Shown in pieces: positions 1-64,000 of a stretch of 64,000 bases of DNA. Source of the DNA: Sabellastarte sp. h YS-2021 (lineage: Eukaryota; Annelida; Polychaeta; Sabellida; Sabellidae); NCBI GenBank assembly GCA_964017235.1, contig OZ024929.1, positions 25,789,464 to 25,853,463 of the forward strand. The letters run 5' to 3'. The position numbers and the translations under genes are program-made. How positions within the stretch are numbered: position 1 is the stretch's first letter; every line of letters begins with the position of its first letter. The notes under the pieces are model-generated. The model was not told the DNA's origin. It searched no databases and saw only the letters and a list, made by a program, of their open reading frames with translations.

Positions 1-370
1 TGTGATAGTCTGATTCACCAAAAATAAGGGGAATTGAATAAAATTCTTGGAATCAGTATCATTTACTGATATTGATATACTGATGGTTAATTCATCCAGT
101 GACAATTGAAATAAATAATAACATAAATATTGTCTGTCTGTAAAATGAAAAAGTAATACCTTCTCTAGTTTCAACACATTGTACAGGTCTTGTCCCAACC
201 GGATGTGACAAGGGTAGAGGAAAGAAACCCGTAGACATCTAACTTTTCATATTCAGAAATGTCCTCAGCATTTCCCTCAATCATTCTAACAAATAAGTAC
301 AGACATAACAGCCATGAGATCATATGCCAAATCTAACAATTTGGCTAATAAAGTAATTATCAAAGGATGA
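1..370. other. AT-rich stretch, nothing recognised
   Basis: No coding frame, repeat structure or RNA-like motif was recognised in this segment. Confidence 0.4.
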
Positions 371-583
371 GTTTGATTGATTTATTTGAGGTTTTGAAGT
401 CATTTTCAACCCTGTACAGGTTATATCACAACAGAAAGTTTTGTGGGTAGACGAAACCAGTACAGTTTGTCAAGGTTCTGTACTGAAAACTACCGACCAT
501 CAGTAAGAAACTACCAACTTTTCAACTGCTGACTTCAGAGGTGGGAGGCAAGTGTGTTACCACTATACCAACGTGGCCCCCTA
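371..583 (-). mobile_element. tRNA-derived SINE, copy 1
   Basis: Read on the minus strand, the element starts near 583 with a tRNA-like head containing an A-box-like TGGTATAGTGG. The B box is decayed. The body runs through a conserved 'CAGTACAGAACCTTGAC' block and the tail ends in an AAATAAATCAATC-type sequence near 371. The same body occurs at 19513-19746 (plus), 37455-37639 (minus) and, without its head, at 46888-47056 (plus). Pol III A/B boxes in the head are the basis for calling it a SINE. Confidence 0.75.
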
Positions 584-734
584 AGACGAGCTTTGAAAAG
601 AGCCACACTTTTAAAGCACTTAATCCCCACCTGAGGCACTTCCAGCAGAAAACAGAAATATCAACTAAAACTAGACCTACGCATCGGAGAACCGATGCAA
701 ATCTGTATCCACCAGAAAGACAACTCACTAAAGC

Positions 735-1835
735 CAGTGAACCATCGTTTGACCTTGAAGGAGGGGCCAAAGGTCAAATCTGACATCTGAAGATTCGGAG
801 CCCACAATATCCAGCAAGTTGGTTTCACATTGCAAACCTCTAGGATCAATAATAAACGAGTTATAAACCCTTTTAAGTTTGGCTGTCCTCGTTTGACCTT
901 GAAGGAGGGGCTCGAGGTAAAATCTGACCACATCAGAAGATTTTCAGCCCATGATTTCCTATAAGGTGGTTTCACATTGCAAACCTCTAGGACCAATAAT
1001 AAGCAAGTTATAAGCACTTTAAGTTTGGCTATCCACGTATGACATTGAAGGAGGGGTCCAAGGTCAAATCTGACCATATCAAAAGATTCCCAGCCCATGA
1101 TTTCCTATAAGTTGGTTTACCATCCCAAACCTCTAGGACCAATCATAAGCGAGTTATAAGCACTTTTAAGTTTGGCTATCCTCGTTTAACCTTGAAGGAG
1201 GGGCCCAAGGTCAAATCCAACCACACCAGAAGATTCCCAGTCCATGATTTCCTATAGGTTGGTTTACCATCCCAAACCTCTAGGACCAATAATAAGCGAG
1301 TTATAACCACTTTTAAGTTTGGCTGTCCTCGTATGACCTTGCAGGAGGGGCCCAAGGTCAAATCTGACCACATCAAAAGATTCCCAGCCCATGATTTCCT
1401 ATAAGTTGGTTTACCATCCCAAACCTCCAGGATGAATAATAAGTGAGTTATAAACACTTTTAACATTGGCTATCCTTGTTTGACCTTGAAGGAGGGTCCC
1501 AAGGTCAAATGCAACAACACCACAAGATTCACAGCCCATGATTTCATATAGGTTGGTTTACCATCCCAAACCTCTTGGACCAATAATAAGTGAGTTATAA
1601 GCACTTTTAAGTTTGGCTATCCTCATTTGACCTTGAAGGAGGGGTCCATGGTCAAATCTGACCACATCAAAAGATTCGCAACACATGATTTCCTATAGGT
1701 TGGTTTCACATTGCAAACCTCTAGGACCAATAATAAGGGAGATATAAGCACTTTTAAAGTCTGCTATGTGGGTTACTTTGGCACTCCCTGGATGACCTTG
1801 AATTAAGAGCTTCAAGGTCAAATGTCTGCAAGGTT
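735..1835. repeat. 147-bp tandem repeat array, about 7 copies
   Basis: The block GACCTTGAAGGAGGGG recurs at about 751, 895, 1041, 1188, 1335, 1482 and 1629, a period of 144-147 bp. A diverged eighth start lies near 1794. Each unit also carries a 'GATTTCCTATA-GGTTGGTTT' segment and an 'AATAATAAG-GAGTTATAA' segment. The open frames here are by-products of the repeat. Each unit has TTTGACCTTG facing CAAGGTCAAA, an imperfect inverted pair of AGGTCA half-sites. Confidence 0.9.
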
Positions 1836-2430
1836 GTAGAGGACATATATATCTGTCATACATATCAGCTATGAAGACATGCAACCTTCTATCTATAAGA
1901 AACAGCCAGTAGAAAAATGTAGATAATTTTCAAAGAAATGCCCACGGCGGCCATCTTGTTTTTCAGAATGAGGCTAATTTCCTTCCCAGAGAAGCTTACC
2001 CCCCAGTGAAGATATCCTGCAAATTTTGTGAACCTAGCTGATGTAATTTTCCTCTTGGAGCGTTAACGTCGAAAATCTCTACGCGCGGCGGCGTAGCGAA
2101 CGCTAAACCAAAGTATCCACCGGACATTAAAGTGACAAGTGACATTAAAAATTGATCAGCACAACAGATAAGACTGATATATATAAAAAAAACATGATAT
2201 GCTTTTGCAGAGATAGGATTCAGTTTATTTCTAAAACAGGAAAAGAAGTGCCGAGCGGATATAAATCAGACAACACATATCAACATTTGGTTTATTAGAA
2301 GTATTACAGTCAAAAATGAAAGCAAACTGCTTAACAGACTTGTGCACTAATGGACAAAAATGTGGAACCTCCACAACTTCCAAGCTGACTTTTCATTGTA
2401 TTATACGCATAATTTCTGATTTTCTAAAAG
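1836..2430. other. no gene seen
   Basis: The stretch is mostly AT-rich. A small CpG-dense patch lies at about 2063-2110 (contains CTACGCGCGGCGGCGTAGCG), and a GGCGGCCATCTTG phrase near 1946 resembles one in the satellite further right. No gene or element boundary could be set. Confidence 0.4.
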
Positions 2431-2610
2431 TAGCATCAGAGATGCCCATACCCCTAAGCCTGGGGAAATAGTTTTCAATACCATGAGATTTGCAGTGAAA
2501 CAGCAGAGATTGGGATACTTTCACAGCAGTGTCAGTTATATAAAGGTCCAAATAATGTTTAAGTAGAGCAAGTATTGTCCAAGAGAAAGAAAAGGCATGT
2601 AAATATAAAG
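2430..2610 (+). repeat. dispersed repeat, copy 1 (pair with 5020-5200)
   Basis: Starts with AGCATCAGAGATGCCC and continues through 'CTGGGGAAATAGTTTTCAA' and 'GTCAGTTATATAAAGGTCC'. The same order of blocks with the same spacing is found at 5020-5200. Element type unknown. Confidence 0.75.
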
Positions 2611-2620
2611 TTTTTTAAAC

Positions 2621-3175
2621 AAGACAATTCAATAGCGAGATAACGGGATTAATCAGTAAACTAAAAATTATGAAGCTGTAGAACTTATTAATTGCAGAAT
2701 CAATGGAAATAGCACAATTATCAAAAAGTGCATATAATATCAGTTGCAGCAATCCATATATCTTTTTCATAAGACAAAGATGTCTCAAATATGGCAGATA
2801 AACACACTTTGGCAGAGCCAAAGTTCTAGGTCACACCATGATGCACACCTACATCCCCTAACCAGTGTCCCTACCAAGTGTCAACCTTCTACACCTTACA
2901 GAATCAAAGAAATGGCCCAGACAAGATTTTAAAACTCGTCATTATGACAAGGTGAAAGGTCAAATCAAGATCACACCATGACGCTGCATACTTACAACCT
3001 CAAACCAATGTCCCTACCAAGTATCAACTTTCTACACCTTACGATTTCTGAGATATAGCCCGGACAAACTTTTATAAGGTCAAGGTCACACCATTCTGTT
3101 GCACACCTATACCCCCAAACCAATATCCCTACCAAGTATCCACTTCCTACACCTTACAGTTTTGGAGATGTAGCT
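2621..3175 (+). repeat. dispersed AGGTCA-rich repeat, copy 1 (pair with 9000-9720)
   Basis: The first ~200 bp (AATTCAATAGCGAG... through ATCCATATATCTTT) is collinear with 9003-9220. It is followed by three or so ~110-bp subunits containing 'AAGGTCACACCATGACG', 'CACACCTACACCCCC', 'AATGTCCCTACCAAGTATC' and 'CTACACCTTACGG'. Another partial copy lies at 4310-4460. Confidence 0.8.
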
Positions 3176-3569
3176 AGCAGTGTTCGCTCTCGTCAAAAAT
3201 GAATGTGAGACAGACTGTCTCCCTTCACTTGAAAAGGCGAGACAACGGTGAAAAAATGTGAGACATGTTTTGCATCAAGATGAAATATTTAGTTCCAATT
3301 TGGGACTGCATAAAATCTTCTTTATTTAAATAATAAGATCGAAATAGATGCTAAACTAAAAGTTCAGAAAATAAATTATTTAATTCTGTTTTTATTTGTC
3401 TTTTATTATTTTTTTTCACTTCTAAACCACATCTTAATGGCCTAATGGCTGGGTGCTACTGTTTGTTTTTTTTAATTTTTTTTTATAATACTGTTCGTAC
3501 GTGTTATCTGGATTCATCAAATAAATAAATAAATTGTATTTCTTCTCTTTTCTTTGAAGAAATATATTT
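3176..3569. other. no gene seen
   Basis: AT-rich sequence with T runs at about 3412 and 3468-3483. It includes short phrases such as GTGAGACA repeated around 3210-3265. Nothing coding was recognised. Confidence 0.4.
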
Positions 3570-4320
3570 TTTGTCTCTTCCGATAATAGACAAATTTCTT
3601 TGGTCAGTAGTTGTTTCGACTGTTTCGCCTGTGACACAGTATGCAGAAGACGAGTTAAAAAATAGACATAAAGCACAGAAATCTCGTGAGAATACCCGAA
3701 ATCTCGCGTGAATTACTGTTAGCTGGATGTATCAAATAAAATAAACTCACTTTCGTGTCTTTCTCACCTATTTCTATGAGGAAATATGTACATCGTCACA
3801 TCCGATAGTAGACAAATTTCTTTGGTCAGTAGTTGTTTCGACTGTTTCGCCTGTGACACAGTATGCAGAAGACGAGTTAAAAAATAGACATAAAGCACAG
3901 AAATCTCGTGAGAATACCCGAAATCTCGCGTGAATTACTGTTAGCTGGATGTATCAAATAAAATAAACTCACTTTCGTGTCTTTCTCACCTATTTCTATG
4001 AGGAAATATGTACATCGTCACATCCGATAGTAGACAAATTTCTTTGGTCAGTAGTTGTTTCGACTGTTTCGCCTGTGACACTATAAGCAGAAGACGAGTT
4101 TAAAAATCAACAAAAAGCACGGAAATCTCGCGAGAATACCCGAATTCTCACGTGAATTACTGTTAGCTGGATATATAAAATAAAATAAACTGCTTTTCAT
4201 GCTTTTCTCAAACATTTCTATGAGGAAATATGTACGTCGTCGCTTCCGAAAATAGATGAATTTCTTCCGTCAGTTTTGAGTGTTTCGCCTGGTAGCGACA
4301 GCACAGACTAAAGGTCAATA
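3570..4320. repeat. ~210-230-bp tandem repeat, 4 copies
   Basis: The phrase CAGTAGTTGTTTCGACTG recurs at about 3605, 3837 and 4049, with a diverged fourth near 4271. Copies two and three are almost identical, including AAATCTCGCGTGAATTACTG and GGAAATATGTACATCGTCAC. This indicates recent local duplication. Confidence 0.88.
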
Positions 4321-4460
4321 CGGCAAGGTCAAAGGTCAGACCAAGGTCACCCCATGACGTTGCACACCTACACCCCCTAACCAATGTCCCTAGCAAGTAT
4401 CAGCTTTCTACACCTTACGATTTCTAAGATACAGCCCAGCCAAACTTTTCCTTCTGACCG
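4310..4460 (+). repeat. partial copy of the AGGTCA-rich repeat
   Basis: Contains AAGGTCACCCCATGACG, ACACCTACACCCCC and CTACACCTTACG in the same order as at 2940-3170 and 9440-9700. Confidence 0.75.
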
Positions 4461-4494
4461 CTGGCCCAGACACCACTGGTGAAAACTATATCTT

Positions 4495-4680
4495 ACCTAT
4501 GACCATGTTGGGCATAATATGGCAGTAGATATGGGTGTCATCAGCAAAGAAGTGGTATTTCAAGGAATGTAAACATAGATATTGTTTTCAAATGACGCAG
4601 TGTACAGTAACAGGATGGCCCAACAGCAGATTCCTTTTACATGCCTTACTTCAAGAGGCTATAAAGAGATAAGGAACTAG
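4495..4680 (-). mobile_element. LINE reverse transcriptase fragment (motif C, FADD)
   Basis: On the minus strand the segment 4501-4560 translates without a stop to KYHFFADDTHIYCHIMPNMV. This is the catalytic A/F-x-D-D block of a non-LTR retrotransposon reverse transcriptase. The upstream part contains a stop codon, so the fragment is dead. The element lacks its other domains here. The family matches the type of LINE at 15.5-16.8 kb in general form, but exact assignment needs alignment. Confidence 0.7.
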
Positions 4681-4859
4681 AACCAGTTTAACACATTGGA
4701 ATCTGCCATGCAAGTAAGACCCACCAAAGTCCTTTCACAAGAGAAACAAGGCCAAAAGGTGTTTTGGTCCCCTAGCACAAGCACAAAGCCATCAGAGACA
4801 CAAGTAGTGCACTTGAATTTACGAAAGTCTTGTGACACAAAGAAATTCCAACTCAGACA

Positions 4860-4940
4860 CATCCCACAGCTGGTGTAGAACTCACTCAGTCACCCATCCA
4901 AGTACTTACTTCAGTGGGCAGACAAATACTCCTCACGCTG
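4860..4940 (-). other. 5S rRNA-like fragment, possible 5S-derived SINE head
   Basis: The minus strand at 4889-4906 reads AGTACTTGGATGGGTGAC. This equals the box C region of the internal promoter of eukaryotic 5S rRNA genes as I know it. The sequences on either side do not look like a full 5S gene (boxes A and IE not found), so this is either a fragment or the head of a SINE3-type element. Chance identity of 18 bases is unlikely but not excluded. Confidence 0.45.
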
Positions 4941-4987
4941 CGCCACATTTCATGAAAATCCCCAGACAAAAAAAAAGAAAAAAACAT

Positions 4988-5016
4988 ACCCCGACAGTCC
5001 TTAAGGGCTGTGGGGT
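4988..5016. repeat. 29-bp hairpin, copy 1
   Basis: ACCCCGACAGTCC / TTAAGG / GCTGTGGGGT forms an imperfect palindrome. A near-identical hairpin lies at 9755-9783, in both cases beside copies of the dispersed repeats. It may mark an element terminus. Confidence 0.6.
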
Positions 5017-5019
5017 AAA

Positions 5020-5200
5020 AATAGCATCAGAGATGCCCGTACCCCACAGCCTGGGGAAATAGTTTTCAACAGCATGAGATGCTGAAGTTGTGAAACAGTA
5101 CAAAGATTGGGATACTTTCAGAGCAGTGTCAGTTATATAAAGGTCCAAATAACATTTAGGTAGAGAAAATAACATCTAAGAGAAAGAAAATGTATGTAAA
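5020..5200 (+). repeat. dispersed repeat, copy 2 (pair with 2430-2610)
   Basis: Collinear with 2430-2610: AGCATCAGAGATGCCC, GGGGAAATAGTTTTCAA, GATTGGGATACTTTCA and GTCAGTTATATAAAGGTCC occur in the same order. Confidence 0.75.
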
Positions 5201-5418
5201 GTACTAAAAACAACTAGAAATAGGACGCCCTGTTGCTTGTAGCTGCGACATATGAATAGAAACAGGATAGCATAGAACACACATTATCATGTGTAATGTC
5301 CACCCTATCAACCTTTTACAAAAATTGTACAGTAATCTTACAAGGCCCTGTTTCATCAGTAAAATATATCAATGATGCTTAAATATTTATTAGTATACAT
5401 GTAAATTATTTCAGCTTC

Positions 5419-5790
5419 ATGCCTTTTTGCATTGGTTGGGTAGAAAATTTTGACAAAATCGCTCTATCTTGCATGGTTAAGGAGATAGAAGCGAATTTCC
5501 GTTTTTCAGTTTTTGGCAAAAATTCAAAATGGCTGCCATATGTGGGAAGAGGAATATTTTTTGAAAACTGCCAAGGGTACACTGGTCAGATACCCTGTGG
5601 GTTTATTGAAATCGCTCTATCTCGCACGGTTAAGGAGACAGAAGCAAACTTGCGTTTTTTCATTTTAGGCAAAACTGAAAAATTCAAAATGGCCGCCATT
5701 TTTGGGGAGAGTAAAATATTTTGAAAATTGCCAATAGTACATTGATTAGATACCCTGTGGGTTGAAAATTTCTACGAAACAAGATGACTG
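5419..5790. repeat. diverged satellite-like units (edge of the 151-bp array)
   Basis: Two or three divergent units share ATCGCTCTATCT, a GGTTAAGGAGA block and TTCAAAATGGC-GCCAT with the array to the right. They differ from the core array throughout, as expected of old copies at the edge of a satellite. Confidence 0.65.
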
Positions 5791-8588
5791 CCAAAAGTGG
5801 CGAAAATTGAAATGTTTCAAATTCACATAGAATACGCCTCTACTACCATATGGGTTAAAAATTCAGTTGAAATCGCTCTATCTCTTACGGTTTCCGAGAT
5901 ATTAACATTTTTGGGTTTTCCGCAAAAATCCAAGATGGCCGCCAAAAGTGGCGAAAAAATTGAAATTTCTCAATTTTGTATAGGATACTTTGCTATCACC
6001 CTACGGGTCAAAAATTCTGTTAAAATCACTCTTATCTCTTGCGGTTTCCGAGATATTAACATTTTCAGTTTTCCTCAAAAATCCAAGATGGCCACCAAAA
6101 GTGGCGAAATTGAAATTTTTCAATTTCACATAGAATACTCTCTCCATACCCTGTGGGTCAAAAATTCTGTCGAAATCGCTCTATCTCCCCCCCACAGTCT
6201 GGAATCATTTGCCTAATGAGGTACGTTCTCCCCCAACTCTCACCTGTTTCAGGAAAAGGTTAAAATCATATCTCTTCCACAAGGCATTCCCACCTTAGCA
6301 TACACTCTATCCGGCGTCTCCGTGGTACTGGACTTGGCAACGGCTATGGACAGATGATTTCTTAAACTTGATTTTTGGTGTTGCGCCTTAGAGTCTGCCT
6401 TGTAGAGATTAAGCGCTATAAAAGTACAGAATAGAATAGAATAGAATATCTCTTACGGTTTCCGAGATATTAACATTTTTTTGTTTTTCCGCAAAAATTC
6501 AAGATGGGCGCAAAAGTGGCGAAAATTGAAATTTTTCAATTGCACATAGAATACTCTACCACTACCATGCGAGTCAAAATTTCTGTGGAAATGGCTCTAT
6601 CTCTTACGGTTTCCGAGATATTAACATTTTTTGTTTTTCTGCAAAAATTCAAGATGGCCGCCAAAAGTGGCGAAAATTAAAATTTTTCAATTTTGTATAG
6701 AATACTTTCCTACTACCCTATGGGTAAAAAATTCTGTCCAAATCGCTCTATCTCTTACGGTTTCTGAGATATTAAGATTTTTTCGTTTTTCGCAAAAATC
6801 CAAGATGGCCGCCAAAAGTGGCGAAAATTAAAATTTTTCAATTTTGTACAGAATACTCTTCTACTACCCTGTGAGTCAAAAATTCTGTCCAAATCGCTCT
6901 ATCTCTTACGGTTTGTGAGATATTAAGATTTTTTCGTTTTTCGCAAAAATTGAAGATGGCCGCCAAAAGTGGCGAAAATTAAAATTTTTCAATTTTGTAC
7001 AGAATACTCTTCTGCTACCCTGTGAGTCAAAAATTCTGTCCAAATCGCTCTATCTCTTACGGTTTGTGAGATATTAAGATTTTTTCGTTTTTCGCAAAAA
7101 TTGAAGATGGCCGCCAAAAGTGGCGAAAATTGAAAATTTTCAATTTTGTACAGAATACTCTTCTACTACCCTGTGAGTCAAAAATTGTGTCGAAATCGCT
7201 CTATCTCTTACGGTTTGTGAGATATTAAGATTTTTTTGTTTTTTGCAAAAATTCAAGATGGCCGCCAAAAGTGGCTAAAATTGAAAATTTTCAATTTTGT
7301 ACAGAATACTCTTCTACTACCCTGTGAGTCAAAAATTGTGTCGAAATCGCTCTATCTCTTACGGTTTCTGAGATATTAAGATTTTTTCGTTTTTCGCAAA
7401 AATTCAAGATGGCCGCCAAAAGTGGCGAAAATTGAAATTTTTCAATTTTGTATAGAATACTCTGCTACTACCCTACAGGTCAAAAATTCTGTCGAAATCG
7501 CTTATCTCTTACGGTTTCTGAGATATTAATATTTTTTGTTTTTCGCAAAAATTCAAGATGGCCGCCAAAAGTGGCGAAAATTGAATTTTTTCAATTTCAC
7601 ATAGAATACTCTGCTACAACCCTACGGGTCAAAAATTCTGTCGAAATCGCTCTATCTCTTACGGTTTCCGAGATATTAACATTTTTTGTTTTTCCGCAAA
7701 AATTCAAGATAGCCGCCAAAAGTGGCGAAAATTGAAATTTTTCAATTTTGTATAGAATACTTTCCTACTACCCTATGGGTCAAAAATTCTGTCGAAATCG
7801 CTCTATCTCTTACGGTTTCTGAGATATTAATATTTTTTGTTTTTCGCAAAAATTCAAGATGGCTGCCAAAAGTGGCGAAAATTGAATTTTTTCAATTTCA
7901 CATAGAATACTCTGCTACAACCCTATGGGTAAAAAATTCTGTCGAAATCGCTCTGTCTCTTACGGTTTCAGAGATATTAACATTTTTTTGTTTTTCCGCA
8001 AAAATTCAAGATGGCCGCCAAAAGTGGCGAAAATTGAAATTTTTCAATTGCACATAGAATACTCTACCACTACCATGCGAGTCAAAATTTCTGTCAAAAT
8101 GGCTCTATCTCTTACGGTTTCCGAGATATTAACATTTTTTTGGTTTTTCCGCAAACATTCAAGATGGCCGCCAAAAGTGGCGAAAATTGAAATTTTTCAA
8201 TTTTGTATAGAATACTTTCCTACTACCCTACGGGTCAAAAGTTCTGTCCAAATCGCTCTATCTCTTACGGTTTCTGAGATATTAAGATTTTTTCGCTTTT
8301 CGCAAAAATTCAAGATGGCCGCCAAAAGTGGCAAAAATTGAAACTTTTCAATTTTGTATAGAATACTTTCCTACTACCCTACGGGTCAAAAATTCTGTCC
8401 AAATCGCTCTATCTCTTACGGTTTCTGAGATATTCAGATTTTTTCGTTTTTCGCAAAAATTCAAGATGGCCGCCAAAAGTGGCGAAAATTGAAATTTTTT
8501 AATTTTGTACAGAATACTTTTTTACTACCCTGTGAGTCAAAAATTCTGTCCAAATCGCTCTATCTCTTACGGTTTCTGAGATATTAGC
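5791..8588. repeat. ~151-bp satellite array, about 18 copies, interrupted once
   Basis: The block AAGATGGCCGCCAAAAGTGG recurs with a spacing of about 151 bp (for example around 6951, 7102 and 7253). Each unit has TTTTTCAATT, AGAATACT, GTCAAAAATTCTGT, AAATCGCTCTATCTCTTACG and a GAGATATTAA block. The open frames of 60-140 codons are artefacts: 151 is not a multiple of three, so the reading frame shifts with every unit. Variants (TTTTGTATAG, TTCACATAG, TTGCACATAG) are interspersed. A LINE end interrupts the array at 6188-6446. Confidence 0.93.
6188..6446 (+). mobile_element. 5'-truncated LINE 3' end inserted in satellite
   Basis: Plus-strand translation from about 6200 gives the conserved C-terminal block of this LINE type (W-N-x-L-P-x-x-V-R, F-R-K-x-L-K-x-Y-L-F) followed by a stop at about 6297. 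The tail has TTGCGCCTTAGAGTCTG, AGATTAAGCGCTATAAAAG and a terminal (AGAAT)n repeat. It is flanked by TATCTC at 6182-6187 and 6447-6452, a 6-bp target duplication; removing the insert restores the satellite word CTCTATCTCTTACGG. Confidence 0.9.
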
Positions 8589-8589
8589 A

Positions 8590-9001
8590 AATTACTCAAA
8601 AGTAGTACTGAAAATACACAATCAAGTACCTAAATGGCTATTACTCATGTACTGACAAAGCTATCAGTCCCAAATGCAATACCAAGCGAGCTATGGACAT
8701 AACAATCTTGTATTCTAAATTGTAGTAAAATATCTTTAATTATTTTGGCTTAAATGCACAGAAACCAATGAGTACTGAAAATAGCTGTACTTAAGTATTA
8801 TTCGGTAAGCAAAAGAGGTACAACAGCCAAAAGCAATCCCAAGCAAGCTACTGAGCCAATAAGCCTGCATACCAAATTTGGTGACAATAGCTCTAATACT
8901 TTTCCTTTAAATGAGCGGAAACCATGCATGATGCCGGACATCGGACGCCGGACGGCAGAAAAAGCAAAAATAATATATCCACCCCCCAGGGGGGTGGACA
9001 T
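8590..9001. repeat. dispersed repeat with GC-rich terminal hairpin
   Basis: Two diverged subunits begin with GAGTACTGAAAATA-like sequence, each followed by CCAAGC-AGCTA. The right end has CGGACGCCGGACGG and then CCACCCCCCAGGGGGGTGG, a perfect 19-bp hairpin at 8979-8997. No coding sequence was recognised. Confidence 0.5.
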
Positions 9002-9720
9002 AATTCAATAGCAAGATTAGATGACAGTATTAATCAGAAAACTAAAACTTATGAATTTATGAAATTTATTAATTGGAGAATAGTTGTCAATGGAAATAGC
9101 ACAATTATGTAAAAGTGCATATAATAATCAGTTGCAGCAATCCATATATCTTTGTTATAAGAGAAAGAGATCTCAAATATAGCAGGTGAACACACTTTAG
9201 CAGAGCAAAAGGTCACTCCATAATGCACACCTACACCTCCCTACAAAGTGTCATCCTTCTTTACCTTATAGAATCCACGAAATAGCAAGACAAGATTTTA
9301 AAACTCATGGTCACATGACAAGGTCAAAGGTCAAGTCAAAGACACACCATGCCGTTGCACACCTACGGGCCCCTAACCAATGTCCCTACCAATTAACAAC
9401 TTCCTACACCTTACGGCTTCCAAGACATAGCCCGGACAAGATTTTATAGGTCAAGGTCACTACAGCAAGGTCAAATCAAGGTCACACCATTACGTTGCAC
9501 ACCTACACCCCCTAACCAATGTCCCTACCAAGTATCAACTTCCTACACGTTACGGTTGCCGAGATATAGCCCGGACAAGATTTTCAAACTCAAGGTTACT
9601 GCGTCAAGGTCAAATCAAGGTCACACCATGACGTTGCACACCTACCTAGTATGAACTTCCTACACCTTACGGTTTCTGAGATACACCCTGGACAAACTTT
9701 TTCCCGCCGCCTGCCCGAAA
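9002..9720 (+). repeat. dispersed AGGTCA-rich repeat, copy 2
   Basis: Collinear with 2621-3175 over its first 200 bp (GGAAATAGCACAATTAT, CAGTTGCAGCAATCCATATA). It continues with about four ~110-bp subunits bearing TCAAGGTCACACCAT, GTTGCACACCTAC, ATGTCCCTACCAA and CTACACCTTACGG-TTC. Confidence 0.82.
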
Positions 9721-9754
9721 GCCCGTCCATCCGGAAACCATGGGTGAAAACAAT

Positions 9755-9783
9755 ACCCCGACAGCCCATAAGGACTGTGGGGT
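9755..9783. repeat. hairpin, copy 2
   Basis: ACCCCGACAGCCC / ATAAGG / ACTGTGGGGT, the partner of the hairpin at 4988-5016 with compensating and non-compensating differences. Confidence 0.6.
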
Positions 9784-9786
9784 AAA

Positions 9787-11130
9787 AAAAAAAGTGATCT
9801 CTATAAGCGTGAGCATCAATCTAGAACAGTATGGTCACGTTGTCGAATGTTGCATACAAATAAAACAGCACAAGAACAGTTGGGACATCTTTTCATTAAG
9901 ACCAAGTTTGCCCGAGATAATTGCTCAGTTGTTCTGCTACAGCTCTTTTAAACCACTTTTGATACAGTAGACCCGAGACAGATCAGCAGTTTTAAGGACA
10001 TTTTTTGGGAGAGTGAATTTCTAATAAGTGGAGTAACAATGGCTTCATGAAACTATCTGGCAGCCAATTGACAATTGATCAAGCTTTGATATTGAAAAAT
10101 CATAAACAAGAAAGTAGGTCAGGGATCCAAGATTCATGATATGGTCAATCATTTCAGAATCAATTTAGGACAGTGGGGTACAACAAAGCTGGTGGATAAG
10201 TTAAGTGGCGAACAAACTTGCAGGGAGACTGGAGGTAATCATTTGCACGTTATTAATACTAAGTTTAAAAAGAGACAGAAAAGGTAACAGCACAGTTTTA
10301 TTACAGTCTACAGAACCCAAGAGATGCTGACAGATGTAACAACTTTTATGTAGTTAAACAAGGGGAAAAACTTACAGATTTTGTTCATTTATGACGCGAG
10401 GATTTTTGTAACAACAGGGATGCACCTCTCACTTCAGACAGAAGCAAGAGTTTCTTTTAAATTAACATTGATACACATATAAAAATGATACATTAGTAAC
10501 AAATAGTACAATAGTGCCCCTTTTCTAATTATGATGGTTAAGACTGAAAAGTCCTAAAGCATTGTCATGGCAACAAATGTCAGATACTCCCCAAAAGGTA
10601 ACTAGCTCTTGAGTTAAATATATCCTGCAAATTTGTTGAAAATACATGCATGGGTTAAGGCTGCACCCACAATGTTTAAGACCCAAAACTTTAAAAGCAT
10701 GTTCTTGCCAGACACTTCCCAAAACCTACACAGCTGTAGATCCTATAGGATAACCATATCATGAACATTCTGTCAAAATCCATAAATGGGTTTAGGCTAT
10801 AGAACATCCACAAACAATATGTCTGCCGCCGCCCAGGGGATGACTATACCCCAGATTTTATGGACTGGGGTAGAAAAGCAAATGAGTTCTTACAAATATC
10901 CTTTTATCCAAGTTACAAGTCATTATTTTACCCAAACTATAGCATTTCATAAACTTAACATTTTGCTTATCAATACTCGCATGTTGGAAGATATATTCGG
11001 AGACCTTTCATGAATTTGATTGCTTGCATGAATGAATTTTAGGCATGAACCAGTATTGCAATATTAACTGACACACCAGGTCAAATAGCTTTGTTTCCGA
11101 TACTGAAATTGAACTTTAATACATGAACTA
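9787..11130. other. no gene seen
   Basis: AT-rich sequence without a convincing coding frame. Two diverged ~165-bp units around 10620-10860 share AAATACATGCATGGGTTAAGG / AAATCCATAAATGGGTTTAGG. Confidence 0.4.
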
Positions 11131-11139
11131 CTTGAAACT

Positions 11140-11635
11140 ACACAGGGACGGGTCGGTAGGCCTGGTATCTCGAGAATATTTTACTGAGTTATCGTAATGA
11201 AATTTTACAACCACCACTTCGCTTGTGAACACATATAATGGAAAGAAGAGTTGAAATATTAGAAACATACCCCAAATTTGAAGAAATTATAAGCTTTTAT
11301 CTCCAATTTTCATGAATTTCCAGACTTAAAACAGTACTTTGAGCAGATTACGTTGAGAAATGTCATGTTTTGGTTACGACAATTTATAACCTCAATCTTG
11401 CTTGTTAGCCCATATAATTGAAGGAAAACTTAAAATATTGGGAACAAACAAGAAATCTGGCATTTATCTCATATTTTGTGCATTTGGCCACTTTTTTTTG
11501 CGATGTTGTGAAGACAAAACATCCATGTTGTTTGGGGTGTACTAAAACGTGGAGTCCCAGAATCGGTAGGGTTTTGCATTGGTGACCTCCTGATGTACAC
11601 ATTTTTGGTACTGACACATCCCTAGTAGAATGATC
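11140..11635. repeat. dispersed repeat (homologous, inverted, to about 60980-61100)
   Basis: The minus strand around 11540-11590 reads CCAATGCAAAACC-CTACCGATTCTGGGA followed by GTTTTAGTACACCCC. The plus strand at 61019-61080 has CCAATGCAAAACC, TTCTGGGATTCTG and GTTTTAGTACATCCCC. GGGTCGGTAG at 11149 also matches GGGTCGGTAG at 60986. Element type is unknown. Confidence 0.55.
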
Positions 11636-11639
11636 ATAA

Positions 11640-12102
11640 TTAAATTTCTACTGTGCAAATACATGACTTCATGAACACAGTCAGCTCCTCAGTGGTGTAG
11701 AGGTTTGCAACATTGGCATCTAAACACGCACCAATTTTCATAAGACAGATTATCTGTCATTACATACTTAAATAGTTGTTATCTTTATGTTTTGCTTTTA
11801 TATTTTTAAGATTATCAGTGTCTTTAATTAAACCTTGAAAAAACAAAGATTGTTACTAAAAACAAACACTTTGCAAGGTTCTAATCAAGCCACTGTAGTC
11901 CTTGCAAGCTACCATACCTAAGTAAGAACAAATGATGACTGAAATAGAAAAGAATCTTCCTAATGACAGTACATAAAATAGTCATCCTATTTTGTCTCAC
12001 TCACTCTTTACACTGTTACTTTCAATAAAATGACATCATTATTATTTTCTTTTCTGTATTTCAGAGTACTGAAAATCAACAAAAATTTTCAATTAAATTG
12101 TG
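11640..12102. other. 3' flank of the EF-Tu gene, nothing else seen
   Basis: AT-rich. For the minus-strand gene ending at 12103, this holds the likely 3' UTR. A TTTATT (AATAAA on the minus strand) lies near 12024, a possible poly(A) signal. Confidence 0.4.
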
Positions 12103-12332
12103 CTATGTCTTTCTTGACCTCCTTCGTCTCATGATTGTTGACACATTTCCTTCTATCTTCACAGCTTTTTGATGTTCAAAGTTGAATCCCTTAATTTTTT
12201 CTTCAAACTGTGGCAGAAGTTCTGTAATAACTCCTGTTATTGTGGTTAGGTGTCCTTCTCGAATCATGAAGCGCTGCCCTTCCATTAAGACCATTGGCTT
12301 TCTGAGTGCAACTGTTGCTTCAGTAGTGTCAC
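12103..12332 (-). CDS. mitochondrial-type EF-Tu, exon 2 (C-terminal end)
   Basis: This terminal exon adds 75 residues after the split glycine codon 391. The intron 12333-13016 has a GT start (GTATAT) and an AG end (CTGTGCAG on the minus strand) and splits the codon after its first base. The exon begins with the domain III strand A-L-R-K-P-M-V-L-x-E-G-Q-R-F, which is diagnostic for EF-Tu, then G-V-I-T. A basic tail of about 30 residues ends in MRRRRSRKT. This tail goes beyond the usual EF-Tu end. Confidence 0.88.
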
Positions 12333-13016
12333 CTGCACAGAATAGAAAGATATTGACGGGTGTCCGACATTATGCCAGGGTATGAAATAGTTTTCAGAAA
12401 TTCACATAAAATGATTAATTATGGCTAGGTTTGTTAAGTGGACTCAATTACTCGTTGATGAATGGACAAATAAATTATTCAGATTACAAAGTCAAGAAAA
12501 TAGTACTCTTGTCTTGTTTGATATGCCTATTTTATGCCAAAAAACTGAAAAAGTACTCTTTAAAGAATAGATTAATAACATTAATGATTAAACAAGATGT
12601 GAAAATAATGCCTATTCTGAATAATTAGTTCTTTTTATAAAGTAGACTAATACCAAAAAGAGCACTCGAGGCCTGAATATTCTGTCTACTCATTCAGTCT
12701 TGTCCCAATTATAAGGAGATAAAATTCTTTTCTCTTAATGTTCATAAAATAAAAGACTTTGAGAAAATATACAGTTTTAAAAATAAAGTTAAATGGCTTA
12801 AAAGTTAGAATTCCACATAATTCTCTATGATATATGATTATAAATTATAACAATATATATAAATTATAAAACATATATTTCACCTTTTTTCAAACACCCT
12901 GTTATCAAAAAGCTTTCATTGAATGTCAAACCAAGAGGATTTTTTAATGTAGCTATTGTTAACAAGGAGCAATTTAATACAAAAAGCTTATGTCTAAATA
13001 TGCACAAGCAATATAC
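12333..13016 (-). other. intron of the EF-Tu gene
   Basis: A 684-bp AT-rich phase-1 intron. No nested element was recognised. Confidence 0.8.
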
Positions 13017-14187
13017 CTGGCATTGCCATTGGAAGGTTATCTGGAAGATTTACACAGGCAGCAATGTTACAAGTTTCTGTAAACAACTGTTGGATGTAAT
13101 TAGTCTTGATTGGCTTGGATCTTCCTCCTTCATGCTTGTTTCTGACATATATCTGACATTTGAAATGATCGCACTGTATCACACCACCAGGAGCACTTAG
13201 AAACATGCCTCGCTCAATCAAGTCTTTCTTAACACCTCGCAACAGTACACCAACATTCTCACCATCTTGGGCTGACTCAACTGATTTATTAAACTGCTGA
13301 ATATCACCAACCCTGCTATTTATTGTTCTCCCAAATCCCATAGCATCCACTCTGTCCCCTCTTTTCATGGTTCCTCTCAGCAATGTACCAATAACAACTG
13401 TTCCTCTTCCCTGGATTGAGACACTGCCTTCCACAGGCACCAAAAAAGGGTCTTCTAAGTTTCTCTGAGGTATTGGGATATGATCATCAATCTTCTCAAT
13501 CAATTTTAAAATAGAATTTTTTCCTATATCATCATTCTCACCCTTCAAAGCACACAAAGCTGAACCAAAAACAATAGGTGTGTTTTCTGAATCCAACCCA
13601 AATTCATCCAGGAGGTCACAAACTTCCATTTCAACCAGTTCTAACATTTCTGAGTCAACTACATCAGCCTTATTGATGTAGACAACAAGATTGTTTACTC
13701 CAAGCTGTGTTGCTAACAATACATGTTCTCTTGTCTGTGGCATTGTTCCATCAGTTGCTGCAACAACTAATATGCTACCATCCATTTGGGATGTCCCACA
13801 AATCATATTTTTTATAAAGTCTCTGTGTCCGGGGCAATCAGTATGTGCATAGTGGCGTTTGTCTGAATTATATTCAACATGACAAGCATTTATTGTGATA
13901 CCCCTTGCTTTTTCCTCTGGAGCTCTATCAATACGATCATAATCAACAAATTCCGCACACCCCTTCTCAGCCAAAACCTTCGTTATGGCAGCAGTGAGTG
14001 TTGTTTTCCCGTGATCAATGTGGCCTATGGTACCAATGTTACAATGTGGTAAACCACTCCCAGTTTCTTTTGATAAATTTCTTGCTTTACGAACAACATG
14101 TCTAACATTTATAAGCTTTATGTTCGATAAATTCTTCAAAACATGAGTAAATGATGAGCGATAAAGTGCCACCCTGTAGAAAGACAT
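13017..14187 (-). CDS. mitochondrial-type elongation factor Tu, exon 1 (divergent paralogue)
   Basis: Together with exon 2 this encodes about 466 residues, against about 450 for mitochondrial EF-Tu. The protein would carry aminoacyl-tRNA to the mitochondrial ribosome using GTP. Residues 1-45 are basic and lack acidic residues until the end, as in a mitochondrial targeting peptide. G motifs are intact: GHIDHGKT (55-62), RGITI (95-99), DCPGH (117-121), NKAD (172-175) and SAL (209-211). Domain II spans about 250-335 and domain III follows, with HEGGRSKP at 352-359. Residue 122, after the catalytic histidine, is arginine where EF-Tu normally has alanine. Many other usually conserved positions differ. 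The first 390 codons lie in one exon, unlike the many-exon gene TUFM of vertebrates, so this could be a retro-derived second copy that later gained an intron. The frame has no break. The start ATG at 14187 is the first in frame ahead of the targeting region. Confidence 0.9.
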
Positions 14188-14395
14188 TTTCGTTGTCGGT
14201 GCATACTAAACATTTTACAATCCCGATAGTGACTGATACTATGATGATACATTTAGAAAACTCATTTCTTGCAAAAGAATAAATAAATAAGTTTCTGTTT
14301 GGCTTAGTGGATTAATTCTGAAATAGTGATTTCACTGTCTTCAAATATGCATTAAAATCTTGCAAGAACTGGCTCTTGGGAACACTTTAACAACT
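14188..14395. promoter_or_regulatory. presumed promoter region of the EF-Tu gene
   Basis: Only 208 bp separate the start codon from the transposon copy starting at 14398, so the element sits in the immediate 5' flank. No TATA box or other defined site was recognised. Confidence 0.3.
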
Positions 14396-14439
14396 ACCCC
14401 AGCAGGCACGCAACTTTGACATCTGGTTGAATCCAACGG

Positions 14440-14830
14440 TGAAATCTGGTTGAAATACGTGTAGATTTTGCAAACCGTTTTTAGTTGGATCCAACTGGTG
14501 AAATAATGTTGAAACCAACTGTTGAAATCTGGTCGAATTCAATGGGTGAAATCAGGTTGAAATACGTGTAGATTTTGCAAACCATTTTTGGTTGGATCCA
14601 ACCGGTGAAATCATGTTGAAACCAACTGTTGAAATCTGGTTGAATTCAATGTTTGAAATCAGGTTGAAATACGTGTAGATTTTGCAAACCGTTTTTGGTT
14701 GGATCCAACAAGTGAAATCATGTTGAAACCAACTGTTGAAATCTGGTTGTATTTATGTGTGAAATCTGGTTGAAATACATGTACATTTTGCAAACAGATT
14801 TTGGTTAGATCCAATGCATGAAATAGGGTT
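14440..14830. repeat. 107-bp tandem repeat inside the transposon (about 4 units)
   Basis: The word GAAATACGTGTAGATTTTGC recurs at 14452, 14559 and 14666, with a diverged unit from about 14772. Each unit has TTGGATCCAAC, GAAATCATGTTGAAACCAAC and GTTGAATTCAATG blocks. Confidence 0.9.
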
Positions 14831-15496
14831 GAATTCAATGAGCAAAATCAGGTTATTTACATTGTCTTCTTTATTTGAATCATTGTAGCTTGTGTGTCAT
14901 AATTATAGCTTCTTAATAATATTGTACAATAACTCTCCATATGCATATTTTACACTTTGGATACAACTTCAAAGTAATTAATTCTTTCCAAGATAACATG
15001 TATTCATGAATCATTGTATATTCAATATTCTATTTCTGTTGACATTGTAATGATACATAATTTTGCATCAAATATAATTATAATTGCTCAAGATATGTAA
15101 ATCCATATTATCCAACTAGATATCCATTTTTCATGTTTTTCATAGGACCAGTATTATTCAATGTCTTCAGTTAAAATTCTTTTTGTGAAATTTTAAAATA
15201 TTTTTTTTTCTTTCTAAATAACAAACAATTGTGACATTATTTATATCTTCAGTATTTTATCCAATCAGTTTCTTTTAAATTTTTTTATTAAGTTGGCTAT
15301 AATTATATTGTAATTATAAAGAAGCTATAATCATGTAGCAAAGCCACAATGCTCAGTTCAGATGCTTGTGTCTTGTACAACTTTGTGATATAAACTGAAA
15401 AAAAACCACAAGAATAGCCACATTTGCAGAACTTGATCTATTACTCCCCACCTTAATTAGTTGTCAGTGCTGACCACAAAAAACAGACTTAAAGAA

Positions 15497-16802
15497 TTCC
15501 AATTCAACTTTTATGGCGCTTAATCTCTGCCAAAGTGACAGACTCTAAGGCGCAACATCATAAGCATAGTCACAAAAAATCATTGTCCTTATCCATAGCA
15601 ATGGTCGACATCACGGAGAACGCCATATGGGGTGGAAAATACTAAGGAGGATAAGCTTGGCAGAATAGGTATGCCTTAAGTTTTTTTCTGAAGGAAGCAA
15701 TAGAAGTGGCAGATCGTACATCATCCGGGAGTTCATTCCATATTTTGGGAGCATCATATGCAAAGCTTAGACCAAACTGCTTTGTGGATTTGTAAATAGA
15801 TGGTTGGTATTGAGGAACATGTAGAATTATACCATCAGATTGACTCAACCGAGTATTATAGGCACATTGTCTAACTTTGAGGAATGGGCTGAAATATTTT
15901 GGACAGTTAGTATGTAAGTATTTGTACACCAGCAAGGCAGTCTTGAAGATGCAACGGTGCCTTATGGGTAGCCAATGAAGGGCTTTTCTTAGTGGAGTGG
16001 TAGGAGAAAGACATTTTGAATGCATTGTAGCTTGCGTAGGTTAGAAACAGATAGACCCCTAAACAAGGAGTTATAGTAGTCAAGTCTACTCCCCACAAGT
16101 GCATTTGCAGCCATAAGAGCAGCATCACGAGTCAAGTACTGTCGAATTTGTCTAAGATCCCTCATCTGGATGAAACAAAGTTTACATACACTTTTAACAT
16201 GTTTGGTGAAGGAAAAGTCTGAGTCAAACCAGACACCCAAATTCTTAACGGCATCTGAAGGTATCAGTGATTCACCCAATATGTTTACTGGAAAGAATGG
16301 GTTTAACTTATATCTTGCTGAGACTTGGAGCCAAATATAATGAAGTCGGTCTTATCGGCATTCAGCTTTAGTTTATTTGCGCAGAACCACAGTTTGACAT
16401 CTTCGAGACACTTTCCTAGCCGATCGAAGACAATTTTTGTGTGTCAGGTGAATAAACAGCTGGGTGTCATCAGCATAGAAATGAAATTTGACATCTGTAT
16501 GTTTAGAGATTACTTTGCTCAAAGGTGTGGTATACAACAAAAAAAGAAAAGGACCAAGAACTGAACCTTGAGGAACCCCAAACTTAAGCTTACTAGTCTC
16601 AGAGTGCATTGGGTACAATCAGAAAGGTATGACTTGAACCAATCAAGGCATCTACCCCCGACACCGAACCATTTTCTTAAGCAATCAAGGAGTTTGTCAT
16701 GATCAATCGTGTCAAAAGCTACAGACTGATCAAGCAGCACCACAGCTGTTGCCTCACCTCTGGCTAGAGATAGGTGAATCTGATTAAGTTGGCTAAAATA
16801 CC
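15497..16802 (-). mobile_element. 5'-truncated LINE nested in transposon copy A
   Basis: Minus-strand frames, in order from about 16,760 down, show reverse transcriptase motif A (VAFDTIDHDKLL), motif [14 protein letters not shown] and motif C (FYADDTQLF). The thumb follows (GVWFDSDFSF, RLDYYNSLF), then the C-terminal block with W-N-E-L-P-D-D-V-R and a stop at 15642. Frames are broken between 16,836, 16,618, 16,279 and 16,025, so it is dead. The 3' tail has the same GCGCCTTAGAGTCTG and TTAAGCGC-ATAAAAGT signature as the copy at 6188-6446, then GAATTGGAATT. Host TAAAGAA occurs at both edges, and the uninterrupted site is present at about 30070-30082. Confidence 0.92.
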
Positions 16803-17734
16803 TAAAGAAGTAAACACCATACATGCAAATGAGCAAGGGTAAACCCCTACCTCCACCCCTGCTGTGTTATCTAATTAGTCACAGGTCCAATGTTCTGTGT
16901 AGCAGGGTACAGATAAGAAAAACCAGGAACCCCCCAACCTCACTGTTGTGTGATATAATGTTTTAGCTTAGGTTATCTGTATAGAGAAGTATTCAGTGTA
17001 AACTTGCAAAATGAAAACTAGTTCTTTGTGTATGGGAGAATTTTGAGAAACAAATTCTAATTACTAAGTTTTGATGAATAAGTTTGAATTTATCTTTTTT
17101 TTTTATTTAAGATAAGTTTGACTTCAAAATGTTTTTTTAATTATCGGGAAATGTATTAATCAAAATATAATTATAAATTATAAAATTATATTTGGATGCA
17201 TCAGTTAATTAATAAGGAGAACGGATAAAAATGTACAAGTACATGCACACATAATTGTTATCATCTTTATCATCTTTAACAATTAGTCTTTGGTTTACAA
17301 ATACCTACAAATTGAAAAAAAAACAATTGCAATAATAGTTCTTTCAAAAAGTTAGACTTAATCACTATCTCACCCTCTAGAAAAATATTTTTCAATCAAC
17401 GATCACTAGTCATTCATTTCCCAACATTCAACCTGTTTTCTGTTCAATAACATGACTAAGATTTCATGTCGAAAAACCTAACGTGATTTAGTGGTGATTT
17501 TCTTCTGAAGCATAACTACTTTTTCCAGTCAGAAAACCAGCTTTGAAATAGTGTTGAAATTGTGTCAGTGTCAGGTTTTCAACCCAAAATCACCAGGATT
17601 TCTGGTCAAAATATCACTACTTTTTCATGTCAGAAAACTAACTTAGATTTAGTAGTTGGTAATGTGCATTTCAACGTCAGGACCTGTTTTCAACTCTAAA
17701 TCAACGACATTTCAAGGTATGTGCCTGCTGGGAC

Positions 17735-17990
17735 GTATATACACATAAAGCAAAGACCAAAGCAATTTGGCATATATTTATTATTTTTACAATATTTGAT
17801 TGAATTTTATAAGAAACACTGTCGTAAATCCATGATATGGATTGCAGAAATACCCAACTCTCCTACATTTTATGTCATTGCTAGAGTGTGGATGAAATTG
17901 TATCCCCTGACAAAATTCGGGGACTAGGTTTTAGTGTAGTCATAACACTGCTGCTGTAGAGATTTTCTTATATCTTACAGAAATGTTACT
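17735..17990. other. no gene seen
   Basis: AT-rich sequence between a transposon and a repeat block; the 68-codon frame here has no recognisable features. Confidence 0.35.
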
Positions 17991-18900
17991 TACATCTATC
18001 AGGTTTGGTATGTTTGTATATATGGGTAAGACCTAATAGTCTATTGTTTTGTGGCTCCGGTCTCCAACTAAATAGACCAATGGCGGCCTTCTAAAGTTCA
18101 AAAGTAGGGCATTTCTTCACAGTTGGCCATCTGGCTCACAAACAGGTAATATAATATTATAGCTGATTTATAAAACACACATACATGTCGCCTATAAGCA
18201 TGCAGAAATATGACCTTTGATCTCTTTCTTGAAGTTTATGACTGGCTTTCAAACTTCATGCTCTCGGCCTTTTTCCTGTGAATATTACCTTTAACACACA
18301 CATTAACTCAAAAATATTTTGGGTAGATCTTTCAAATTTGTATGTGGGTATATGTTGAAAAGACCTCAGAGCATATTGTTTTTTGATCTTGGTCTTTAAC
18401 ATCTTGACCAATGGCAGCCTTCAAAAAGGTCAGATTTGGGGTATTTCTCCACATTTTAAACATTTATATACAATAACTATAAGATACTTTATGCAGACCT
18501 TTCAATATTGGTATGTGGGTAGAAATGGGTTAGTCCTTCGAAGCAGATTGTTTTGTGGTGTCAGTCTTCCACTAGAAGACTAATGGGGGCCTCCTAAAGG
18601 TCAGATTTGGTGTATTTCTGCCTATTACTCCCATACAGAAGGACAGAACATCCTATGGCTGATGTATATTAAACATGCATATGTCACTTGTATGCATGTA
18701 CTAGTTCTGTGGCCTTGGCCTTCCACTGAAAGACCAATGACAGCCTTCTTAAGGTCGGGTTATGTCTTCACTTTTTAGCCTGGTACTCACATAAAGATGA
18801 ACAGATTATCCTATGGCTAATATTGAGATATATAATTTATCTTTGATATCTTTCTTTAAGGTCATGGCTACCTTCAAAATTCACCATGTTTGCCTTCTTC
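17990..18900. repeat. diverged repeat with GACCAATGGC units (about 4 copies)
   Basis: GACCAATGGCGGCCTTCTAAAG (near 18072), GACCAATGGCAGCCTTCAAAA (18408), GACTAATGGGGGCCTCCTAAAG (18577) and GACCAATGACAGCCTTCTTAAG (18732) are each preceded by a 'TTGTTTTGTGG' or 'TTCTGTGG' phrase and followed by GGTCAGATTTGG-type sequence and TTTCT-CA. Spacing is irregular (about 155-340 bp). Old tandem duplication is inferred. Confidence 0.65.
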
Positions 18901-19512
18901 CAATATTTTTTATGGATATTTTCATTGATAATTCCTTTATTAGTTGTAGAGAATCGAAATATTAAACATACTTGTACTAAATCTTACATAAGGATCAGAT
19001 TTCAGATTTTACCTTCCACCTCTGCTTCAATGTCAAAATATGCTTACTTACTAAAATAAATAGCATTTTTATATAACCCCTAATTCAAGACCAAATGGGG
19101 TTTACTTTTTTGAAAAAAAAGTCTTATATCTTCTTTATTGTTATACCTAGGAGTTTGGCATGCACAAACATATATTTGATGTTATCACCAGTCATTTTAA
19201 AATGGCTGAATGCTCTATGTCCTAGATTACACCATATCCCACCTGGGATACATTGCATTTAAATGTTTACAATCAATTTATAGTTAGTATTTCCTAGCTT
19301 TAGCTATTTCCACTTTTGGGAAATTATCCACTGTGAGGCACATTCCTTTATATTCCTTTTCTTTTACCTTGTCAGGTAATATCTATTATGCAGAATACTT
19401 GATTAACCCTCCCTATGTTGGAATAATTAAGTTCAACTTTTGGATTATACAATGGGACCTCGGACATAGTTTAGAAATTAATACCTCAGCCTCTAATTTC
19501 TGTATGTGAAGT
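18900..19512. other. no gene seen
   Basis: AT-rich, no coding frame of note and no repeat recognised. Confidence 0.4.
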
Positions 19513-19746
19513 TAGGGGCCATGGTGGCAGAGTGGTAACACTCTCACCTCCCACCTCTGAGATCGGGGTTTGGTTCCTGGTCAGATTTCAAGTGGGAAAG
19601 CTGGTAGTTGCTTGCTGTTGGTCAGCAGTTTACAGTACAGAACCTTGACCAACTGTATGTACTGGTTTCCTCTGTCCTCCGAACTGCCCATCATGATATG
19701 ACCTGTAGAGTGTTGAAAGTGATGTTAAATCCAAATAAATAATAAA
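19513..19746 (+). mobile_element. tRNA-derived SINE, copy 2
   Basis: The head GGGGCCATGGTGGCAGAGTGG carries an A box (TGGCAGAGTGG). About 35 bp later GGTTTGGTTCC is a near-consensus B box. The body shares CAGTACAGAACCTTGACCAAC and CTGGTTTCCTCT with copies 1 and 3. It ends with GATGTTAAATCC and an AAATAAATAATAAA tail. Confidence 0.88.
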
Positions 19747-19984
19747 ATGTGTAAAATTTGAAAAACCTAAGTTGTATCCCTTTGCAAAATATTGGATCTC
19801 CTTGCAAAGTATTGCACCCCTTGCAAAATAATGCTGTTGATAACTGTTGTCAATTTTATAGAGTGATGTGTGCGACTTCATTGCTGTTACTGTTCTGTAA
19901 ATAAATTAAACAAAATTTTTACAGGAAAATTCTTTAACCATAAAAGATGTACATAAATATGTAATAAATGTTTTATGATAACCC

Positions 19985-20110
19985 CTAAGAAATTATTCTA
20001 ATGATTAGTTAATTACAGCAAATGGCAAATCAAATCAACATGTCATAAATACTTCAGTAAATTGGTTTTCCCCTATTGTTAGTTAACCAGTGAGAATACT
20101 GTCAAGTAGA
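19985..20110 (+). repeat. dispersed repeat (pair with 21565-21650)
   Basis: AAATCAACATGTCATAAATAC, CAGTAAATTGGTTTTCCCC and TATTGTTAGTTAACCAG correspond to blocks in the same order at 21565-21650. Confidence 0.6.
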
Positions 20111-20434
20111 GGATGTTAGTATTTTTGTAGTGTTTGTTTTCTTCTTGGTTTTCCTGGGTTGTCTACTTGACAATTGGTTGAATTCAAATAAAATATACAA
20201 GATGTAATTTTCAACAAATAATTCTTTATTTCAACAAAGTTATTTTTCACAAAAAAGTTACAAAGTCTTTTGATGGTGCCTCAGTTATAATCCTGTTCTG
20301 TTCACTACTCTGGTCAAAAGTCTCTCTGATGAAAAATCCTGCCTCTCTAGCTAAACTGGCCCTTTTTATAACAAACTGTGGAATGCAAGCCCTGAGTCAC
20401 AAACATTTCTCTCTCTGGAATGCTACAGGAACTA

Positions 20435-20760
20435 ATGGTCACATGTTCACATAATTCAGTAAGATGTCCAAATACGGAAGTCACATGATCAAGGATTTTA
20501 GTAATTTAGTAAATTCTTATATACATTTTGGTCATGTGACCAAAACATTGCCTAAAAAGGATCCATAAGGGGTCATGTGACCTGTCTTCATAAGAAATGC
20601 AGGTAACCATGTGACCAAGGAATAAGAACTGGTGGTGGTCATGTGACCTGTTATCTAAGAGTTTTGCAGATAATAGTACCTAATATGGAGGGTCATGTGA
20701 CTAGCAGGGAATTATGGGAAAGACTGGTTCTTAAGCTTGAGAATGTCATGTGACCACATA
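20435..20760. promoter_or_regulatory. cluster of CATGTG E-boxes / TCATGTGA M-box-like sites
   Basis: GTCATGTGAC or close variants occur at about 20439, 20480, 20531, 20572, 20608, 20638, 20692 and 20745: eight sites in ~320 bp. TCATGTG is the M-box type site bound by MITF/TFE bHLH-zip proteins in animals. The surrounding sequence between sites is not repeated, so this is not simply a tandem array. Function is inferred only from clustering. Confidence 0.4.
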
Positions 20761-21480
20761 TTTTGCCAAACTCATTTCTAAATATGGAAAGATGTTCCTG
20801 TGTCTGGATTCCTAAGCTATGAAGCCATGCTTCTCATTCCCTGTACTTGTATAACCTTCTAACTTATATAAAAATGACCAGAGTTCTTTTGATATTGTAA
20901 CAAAATGTAAACTTTAATTACTGGAACTAAGAATAAGTAATTAAAATGCACCATATAAAACACTGATTGTTATAACATATGAACCCTTGATTAATAACTA
21001 CATTTGTATTCAACTGTTTACACAGAACAACTTGTCATAATATTTCTACTAAATATTGACCCTGGATTATAGATGTACTGGCTTATTTCTTTTATTTCAT
21101 TTACAAATTAATTATTCTGATTGCTTATGTTAATAGAAGTGATTTAATTAACATCGGTCTATGACAAGTCTTATAAACACAGCATATTTAGGATGGCATG
21201 ATATTTAACAACACTGAGTATGTGCTGTGAATGACAGCAAGCAAATGAACTTCATGCTAACACTAACACACACAAAGCACAAACAGAAGAGAGATGTTTG
21301 TATAAATGGTAATGCATGCATCTTACATAAATATATAAACTATTTTGACATCTACTGTATATCATAAGTATACTTATGATGTTTGAAAGTATTTCAGATC
21401 TATATTTTACTGATTAATTTTACTAAGATCAATTAAACAATTAATAGTAATTAAAATGATTCTTCTTCTCCCTAATAATA
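20761..21480. other. no gene seen
   Basis: AT-rich, no supported feature. Confidence 0.4.
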
Positions 21481-21564
21481 CCGTTTATCAGGACAAGGGC
21501 ATACACTATTTGACAAGATACATTCTTTAAATACAAAATTCTGCACCCCCTATCTATTGGGATA

Positions 21565-21650
21565 CAAACAAATCAACATATCATAAACACCCCCCAGTAA
21601 ATAGGGTTTTCGCCTATTGCTAGTTCATCAGAGACAACACCTTTGACCAG
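21565..21650 (+). repeat. dispersed repeat, second copy (pair with 19985-20110)
   Basis: AAATCAACATATCATAAACAC, CAGTAAATAGGGTTTTCGCC and TATTGCTAGTTCATCAG match the earlier copy. Around it GACAAGG and TTCTGCACCCCC phrases recur (about 21490-21730), hinting at a larger tandem unit. Confidence 0.6.
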
Positions 21651-21739
21651 GACAAGGAGATACACTTTTTTGGTGAGAATACACTATTTCACTGAAAAAT
21701 TCTGCACCCCCCTAATCCCCCTAATACCCTTTGTGTGAG

Positions 21740-22180
21740 TCTATTTTAACATTTTTAACAGATACAAATCTTTCTGGAATCACATGACCAGCCATACTGA
21801 ACTAAACATTCATTAAAATATTTAGATTGTAGCATCTGTGGCTTTTAGAATTTACAAATTTTAACTTGTATTATTATGTAAAATAGATATTTTAGTTTAT
21901 TACACGTATTTCTATTATCTGATTTACTGTTATGTTACTTTTGCAGTTCTGATTTATTATGTCATTCTTTTCTACATTGAAACTTTAGTTGTACATTCTT
22001 TTTCTTTTTCTTTTAGATTAATTGCTGGTTCTTAGAATTCTTATTGAAGGGATGCAAGATGTGACCTGACAAGTGAAAATAAAAGGCAGCCTATATAATA
22101 GCATATTTGCTGTGCAGTCATTCTTTTAATCTGAGTATATGTCATTAAATTTTACATATCATGTCTCTAGGTGAAGATGA
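21740..22180. other. no gene seen
   Basis: AT-rich; only short T-rich tracts are visible. Confidence 0.4.
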
Positions 22181-22189
22181 TAATATGGG

Positions 22190-22300
22190 GTGTGGAGAAA
22201 AGCACTGTGGGAGAAAAGCCCTACACTGTTTGATGCCCATGGAGAAAAGCCCTACAGCATTTTGGCAAACCATGGAGAAAAGCCCTACAACCCCAAAAGT
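22190..22300 (+). repeat. GGAGAAAAGCCCTACA micro-repeat
   Basis: GGAGAAAAG followed by CCCTACA or a variant occurs at about 22194, 22210, 22241 and 22274. The same word occurs on the minus strand at about 50513-50545. Three CTACTCAGGGTT repeats follow at 22497-22565. Confidence 0.7.
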
Positions 22301-22619
22301 AGTTTATAAATAATTGAGAAGTTTTTAAAGAGAATGGTAAAAAACACCTATTGAATTAAGTATAGGGATAGTTTAGGATTCATATAGATATGCTTCATAA
22401 ATACTTCATTTTCTTAAATAGTCTATAAATAATTCAGAAGTTTGTTCCACTTTTTTCATGTGACCTTTTGTACATAATGATTAAAAGGGTAAGACCTACT
22501 CAGGGTTGGAACTACTCAGGGTTTATATGATAAAGGATCAGAAGGAATATGGCTACTCAGGGTTAAATATTGAACAGTTAATAGTGTTGTGTAGGGTTTA
22601 TTTGACGCGTGTTTAATGA

Positions 22620-23000
22620 ATGATGAAAGGTAATGCCTCCAAACCTGCACCTAAGCTTCAAACTGTTTATTCAATGAAAGAACATGCTGTCTTGTCAAAG
22701 GATACTCCAGGTCAGATATATGCATCCCACGTGGCAAGCACTACTGATGAAGTGAAGGTAGCTCTGGAAAAGAAGGACACGATCAAATGTGTCATCCTCT
22801 ACATAGAGAGGCCAAGTACCTAGTGAACTACTGACTGTGAAGAACTTCAAAACTGAGGATGAATAGGCAAATACATGCGATGATAGCAACTTCCTTATCC
22901 ATGAGAGTGGTCCAGATGCAAATCAAAGAATCTTGGTGTTTGCAAGTGATGGATGGATAAGGCAATTACAATTCTATCATTCTATCAACCACGACATGGA
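22620..23000 (+). pseudogene. decayed MULE-like transposase fragment
   Basis: Frame 22620-22823 (67 codons) reads as the part upstream of a Mutator-like transposase core, with K-K-D-T-I-K-C-V-I near its end. After stops and a frame change, the sequence from about 22870 reads FLIHESGPDANQRILVFAS (about 22890-22950). This resembles the 'F-L-x-x-D-S-G-P ... R-I-x-V-F' block that precedes the first catalytic Asp (D-G-T-F) of MULE and FLYWCH-linked transposases. That D-G-T-F segment is missing and unrelated sequence follows. The copy is broken and cannot be functional. The family call rests on recalled motif pattern, not a search. Confidence 0.5.
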
Positions 23001-24450
23001 CACAACCACAGTCATTGCGTGTGGCTCTGGCTATATGGCAATTACAATTAATCATTGCCATAACACCAATCAAGTGAATTAATGCAAGCCAAATGGGTCA
23101 CGAGTGGGACCATTATTGAGGGCATCATACCACCCCACAATATGTCATGATATTATTGCCTGTTCATCTCTTTCACTAGCTTCCAAAACCACAAATCAGG
23201 CATTATTGGGATTGTGGTTCTGAGGATGGTGGAGATGGGGCCACATCTCTAGAGGTACCACATAATGTTGATGATAGTATGTTATGACATGTAGTTTCAA
23301 GGTACATAGACTATTGGTCATACAGCAGCCGACCTATCATGACTCCTGAAAATGGGTGAAAATTGGCGATATAAACAAATTCACACTAATTTTATACTGT
23401 AATTGGCAAAAACCCTGAATCAGATTCCAAATTATTCTTATTTTATTTTAACTCCATAATATGTCTTATTTGCAGGATTTAGGCTGCATTTGTATAATTC
23501 ATCTGTGTTTGGGGTGAATTGTGACATCATATATCTTTTAATTGTGGGGAAATTGATTGTATTGAGGTGTCCATTTCCAATAAGAAGACATTGCACCTTC
23601 CATTGGGAGGTACACTCAGATACCCAAGACACAAAGAAGTTCAGGCACTCCGTCCATGGATCATGTTTAAAATCCTTATACTGCTATTGTTGCACTTTAG
23701 TGTCCTCATTTCTGGTTACAGATCCTTGTTTTCTTACAACTGACCTCAAGTGTTCTGGAATCGCTTTTCTCTGGCTTAGTTCGCTTTTAATACTGAAATG
23801 GCAAAACCGAATTGGGAAATATGGTTAGATATGCTCATGTATAAGATGGAATAAGAATAAACCCCAAGGACTGATAAACTGCTATATGACAGCTACATCT
23901 AACACAATTCGCCAGGAATCAGTTGTAAAATTCTTGAGTAAACAAGAAGACAAAGAAGCCAGGAAGAATAGAACCATGTCCCCCTGTGGGTCCGGGGTAG
24001 TAGAATACACACAATATACCACCCAGCATGCCATAAAAGGTGGCTAAATGGAGACATCCTGTTACCCGTGGGCTGTGATCTATGTCAGAGGAATAAAGGG
24101 TCCTGGTTGTTCTGCCAATACTTTGTTGCAGCATTCAGGAGGCAATATACATTCTTGGCATCAACTTCACGTAATCAGAAGGTTAAGACGGCCTGGCTTA
24201 ATCAATCAGATGGTAGTGTCAAGCCCTATAGTTCTCCAAATTAGTTTTGCCTTGCTAATGGTAAAAATGTACATTTTTGTGTTTGTTAGTTGTATTGTGT
24301 TGGTGTTTGGTTTGTGCTTTTATTTTGAGTATCTAGAAAGTGGCTGCTTAACATGCCAATCAATGTTTACTTTTTATGTATTGTTTGAATATTTTATCTC
24401 TTATATCAGTGAGCAGGACTCAGCTCCACACTATTATGGTATGCCCTTGA
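23000..24450. other. no gene recognised
   Basis: Several frames of 60-135 codons are open (for example 24048-24455 plus and 23919-24134 minus). They overlap each other on both strands and show no conserved motif or splice context I can support. Confidence 0.35.
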
Positions 24451-24452
24451 TT

Positions 24453-25470
24453 TAATCTAATCTAATCTACTGCTTTGCAAGTGTCATATCTCCCCTATAA
24501 TGAGGAACTCAGTGCGCTAATTAAACAAAATCATTATCATATGGAAGTCGAGGGGTGTTCAAGGTCAGTAATCCAGTAGGATTGTGGGTGTGAAGGGAGG
24601 GAAAGAAAGACTAAGTTGGGAAGCTAGAGCTGAAGAGGTGAGTTTTGAGGTGCTTCCTAAAAGATGCAACAGAAAGACTATTTCTTACATGGAGAGGGAA
24701 AGAGTTCCAAAGGGCAGGGGCATAGTGACTAAAGGAATTAGAAAAGTGTTTAATTGATTTGTGAACTCTATGATCAAAAGTGGGGGTTTGAAGGAACTTG
24801 AGTTTGGGGGTACTTCGCCTTGTGTTTCTAAAAGTGGTGTAGGGGTGGATCAATCCTCTTAGGTAAACTGGTTGACCCTTGGTGAGAATTTTGGATGTAA
24901 TAAGACCAATTTTAAATTGATGGTGATTTACACCATCAGATTGACTTCTGTAAGTTTTATACATGTGTGGGTTTAAGGAAAGATTCAAAGTATTTGGGAT
25001 AATCATTTTGAAGGAACTTGTACGCCAGTAAGGCCGTTTCAAAAACAGAGTAATGCTTGATAGGCAACCAAAGAAGAGACTATCTGACAGGAGTGATATA
25101 TGAGTACTTAGTGGTATTGGCAACAATTCTAACAAGACTGTTCTGGACACAGTGGAGCTTGACAAGATCCAGAGCAGAGAGACTCCTAAACAAGGAATTA
25201 TAGTAAGTAAGTAAGAAACACTTATATAGCACCGAATTTGATGTAAACATCCTCTAAGGCGCTGAAGTCAAGACGAATGCCAACTAAAGCATTTGCAGCT
25301 GATATAAATTAAAGAGGCCTTAAGGTATTCCTGACATGGCAAGGGAAGGAAAAATCTGCGTCAGACCAAAAACCAGGGTCCCTGACCACCTCAGCAGGTG
25401 AGAAGAGATTACCAAGTACATTGAATGGAAAATTTTTTTTGCAAGTTTTGCACGCAGAGTCTTTGAACCA
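24453..25470 (-). mobile_element. LINE 2, 3' part
   Basis: The minus-strand frame 25509-25309 carries the post-RT block (F-P-F-N-V-L-G-N, W-S-D-A-D-F-S-F). Frame 25165-24611 carries the C-terminal block (A-L-W-N-S-F-P, S-F-R-K-H-L-K-T-H-L-F) and a stop. The tail ends at about 24453 in a (GATTA)n repeat. The RT catalytic part of the same element lies at 27995-28870, separated by a 2.5-kb insertion. A 60-bp insert at 25203-25266 also disrupts it. A ~45-bp relic of a similar tail lies at 39074-39118. Confidence 0.88.
25203..25266 (-). mobile_element. ~60-bp LINE tail micro-insertion within LINE 2
   Basis: On the minus strand the LINE words 'CGTCTTGACT' and 'TATAATTCCTTGTTTAGG' (encoding the R-L-D-Y-N-S-L-F block) are separated by about 60 bp. 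That insert contains GCGCCTTAGAGGATG and ends in (TTAC)n. The insert has the layout of a retroelement 3' tail (GCGCCTTAGAG, GCTATATAAG, short tandem tail), so it looks like an extremely 5'-truncated insertion. Confidence 0.7.
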
Positions 25471-25474
25471 AAGA

Positions 25475-26166
25475 TAACAAGATGCACTCAGAGAGAGCAA
25501 AATGCTCAACTCTATGTGACCAGTCTCTCAAGTGATATAAAGTATTGTAAGGAAGACAATAAAATAAAACCAAATAATTATGTAAATTAATCTTCATAGA
25601 AATATCAAGTAGAAAGCTAAAGTCATTAAAAATACATTGAAATGGGACCTCTGAAAAATCATGAGTTTTTTGTATCCAAAATAAGATCCAGATCTTTCTT
25701 TTAGTAACTTCTTCCTTCAGTCAGGTCCTACCCACAAATTTTTAAATAAAGATCTGTTCATTAGTTCTTGAGTAATCTAAACTAACACCCCCCCCCCCAC
25801 ACACACACACACACACAAAAAAAAGACAAACAATTAGCACACAAAAATATAAACTGCTGCTGGAAGTAATAATATTGCTTAAAGGTCACTTCTTGGTGAA
25901 AATCATGCATGGTAATGTTTTTGTGATGGACTGTCAAGGAATTGAAAGAAAAAAGAGAAAATAAAACAGAAATAATAATTAATAAAAATGATGAATACAC
26001 CACCTCCTTCTTTATTATGTTTACGTCAATTTCAAGACATAAAATGAGAAGAAATATTTTTACTTAAAGACAGAAAGTATCACAAGCCAGGTTTGTGACC
26101 TCACAGTGACAGTTGCATTGTGACATCACTAAGTAATGACATCATCAGAAAGTAAAATATTGATTT
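25475..26166 (+). repeat. left arm of large inverted repeat
   Basis: Reverse complement of 26745-27537 with indels. Matching landmarks are CAAGATGCACTCAGAGAG, GATGGACTGTCAAG, TGGACCTCTGAAAAATCATGA-like sequence and CAATTTCAAGACATAAA. It includes a C run and (CA)n at 25790-25818. Confidence 0.88.
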
Positions 26167-26469
26167 TTAACGCTCGACGATAGGAGAGGGTTATTGTAAT
26201 CAGTTTGTTTCTGTCAGTCTGTCTGTCTGTCTGTCTGTCTGTGCACCGTTTTGCCCTTATAACTCAAAAACTATACCATCAATCAAGCTCAAATTTGGTA
26301 GGTAGATATTTCATGGGGTACAGACGGAATCTTCCAAATTTGGTGTAATTTGTTTGAAAATTAAAGTCAGGAGACAGGTTTTTAAATTTTTAATTGGGTA
26401 TATACAGTGAAACCTACTTGTCTTCAAAAATCAATATCATGATAGGATTTCCTACTCATGAATTCTTGC

Positions 26470-26545
26470 TTCATCAGATATCCTCTGTGGCTGTGAGTGT
26501 AATGTGTAGAACTTGTAATCTCATGGTTGGGGTTCAATACCAGTC
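26470..26545 (+). mobile_element. tRNA-like relic (SINE head)
   Basis: TGGCTGTGAGTGT (A-box-like) is followed about 35 bp later by GGGTTCAATACC (B-box-like). No cloverleaf with a clear acceptor stem could be drawn, and a T-rich tail follows. Probably a tRNA-derived SINE remnant rather than a tRNA gene. Confidence 0.35.
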
Positions 26546-26744
26546 AATTCTAATTTTTTTTTTTTTTTAATTTTTGTTTTTAGGTTTTTTTAGCAATTTT
26601 TTTAAAGGTCTTTTAAAAAGAAAAAAACACAGCATCTAAAATTTTACTGTTCAAAAAAAAAACTTTAACCAAGATAAAGTGTTCAACTTGATGGACAATA
26701 ATAGATCAATTGGGCATATACAGAGAAATCTGATTTTCTTTATT

Positions 26745-27537
26745 GCATAAGTAAAAAAATCAATATTTTGCTGTCTGATGATGTCATTACTTAATGATGT
26801 CACAATGCAATTGTCATTGTGAGGTCACAAAACCTAGCTTGTGATACGTGTGATATACTTCTTCTCATTAAATTTATGTCTTGAAATTGACATAAATACA
26901 ATTGAGAGGGAAGTGGTGTATTTGTCATGTTTATTTATTTCTGTTTTTTTTTTTTTTGTTTTTTTTTTTGTTTGTTTGTTTCAATTTCTTGACAGTCCAT
27001 CACAAAAATTTACCCTGAGTAATTTTGACCAAGAAGTGGCTTTTAACCAATATTTTTACCTCTACCAGGAATTTATGTTTGTTGTGTGCTTTTTTGTCTA
27101 TTTGTCTGCCTGTTTTTGGTGTTTAGATTACTCCAGAACTAATGAACAGATCTTTATAAAAAATTTGTGAGTAAGACCTGGTGAAAGGAAGAAATTACTA
27201 ATTTTTGGGAAAGACGTGGATCATATTTTGGATACAAAAAAATCATGAATTTTCATAGGTCCCATTTCAATGTATTTTAATGATTTTAGCTTTCTACTTC
27301 ATATTTCTTCAAAAGTAATTAATAAATTTTGATGTCAAATTTGAAGTAGGAAGGGACTAGCCATGGGAAGGAGTGATTATAGTTTAGGAAAGATCCAATT
27401 AATATATTGGATACCAAGAAGCCTCCAGAATTTCTGGAAATGCCACCATGGTGGATGTGTGTTATACTTTATAACACTTGTGAGACTGGTCACATCGAGT
27501 CGAGCGTTTTGCTCTCTCTGAGTGCATCTTGTTTACG
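26745..27537 (-). repeat. right arm of large inverted repeat
   Basis: Partner of 25475-26166. Both arms end in the shared sequence CTGAGTGCATCTTG / CAAGATGCACTCAG, beyond which they diverge. Confidence 0.88.
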
Positions 27538-27994
27538 TATGTGATGAAGAGAAGCAGTTTCAATGTGTATCCCCAATTAGAAATAAGAAAAACTCTCTCC
27601 TGGCTTTAATTTTCAAACAAATTACACCAAATTTGGAAGAATCTGTCTGTACCCCATGAAATACCTTCCCACCAAATTTGAGAGTGATTGATGTTATAGT
27701 TTTTGAGTTATACGGGAAAAACGGTGCACAGACTGGGAAGCAGATTTCACTGTAAAAGTCCAATTACAAATAAGAAAAACTATCTCCTGGCTTTAATTTT
27801 CACACAAATTACACCAAATTTTCAAGAATCCATCTGTACCCCATGAAATATCTTCCCACCAAATTTGAGCTCAATTGATGTTATAGTTTTTGAGTTATAA
27901 GGGCGAAACGGTGCACAGACAGACAGACGGACAGACAGACAGACAGAGAGAAACAAACTGATCACAATAACCCTCTCCTATCGTCGAGCGTTAA

Positions 27995-28870
27995 TAAATT
28001 CTGCTTTATTGAGATTAAGCTTACACATGTTTGCAGATAGCCACATTTTGATGTCATCTAAGCAGTTTTTCGGCCTTTCAAAGACCTGAACGACGTTCTT
28101 GTGTGTAAGATCGGCTTGTGTGTCGTCAGCATAAAAGTGGAAACTTATGCCAGGATGATTTTGAATAACTTTGTTGAGAGGGATAGTAAATAATAAGAAT
28201 AATAGTGGTTCAAGGTCAGAGCCTTGGGGCACACCATACAACATTTTTTTTTTTTTTCCCCGTTTGTTTTTGTTTGTTTTGTTTTTTTGCATCAGATAAA
28301 ATAGTCAATCTTGAAGCACTGAGAGTGGTCACAGAGGTAAGACTTGAACCAGTCTAGAACCAAGTGTACAGCACCAGCATCAAACAAAAAACAACTCAGA
28401 AAGTCAATGAGCTTACTATATGATCAGTGGTGTCAAATTGATGGAGATGTCGACTGGTCAAGGCGAACATCTAACATCAGAATATCTAAGCACTCCTTAA
28501 CCAAAAGAAAGTGGGACATGGATCCAACAAGCAAGATTTTGTTGGTGATTACTTTTCGAATTTCATCCTCAGAAACAGTTATAAAAAAGAAGTCAAATTT
28601 GTGTAAATCTGTGGGAGCGGGAGGGGTGAAGGAATCAATGCTAGAAAGAGTCTCTTAAGCGTTTGGTAAGACCTATCTGAGAGTCATGAGAAGGAAGCAC
28701 CTTTCCAGGAACAGAGTGTAATGGGGAGTGTGAATCTGCCACAGTTTCGTCGAACCATGAGCATTGTCTCTGAAAAATTGCTGTCACAGATGAATTTGTC
28801 CTTGTTACTAATAATGAAACACATTTTTTATTTTGTTTTCACTAGTTTTTCTGTCCTTCTGCCTGTACAC
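27995..28870 (-). mobile_element. LINE 2, reverse transcriptase part
   Basis: Minus-strand frames show RT motif A (FDTTDH near 28440), D-W-F-K-S-Y-L (near 28345), GVPQGSDLEPLLF (near 28220) and FHFYADDTQ (near 28130), up to L-N-L-N-K-A-E-F-I at about 28000. A poly(A)-like insertion (28246-28288) and several stops show decay. It continues across the insertion at 25471-27992 to the 3' part. The upstream end abuts transposon copy B at 28877. Confidence 0.85.
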
Positions 28871-28874
28871 CTTC

Positions 28875-30997
28875 TTCCCAGCAGGCACGCAACTTTGAAA
28901 TCAGGTTGAATCCAACGGTGAAATCTGGTTGAAATACGTGTAGATTTTGCAAACCGTTTTTAGTTGGATCCAACCGGTGAAATCATGTTGAAACCAACTG
29001 CTGAAATCTGGCTGAATTCAATGGGTGAAATCAGGTTGAAATACGTGTAGATTTTGCAAACCGTTTTTAGTTGGATCCAACCAGTGAAATCATGTTGAAA
29101 CCAACTGTTGAAATCTGGTTGAATTCAATGGGTCAAATCAGGTTGAAATACGTGTAGATTTTGCAAACCGTTTTTGGTTGGATCCAACCGGTGAAATCAT
29201 GTTGAAAACAACTGTTGAAATCTGGTTGAATTCAATGGGTGAAATCAGGTTGAAATACGTGTAGATTTTGCAAACCGTTTTTGGTTGGATCCAACAAGTG
29301 AAATCATGTTGAAACCAACTGTTGAAATCTGGTTGTATTTATGCGTGAAATCTGGTTGAAATACATGTACATTTTGCAAACAGGTTTTGGTTGGATCCAA
29401 TGTATGAAATAGGGTTGAATTCAATGGGTAAAATCAGGTTATTTACATTGTCTTCTTTATTTGAATCATTGTAGCTTGTGTGTCATAATTATAGCTTCTT
29501 AATAATATTATACAATAACTATCCATATGCATATTTTACACTTTGGATACAACTCAAAGTAATTAATTCTTTCCAAGATGACATGTATTCATGAATCATT
29601 GTATATTCAATATTCTATTTCTGATGACATTGTAATGATACATAATTTTGCATCAAATATAATTATAATTGATCAAGAAATGTAAATCCATATTATCCAA
29701 CTAGATATCCATTTTTAAGTTTTAATAGGACCAGTATTATTCAATGTCTTCAATTAAAATTCTTTTTGTGAAATTTTAAAATATTTTTTTTCTTTGTAAA
29801 AAACAAACAATTGTGACATTATTTATATCTGCAGCATATTATCCAATCAGTTTCTGTTAAATGTTTTATTAAGTTGGCTATAATTATATTGTAATTATAA
29901 AGAAGCTATAATCATGTAGCAAAGCCATAATGCTCAGTTCAGATGCTTGTGTCTCATACAACTTTGGCATATAAACTGAGAAAAAAAACACAAGAATAGC
30001 CACATTATTAGAACTCCACCCATTACTCCCCACCTTAATTAGTTGTCAGTGCTGACCACAAAAAACAGACTTAAAGAAGTAACACCATGCATGCAATTGG
30101 GCAAGGGTAAAGCCCCACCTCCATCCCTGCTGTGTTATCTAATTACTTTAGTCACAGGTCCAGTGTTCTGTGTAGCAGGGTACAGATAAGAAAAACCAGG
30201 AACCCCCCAACCTCACTGTTGTGTGATAAAATGTTATAGCTTAGGTTCTCTGTATAGAGAAGTTTTCAGTGTAAACTTGCAAACTGAAAACTAGTTTTTT
30301 GTGTATGGGAGAATTTTGAGAAACAAATTCGATTTACTAAGTTTTGATGAATAAGTTTGAATTTATCTTTTTTTTATTCAAGATAAGTTTGACTTCAAAA
30401 TGTTTTTTTTTAATTATCAGGAATTGTATTAATCAAAATATAATTATAAATTATAAAAATTATATTTGGATGCATCAGTTAATGAATAAGGAGAATGGAT
30501 AAAAATGTACAAGTACATGTACACATAATCTTTATCATCTTTATAATCTTTAAAAAATAGTCTTTGCTTTACAGATATTTACAAATTCAAAAAGAATTAC
30601 AATAATAGTTCTTTCAAAAAGTTAGACTTAATCACTATATCATCCTCTAGAAAATGAATTTTTAATCAACCAGTCATTCATTTCCCAATATTCAACCTGT
30701 TTTCTGTTCAATAACATGACTAAGATTTCATGTCGAAAAACCTAACTTGATTTAGTGGTGATTTTTTATGAAGTATCACTACTTTTTCCAGTCAGAAATC
30801 CAGCTTTGAAATAGTGTTGAAATTGTGTCAGTGTCAGTTTTTCAACCAAAAATCACCATGATTTCTGGTCAAAATATCACTACTTTTTCATGTCAGAAAA
30901 CTAACTTAGATTTAGTAGTTGGTAATGTGCATTTCAACGTCAGGACCTGTTTTCAACTCTAAATCAACGACATTTCAAGGCATGTGCCTGCTGGGTT
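28875..30997. mobile_element. non-autonomous DNA transposon 'CCCAGCAGGCAC', copy B
   Basis: Starts CCCAGCAGGCACGC at 28877 and ends GTGCCTGCTGGG at 30995. TT flanks both ends (28875-28876, 30996-30997). It is collinear with copy A but lacks the LINE and has one more 107-bp unit. It has no coding capacity. Confidence 0.9.
28915..29440. repeat. 107-bp tandem repeat inside copy B (about 5 units)
   Basis: GAAATACGTGTAGATTTTGC recurs at exact 107-bp steps: 28931, 29038, 29145 and 29252. A diverged unit begins near 29358. Confidence 0.92.
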
Positions 30998-31728
30998 GTC
31001 CTTAAAACTAAAAAAAAAAACCACAGCGTTAATTGAGTAAGGATTTGGTGAGCAGATATTCCGTGGCACACACACACGGATTCGCCCAAATATCACAACA
31101 TTTGAGTCAGGAGACATTTTTAAAAGCATGTGTCCTAGCGAGACTCGCGCCTCTACAGGAGGGGACAGCATTTCGCAGTGGACAGTGTTTTCGCAAATTT
31201 CTATTGTACATCATTTAAAACTAACATCTACCGTGATACTGAAGGAGCTATATAGCATAAAAAGTGTGCAATATGTCTTGATACTTTTCTAAGATTTTAG
31301 AACTGACAGTATGCAGGATTAAATAAAGATTAATAGAAAAGTTTATATGTCAGTTAAAATATGCCTAACAAACTGAATTTGACTGATGCAAAGAGGTGTA
31401 TATTCTCTAAACTGTGTCTGGGGTCAATGTAAATACTATTTATAACTTCATCATATGCTAGAATACAATGAGAAGAATCGATCTTAAGCTTTAATTATTA
31501 TATGCAAAAAGGTTAATCTTTGTAACTTTTTGGGAAGCGGTTTTTTTGTTTTTGTTTTTGAAGAGATCACAAATTAAAGAAAGCATGATTTTCACAAGCT
31601 TATGCAAATATATTTGCCATCTACACAAAAATCTACCCTAGCATAATTGTATTTTGAAGTATTGCTGGTCATTTGTGAGTACATAACTTAATTTTAGTAG
31701 ACAGCTGATTTATCAGTAAAATGTCAGA
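30998..31728. other. no gene seen
   Basis: AT-rich flank of the transposon. A short (CA)n and a small CpG-containing patch lie near 31066-31160. Confidence 0.4.
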
Positions 31729-31948
31729 TACACGGGTGGTCACTAAGATTAACGGTCACGGAGATAAACGGTCTTCAAAGTGTTCAAATTTAAATAGTGT
31801 AAATAGCAAAATCGTAGAAACTAAACAACAAAATAGACTTAAACAATGCTTTCCATGATTTTGGTTTGTGTTATATTGATGTTTAAACCTTTTAACTGTT
31901 TTATGTGAGTATTTCTGAGGACCGTCTATCTCAGTGACCACCCGTGTA
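31729..31948. mobile_element. 216-bp MITE with TA flanks
   Basis: CACGGGTGGTCACT...AACGGTC (31731 on) is inverted as GACCGTCTA...AGTGACCACCCGTG (to 31946), about 27-bp imperfect terminal repeats. TA flanks both ends, as for Tc1/mariner-type insertions. The interior is AT-rich and non-coding. Confidence 0.85.
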
Positions 31949-32008
31949 ATGTTATTGTTACATGGGTGTATGGGCATGATACGAATGAATTTCAAATACA
32001 CTACAGAC

Positions 32009-32080
32009 TTTAACATCAAAGTTGGGGCTTTAAATCCTGTTCAACAGGACGGGTACTCAGCATTGTCATTTGTGGGATTC
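32009..32080 (-). mobile_element. SINE relic (body of the 59.8-kb family)
   Basis: The minus-strand text TGTTGAACAGGATTTAAAGCC then CCAACTTTGATG matches TGTTGAACAGGGTGTAAAACC then CCAACTTT at 59796-59850. The tRNA-like head is absent. Confidence 0.6.
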
Positions 32081-32765
32081 AATATGCTACAGTGCATAAT
32101 GTATATGTACTTTGGGGTTAAATAATGTGACTTCTGTGGGGAAAACATTGTGACAATAATCACAACCCTTTTAAATTAGATTAGATGAAATGCATTGCCT
32201 GGACCCACATGTGACTGATTTATAAAATGGCAAGCCCTGTCTCTTTAATGGTAAAACCTTTGTAATCTATAATGAGGATCATTGAATAAAAACAAAAAGT
32301 TATTTCATTACTTCCTGAAACTAGGTAACTATAGGCATTTCAAACTTCATCATTTTATGAAACCAGGTAACAAGGCATTTGAAATATCTAATTGTGTTTA
32401 AAGTTTAAAAGGCCTTACTGACAATCTCGTGTGTGTACAAATTTAAAGCAACTGCACTTAAGTATATGTAGCACAGCTCACATAATGGAAATATTAATTT
32501 AATATACAATTTATAACTAAATAATGTCTCAAAGGCAGTTGCGCTGACATTGTTAGATCAGTCCGCAGCTTTCAGAGAGAGTTTATGACTTTGTAAATCA
32601 GTTAGTTACAAGTGTACCCAGGTAGGTTATCAAGTATGTATGAACCTACCACCTCCACTACTTGGGAGAAGCCAGGACTTTTGATTTGGTACGACCTGAT
32701 TTTTCAGAATGTTGTAGTTACACACAATATTTCTCACGGAGATGGGGAATTGTATACCTTGTAAA
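32081..32765. other. no gene seen
   Basis: AT-rich; no supported feature. Confidence 0.4.
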
Positions 32766-33136
32766 AACCCCATTTACACTACAGGTGCTACCACAGGTGG
32801 TTTGCTCCTCTGATTTTGGTACCGTGAGCATGCACATACGATTCCTTGCATATGTGTTTGAATTTCTTTCTGTGGTAACTGAAGGTGTGCCCCATAGTGT
32901 ACATAAGGTTGTTATTCGGTCATCTTTCGGTGTAATACGGTGACTTAAGGTGAGTTAAGGTATTGGTCGTTTCGCCATGTGTTCGTCCGATGGCTACAGA
33001 AGGTGAGTTGAGGTTAATGGAGGTTGTCTCTCGGTGAGTGTGAACAACTCGGACGAAATGGGGTGACCTGGAGATGGTTCCGCCACCAAGAAAAACTTCT
33101 AACCGCAGGATGTATCACCTGTTGTGAAAGGAGCAT
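32766..33136. mobile_element. possible ~370-bp MITE
   Basis: CCATTTACACTACAGGTGCTAC at the left resembles, in inverted orientation, GTATCACCTGTTGTGAAAGG at the right. The interior is richer in CpG than its surroundings and has no gene. No clean target duplication was seen. The 93-codon frame inside lacks any recognisable domain. Confidence 0.4.
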
Positions 33137-33299
33137 TAATGATTTTACTAACAAAATGGTATACCTGGGCATACTGGCTTATACATAAGATATGCCCCTG
33201 TCCTATACAAATACATGTCTTTTTTATTTATAACTGTTTGGTGTGTGTTTTGGGGCTTTCATTTGGTTTTAATCACACAGCTTAACAACTGTTCAGGAG

Positions 33300-33790
33300 G
33301 GTCTTGAAAAATTTCAGCATGGGCCGGAGGGCTGGTTATTGGTGGTGGTGGAATCTCTGATGTTGGTCTATGGTAGGAGGGTTGGGATGTGTTGTGATTG
33401 ACGTAGCTGATCTGCAATAATGTTGGGCGGTGTTCTTATGAAGGAGCTGTCCAGATAGGCTGTTTAGGGTGGATCGATTGGTGTTGCAGGCATGAGGTTG
33501 TAAAATGTACTACCTACTATGGCTTCTGGTAAAATTATGCAAGGTGCTTGTGGTGGCGGCAGCCAGTGGATTCTTCTTTGTTCTTGAGCAAGTTGTGTTA
33601 TTTCCTGATTTTATTGTTGTTGTGCTACCTGCTAAAGTTCCTGTGCTGGCTGGTGAAATCGCGGTTGCTGAAATGGCTGCTGCTGCAGTTCCTGCTTAAG
33701 TGACTGCTGCTACAGTGGGTGGCTATATTGGCTGCTTTTGTGGCCGTTGTTGAGCCCTGTGTTGCTGTAGCAGCTATTGAAATGGCTGAT
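33300..33790 (-). pseudogene. glutamine-rich decayed frame (tentative)
   Basis: The minus-strand frame is rich in CAG/CAA codons. A stop-free stretch of about 46 codons with Q-E-x-x-Q-L-A-Q-E-Q-R-R and L-P-P-P-Q-A-P is bounded by TAA and TAG codons. The same phase is kept across the Penelope insertion into 36580-36990. Over the whole length the stop density is close to random, so this may be low-complexity DNA and not a gene relic. Confidence 0.25.
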
Positions 33791-33918
33791 ATGACATGAC
33801 CTGTGAGAAACTGGCAGTTGGCTCAATTGTCGTTATGATAGCCTGATCTATTTCTGCACCTTTTCTGTTCACTCATTAAGTTTCATTCGGCAGACACGAG
33901 TTAAGGTTTCCACCTGGT

Positions 33919-33933
33919 AGGTATCAGATAATC
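33919..33933 (+). repeat. left 15-bp target site duplication of the Penelope-like element
   Basis: AGGTATCAGATAATC, identical to 36562-36576. Confidence 0.88.
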
Positions 33934-33982
33934 TAACAACAAGGGTTTGTTGAAGTGCAAATTCTCACTCAAGTAAAAAGTT

Positions 33983-33998
33983 CACAATAGATATTGTG
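33983..33998. other. perfect 16-bp palindrome repeating the ribozyme helix III arms
   Basis: CACAATAGATATTGTG uses the same CACAATA/TATTGTG arms as helix III of the adjacent ribozyme, so alternative pairing is possible. Confidence 0.7.
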
Positions 33999-34003
33999 GA
34001 TGT

Positions 34004-34077
34004 GCCTTACACAATATCTGCACTTATGTGTATTGTGTTTCGAAAGTTATTGTAGGTAAAACTTTCTCATCAGAGGC
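34004..34077 (-). ncRNA. type I hammerhead ribozyme
   Basis: Minus strand, in order: GCCT (helix I, 34077-34074), CTGATGA core (34073-34067), helix II GAAAGTT / AACTTTC (7 bp, 34066-34060 with 34048-34042) closed by an 11-nt loop, and GAAA core (34041-34038). Helix III is ACACAATA / TATTGTGT (8 bp, 34038-34031 with 34016-34009, including the A15.1-U16.1 pair). Position H17 is A (34008), giving a GUA cleavage triplet, and AGGC (34007-34004) closes helix I. Every conserved core position is present. Hammerheads are known from Penelope-like elements and small retrozymes of animals. Here it is antisense to the reverse transcriptase. Confidence 0.88.
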
Positions 34078-34373
34078 TGAAACAAAATGATGGACAACAA
34101 CTCCAGAATTTTGTCAAACAGCTCAAAAAGATGCTCAACCAATAGACTTGCACCCACACTTGTAACTGTATAATGCACTGTTACTGTTTGAGATATATTG
34201 CAGTACAATCTTATTAACCTCATATCCTACTGGTATCTTATCTACATATGTTTTAACATAACTATTTTAGGTCTGTCAATAAAAGGTAATTTAATAAACA
34301 GGTGCAATTACACTCTCGTTTTCCTACCTTAGGGGTAACACCTTCACTTAAATCTGAACTCTGATTTCGCACC

Positions 34374-36500
34374 ATGGCTCATTCAAAGGCACAAATTGAA
34401 CTTGCAGCCATGAATGCCACACCAGGCATTCTACCACCTAACACTGAATTTGAAAGTCATATAGGTCATAATGTCATTAACATCTCTAATACTGAACTCA
34501 ATGAACACCAGCTCAGAGCGCTGGAAAAGGGTCTGACTTTCTGCCCCACACCAAAAGGACCAGACAAGTCGGAAATCTGGAATGACTTTAAAGAATTCCA
34601 CAGAAGATTAGAACTAGCACAATTTTTTCTACCAACTAATGAAAAAATTGACCTAGAAATATCTCAAAGTATAATTGATTTCATGAACCAAAACACTGAC
34701 ACAGGTTTAGATGACACTAACATCACTGCCGCATACAATGAAATACATAAATCATTCAAAAACAAATCAAGTTGGAGACCTAATCCAAACAAAACCCTTG
34801 CCACCTTCAAGAGAGCCTTTAAAATGAACTTACTAGAGAGTAAGATCAAGAAAAGCACCAACCAGAATCTAACCAAGGAAGAAAGGGTTGGACTTAGGGA
34901 GCTACAAGGCAACCCACACATAGTAATCAAAAAGGCAGACAAGGGTTCTGCAGTGGTAATTATGAATACCACAGACTATCTGAGGGAGGGTTACAGGTAA
35001 TTAAGCGACAAGAACTTCTACACTAAACTAACCCAAGACCCCACACTGGACATTTCAAAAAAGATATGTAAAGTGCTTACTGAAATGAAAAACTTAAAGT
35101 TAATCTCAGATAAAAACTTTGATTTTCTCAACATCAAGAATCCAAAAGCTGGTAGATTTTACTTACTACCTAAAATACATAAAAAGGGAGTACCAGGGAG
35201 ACCAATATGCAGTTCCATTGGCCACCCAACATGTAACATCAGCAAGTTCATAGATGCACATATCAAAGACTATGTTTCCAAAACATCATCATATGTTCGA
35301 GACACTCAGCACTTTATTAGCAGACTCAAATCACTAAATAAACTTCCAGAAGGGGCGCTATTATTAGTAACCTTGGATGTCTCATCCCTATACACAAACA
35401 TTCCAAATAGGGAGGACATTCTGGCAGTAGCAGCACACCTGAGGCAAGATAGGACCAAAGATCCTATCACCCCATTCTTACTGAAACTACTGGAATTAGT
35501 ACTACATAGCATGAACTTCAAATTTAATGAAGATCATTACTTGCAAGTAGGAGGTACAGCCATGGGTACTGCAGTGGCACCAAATTATGCCAACTTATTT
35601 ATGGACAGATTTGAGACAAGGGCACTCAGTAATTGGCCTAACAAGCCGTTACTATGGCTCAGATTTATTGATGACATCTTCATGATCTGGACACATGGCC
35701 GAGATGAATTAGAGAGATTCATTAAGTATCTGAATAACATACCCCCCAAGATCAAATTAACTTCAGACATCAGTGATACCCACGTCAACTTTCTGGACAC
35801 AACTGTAAGAATTGACTCAGATAGACTCATTTACACCACTCTGTATGAAAAACTACCAAATATAATCCACGTAACCCAGACATTAAGGGGTTCATCCATG
35901 ACAGTTGGAATATAATCCAACATAGCAATGACTGTGCTAACACATTCCCAGATAAACCCATCATTGGCTTTAAGAGATTACCAAATCTTAGAGACTTGCT
36001 TACCAATGCTACCATATCTTACCCACCAAATAATATGGAGCCGAAAAAACCAATACCCACTCACTGCACGAGACTGGGTAAATGTAAATATTGCCCTATA
36101 ATTTCAAGAAACAATGAAATTACCTGTAAAATCAGTGGGGATAAATACCAGCCCAAAAATCTCCCAAACTCAATATCATGTGAATTGAGTGATATTGTAT
36201 ATTTAATCACATGTAAAAAAATGTGATAAATACTATGTTGGTGAAACAGGAAGGGCGTTCAGAGCACGAATCTATGAACACAAATTCTCAGTGAATAAAC
36301 CAAAGGATAGCAGAGTAACCCCTGTTTCCAAACATTTTACTGGAAAAGGTCACTCAGCTAAGGATATGCAGTTTTCTATACTTGAATCGTGCACTCCCAA
36401 ATACAACACTCCATCTACAGCCCACAGAAGGAGGTGTGAGCAGTGGTGGATGTGGAATATTGTAGCAATCCACCCAATAGGCATAAATCAATTTATTTGA
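34374..36500 (+). pseudogene. Penelope-like reverse transcriptase / GIY-YIG endonuclease, broken
   Basis: N-terminal region 34374-35000 contains L-T-F-C-P-T-P-K and H-I-V-I-K-K-A-D-K-G-S-A. RT motifs follow at 35073-35915: LDVSSLYTNIP (motif A), GTAMGTAVAPNYANLFM (motif B) and RFIDDIF (motif C). A C-terminal GIY-YIG domain has IVYLITCKK and then YYVGETGRAFRARIYEH. Breaks: an in-frame TAA at 34998; an internal deletion plus frame change near 35855, where the linker between the RT palm/thumb and the 'YNPRNPDIKG' block is much shorter than in known PLEs; and an extra A in an A7 run at about 36214, just before the YYVG strand. The first and second parts are in the same frame. It is a transposon gene, not a host gene. 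Confidence 0.9.
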
Positions 36501-36561
36501 AATTTGTGCATATTTCGGTCTTTTAATCATTTCACACTCATGGAAGACCACCTCCCCTTTG

Positions 36562-36576
36562 AGGTATCAGATAATC
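36562..36576 (+). repeat. right 15-bp target site duplication of the Penelope-like element
   Basis: AGGTATCAGATAATC, identical to 33919-33933. Confidence 0.88.
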
Positions 36577-37454
36577 ATTAGACAGCTACCTGACCTCAAT
36601 ACAAGGCCATTCATAGTATGCATACCATGAGTTGCTGCTTTTCTAAAAAAATCATCTGCTCTTAATGATGTTCGATTTCATTGAGCTTCTTTCACCTCTT
36701 TTAGGCCTTTAGGTGATAGTCCGCCTCAAGGATGATTGGGGTGAGGGACTGTGGAAGGGGCTTGGGTGGAGAGGCATGATAGTCAAAATGCCTGGAAATC
36801 TTCTTTTGAGCTCCTGGCAGTGGAAATGGTTGCTGGGTTCATCTTTACTGTGATAGTCTCATCTGAGGACTGCAATGAGCCAGCAATGGTGCCGCCTTGG
36901 GTATTTTGGCCTTGGGTGGGGACTTGAATGCACTCTTGTCAGCCAGATGTCTTAGTCTGACCATGTGGGGCCGCAGAAATCAAAAGTTGTCTCTAACTCA
37001 TTAAAAGTTGTAATATTTATCCAAATGTTGCCTCTTCCACATCCAGCACTAAAATAATGACAAGTCCACAATTAAGGGTGTCTATAAACACAATTGTGAT
37101 CCTTGAAGTGGTCTTTTCAATCATAAACCTATGGGGAATCCATTAGGAATTTTCCCAATCCTTTTGGTTAAATTCCCCTATCTCACGTTCTAGGTGAACT
37201 GTTTCAATCACAGACAAATTTATTTCTTCAGAGGAGGCAGTCCTTTTGGCTGATTTGCTCAAAGATAAATTCAAATCTTAGCTGGGGTTGTGATTGGATT
37301 GTCAATGTATACTATTGTCCAGTTGGGAAAATACTCCTGAACACTATAAAAATTTAAGATAGGTTCCAGATCATCTTACAATAAAAAAATGGGTTTATGA
37401 ATATACAATGAAGTTCCTGAATGCAAGATTTGATGAGGATCTGGGACGCTATAA
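36577..37454. other. no supported gene
   Basis: The minus strand has a proline-rich stretch with few stops at 36720-36990, in the same phase as the tentative frame at 33300-33790. The remainder is AT-rich with nothing recognised. Confidence 0.35.
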
Positions 37455-37639
37455 GATTATTTTAAATAATTACAAGAGCAGAGGAAACCAGTTCATACAA
37501 GTTGGTCAAGATTCTGCACTGTGAACTGTAGGGCATCAATAAACAACTACTAACTTCCCAACATAAGGTACTGGGTTTGTACTGCAGACCTCAGAGGTGG
37601 GAGTGAGTGTGTTACCAACTACACCAATGAGGGACCCCA
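37455..37639 (-). mobile_element. tRNA-derived SINE, copy 3
   Basis: The minus-strand head GGGGTCCCTCATTGGTGTAG has a T-G-G-T-G-T-A-G-T-T-G-G A box, and TCTGAGGTCTGCAG-like sequence is in the B box area (decayed). The body contains CAGTGCAGAATCTTGACCAAC and CTGGTTTCCTCTGC, as in copies 1 and 2. Confidence 0.8.
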
Positions 37640-38552
37640 ATCATAAAAATTGTGGTTTACCAATTTCCAGAGCAAAAACTGACTTCCCTATCGGACAATT
37701 TTCAGGATCACAAACCTACTGGGTTGGATGATTGGCATAGTGGAACAGCCCTCTTATCTTGTCGTGATCAGTAGGAGTGACGTCACCATCGCCATATCTT
37801 CTGTTGATCACATTCTGGACAATTTCTGTTCACATCGGGGGGTAAATGTATTTTTACGCATGTCGACTAGCATCCGTATGCAACCAGGGAAGGGAGGCGT
37901 TGGTGTTCAAATGAAAGCTCACAAATATTTGTTTGTTTGAGGCCAGACCATAAGACTTTGCACATTTAAGTGCAGGAAGAATTTGTCAAAGAGGAAATAG
38001 AACCCGTGCGTCTGTGCCACTCTGCAGAAGTAATACTTAAACTATCATTATTAAATAGTTTCATAAAACTAAAATCCTTTTTTTTTGTTTGTTTGTTTGA
38101 TAACAATTCACACAAAGTATATATGGAAATAAAACACAAGAAATTTTTGTGTACAACTGAAGTAATGTAAAACTTCTTACATGTCCGCCATACTTGGAAC
38201 AAGAGGACAATATTTCTCATAGAAATCAAATAAAATACGCAATCTTAAAGATATTTCTTCTCTGAAAAGCTTCACCTGACTTTGTCTCTTTCACCCTCAA
38301 CATATTTGGGTGGAGGCAAACTACCTCTGTTCATTACAGATATGCTTGAGATCAATACCACCGCTAATGAAGTATTATTTTTAGGACCGTTGTCTGTCTG
38401 TTTGCTTGTAGGATTATGCAAACACTACTGGAACTTAATTCATGAAAAAAAATCATGAAGTGATAAGTGTTGGTCCAACTTGGATCCCATTGAATTTTGA
38501 GAGTGACCTGGATAGCAATCACGATACAACAAAATCTGGATTTTCTCATTAC
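37640..38552. other. no gene seen
   Basis: No supported feature. A GTTTGTTTGTTTG run lies at about 38087. Confidence 0.4.
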
Positions 38553-38554
38553 TT

Positions 38555-39417
38555 CCCAGTAAACATTTTTGAATTTTGCAAATGTTTGAAAGGAAATGTT
38601 TTGGGAAGCTATTTAAAATGATGGGTACAAAACCCATTTGTAATAGAATGTTTTCCAACATTTTATGAATGCCGTTTTTAAATGTTCAATGACAAATGTT
38701 AGAAAAAGTTACAAATAAAAATTGTAAGATGGTGGCTAAAAAGTGTGCCCCCATTTAATTCTCACTTTTAGGGATTCATGTAGGGCTTTTTTTTGACAAA
38801 GTCCTCTAAATTCCCCTATTATTGCTCACCACCATTTTTGTCTGGAAATATGTGAAGGTAAACGTTTAATAAGCATTCTGAAAAAAGGTCATAAAAATCG
38901 TTTGTGATAGAATGTTTTCAAAACATTTGATAGAAAACATTTCAAAAACGTTTTAACATGATGGGTAAGAAAACCAGTTGCTATTAAACATTTGTAAAAC
39001 ATTTTCAGAGCAAACATTTACAAACTTTTGTCAACAAATGTTGTTTAGACTTTTTATGAAAACTGTTTATCAAATCTAACCTAATCTAATCTACTGCTTT
39101 GCATGTGCAATATCTTCCCCAAAACATTTCATGATGAATGTTTGAAAAACATTTCCAGCACAACCTTCATTTCTTCAACAATTTTATAAATGTTTAAAAA
39201 CATTCCCAGTCAAACCTAGTTTCTGGAGTTATTTTATAAACGTTTAATAAATATTTTCAGCAAAAAACATTTGCATAGAGAATGTTTATGAAATATTTTT
39301 TAAACATTACAGTGTACACGTTTTCTCGGAAACATTTAGTAACCCCAAAAGATAGGGTTTACATAGATTTTAAAAACTTTTGTAAACATTTAAACCATTT
39401 TAAACAATTTTATTGGG
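38555..39417. mobile_element. AAACATTT-rich repeat element, possibly a MITE with CCCA ends
   Basis: The left end CCCAGTAAACATTT and the right end ACAATTTTATTGGG are weakly inverted, with TT on both flanks. This layout is like the CCCAGCAGGCAC elements. The interior is full of ACATTTGTAAAACATTTT variants in both orientations. A LINE-tail relic lies within it. Confidence 0.45.
39074..39118 (-). mobile_element. LINE 3'-tail relic
   Basis: TAATCTAATCTACTGCTTTGC followed by ATGTGCAATATCTTCCCC matches the LINE 2 tail at 24454-24500 (TAATCTAATCTACTGCTTTGC, AAGTGTCATATCTCCCC). Confidence 0.75.
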
Positions 39418-39419
39418 TT

Positions 39420-42400
39420 ATCATTATGTGATATGGCGGAGATCTGCATGTTTCTTGGTTGTTTATAGATTATAAAACATATCTGAGTCAAATGTAATGC
39501 ATTCCAACAAATTCATTTACTATTTTTATTGAATTTGTACTGAAACTTACACCATAGTGCCCTCAAGTAAAAAACAAGAGTTGGCTTTTCTAACTTTTGA
39601 GAAAAGGGCTTCAAATGTTGATGGGTTTCGTGGTACCATGGTTTCTATATAGTACAATATAATGATATTTGATACAGGTCAAACAATTCTGGTATTTCTC
39701 TTTGAATGACTTTCTCAAAGAAGGAATGTTTGTATCGGTATCCATTGACAAAAGTGAAATGATCTCTCATCACTGTCAAATGGTGAATGTTTGTCCAAGA
39801 ATCAATCACAAATCATTATAGAAAAGCCAATAGTGAAAAGCACTGTAGAGATATATTAGATTGGATTGATGATCTCTTTTCGGGTAGGCGGCGATAATAA
39901 TCCGTGACTGGACTTATCAAGTGATCACTTTGCAGAGTTACCTGCATGATTTCACTTTGGCCTACTCTTATTTTATTAGCCTTGTGTTCGGGATAAGGCT
40001 ATATTATTTATTTGTTATTTATTTAATATTGTAAATTGCTTTATTGATTGAGTGATTGTTATTGGTTCAAGGTCATTTTTAGCGGATATTAATGGTATAT
40101 TGTGGCAGGTAGAATAGTTATATGGAGGAAAGCAGTGCGGAAAAGGATGCATAAAGGATTTCACAGAAAAATGTAAATGTTTACTTATCATCAAGCTTTC
40201 ATTGTTGATTTAAAACACAAATGTATACATACACTAGCAATTTACACTTTTATTTACACTAAAAGAAAAAAAGACAATGTCTTGTTCCACGCCTCTGTTT
40301 TCATGGGTTCAAATCAAATTAACCTCGTGACAATGTGCTGGTATATATTTTACAAATGATAAACAATATGCTACTATTTAGTCTTTAATAACAACCATAA
40401 ATGCTTTATAATCGTGTAAACATAACGTCAATGCAAAATGAGATCATTATTGATAATAATAAATATATTTAATCCGAAAATTAATCCATTCTGTTCGGTG
40501 GATTCATTCTGGATGGGGTGGATAAAAGTTCATCCAAAAGTTAATCCAAAAATTAGCTTAAGTTCTCAGTCAATAACAATCTTCAACCTAATCCAATTTT
40601 TGGATAAACTTAAGCTAATATTTTCCTTATCTTTCTCTAACATGCTTTGTAATAGAGCCCCACAACTATATATAGTAGCTAGTTGATTTTTAGACCAAAC
40701 AGTGCAAAGTTCATTAAGTTATTATTTACTATATCATAGGTTTGAAATTTCCAGTCCAATTACATAAAGTTGAACTGTGGACTGCTTTTTAAAAGCATTT
40801 CATAATTTGATACTCTCAGTATAAATATTCTCAGCCGACAGCAAGGCTACGGTAAATATAGAGTACTTATGACAATGTGTATTGATCTGACCGGCAAACC
40901 TTTAAACAGTGTAAACACTGTGAATGCCTCATATGAGTGGTGGTTTGATCACAGGCTACTTTATATCAGAAAGAAGGCGTCCCTGGTTACCACTCTGAGT
41001 TTGAAATGTGTCAAAATAATACCAGTGTTTTTGCGAGTGTTTGTTCATAGACTCGTCCAGAAAATTGCTGAAAGTTTACATAAACAAGAATTTACAAAAA
41101 TATTCACATTGGAGTTATAGAGATAGAATCAGTATGTCACATAGGAAAAGGAAAAATAAGAAGGAAATGTGTGATTAGTCAAATTTGTGAAATCTTAGAG
41201 AAGGTGCAGGAATTTCGGACTGCAAAATCTCATTGTCACAAGGTAGGATACATTTGATGAAAACATTTGTCAATGTCAAAATAATTACTAGCACATAGTA
41301 CACTATATGTGGCCAAATTGACAACATGAATTAATGTATCTCTGTTAATACTGTGTTCTATATTTTAACATAAGTTTTTATTGGATGAAGTGGTAGGAGT
41401 TTTAAATCTATTGCAGTTCATTTCTGATCACATTTTTTTACATTATAGCAATGGTAGACGTTACATTTGTCGTCATGAAATATAATTGTTAGTTTGGCTT
41501 GAAAACATGATATTTTCTCACTGCTTTAAGGTATTCAAAGAGTTAATAAATTTTACCAATGCATGATAATAAACAGTACTGGTCTTTCTTGGGGGCAGAA
41601 AAATATTGATGTGTTTGCCCTTTTAATATGACACATAAATCAATTGATTGCATTTATTATTCCTTTCTATCCTTTTATTTTCTGGATAAATCTTAAACCA
41701 ATAAAAACTAATACAAAACTAGTACTGCAAGAAGTAATTGGTTTTGAATATCACAAATATAAACATTCAACTCTGATATCTGTTAAGTATAGGTTTGGTT
41801 TAAGTTGCTATGGAAACAATTTGTTTTTCACAGACCTAATTATAGGATACATGTAAATTCTAAGTACAAGTATGTGATATTGTATTTTTATTTCTTGGCA
41901 TTGTAATAGTGTCATTATTTTTGAATTTATGTTACCAGGCAAAAAATATCAATCATATAACTTCCTTGATTTCAATATTGATACTTTAAAAAGCTACTTT
42001 CAGGAGTGTTTTGTGTAATTTACAAGTTATATTTTACAACTATCTTGGTGGTGTATAACAGTTGTATATGTTGATCATCAAAATCCTAGACAGTTATTCT
42101 GATATTTTTTTTGAGGAATTTAATCACTTGCCCAGTCATGACATCTTACAGTTTGGTCTTTTTGAAATATCATATTTTTTTTGGTAAATGAAGCACAATA
42201 AATAAAGTAGGTGTCAAATGAGATATTTTACTGTGTAAAACAATATTTCATTGTAAACACTGAAATTTAATAAATTTAAAACAAAATTGCACTTCATCCC
42301 TAAATATGTCCCTAAACTGTTTAACCATCACAGTATTTGGAAATGCTGTTCATGCTATGAGTGAACATGATTTTGACATACTTGAAAGTTGGAGCTTGTA

Positions 42401-42926
42401 ATACTAGTATGCTAAAAAGTTAACCCAATATACCCATTAAAATGTATACATGTATATATATATTCCATATACTGATCTTATCAGAATTCTGCATAGAAGT
42501 TATCAGATACTGAATTACAGAAGTAAATACTAGGACTGGCTTTAACGCATGATATTAAAACATGAAATCCCTTACTGTAGAAATATCTTTATTTAGTTTA
42601 TGGAAGATTCTGATCAAATTTCTTATTTTTGTAACAATTCTAATTTCTAAGCTATTTAGCTAATCTCCTTATTTTTTTATGAATTTTGTTCTTGTTTAAA
42701 ATGGGGTTGGCCAAAAACTCATATGTTCAGTTGAATTTTACATTTCCCATATCAAAGATTATTCTCGAGTTACTACTTTTAAAAGGTAATAGTAAGGTCA
42801 CCTTGCCCTTGAAAGTGGTTGCCAGGCAGACTTGATTGTATTACAGCCACTCGAATAACCATCATATTTTTGTGATTATTAGGTCCAGCTCTTGTCATCT
42901 TGTAATCGTGGTTATATTAGATAACC
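39420..42926. other. 5' flank of the four-exon gene; no other gene seen
   Basis: AT-rich. A small inverted repeat lies at 40551-40618 (AATTAGCTTAAG ... CTTAAGCTAAT). A non-coding first exon of the gene could lie just upstream of 42927 (a polypyrimidine-poor TTATTAG acceptor-like site is at 42882), but this cannot be fixed from sequence alone. Confidence 0.4.
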
Positions 42927-43713
42927 ATGGCAGACAGTGACAGTGACAGAGGGAGTGATGTTGGCAGTGATGATGATGAGCCAGGGTTTGATCCAGCAGA
43001 CATGGAGAAAATGTCTGACAAAGAGAGGAAAAAGTGGGAGAAGAACCTGGAAAAGTGGAGGATCTTCATGGACTTCCTCTTCAGACATATAGCCATTGCC
43101 ACGTTCAAGTACAACTGCTTTGAAAAGGAAGAACTGATGCAGTTCATGATAGCACTAGAGAAGGCAGAGGCCTTGAGGTCACAAGCAAAGCTAAAGAAAG
43201 GAGAGGAGCCAAAGATTTCCAGTTACAAGACCATGAAGGATGCAGTTGAACTGCTGCAGAACCAGAGGTTTCTGAATGAAGCAAATCGTATCAAGAGGTT
43301 CTTGGATATTGCAGGGAGATTGAGAGGAATAGGCATGATAGCAGGAGGCTTCTATAAGGCCCTGAAGAAAGGAAAAGTCAAAGGCATTGACAAAATCAAA
43401 CACTACTTGGACTTCTGGAAAGGTTTCTCATTAAGATCGTACGACTATTCCCAGATGCAGTTCAGAAATGCAGATACAGGTAGCTTTAATGAAATGGAGA
43501 AAAAGTATCTGGTCTGGCCTACTGTAGTTAGGACATCGTTGAACTTAGCTCAGAGGTATTTAAAGAAAACCAGTGAATCAACAGGTCTGGAATTGAGGTC
43601 AACAGATCAGAAGACCATGCAGAAACACATGCAGGCAGCAGAGTTTGTGGTGGCAGCCAAAATAGAGGAGAACCTGTTTCAACGAGTGGTGCAGGAGACC
43701 AAGTCTTTCCTCA
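42927..43713 (+). CDS. unrecognised 402-residue protein, exon 1 (residues 1-262)
   Basis: First coding exon of a four-exon gene (42927-43713, 46138-46257, 48669-48833, 51004-51140), total 1209 bp including stop. All three introns are phase 1 with GT/AG ends. I do not recognise the family. Residues 1-30 are acidic and serine-rich (DSDSDRGSD, SDDDEP). Residues about 30-60 are charged and helical (KERKKWEKNLEKW). A largely helical, basic region follows, including G-x-x-x-G rich LRGIGMIAGGFYKALKKGK (around residues 132-150). There is no signal peptide and no clear membrane segment. The ATG sits in ataaccATGG, has no other in-frame ATG close upstream and starts the acidic tract. The protein ends in a poly-lysine tail, suggesting a soluble nucleic-acid or microtubule-related protein, but that is guesswork. 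Without splicing the frame would stop two codons past the donor. Confidence 0.85.
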
Positions 43714-46137
43714 GTGAGTAGAGATTCATGTTTTGGTTATGTAGTCTACCGCTTCTGTTTCAGATTGTAAGGCAAAATGGCGATCATCTCAATAAATAAA
43801 TTGTACAGATCTATGCAGTATAATGATGGATTTATAAAGTTGCTAGTCTAAAATAAGAAAAATCTGTTTTGTTTGACAATTTGTAAGTTGTTGACCTTTT
43901 AGCAGAGTCCATCTGAATAGGTATGATTTAGTTAAGCCTGTAAATAAACTAACTAAACTACATGTGGATACATGTATAAGTGTTTGTATTGGGAAGAGAA
44001 ATTCAGCGCAGTTATGATTGAGCTGAGATAACTAGGTTTTGGTAAACTTTTAAATTTGACTGGCTTGCTAAACTGTTGTGTCAGGGTTAGTATTAATTGT
44101 TTGATATTGGAGGACTCAGCCAGGTTTAATTTGAAAATATTGTTCAATAATTCCATTTCATGGAATACACCTTGATTTGAATGTCTGATATATTTTACTT
44201 TACTTTTGATAAACACTATCGTCATCTTGAATAATCCAATTTAGGCAATTTTACTGGTCCAGAAAAATCTGACATATATGTTCAGAGACTTCTTAAGTTC
44301 AACTTCTTGCCAGACTCACAGCAAAAATTAACAGCAACAAGTAGAAATGCAAGAATAAACACAAAATTTAAATTTTGTTTTTCCATGGTACTTTAGCAAC
44401 ATTAATGATCTTTCAAAACATAGCACAGACACAACATGGTCACTCAGGGATAGTTGTAATAAGCCATTCGCTCTTGTAAAGGTATTATATTTCATTGTCC
44501 AATTAATTTTCCTATTTTTCCAAACTCTGGATATTGATCTGTTTATTGATGCAAAATTTATGCAAATCATACCCACCTATCTTGATTCAGTCTTGTAATC
44601 ATGTAGGGATATGCTGATAAAGTTGCATCTATGTTGAGCAATTACATGCATACATTCTGGAATGTCCTCCGTCATTATATAAGAACCAGTTTCTTATTGT
44701 CATCTTTTCCGAAGCATCTCAAAACTCGCCTCATTCCATTGAGTTTCTCCACATAGTGTTTTCTGCTGTTCACACCCAAAACCCTGCCTAATTGGCCTAG
44801 AAGCAGTGAATTAGATATATTTTGATAAATAAGCTGTATATCACTGTCTCATATCTAAAAAACCATTGGTAACTTTAGAAAAACAGAAAAGAAAGTGAGC
44901 CTCCTCAAAGGTCCAATATCTCCACTATCACTTATGAATGCAATGATAAAAAAATCCTTTAAGACAGTCCTGGATGTAGAAGGTGATCTGAATCACCCCC
45001 AAAATGTAATCATCTCTTCCTTGTGCCTTTGTTGACATTTCCTGAAAATTTCATCAAAATCTGTTCCACAACTTTTTGAGTCATTTTTCAAGCAAAGAAC
45101 ACACACCACCAATTGCATATTACTACTTGCTGAAGGTTAATGTCATTCAAAGCTTGTCAATCTTTGTGTATGGACTCTACCAAAGCTAAAGTATATAGAG
45201 TTTATCACAACTCCTAGCTGAGTGTTATAACTATTGTTGTTTTCAGCAAAGTTCATTTACAATTAAACTGTTTTGACTAGAAATGTATCATCTGGTTTCA
45301 ACAAAGCCATTTTTCACTGAAATATAGAGTAAGGAATGTTAAGTTTGCAAGTAGGGTGGGGGGCACCCTTTAAAGGTCATACGTAGTTCACATCTTTGCT
45401 TATTGGAGTCACAAGCTACAACCAAATGGACTTGTCTACTTTTGGATGTGCTTGGATCAGATTTTGACAGGATGGCTTCATAGGGATTCATATTTGGAAA
45501 GGACTTCCTCATTGGCATTCAACACACCTCGCATAATTGTTTTGCATTTTGGACCACTTTTTAAAATTTTTGAAAACCTCCCATGAGCCTTTATGCGTTG
45601 TACAGAAATGTACGTACCGGTGAGGTGAGTGCGGAGAAAGGGTAGGGAGATGGGGGGGGGGGGGGGGGGGGTGCAGTTGGGCGGAACATTCTCTGCAGCT
45701 CATTCTTCAGTGTGTGTTTTCCAGATACAAAGGATTTTTTTCAGAGCCAAAAGGATGTGGTAGTCAAATGGAAAACAGATACATACAGATATGACCATTA
45801 AGAAAGATGTGGTTAGGCCATATCACAAAATAATCCAAATTTAGACCCATTTTGCATCAGGTGAGGAGGCCTTAAATGTGGTCACAGAAATCACAGATAC
45901 CTAAAACGTTTGATACAAGTCAAGGAAATAGAAGGAAGTTTCCTCACTGGCGAGTTTCACCATTTCCTACTCTATTATGATATGTATGGAATACTTCATT
46001 AAGTAGAAATAATCTTGGTCCTTTGTGATTTGTTTGTATGAGACAGTTAGTGAAAAATAAATAAGTCTTGTGTCTATTGATTAATTATTTTTCAATGAAA
46101 ATATATAAACATAATAATAATATCCTTTAATTTGAAG
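43714..46137 (+). other. intron 1 of the four-exon gene
   Basis: Donor GTGAGT at 43714 and acceptor TTTGAAG ending at 46137. Contains a run of about 22 G at 45652-45671. No nested gene was recognised; open frames on the minus strand (43953-44225, 44328-44576) lack any known motif. Confidence 0.7.
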
Positions 46138-46257
46138 GCAATCCATTGATTACTGGGCAGCGTAAAGATCCTCAGTCTTTAAACAATAATTCCAAATGGG
46201 ACTTGCCAGTCCTCACAGATGTAGATCCAGATATGCTGAAGGCAATTCCAGACAGTG
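46138..46257 (+). CDS. unrecognised protein, exon 2 (residues 263-302)
   Basis: A 120-bp phase 1-1 exon. It ends with the motif SKWDLPVLTDVDPDMLKAIP and then D-S (W at residue 283). This is the first copy of a motif repeated in exon 3. Donor is GTGGGT at 46258; because the exon is symmetric, skipping it keeps the frame. Confidence 0.82.
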
Positions 46258-48668
46258 GTGGGTACCGGCTGTGTTTGTAACACACTCCCCTTGCATATTT
46301 TACCCTTAGATGTTTTTGCCACTAAGTTGTTGTGTGCATGTTTTATTTGACAGGTTTTGCTGCATGTTCTGTTTTCAATCATTCAAAGTAAAAAAGTTTC
46401 TACATTTGCTACACATGCAGATTTATACCACAGGAAAGTAATATTCAGTACTCCAATAATGAGACTGAAACTTTCATAAAGTCAGTATCTAAAGAAGTAA
46501 AATTGGCCAATTTAAGATATAATATCTTTCAAATGGATACATACCATTATCTTCAAGTGAATATAATTATCAGTTTTTATATGTAGCACATGTGGAAATC
46601 AGCTTTTGTTGAGTTTTATTTTTGATGTTTTATTACTTTATGTTGGTAATTTTGCATTGATTGTTTAGGTGTATTGCTTTCTAATGTCTAATTTTACTGC
46701 AGGCAGAGGTAGATCTAGGATATTGTTCTGCATGTCCAGGGAGTAATAACACTTAGGATGACTGGAATTATATACTATAAAAACTCGAGTTTGATATTCT
46801 AAATTTAGACACTCCATTCCAATTTTGCAGACGAAATGTAGTGTACCCTACCTTTCAACCTCTGGGCTGATGGGTTAAATTGCAGCCCTGACTTTAGTTT
46901 GAAAGTTTGTAGTTGCTTTTTGATGCCAGAGTGTTTATGGTGTAAAATCTTGACCAAATGGTGTGTCTTTCTGCCCTTCATCCCCCCCTCTGCTTTCCAT
47001 AGTCATCTGCCCATTACAACGGGTTGAAATTGATGTTAAAACCAACCAGTTGATGTATGAATATCTTCTGTAGATCTGCCTTTGTTAGAAATGCATGCTA
47101 TTTTGTTTGGTTTTGTACTAATACAATTTGTATGCCTTTTAAATTTATTAAGTTTAGTATGATGGTTTTTTGGGGGGGGCAAGTTTATTGAGTGTGAAGT
47201 TTAGTTTCATAAAATACTATTTAAAATTTTACTGCTGATAATATTTAAAAAAAAAATCAAATTAAAACAGTCAGTATTCTGAAATATAAATTTAGTTCCC
47301 AAAAGATAAACCTTTCAGTGATAATTATTAGTACTCAGCAGTAACATTTTATTTTCTGTGTAATTACATGTACATAAAGATGTGTGCACAAATAAAGACT
47401 GATACCCACCTTTAGTTGTAAGGAAAAACAAAATGACAAATTGATTTTGCATAGATCCTTTTGACAGCAGGTGGTATGTCATGATCATCCTAAACAAATT
47501 CAGTCACTACCTAAATAAATAAAACTTTTTTTTGTGAGCATCATTGTTCTGTAAAAAAATAAATTATGCCAGAGTTTAACAACCTTTGGAATACAACATA
47601 AAACCTACCTTTTGTCGGTCTCTATATGTGTACTTCAGTTACTAATTAAGCTCAATTCAGACTGCAGATAAAATACAATACCTGTATTTTAAACTTTCTG
47701 TTGAGCAAGTCCAATTATAATGCAGCAGTCTCCACATTTACATACAGATACAAAATTCCACCAACAATGATGTGACATAATATGGTCTGATAACACATGT
47801 GGAACTGGTATAACATGCCTTGCCTGTACACAGTAACAAGTCCACACAAAATAATATTATTTTGAAGAATTCTCCAACGTTTATCAGATCAGAAGGTATT
47901 GTCAGCCTACAGCACAGATTTCCAGTTAAAGTGACCACTGCTTCTTTATTTCTGCTCCTTTTTGGAGAAAAAAAAAGAATTTCACCATTTTCTTCAGTTT
48001 AAAGAGACCTTGTAACTGAGCATATCACATCAGATTAAATCAGCTTGGTGTGTTTGAGCCTTAAGTCTTTTCTTTTGGAAAAAAGTCTGAAAAAAATTTC
48101 AGCTTTATGCATCCACATTAAGATTTGACTGGGGTTATTCTTATAAAATGAGTGTTTTTTGTGACACATTAACCTGTTCATTTATTCAGTCTGTTGCAAG
48201 ATTTCACTTGGCTTTTCTTTTTGTTCACTTAATTTTAAGGGGTGGCAATAATAGTGAACTTCACAAACAGCAGTAGGTTGGTTAGGGCTGTCAACAAGTT
48301 CTCTCTTAATTATTATAGTACACTGTTTATTAGATGAGAGAGTGAAATTACAGTTGTACAGTAAAAGGTTCATAAAACTGAAAGGATATTTCAGTATAAA
48401 ACAAAAAGCAAATACAAAATTTTTGAAAAGTGTAAATAGGTTAAAAAAAATTCAATATTCAATATAATACATGAAATAGATACTTGAGTTTTTCCTGTAT
48501 ATTACTTATTTCACATTTTAATAATTTTTTGCTGAAGCCAACCTATCTACAACAACACTGCAGTGAATTTCACACTTCTCACCCTCCTTGTACTTGCTTA
48601 TATCTGTTGTTGTTTTGCTGTTGTGTGTTTTGTGTGTGTTTGTACTTTAACCTTTCGGCTACATACAG
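46258..48668 (+). other. intron 2, with a headless SINE
   Basis: Donor GTGGGT and acceptor TACATACAG. Besides the SINE relic at 46888-47056, it holds AT-rich DNA with no gene. Confidence 0.7.
46888..47056 (+). mobile_element. SINE body without head (family of copies 1-3)
   Basis: Shares GTTTGTAGTTGC, GCCAGAGTGTTTATGGTGTA / AAATCTTGACCAAATGG and ACGGGTTGAAATTGATGTTAAAACC with the SINE body and tail at 19590-19740. Confidence 0.6.
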
Positions 48669-48833
48669 GTGAGCGAGAGCCATCGTCCAGTGGCAGACTG
48701 TTAGCTGGTGTGGGCATTAACTTACCCTCTACCGAGGACATCAATCTATCCAAAAAACCTATGGCTCCCAAATGGGAGCTTCCAAAGTTATCTGACATTG
48801 ACCCGGCATTAATGCAACCTATTCCTGACACAG
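48669..48833 (+). CDS. unrecognised protein, exon 3 (residues 304-357)
   Basis: A 165-bp phase 1-1 exon between acceptor TACATACAG and donor GTAATT. It ends with PKWELPKLSDIDPALMQPIP and then D-T (W at residue 338), clearly related to the end of exon 2: K-W-[DE]-L-P-x-L-[ST]-D-[IV]-D-P, then I-P-D-[ST]-G across the junction. This indicates an exon duplication. The first half (G-I-N-L-P-S-T-E-D-I-N-L) is unique to this exon. Confidence 0.82.
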
Positions 48834-51003
48834 GTAATTCATTTCCTCACTGACAGTTGACATTGAGAACAGTTTTTGAAATAAATAGTGGATGATGAAC
48901 CAATTCGAGTAAAATGACTGAAATCTCCTTTAATGTAGGAGTAACTTGACTGGCTTGTGAAGAATCTTTTTATTTTTGTCCAGTTTTTGGAAATCTAAGA
49001 AGTATATTACTGATTCCTCAAATGTTAATTTATAGGGTTTCACTATTTATATCCAGTTTCCCTTGTGTTAAGGGCTGTTTTTGCAAAGAACCGACAAAAG
49101 ATCGATGATTTTTACTGATTCTGGTCAAGGCATTTTAATTTGTTAGTACTTTAGGACACATAAATATTTCAAAGGAAAGGTTGATCAAATGTTACTGATC
49201 TTTCTACAGTGAATGTGTAAATAGCATGTTTGTTTTGTGAATTTCATAAAAGTAAAATGTTAGAAGCTAAGATTGTATCCAGTTATTATCTCCCGCCGGG
49301 CTTTAGCCCGGGAGGGAGATTATGAAATGATGCCTGTGTGTGCGTGCGTGCGTGCGTGTGTGCGTGCGTTAGTTAGTCACGCAGATTCCTCCAAAACTAC
49401 TACAGCTACAGATTTTTTGTAAATTAATTGTCCCAATGAATTTTCACGCCCTCGAAAATTTTTTTGGTTTTATGGACTTAGGCCTAAAGATAACTGAGTA
49501 ATAGCTATCTTAGCTACTTGTTATCTGATGTTATCAATCATTATCAATCAGTTATAACATTCCAAATATATTTCTCTAGATTTTCAAAGAGTATGTTGGC
49601 TTTTCTTCTTGTGTGGTATTACTCATAGAGTACATTCTTTGACACAAAAGGCATACTGAACAGATCCAACCCTATATGTATAGTTCACCTAGTCAGCCAG
49701 CTCCTATCTGTAATAATAGTACTCTAAATAGTCCTTGTTTTTACAGTAAACACATGTATTATTACATGCATAGATTATCGGTTTCCTTGTTCAAGGTAAA
49801 GACTATTTCAGGGATATGAATAATCCATTACTTATGAGGTTATGGGGACCCACAAACACTCACTACACTGTGTCATTCAATACTTTAATTTTGTTTACCT
49901 TTGCTTTTTGGTCATTTTAATTACCATTTTTGGCTTGCTTTTAAAGTTGCTTTATTGTATCCACTAAATTCATCCAGTGGATACATTGGATTACACTTCA
50001 TTACGCCACCATTGTAATGTCAGTGCATAGAAGGACTTTCTCATGGAAGTTTTCCACCAAGGCTCCGGAAATTCACAGCATTTATTCCTTATTACAAAAG
50101 CTTGACTAGGAATTATATTGGGTCTCATTTTTAAAAAGTAAGATGTTTCTGTGGAAATAATCAAGTTTTTTGTGTGTTGGCAAAATATGGCTGGCTGTCA
50201 GCTGTAGAAGGTTTTAATCTCTTTATGAATCATATATTGAACAGATAATCTATATCCTCCATAAGTAATAAGTATGTAGACTTTTCACTTTGATCCTCTT
50301 CACTAACTGTTGTCCATGGAGAACCAAAGTGTCCCATATAGCTAATTTTGACAACACTTTAAAGTGTCTATATCAGTTATATTAAAATATTTTGATGTGG
50401 TAATATTTGACCTTGGATCCTTTGTTCAAGATCAAACAAGATGGCCATACTTAAAGCACCTTGGCCTTGCTTAGTATTGATGTTTTTGTCCACGGTAATC
50501 AAAAATATCTAGGGCTTTTCTCTGTAGGGCTTTTCTCCATACACCACATTCAAACCCAAGAGGTGATTCATATTTATTAACATTTCTTCCACCACCCATG
50601 ACTGTCTATACTACCAAAACATTAGTTAAAGCTACCTGTTCATAATTTGACACATATAAAGTATGTAATTCCCTTCATTGTATTGCTTTTTTGCGTAGAA
50701 GTTTTTTGTCAATAGGGAGCTTTATTTCTAGGGTATGTAAGAATTTCAATAAAGCAAATCATCATATTATCTCTTGGATTTGAATATGAAATATTTAGCA
50801 ATAAGAATCACTTTGGATCAGCACGTACTATACTAAATAGGGCATCCAGTAAAGCAAGCTGCAGAATGACAGAAACAATTGGCGTATTTATTTCAGCTTG
50901 TCCTTATATGACCTTAGTTTTTGTAAGAGACTTCAAGCCAGATACAGTAGTTTTTGAAAGTGAGGTTAAATATAAATCAAATCAAACCTGTACATATTTT
51001 TAG
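48834..51003 (+). other. intron 3, with a hairpin repeat
   Basis: Donor GTAATT, acceptor TATTTTTAG. Contains the hairpin and (GTGC)n repeat at 49288-49372 and a GGAGAAAAGCCCTACA word (minus) near 50513-50545. No other gene. Confidence 0.7.
49288..49372. repeat. GC-rich hairpin followed by (GTGC)n
   Basis: ATCTCCC-GCC-GGGCT-TT-AGCCC-GGGA-GGGAGAT (49288-49320) is a near-perfect hairpin in an AT-rich intron. It is followed by GTGCGTGCGTGCGTG repeats. It looks like the terminus of a dispersed element; the other end was not found. Confidence 0.6.
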
Positions 51004-51140
51004 GCATGTTACTGGAGTTACCTGCAGAACCACCAAAAGAAAAGAAAAAGGGCAAAAAAGGGAAGAAAGGTTCAAAGAAAGGCAGGGGATCTTCTGCATC
51101 TAGTCATAAAGGCGGGAAAAAGAAGAAGAGAAAGAAGTAA
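51004..51140 (+). CDS. unrecognised protein, exon 4 (residues 359-402, stop)
   Basis: The terminal exon encodes E-L-P-A-E-P-P followed by a lysine/glycine/serine tail with several KKGKK blocks and a final KKKKRKK, then TAA at 51138. The tail fits a nucleolar/nuclear localisation signal or a nucleic-acid-binding tail. The poly(A) site is not determined; AATAAA-like words occur near 51900 and 52937. Confidence 0.82.
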
Positions 51141-54100
51141 AGTGCTTGTGCACCTAGAGAGTGCACATGTACTCTTCAAGGTACACATGAACTCTTTGGT
51201 ACATTTTCTCATCAATACCACTGGGGCTGGTTTCACAAAATGATTTAGCCTGAACTTAGACTTAAAGTTAAGACTTTTTTTGTTAAAGTTAAGCTAATCT
51301 TACATCCTTCCATATGGCTTATAACATGTACAGACTATGATTTTTTGTAAAACTTACAACCATGGCCAGTTTGGGCAGGCAGTAGATGTTTGCAAGGGCA
51401 TCTTACTTACAAAGCAAGTGAATCTTGTGTCCTGGCTGTAAGTCAGTTATTTCTATGACCACACAAAAAATAATTGGCATACCAATTTCTTCTCTATGGC
51501 CATGGCGTGTTGTCTGCATGATGAAAATGTCTACAGAACACGTGGTTGTAACATGTGTGTCACATGCATGTAATTTCAAGGTTAGCCCATTTTCACCAAG
51601 GCCAGCATGGATGTAAGAGAGGCTTTAGGCCAAGTCAGTGGTCTTAGACTGAACAGATTTCACAAAGTAGCACCCTCTAATCTGTGGCAAAGTCTTTGGC
51701 TCAAAGTTAAATCCATTTGAGAGTGAACTTGACTTTTATAAACAAAGACTTAAAAATGGCCGCCATAAATTTTTCTCCCTCAAAATTTGAAATGGCTATA
51801 AATAAGGTATCAATATACAAGACACCTCCTTGAAGTAGTCTTTGCAAAGTTTTCTTATGTGGTTACAAGGTTTTCCACTAAAAATTTACATTTTTCTAAA
51901 ATAAAATTTGTCAAACTAAGGACTTGTATCACCAGTAGTATATTTTAAATAGAAATGAAAGGTCACATGACAGAGAACCACTGTGGTTACATGAAAATTC
52001 AGTCAGAGCATGGTCTTAGCTATGTCACCCTTTATGAAAACAATTTAAGTCCCTGACGTAGCTAAGAACTTGTTTGTGAAACTGGTCTCAGATGTACATG
52101 TTTTTGTAATCATCGGTGACATACATATTTTCTCATAAGTATGGTATATAACTAATCATACAAGGTATTGGTGTCCATCAACAAAGTAAGGATGGGTTTG
52201 TTAGTAAAGTACATGCACAAGTGAAGGCTGAAAGACCTTAAGTTATTATAAATGTCATCTTATTTTAAATTTTCCCAAGCATGTGATATTCAGTACTAGG
52301 ACAACCCAAAATGAAACAGAATTGTTTGAAATGCTAAATTGCTGCAGACAGAACCCATAAATTCTATAAGAATATCCCATAAATTAAAATTATAGAGTTG
52401 CTTCAGTTGGAAAATTCATTCTGTAGTAAACTTCTCATGATAAAATTTGACTATTACAAATATTTATAATGAAAAGTAAAGGTCATTTGGTATAATTAAT
52501 TCACATTTTGTGTGAAAGAATTTACTTGAATGGCCAATCGGTTGTATGTATTGGATGAAGAACTTTATATTTTTGAAGTACGTGATATGAATGTATGAGT
52601 GGGATAGCTATATGTCAGTGGTAATAAGTATAGTCTCATTGCTTAATCTCTCTTAACATGTATGGACATACCCATAGATTTGTACTTAAGATATAGCACA
52701 TAATTACTGCAGCATATTCTGTGAGAGGCTAAAAGCAAAATAAACAATGAAAACCTTCAGGTGAGAGTCCAGCAATATTTAAATGTGGATTATATAAGTC
52801 AATTGTTTGTTTGTTACACAGAATTACCATTTGGACATTAAGTGCTTGCATCCCATAGAGAATACAAGCTTTCTGAAACGAATTCATCACAGTAAAAGTG
52901 GATGATGATTTTTTTATATCATTATTTTTGTTTTTCAAATAAAAATACAATCTATAAATTCAAGCCTAACATCTATTCATTCTCAGGTACACATGTATAA
53001 GTTCTGATCATGTTGCAAAAGTAATTGGTATTGACACAAGACAACTGTTTGAAGTGTATGGATATCAATAGCCAACGCTAAGCCAGTTTGCTTATCAAAC
53101 CAGAAGATATTTGTTTAGCTTAATGAGATCAAGCCACTTTCTCTGTATTGACTAGTGGTCCACTTGTTTTGCCACGTCAAGATCTTCAGATCACTTCATA
53201 CAAAGCCTGATAGAAAATCAATCATGTTTAATGAACCCATGTTGGAGTATGATAGATCGGTTTTGTGACAATCACTGAAGATAGATCCATAGTATGTAAA
53301 AAGCTTATGATTTGCCACTTGGTCTAATGTTTACTACAGAAACATTTTTGGGTTGAAACCATTGTCAGGAAATGAAGTGGGAATGCTGGTGATAATGGTG
53401 AAAGTTGTAATTAGTTTTAATGCCTTCAAAACCTTTTGTTGCTTACCAAAACCATCTGATAACCAGTTACATATTCCTCATTCTCCAAATTTAGCATAAC
53501 GTAATAAATCACATTTTCTACTGTATATAACAGGATCTTTCCCATGACAAATTTTCTCTTGTTTTCTGGAACTATACTTAATTAGAAGTCATTAAAATCT
53601 GACTGAATAGAGTTCAACTAAGGGTTCTTATTCAAAGTTCTTAGCTTTTGTCCTTGTTTTGACAGTTTCCATTATGTATACTGCTAAGCAATTGAAGTTT
53701 ATCACCCCAGTAAAGTTTGTCACCTGCCGTAAAACACTAAAGGACAAGCAATATTCATATGAAAGTAAATGGCATAGCTACTTTTGACAGTAACTGGGGA
53801 AAGGTATAATTGCTGAAGAAGTTTTAATACTATCTTAAAAACATGCGAGAAACTTCACTGGGTGATAAGCTTCACTGGCTGAGCAGTGGAACATATGTGT
53901 GATTTGATTATGTTTACAATTTGCAGTAATTAAGAAGACATATTGGATATACTTTAATCAGACAAGACTCTTCTTGTTTCTCTTCTTATTGTTAATGTAT
54001 AATCATGTACACATCACATATAACATGACATTATTATCATGACATGCCATCATGTGTCATTCCAGGCAAGAGTCTGTGTTAGTTTATTTCATTTTTTTTT

Positions 54101-54970
54101 CTAATTTCCATATTTTATCAGGATGATTGGTGTGATGTATCAAATTATGTGTACTAATGCTCTTTTGTGCCAAATGTACTATATATAGTCTATATATGCA
54201 AAAACGTGATAAACGTTTGCAATTTTAAACATTTTTAGTTCTAAGAAACTTATGTGGTATTGTTGTTCCATGCTATTTTTGTGTGTGTATTCATTAGAAG
54301 CAAATCGGCAATGTAGTTTCTTTCAGACTGTCGGCCATTTCATTCTTACCACTCTCATAGTTAGTTTTGTTGCTTTATTTGAAAGAAAATATCGATATTT
54401 TGTCCAATTTTCACCTCAAAATGTGGAAAAATATGTTCCTAACATTATATAAAAAATCTGTTTAATTGTAAAGTAACCTTGAAAAAAGAAAAAAATTGAG
54501 TGTATAACTGAATTAATTTTTAAATGGCAATATTGTAAATGTTTAAATTGACTAAACCTTTAAATAGTTTTAAACCTAAAATTTATAGTTTGCATTTCCT
54601 GTACAGAGTTTGAAATAATTATTAGAATATCAGTATCTAGAATAGTATATCTATTATGACTTGTTTTATACAGAGTACTGTGATTACCTTCTAGTAATTA
54701 TGTATGCAGTTCTTCAGGTTTTATCTGTGCTTCCACTCATTTCATTTTAACCTGTCACTTCTGTATAATTAGCAATTATCACTGCTCCTTCTTGTTTGTT
54801 TTCTTTATTGATTTATTGGTATATGACAAAGACTAGAATTTTCCATGAATATAAATTGTTGCGGTCATAAATACAGATACAATAATGAACAAAAAACGTA
54901 TAATATTCTGATCAATTTGGCCTGAGATATGTCAGCTTTGCTTATTAAGATACAGTACATTTATACTGTC
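51141..54970. other. 3' UTR and intergenic DNA
   Basis: AT-rich. The start must hold the 3' UTR of the four-exon gene. No coding frame, RNA gene or repeat boundary could be supported. Confidence 0.4.
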
Positions 54971-54974
54971 ATTA

Positions 54975-55133
54975 TAGAAATAGACAACGGCGAGCGAGGG
55001 GTTATAGGTGATTTTACAACGATTAGCGATATTAGGATCACGAAGGCGAAGCCTGAGTGATTCTAATGCGGTAATCATTGTAAAATCGCCTATAAACCCC
55101 GAGCTCGGAGTTGTCTATTTCTATTCTAACATG
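54975..55133. mobile_element. ~159-bp foldback MITE
   Basis: TAGAAATAGACAACGGCGAG and GGGGTTATAGGTGATTTTAC at the left are inverted as GTAAAATCGCCTATAAACCCC and CTCGGAGTTGTCTATTTCTA at the right. Arms are about 50-55 bp with few mismatches. CpG-rich for this region. No coding capacity. Confidence 0.88.
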
Positions 55134-55527
55134 ACATTTTAGAAGATCTTATAAAAATTAGTTTTGAAGCTATTTTATAGAAAAATATATGAATTATTCT
55201 ATAAAGATCTTTTTATCAAGGGTACCATTGAAATATTGGAAGAGCCACAAATTAAAACAATTCTTTTCTTTGATAAATGTCCTTAAACTATAGCACATTC
55301 AAATCAGTATATTCTATGTTCAAATGTAAGAATCCCTGAATATCATATTTACCATTATTTGTCTATTTAATGAAAAAAAAATCTAAGCTGTTACTTCAAG
55401 TTTTCTTTTTGCGGAGCAGCATTGTGAGCGATAAAATAGAACTCATGAGGTTATGCGGGGTTTTACAGAGCAATTTTTCGTGTCTTAGCCAATCAAAATC
55501 GCGGACACAGCCATGTCATGTTAGAAT
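55133..55527. mobile_element. possible second MITE adjacent to the first
   Basis: ATTCTAACATGACAT (55133-55147) is exactly inverted as ATGTCATGTTAGAAT (55513-55527). The right end also has CCAATCAAAATCGCGG. Whether this and 54975-55133 form one composite element is unclear. Confidence 0.55.
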
Positions 55528-55529
55528 AA

Positions 55530-56820
55530 TGTTTTTACTATTATGAACATTGTCCAGTCTTTTTTTCTGCAATGTTTTACTTTTTCAAGAAGCTACAGTA
55601 CTTACCATTTTGTTGGTATAAGTGTGCATTCCCCACAACTCAAACCAAATCTTGCAGGTATTTGATGTTTTTTTTCTTATACAGAGTCAACTGATTACAA
55701 AGTAACTTTTTTGAAATGTATTAAGAAAACAAACCTGTTATAATCTGATTACACAAGTGTTGCCCTTTTGCATATTGTCCTTGCCAAAATATATTTCTTA
55801 TAAACTGATATCTGGTTTCCAAAATTTATCCTTTTATTTTTTAGATAAACATTTTTAGTAATTCTATAAAAAAGCAAGATGACCTCTGTCACTGGTCATT
55901 TTGTCATAGTTCCTCAAGATGTTTCCTAAAGGTCTCCAGCTTTGTGGTAGTTTCAATTTGAAATATTCTGGTCACTGTCATCAGATGTAAGCAATCAAAT
56001 ACAGTATAGAAAGCAAAATAACTGTAACAGTCATAATTGTGTAGATCTACTGAATCATTCCAATTACTTTGGAATTACATTGCTGGTTTGGTTTAATTCT
56101 ACATTTTCTGTGTGCTATATATTACCAGTTGTATATTTTTGTGTATTTTCTCTGTGTGTATAATGTGTATGTCTTCACCTGTCTTGTAGATTATTTACAA
56201 GGCAGGGCGGTGCTACCAAAACTGAGATTTTTTTGTAACATAGATTGTATCTACTGCCTGAACTGTATATATGTTACTTGTATAATGACAAAAATTGTGT
56301 ATTACTGTGTATATTATTGCTGTACACTTGTGCATACTGCTGTTTAGATTGACTGTCTGCAGGGACCAATACTTACTTTACTGAAAGCTGTTTCAACCTA
56401 CTTTTTCAACAATGCCCAAAGCAAGTGGATAAGAAGTACATGTGCATATTGCTAGTGTCCTTGCCCCAGATACTAGACTCACCTGTAATAACATATACTG
56501 GTACCCATTTACGAGTAGACCCCGCGAGTCAGGGACAAATACTGGCGTGTATTAAGTATCGTGTCCAAGTGTGAAATCTCCATGATTTTAACAAGGATCC
56601 AACTATGGAACTTTTTCTCTGATTCAGAATTCATATTCACCTCTGTTTCATTATAGTGACAACCCAAGTATTTTGTTTCACAAAACATATTTCTCCCTTT
56701 ATGTTATTGACAACTATAAATTGTTTCCATGAGAATTTATAAAGTAAGCATGGTGCAGACAAAGCTGCCAGTTTTTTATAAGAATATTTTCAATGGAACA
56801 TTTCACTTATAAATCAGACA
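55530..56820. other. no gene seen
   Basis: AT-rich; the 92-codon frame at 56069-56347 is tyrosine/cysteine-rich low-complexity translation with no support. Confidence 0.4.
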
Positions 56821-57049
56821 TAGAGTAAGAAATCTAAAATTCGCCACATATCTGAAATTCGCCACATGTGAAAATACTAATTAAATAAATGAATTGTGGT
56901 GAGATTTGTGGACGGTATAGTAGATTAAGGCGCTTTGAACTGAAAAATACCAATTGTTAGACAAAAACATCATTTTCTTCATAAAATTAACTAAGGTTTT
57001 AGAGGTGGCGAATTTTAGATTCCTGGCGAATTTTAGATTTCTTACTCTA
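56821..57049. mobile_element. mariner-type MITE, copy 1
   Basis: TAGAGTAAGAAATCTAAAAT at the left is inverted as ATTTTAGATTTCTTACTCTA at the right, with TA at each end consistent with a TA duplication. Subterminal CTGAAATTCGCC / GGCGAATTTTAG blocks are repeated. 229 bp, non-coding. Confidence 0.9.
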
Positions 57050-57372
57050 ATCTTTTCTGTACATATCGTTACCAAAATGTGTATTTGTATTTATTGATAA
57101 AGTTACTTTTACTTTTGTAAAATGACTTGCTAATAAAGTAATCAGGATTGTATACTGTAGTACATGTATATAGTGTGTGCTTTGTGTAGTTGTAACTCTT
57201 ATAACATTGTTTTCTCACACCTAATATCTACCTGAAGTAAGTTTTGTATGTTAGATTGTGTGCTATAAAAGACGATAATTAGATGAAATCTTATTTTTGA
57301 AAGAACTTGGAAAAAGTTGCATCATTGTCAGTGTGGAGAATTAGTATCAGAATTTTAATAAAGTTTGGTGTA

Positions 57373-57600
57373 TAGAGTAAGGAATGTAAAATTCGTCACA
57401 TATCTGAAATTCGCCACATGTGAAATTACTAACAAATTAAATTAATTGAGGCGAGATTTGTTGAATGTATAGTAAATTAAGGCTTTTTGAATTGAAAAAT
57501 ACAAAGTTTAAGACAAAACATAATTTTCTTCATAAAATTAACTAAGGTTTTAGAGGTGGCAAATTTTAGATTCATGCCAAATTTTAGATTTCTTACTCTA
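57373..57600. mobile_element. mariner-type MITE, copy 2
   Basis: Same termini (TAGAGTAAGGAATGTAAAAT ... ATTTTAGATTTCTTACTCTA) and the same orientation as copy 1, 324 bp downstream of it. The interior is about 85-90% similar by eye. Confidence 0.9.
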
Positions 57601-59789
57601 TTTTTTAAAATATTATAGAAATGAAGTAAAACATATTTTGCAGAGTACTACTTGCTCATTTCAGTGTGAAATCAAGTGTGCCTTTGTAATGTGAAAATGA
57701 ATCAAATAGACTTACTTTGACCAAAGATGTACAGATTTCACATTACATAATCTCAGGTAAGATGAAAGGTGTTTGCAACATACAAGAGTCATGTTACTGT
57801 ATAGTATGCACCCCTGTCACTGATAGCAACAGAATCAGCTCGTGTGTTTTTGAGATAATGCGACATGTACAAGATTACAGTAAAATTAAAGAACTTAAAA
57901 TGTAAAATATTTCAACTGAAAATTTAGTTTGTAAATATGAAGGACTGGTTTGTAATGTAAATAAAATCTGTGCATATATTGATACAACAAAACAATAGTT
58001 AATTTCTGCCACTTAAAACTTCTGTATAATATTTTTGAATACTAACACAGCCGATGTGCTTCTTTTTCAGGTATGCATTTTAAGCATACATTTGTTTTAA
58101 TAAAAGCATATTAATGTGTGAAATTATTTAGGAAAATGTGTATACTCTAGTAATATATTATTTGTATTTATTTTTATATTTCTCTTAGTTTAAATTACGA
58201 AACTTAAAGTGATAAAATCTTGTATCTGTCTGGGTTTTCATATACCTGAAATTTGTTAAATTTCTGTAAAAAGTATCTTCTTTCTCAGAAAAAAACATTC
58301 TCGAGATAAACAATTTGCTAGGAAATCATTCAAAAAACATTTTAAATATAAAGCTTATCTTCAGCGTAATATATACTGCTTGCATATCTACGCTTTCAGT
58401 AAAATATTGTGCATCCTTTGGTGGATTTTAATTAACATAATGTGTGAATACACCATGTGAACACAAAATCTGTATTTTTGTGCAGTTTTAATGTGATTTC
58501 ATTTCACTTGGTAATATTACATTAGAAATAGCTTTAAATGATTGTAAAACTGTTGAAAATATGTTTTGACAATTAATGGACATTTTTTTTTGTTTGTGTT
58601 ATAAAGCGACAGTATTGGCAATGAGCAGTACTTGCATAGCAGTGTTAATGTTAACCGTTTTCTAAACAAGCCAGTATTGATAAATTTAACTGAAACTAAT
58701 GTGTAATAAAAGAAAAATTTGTTACAAAATCAGTGTCCCTTTTTTATTGTTTTATTCTTATTCGGCATACATTACATCTTTTGTAAGTATTGACGGTATT
58801 TTTACAGTTTGTAAAAAAATACACAAATATTACACAGATACTCTTCACTTATACTTCATACAAAGTTCAAATCGAGCTTTAAGAATTTCCACATTAGAGA
58901 AATCTTAAATCACAACTTAGAATAAGAGGCAACAGACTTCCATTTCCATAGAAACCAAAAATATTTGATGTAATTTCTACTACATGCAGCTTATTATTAT
59001 ATTTACACAATTTTAAAGCACTTTATTTTGAAATACATCATGTTCTAAGTCAGGTTAGAACACAAGGTTAAAACAGCTTACAAAACATAGGACACTTGTA
59101 TAAAGTGAAGTCCAGCAGACATAAAAATATTCAAACAGCCAATAATTTCCCATTTATTGGTTTCAGATCCTAAACCTCTGGGACTAACAATACACAAGAT
59201 CCAGTGGATACATAACAGGATTATCTAAATGGAAAGAGGTCACTTTCTGACTGGACACTAAAGATCTATTTCAGCAATGTTATTAATCATCCATCAATGT
59301 GTGAACAGGAAGAATGTGAAGCTAAATAAGCTTTACAAACAGATGTAAATAAACGTAAAATCTACAGATAAAGACTGAAGTTTACACTGAAGTGAGGAGA
59401 TGTCATCTTTTCCAATGAAACTCTGTGTCACATTAGTAGGAAGACATCTATGCTAAACTACATACACAGTACTTACTTAAAGTTTGCTAACCTATTTTCT
59501 TCAAGTATACTCATTACATACTACGTTTTAATGAGTCCATTTCTTCATTATACACCACAGGCAACCATCTTCTATTTCATTAACTTGTTGGAAAACTGTT
59601 TCTACACATTTGTGATATTTATGACTTTGTTTGACCGTTGATCTACCCTGATGTAATATTGCCACAAATTCACTGGTTACACAAGTTAACTCTTTGTCAT
59701 TTGTTTTCTATTCAACTTGAGATAATTCTTAACAGTCTCTTTACTTACAGTCATATCAGATGGCATTGCAATTGACCTCTCTCAGAAGA
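57601..59789. other. no gene seen; convergent intergenic region
   Basis: AT-rich. The right part presumably includes the 3' UTR of the minus-strand gene ending at 60119. Confidence 0.4.
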
Positions 59790-59948
59790 AATCAAAGGTT
59801 TAAAGTTGGGGTTTTACACCCTGTTCAACAGCCAGGGTCATGTTGGGACAGGGTCCTCTGCACTGCCACTTCTGGGACTCGAACCCACACATGTGACAAC
59901 CTGTGATAAAATGCCAAACTTGCTAACCACTAGGCCACCGAGGACCTC
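59790..59948 (-). mobile_element. tRNA-derived SINE, second family
   Basis: Minus-strand head GAGGTCCTCGGTGGCCTAG with A box TGGCCTAGTGG and a perfect B box GGTTCGAGTCC (at about 59876-59886). The body includes GGCAGTGCAGAGGACCC and TGTTGAACAGGGTGTAAAACC. The well-kept boxes suggest a relatively young copy. A body-only relic is at 32009-32080. Confidence 0.88.
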
Positions 59949-60118
59949 TTAGAAGACCTTGCATAGAATTCCCTATTATCAGTCTTCTGTAAAACTACAT
60001 TTCAGGACTTCAAAACCTTTTTCTTAATGAAAGTTACTGTTTTTATGAATTCGTGGTGTAACAAACCTATTTCTGAGACTTCTCACAGTCCCACTGTACA
60101 TGCTTTTCACCAGTGACA

Positions 60119-60291
60119 CTAAGTGAGTGCCATCTCCTCACTAGTACCTTCTAGCTTCCCTATCTCAGTCTTGAACTTGTTTATTGCCTCTTTGCTCTGC
60201 TTGAGTTTCTCATTTAACTCCTGTATTTCGTGTCGCACTTTGTTTTTGGCAGACATGATGGACTTGAGCTGTCTCTCTTTCCTCTCCTCAA
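60119..60291 (-). CDS. coiled-coil protein, last exon
   Basis: Minus-strand terminal exon of 56 residues plus TAG. The acceptor is TTTCATTTATAG directly upstream, phase 1. The sequence (E-E-R-K-E-R-Q-L-K-S-I, then V-R-H-E-I-Q-E-L-N-E-K-L-K-Q-S) is highly charged with a heptad pattern, so it forms a coiled coil up to near the C-terminus (E-G-T-S-E-E-M-A-L-T). The family is not recognised; most of the gene lies beyond the right edge. It is convergent with the four-exon gene. Confidence 0.72.
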
Positions 60292-61414
60292 CTATAAATG
60301 AAAATAAAGAATTTGTAAAAGCATAATTTATATCATTATTACATAGAGAAAAGGAAAAGGTGGTGTTTGGTTTGAACAAGAGTCAAACAGGAGGCAAAAT
60401 AACAATTAATTGTAAAAGTGACAATAGATTTCCACCTATCCAATGATCCACAAGAGTCAGCACATGATTCATCCCTATTCCTGAGTAATGACGGTTCTAC
60501 GGGTGTATATGCTAATGATTACAGTAAAAATCATTAATCATGAAAAATATTTTTATATACGTCACTTCTGAGCATACTAGAGTGTAGAATGGCTTTGGTA
60601 ATTTGGGACATTAAAGATACTGTATTACTGGAAATACTAGTTCAAAGTATATTCACTCACTTTCAAATTTCAATGATGGTACTTTGGGAAATTAAAGGTA
60701 CCGTATTACTGGAAATACTTGCTCAGAGTATATTCACTCATTTTCGATTTCAGTGGTGACCAGCTTCTGCTAAAATTTTTGTAACAGATTTAAAATTTAA
60801 CACTGAATTTATTTTTGCAATCAAAATTTATTCGCTAAATTACTAAAATGCAAGCCCATTTAACATTTCCACTGTTACAGGAGTTTTAAAAGATTTTGAT
60901 TCTATTATTTTTTTGGTTGAAGGCTTGAGACAAATATGATATGCTATTGAGCCTCATATGTACATAAAGATTTACAATAGGGCAGGGTCGGTAGCATATT
61001 TACGGTTTTAGAATCCTACCAATGCAAAACCATTCTGCTTCTGGGATTCTGAAAAATATATGTTTTAGTACATCCCCAATCGACGAAACTCTACTAACAG
61101 GCATTAAAGTTCCTGTAAACAAAACATGGCAGTCACATTTTTAGAAATTGCTACAAATGTATACAAATCTACAAAAATATGAGCTAAACATATATCATTT
61201 CTTCACAGAGTTAAGGTTTATTTCTACTACTTCATATTTTCCTTCAAACATATGTGCTGACATTGGAGATGCCCGTTGTAAAATGTTGCCACACCATTTT
61301 AGTCACATGGTCTTAATGTTGAGATACTGGTGTTATCAACCATGCCCTAGTTTACAACACAGTATATTCCTTAACATGCTTACAGTCAGTCTCGTGTTTG
61401 TAAGTCCCAATCAC
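60292..61414 (-). other. intron of the coiled-coil gene
   Basis: GT/AG ends on the minus strand (GTGATT at 61414 down; ATTTATAG before 60291). Contains the inverted partner of the 11.1-11.6 kb dispersed repeat at 60980-61100. A ~60-bp direct repeat (ACTGGAAATACT...AGTATATTCACTCA) occurs at 60627 and 60709. Confidence 0.55.
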
Positions 61415-61471
61415 CAGGGGGCGCTGTAGACACAGTAACTGCTGCATTGTGGATGTTGGTTCCTGAAACAC
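61415..61471 (-). CDS. coiled-coil protein, penultimate exon (probable)
   Basis: A 57-bp minus-strand exon between acceptor TTCTCTCCCAG and donor GTGATT. It is phase 1-1 and joins in frame to the last exon: V-S-G-T-N-I-H-N-A-A-V-T-V-S-T-A-P-P, then a split V codon, then E-E-R-K-E-R. The supporting points are a strong pyrimidine-rich acceptor, phase agreement and no stop; it is short, so chance remains possible. The exon spans a CCAGGGGGCGCTGTAG word that looks like a CTCF core. Confidence 0.55.
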
Positions 61472-61556
61472 CTGGGAGAGAAAATGGCAAAAAACAACTT
61501 GTTATTTGGTTGTAGGACTGTAAGTACTTGATACTTAATCTTAAAGTTACTTAAAT

Positions 61557-61614
61557 TGGAAAATTTAATGGTTAAATTAAATTTTTATTAGTTAATATCT
61601 TACCTAGTGGACCA
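61557..61614 (+). repeat. perfect 58-bp inverted repeat, left copy
   Basis: Starts TGGAAAATTTAATGG and ends CTTACCTAGTGGACCA; exact reverse complement of 61838-61895. Zero mismatches imply a recent insertion or maintenance by the element's replication. A ~220-bp GC-rich, CpG-rich spacer (61615-61837) separates the copies and could hold a promoter. Confidence 0.93.
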
Positions 61615-61837
61615 GTGCATTTGTCCGGCGCGCAGCCGGTCCCGCCAAACGTTAGACAAAAACGTCCTGAGCTGGGCTCTGACCGGGACCGGTAGTGTAT
61701 TCCTCATTCGCCAGGTGTCGTGACTGCACCCAGCTCCCCTACTGCGCGTGCGCGCGCATGCGTACTTCCTCTTTTTGTGGCCTACCTAAGAATGTCCCCC
61801 TTTGAGCTATTGCGGGGCAGGTAGGGTGGGACTCTCT

Positions 61838-61895
61838 TGGTCCACTAGGTAAGATATTAACTAATAAAAATTTAATTTAACCATTAAATTTTCCA
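61838..61895 (-). repeat. perfect 58-bp inverted repeat, right copy
   Basis: Exact inverse of 61557-61614. Directly after it, 61905-61935 repeats, in the same direction as the left copy, GTTAATAT-(AT)-CTTACCTAG and TGGACCAGTGCA. This three-fold arrangement resembles the inverted terminal repeat plus internal complementary region of DIRS elements. Confidence 0.93.
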
Positions 61896-62188
61896 TTTTA
61901 TTGCGTTAATATATCTTACCTAGTGGACCAGTGCAGAATAACTACCCAGTGGTTGGCGGGTAGCTATGGGCAAAGGGGAGACCGAGACTCTAAGATCTAC
62001 ATATATACTCCGTAAATCCAGAGGAAATCACCCGGGAAGGGTTTCTAACTACCCTGGATAGGTACAGTCTCTCTCCCCCCCCCCCCCTTTTGTTTTGTAG
62101 CTGACGAGTTCCCGAGGAAGTGAAGAAGGGGAATTGAAGATTAAGATGGTCCCCCATCTTCTTGCAACGCAAGACAGACTGCAGGGAC

Positions 62189-62189
<1 letters not shown>

Positions 62190-62232
<43 letters not shown>
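62190..62232 (+). repeat. T43 homopolymer
   Basis: An uninterrupted run of about 43 T (A on the element's sense strand), between the recombinase stop and the terminal repeats. Confidence 0.95.
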
Positions 62233-62233
<1 letters not shown>

Positions 62234-62289
62234 TACATGTATGAATACATATATACACCACTATACACTATATACATGGGAGCCTCTGC

Positions 62290-63987
62290 TTAGTCCCTAA
62301 TTTGTTGGGCAGCTACCACAGGACCCAAATGGTACACATCCGAGTCTGCCCATGCCAAGTCCTTCAAGTAAAATTGGGTGAAGGTGTTATGAGATTTCCA
62401 GTGACAGGCTGCCAAAATCTGGTCTAAGGGAACACCCCCCTGAAAGGCTTTGGACGCCGCGAACGCGCGAACGTCATGAGCCCGAACCTGATGCAACTGT
62501 TGAGCCTGTTGGTCTGACATCTGGTAACAAAGGACTATGGTTTGTTTGATCCAGGAGGAAACGGTAGCAGGGACAATATCCTTCTGGAAGCTCTTCCTAA
62601 AGGAAACAAAAACCAATTCCTTGCCTGAACGGAGATCTTTGGTTTTGTCCAAGTAATAACGGAGTGCCCGGACCGGGCACAGACTCCTATCCTCCTTGAG
62701 GGATTTGTCCAATGAAGGAGCCAAGGCTGGAATGATAACAGGGGCCACGCAAGCGGGACCCTCTTTAGCCAGGTGGTTCTTAGAGATGAAACTAGGAGAA
62801 GGCGATAACGAAACATTTGACCAATCCTCTTGGTGCCTAATGTTCCTGTGGACCCAAGCATGAATTTCACTCCTCCGTTTCCCAGAGCCCAAGGCTAGAA
62901 GGAAGACAGTCTTAAAGGTGAGGAACTTCAGCGAAGCCTTCCTGAGAGGTTCAAAAGGAGGTTGTGTAAGTTGGTGAAGGACCAAAGACAAATTCCACGT
63001 AGGAACCCCACGCCTGCCTTTTGGTTTGTCCCTATGAAAACTGTCCAACAACCTGGACAAGTTTTCATCCTTGCTGATGTTAATTCTGGAATTCCCCACT
63101 TTGTCGGCTATGGCAGTCCTATAGCCTTCTATGGTACTAGGTTGAAGATGTTTCTCCTGAAAAAGGGAAAGGAGAAAATCCGCAATTTGCTCTATAGAGG
63201 GAGTCCTGAAGTCCACCTGATTCTTTTCACACCATCTGACAAAAACGGACCACTTTGATTCATAAATGGCTCTGGTAGAGCGTCTTTGAGGAGCCTCAAT
63301 TCTTGTTGCCACTTCAGCCGAGAACCCGGCCTGCTGGATGGCAGAGGCTCTAGGAGCCACGCATGAAGGTTCAGATTGGGCAGGTCCCGGTGAGGACACT
63401 GATTGAACGGTTGAGTGATCAATTTCGACACCTGAGGGAGCAGGAGAGGAACTTGAGCTGACATGTTGACCAGGTCCCAAAACCAAGGCATGTTGGGCCA
63501 ACCTGGTGCTATCAGAATGAGACGACGGAATCCGTGGTCCAAGAGTTTCGTTACCACCTGATGAAGAAGGGCCGTTGGTGGAAAGGCATAAGCGTCCAGG
63601 TCCTCCCAAGGGAGACTTAAGGCGTCCACTCCCCACGCTGATTGGTCTGGAACCGGGGATACAAACCGGGGAAGTTTGTGATTGAACCGGGTGGCAAACA
63701 GGTCCACAGACGGGCGGTGCCAACGCCGGCATATTTGAGCAAACACCTCCGGGAGGAGGGACCATTCTGTTTGGATCACCTGATTGAGTCGGGACAGCTT
63801 GTCGGCTATGACGTTCAGGTGACCCGGAATATGCCTGGCCCTCAAGACAATCTGCCTTTGATTGCACCAAAGCATCAGTCTCCAAAGGAGGGCACAGAGT
63901 GAGCCTGATTTCATACCCCCTTCCTTGTTGATGTAAGAGACCACAGTGGTGTTGTCTGTACAAACAAGAACTATCTGGTTGCAACAT
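62290..63987 (-). CDS. DIRS-like tyrosine recombinase (integrase) ORF
   Basis: A 565-codon frame. The C-terminal ~330 residues form the recombinase. The SAM-like N-terminal DNA-binding part is R-A-I-Y-E-S-K-W-S-V-F-V-R-W-C. The catalytic residues are R (GSGKRRSEIHA), H-x-x-R (RAHDVRAFAAS) and the C-terminal H-W-K-S, then tyrosine (TFTQFYL). The enzyme integrates the circular DNA copy. The N-terminal ~230 codons are proline/serine-rich and overlap the RNase H frame, so the real start may lie inside or the protein may be made as a fusion by frameshifting. No stop interrupts it: the copy looks intact over this part. Ends 62290. Confidence 0.88.
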   Translation of the reverse strand: MLQPDSSCLYRQHHCGLLHQQGRGYEIRLTLCPPLETDALVQSKADCLEGQAYSGSPERHSRQAVPTQSGDPNRMVPPPGGVCSNMPALAPPVCGPVCHPVQSQTSPVCIPGSRPISVGSGRLKSPLGGPGRLCLSTNGPSSSGGNETLGPRIPSSHSDSTRLAQHALVLGPGQHVSSSSSPAPSGVEIDHSTVQSVSSPGPAQSEPSCVAPRASAIQQAGFSAEVATRIEAPQRRSTRAIYESKWSVFVRWCEKNQVDFRTPSIEQIADFLLSLFQEKHLQPSTIEGYRTAIADKVGNSRINISKDENLSRLLDSFHRDKPKGRRGVPTWNLSLVLHQLTQPPFEPLRKASLKFLTFKTVFLLALGSGKRRSEIHAWVHRNIRHQEDWSNVSLSPSPSFISKNHLAKEGPACVAPVIIPALAPSLDKSLKEDRSLCPVRALRYYLDKTKDLRSGKELVFVSFRKSFQKDIVPATVSSWIKQTIVLCYQMSDQQAQQLHQVRAHDVRAFAASKAFQGGVPLDQILAACHWKSHNTFTQFYLKDLAWADSDVYHLGPVVAAQQIRD

Positions 63988-64000
63988 AACTGCTCGAACC
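63192..64000 (-). CDS. DIRS-like RNase H / C-terminal Pol region (partial)
   Basis: Open to the window edge in a different frame from the recombinase. VCTDNTTVVSYINKEGG (about 63920-63970) is the RNase H block with its catalytic Asp. Later come HIPGHLNVIADKLSR and the DIRS/Ngaro-specific VDLFATRFNHKLPRFVS and WEDLDAYAFPP regions. The reverse transcriptase itself would lie to the right, outside the window. Ends at the stop at 63192. Confidence 0.88.
   Translation of the reverse strand, partial: FEQLCCNQIVLVCTDNTTVVSYINKEGGMKSGSLCALLWRLMLWCNQRQIVLRARHIPGHLNVIADKLSRLNQVIQTEWSLLPEVFAQICRRWHRPSVDLFATRFNHKLPRFVSPVPDQSAWGVDALSLPWEDLDAYAFPPTALLHQVVTKLLDHGFRRLILIAPGWPNMPWFWDLVNMSAQVPLLLPQVSKLITQPFNQCPHRDLPNLNLHAWLLEPLPSSRPGSRLKWQQELRLLKDALPEPFMNQSGPFLSDGVKRIRWTSGLPL

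Follow-up and report, generated by a model that had tools for sequence, protein, structure and literature searches.

A type I hammerhead ribozyme with a paired helix III in Penelope-like elements of Sabellastarte sp., and insertion ends at its predicted cleavage site

A complete type I hammerhead ribozyme (HHR) with an intact core was found on the minus strand, at positions 34077-34004, of the analysed window, a stretch of 64,000 nt from Sabellastarte sp. h YS-2021 (assembly GCA_964017235.1, contig OZ024929.1, positions 25,789,464-25,853,463, forward strand). On the minus strand it is spelled GCCT-CTGATGA-GAAAGTT..AACTTTC-GAA-ACACAATA..TATTGTGT-A^AGGC, with the predicted scissile bond at ^, and contains the conserved core of the type, namely CUGAUGA...GAA, the pair A15.1-U16.1 and an NUH triplet, together with three helices of which helix I is open-ended. 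The core, the GUA triplet, the lengths of helices I (4 bp), II (7 bp) and III (8 bp) and the cut after position 34008, proposed in a sequence-only reading of this DNA, were reread from the sequence and all proved correct. The minimum-free-energy fold predicted for the minus strand is the whole hammerhead layout, and folding of the isolated 78-nt motif gave z = -3.0. A descriptor with the exact core and at least 4, 5 and 5 pairs in helices I, II and III, applied to both strands, matched this site alone in the window and nothing in 150 first-order Markov resampled 64-kb windows. The hammerhead first observed at this site is confirmed. The features of the locus are collected in the table.

Table. 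Features of the hammerhead, of the insertion that contains it and of related copies (window positions unless a copy is named)
Feature	Position	Strand	Basis or remark
Left target-site duplication AGGTATCAGATAATC	33919..33933	.	identical 15 bp at 36562-36576
Right target-site duplication	36562..36576	.	15-bp match to the left copy
Inverted tail segment: HHR and 74 nt from cleavage site to S1	33934..34079	-	sharp outer end TAACAACAAGGG common to other copies; target-site duplication
3' cleavage product as far as S1, 74 nt	33934..34007	-	contains segment CACAATATC
Type I hammerhead ribozyme	34004..34077	-	motif reading, fold, descriptor, conservation and covariation
Helix I		-	GCCT/AGGC, 4 bp
Core CTGATGA	34073-34067	-	
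Helix II, 7 bp	34066-34060/34048-34042	-	
Core GAA	34041-34039	-	
Helix III, 8 bp	34038-34031/34016-34009	-	
Cleavage triplet GUA	34010-34008	-	
H17 = A	34008	-	
Predicted scissile bond GUA^AGGC	34007..34008	-	motif; 7/57 related partial 5' ends exactly there
5'-truncated Penelope-like element body, 3' end at S2 (..CCACCTCCCCTTTG)	34080..36561	+	copy comparison, target-site duplication
Upstream basic ORF1, last 21 codons	34080..34145	+	resembles family B and C ORF1 C termini (by eye)
RT-EN ORF, N-terminal and reverse transcriptase part, in-frame stop within	34365..35915	+	RVT_1 3.1e-09
GIY-YIG endonuclease fragment, another frame	36207..36500	+	E = 0.0017, 19 bits, under the 22.6-bit cutoff
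ORF1 and finger ORFs, copy L131	959-2077, 2813-3745	+	
ORF1 and finger ORFs, copy L132	318-1112, 2209-3228	-	
Finger ORF, copy L056	1733-2737	+	

The covariance check with the Rfam hammerhead model, suggested along with the sequence-only reading, failed: no family reached its gathering score in the scan of the window, and RF00163 was absent among the window matches at E <= 10. A genome-wide search with RF00163 gave no match either, but control genomes equally gave none, hence this is not evidence of absence; the Rfam hammerhead model probably does not cover the loop-less form seen here. Support for the motif despite the failure of the covariance model comes from the comparison with related copies. 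The best weak Rfam matches at the site were to C/D box snoRNA (15.9 vs. 42 bits, E 8.9; 15.2 vs. 38 bits, E 3.8), and this identity was rejected, both scores being under gathering. All the snoRNA, microRNA, sRNA and transposase RNA matches are below gathering, those with the lowest E-values lying on a palindromic junction in copy L056. In two subfamilies, inspection by eye suggested an extended helix I (AUAUC/GAUAU), through which loops 1 and 2 might make a tertiary contact, but just 48% of cells of this possible helix Ib are paired over 44 family A copies.

The same 15-bp target-site duplication (TSD) at both edges delimits a single insertion, 33934-36561. It contains the body of a Penelope-like element (PLE), truncated inside ORF1 (an assignment made by eye), on the plus strand and the HHR on the minus strand; accordingly, the HHR is antisense to the body and represents the inverted tail of one shared insertion. 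The reading frame of the element has an in-frame stop before the reverse transcriptase (RT) piece and more frame changes after it. The combination of RT and GIY-YIG endonuclease that marks PLEs was found, though the GIY-YIG fragment of the window is itself sub-cutoff; in a related copy this domain scores above the cutoff. Tandem copies, inverted terminal pieces, tails and TSDs, likewise marks of PLEs, were also found. In the 1.79-Gb genome, 130 relatives were scored by RT search among 3952 first-look candidates.

Of the earlier description of an HHR in the 5' region of a PLE, the assignment to a type I HHR of a PLE (RVT_1, GIY-YIG) thus stands, and the position has to be revised, since the segment is an inverted tail and not a functional 5' region. 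An unmutated core in a broken element is unremarkable when taken alone: over the 146-bp unit, identity to the window reaches 97-98% in the best other copies, so that less than one change is expected in the 13 core positions. On the evidence of aligned copies, selection is visible in the comparison of families and not in the window copy.

Besides the RT/GIY-YIG gene, the tandem units of two related families, B and C, contain a basic ORF1 of 264-310 aa and, between the GIY-YIG gene and the ribozyme, an ORF of 339-372 aa with C2H2-like fingers (recognised by eye). The ORF1 frame of family C opens at an AUG inside the hammerhead core. A finger ORF is also present in a young unit of the window's family, A (zf-C2H2, 4.1e-08 in L056). 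For canonical PLEs, only one ORF is described (PMC11167929). Near-identical tandem arrays with a spacing of about 3.29 kb were found at G000 C3:173474675-173495079, C3:181873151-181883070 and C5:14410715-14422356. The array unit L056 has no RT-sized ORF and keeps the ORF1 start, GIY-YIG, the finger ORF and the ribozyme; arrays of this type are apparently a young non-autonomous derivative.

The copies share two recurrent ends. S1 (..CCCTTGTTGTTA) is the outer end of the ribozyme part and is common to many copies; downstream of it lies unrelated flank or, in tandem copies, the 5' region of the element. In tandem copies the HHR is in sense, 65-77 nt upstream of this fixed end, the distance from cut to S1 being 74 nt in family A, about 77 nt in B and about 65 nt in C, and the order of the module is ribozyme, 65-77 nt, S1 and protein genes, with S2 after the RT-endonuclease gene. 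S1 is probably the start of reverse transcription. S2, the outer end of the element part, is matched to the identical base in L018, L022 and L031; these go on with CTT or CTTT before diverging, so the position of S2 is uncertain by a few nucleotides. Short composites, e.g., L060 and L078, both flanked by a 15-bp TSD, begin with the S2 end in reverse complement. The two ends fit starts of reverse transcription at two sites of the element RNA, one per DNA end. The leader of the short composites had been considered as a spliced leader or SINE head, and is actually the S2 end of the PLE itself in reverse complement. The sharp 146-bp unit was likewise rejected as an independent retrozyme: its upstream limit is merely the junction of the window copy, and among the matches listed 73 of the 123 distinct family A tail copies parsed have homology that reaches 138 nt or more upstream from the ribozyme.

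These 73 copies, less L053 and L096, which failed the motif match, yielded 44 distinct HHR sequences. Departures from the majority make up 12/572 (2.1%) in the core, a value biased toward conservation because rows were chosen by approximate match to the motif ends (2/73 dropped), and 57/1584 (3.6%) in the stems, as compared with 167/487 (34%) in loop II and 135/662 (20%) in loop III. Cells of helices I-III are still paired in 97-98% of cases. Within the 44 sequences of family A, no double compensatory changes were found in helices I-III, only wobble changes, and the RNAalifold consensus predicts helix II and not helices I and III. Three of four family A copies folded in longer context favour other folds.

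Family B was first read in an array with RTs 78-79% identical to that of the window, and family C in an array with an RT 70% identical to it. Helix II is represented there by GATAG/CTATC (B, L163) and GACTG/CAGTC (C, L131), and helix III, re-spelled in both families, is still paired across 11 positions of which one is a mismatch. Both families retain helix I and UA^AGGC and, nearly always, CTGATGA, the heptamer being present in 41/42 (C) and 17/21 (B) of the copies that reach the 5' end of the ribozyme. The hammerhead fold was predicted for one copy each of B and C.

Covariation was counted in 18 sequences of families A, B and C against 500 shuffles and slid controls. Cells changed on both sides number 36, compared with a shuffle mean of 14.6 (none of 500 shuffles reached 36) and a maximum of 11 in slid controls; for the covariation score, the value of 0.287 compares with 0.131 in shuffles (0/500). 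No excess was found for pairs with a double change (6 vs. 4.8; 132/500 as high) or for pair types (11 vs. 12.6), so two of the five measures are not above shuffles. The covariation of helices II and III arises between families; helix I hardly varies and shows none. As judged from these alignments, helices II and III are conserved by pairing in three PLE families despite their divergence.

The 5' limit of sense homology upstream of S1 was set by local alignment for each copy. Partial 5' ends were found in 50/123 copies of family A (among the matches listed, one listed place left out), 10/28 of B (all 29 listed places covered) and 11/48 of C (55 of 69 places covered). After removal of L048 (a near-duplicate of L047), L189 (a duplicate of L170) and ends lying beyond the range from -90 to +35 relative to the cut (10 A, 2 C), and with the two arms of a palindromic insertion counted as two ends, 57 ends were available. 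Exactly at the scissile bond lie 7/57 ends, versus 0.45 expected for a uniform 126-nt window (binomial p = 3.7e-7), a crude null because ends also accumulate at the 5' border of the ribozyme. They come from L003, L040 and L042 (A), L166 and L182 (B), and the plus-strand arm of L140 and L148 (C), with per-family binomial p of 0.0037, 0.0022 and 0.0022, respectively. The maximum at any other position is 3 ends in the cut coordinate and 4 when counted from the ribozyme start.

Within 1 nt of the cut lie 10/57 ends, including L080 at -1 and L167 and the other arm of L140 at +1. The cleanest case is L040, a solo insertion of the 3' cleavage product from AGGC with a 14-bp TSD; L080 is similar, with an 11-bp TSD and an ambiguity of 1 nt each way. 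Two head-to-head arms with ends at 0 and +1 form L140. TSDs were searched by script in family A, and none were found in many partial copies. Microhomology leaves L042 ambiguous between 0 and +3, L080 between -1 and +1, and L167 between +1 and +4; without L042, 6/56 ends remain at position 0 (p = 6e-6). L156 was placed at -11 by alignment and by eye could lie at -3 to 0. Ends that do not fit the cut include L043 and L044 at +3 and L134 at +4; others are scattered. A second cluster of 10/57 ends, all of family A, lies at -74 to -71, a stretch with no predicted cut; 13/57 ends are within -3 to +2 of the ribozyme start, and L150 (C, -68, both arms) and L184 (B, -63) also belong there. Ends at this 5' border may be due to structure, 5' trimming or microhomology in joining. 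The excess of insertion starts at the predicted cut suggests cutting in living cells, and the simplest reading of these ends would be run-off of reverse transcription on ribozyme-cleaved RNA.

The ends at position 0 could also be produced by a real ribozyme left uncut, if RT paused on RNA in which helix I is melted and stalled at the base of helix III. Since helix III starts at -2, such a stall would end at -1 or 0; one end does lie at -1, with two at +1, and the other border of the ribozyme also gathers ends (the cluster at -74 to -71). Stalls are, however, expected at -1, spread, and at helix II, while 7 ends were observed at exactly 0 versus 1 at -1, and the same peak is found in three families, the helix III of which varies in both sequence and length; we regard pausing as unlikely. 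A passive relic, that is, a PLE hammerhead inherited in inactive form with footprints arising by chance, would agree with the properties of PAc, a Poseidon PLE of Anolis carolinensis, insertion of which did not need HHR cleavage in vitro and the ribozyme of which cut only with protein (PMC11167929). The lack of an Rfam match for the HHR also fits a relic, but the covariation over three families together with a near-invariant core, and the excess of insertion ends at the cut site, make it very improbable. Least credible of all is a transcription start at position 0, with the RNA 5' end made by RNA polymerase and not by the ribozyme: TATA(TA) immediately precedes AGGC in families B and C, but a TATA box abutting the start site is an unusual spacing, family A has GTGTA before AGGC, and it would take a coincidence for the start to fall on the scissile bond itself in all three families.

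We consider it likely that the HHR belongs to a PLE module of cleavage and RT start, in which priming at S1 leads to run-off on cut RNA and to read-through on uncut RNA, and that the window copy was joined from S1 and S2 cDNAs. The sequences themselves show the motif with its conserved and covarying helices, the TSD and limits of the insertion, the recurrent S1 and S2 and the surplus of ends at the cut; that the RNA is cleaved in vivo, that reverse transcription runs off and that it is primed at both DNA ends are the steps that we infer. The element RNA would cut its own strand after GUA (A) or AUA (B, C). Reverse transcription from S1 on RNA already cut would run off at AGGC and give short inserts, that on uncut RNA would continue across the ribozyme into the remaining element, and both kinds of cDNA would be inserted into the genome. 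The window copy would derive from uncut RNA, its S1-primed end copied over 146 nt across the whole ribozyme and its other end, primed at S2, over about 2.5 kb of the element; joining of the two products would leave the ribozyme antisense to the element. This geometry would account for the antisense ribozyme at the front of a broken element and offers a testable role for the HHR, namely to decide whether a copy is a dead end or of full length. Provided that the cut is recorded by insertion ends, cleavage in vivo can be counted from assemblies alone, species by species.

In family A, the segment CACAATATC, located 10-18 nt beyond the cut, has two possible pairing partners, the 3' strand of helix III and the TATTGTG that directly follows this strand. 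In seven copies and the window folded at growing length, the predicted probability of helix III is 0.86-0.98 before the segment is included, with the exception of L052 (0.00 throughout). With the segment included, it drops to 0.00-0.04 (four copies of young or intermediate age) or to 0.43-0.49 (two older copies and the window); when the folded length allows the tail hairpin, it returns to 0.16-0.91. Pairing in the competing hairpin amounts to 97.5%, yet its changes are only wobble and show no excess over shuffles, so the computed folding gives just a hint that the downstream segment may act as a ribozyme switch.

A bolder proposal, which we advance tentatively and think rather doubtful, is that the PLE HHRs of this lineage cut in vivo as a gate of retrotransposition. 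Since S1 lies downstream of the cut, linear RNA that has cut itself could not serve for full-length copying and would yield only a dead-end insert of 65-77 nt; a full copy would need uncut RNA (multimeric, delayed or re-ligated), the conserved pairing segment of family A would be an off-switch releasable by protein at S1, and the genome would record each outcome.

Hammerheads in PLEs have been known since 2014 (Cervera and De la Pena 2014; Lunse et al. 2017, via PMC6155905, PMC7761336). They are described as minimal, usually without helix III and possibly cut as dimers (PMC6155905, PMC7761336), and their activity in vivo and role were called "still a mystery" in a 2020 review (PMC7761336). The HHRs found here share with these accounts of the minimal form the type I topology, the location in a repeated non-coding PLE region, the core and the absence of evident loop-loop contact (PMC6155905, PMC7761336). 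They differ in helix III, usually lacking in the minimal form and represented here by 8 bp (A) or by 11 positions with one mismatch (B, C), so that they would be expected to work as monomers. In terms of the alignments, the long covarying helix III sets them apart as a variant of known PLE hammerheads. A literature search by titles and starts of abstracts, with the primary PLE-hammerhead and Terminon papers outside its scope and thus no proof of absence in print, found no PLE hammerhead with helix III and none with insertion ends at the cleavage site.

The closest likeness in architecture is to PAc, the HHR of which, described with stems I and II, is likewise located just upstream of an internal RT start, at about 85-92 nt (subtracted published positions) versus 65-77 nt here (PMC11167929). 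According to the same account, tail ends of PAc correspond to RT starts, both DNA strands are cut and extended, and a reading frame opens at the HHR, as in family C; no RNA-seq reads are reported there to begin or end at the HHR site, whereas insertions start at the cut here (PMC11167929). Inverted terminal pieces have long been known in Penelope, and the inverted pLTR/tail structure of Penelope in Adineta vaga includes an inverted 5' terminal piece, an optional tail and TSDs of 8-10 bp (PMC3846280). The Adineta vaga account does not use the words hammerhead or ribozyme and ascribes the inverted repeats to self-priming (PMC3846280); unlike that account, the inverted piece here begins at the recurrent S1. 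Metazoan non-LTR retrozymes also have a type I HHR in tandem genomic repeats and are candidates for mobilisation by PLEs, but these are small (roughly 150-400 bp), non-autonomous and described with loop-loop contacts (PMC7229834), while the HHRs here are in RT-encoding multi-ORF PLEs.

Copies L047 and L048 (C11:91677047 and C3:182139875) share an inverted-repeat arrangement and near-identical flanks, probably representing a secondary duplication that carries the PLE tail. Elsewhere in the window, an uninterrupted open frame of 403 aa (12994-14205, minus strand) matches mitochondrial EF-Tu (7a5g_Z, 1.2e-129) and ends early in domain 3; it is probably a retrocopy. An almost identical 107-bp unit (GTTGAAATCTGG-like) makes up two arrays about 14 kb apart, at 14411-14833 and 28890-29400, and satellite-like arrays were found at 745-1757 (147 bp), 3579-4274 (222 bp) and 6447-8586 (period of 151 bp).
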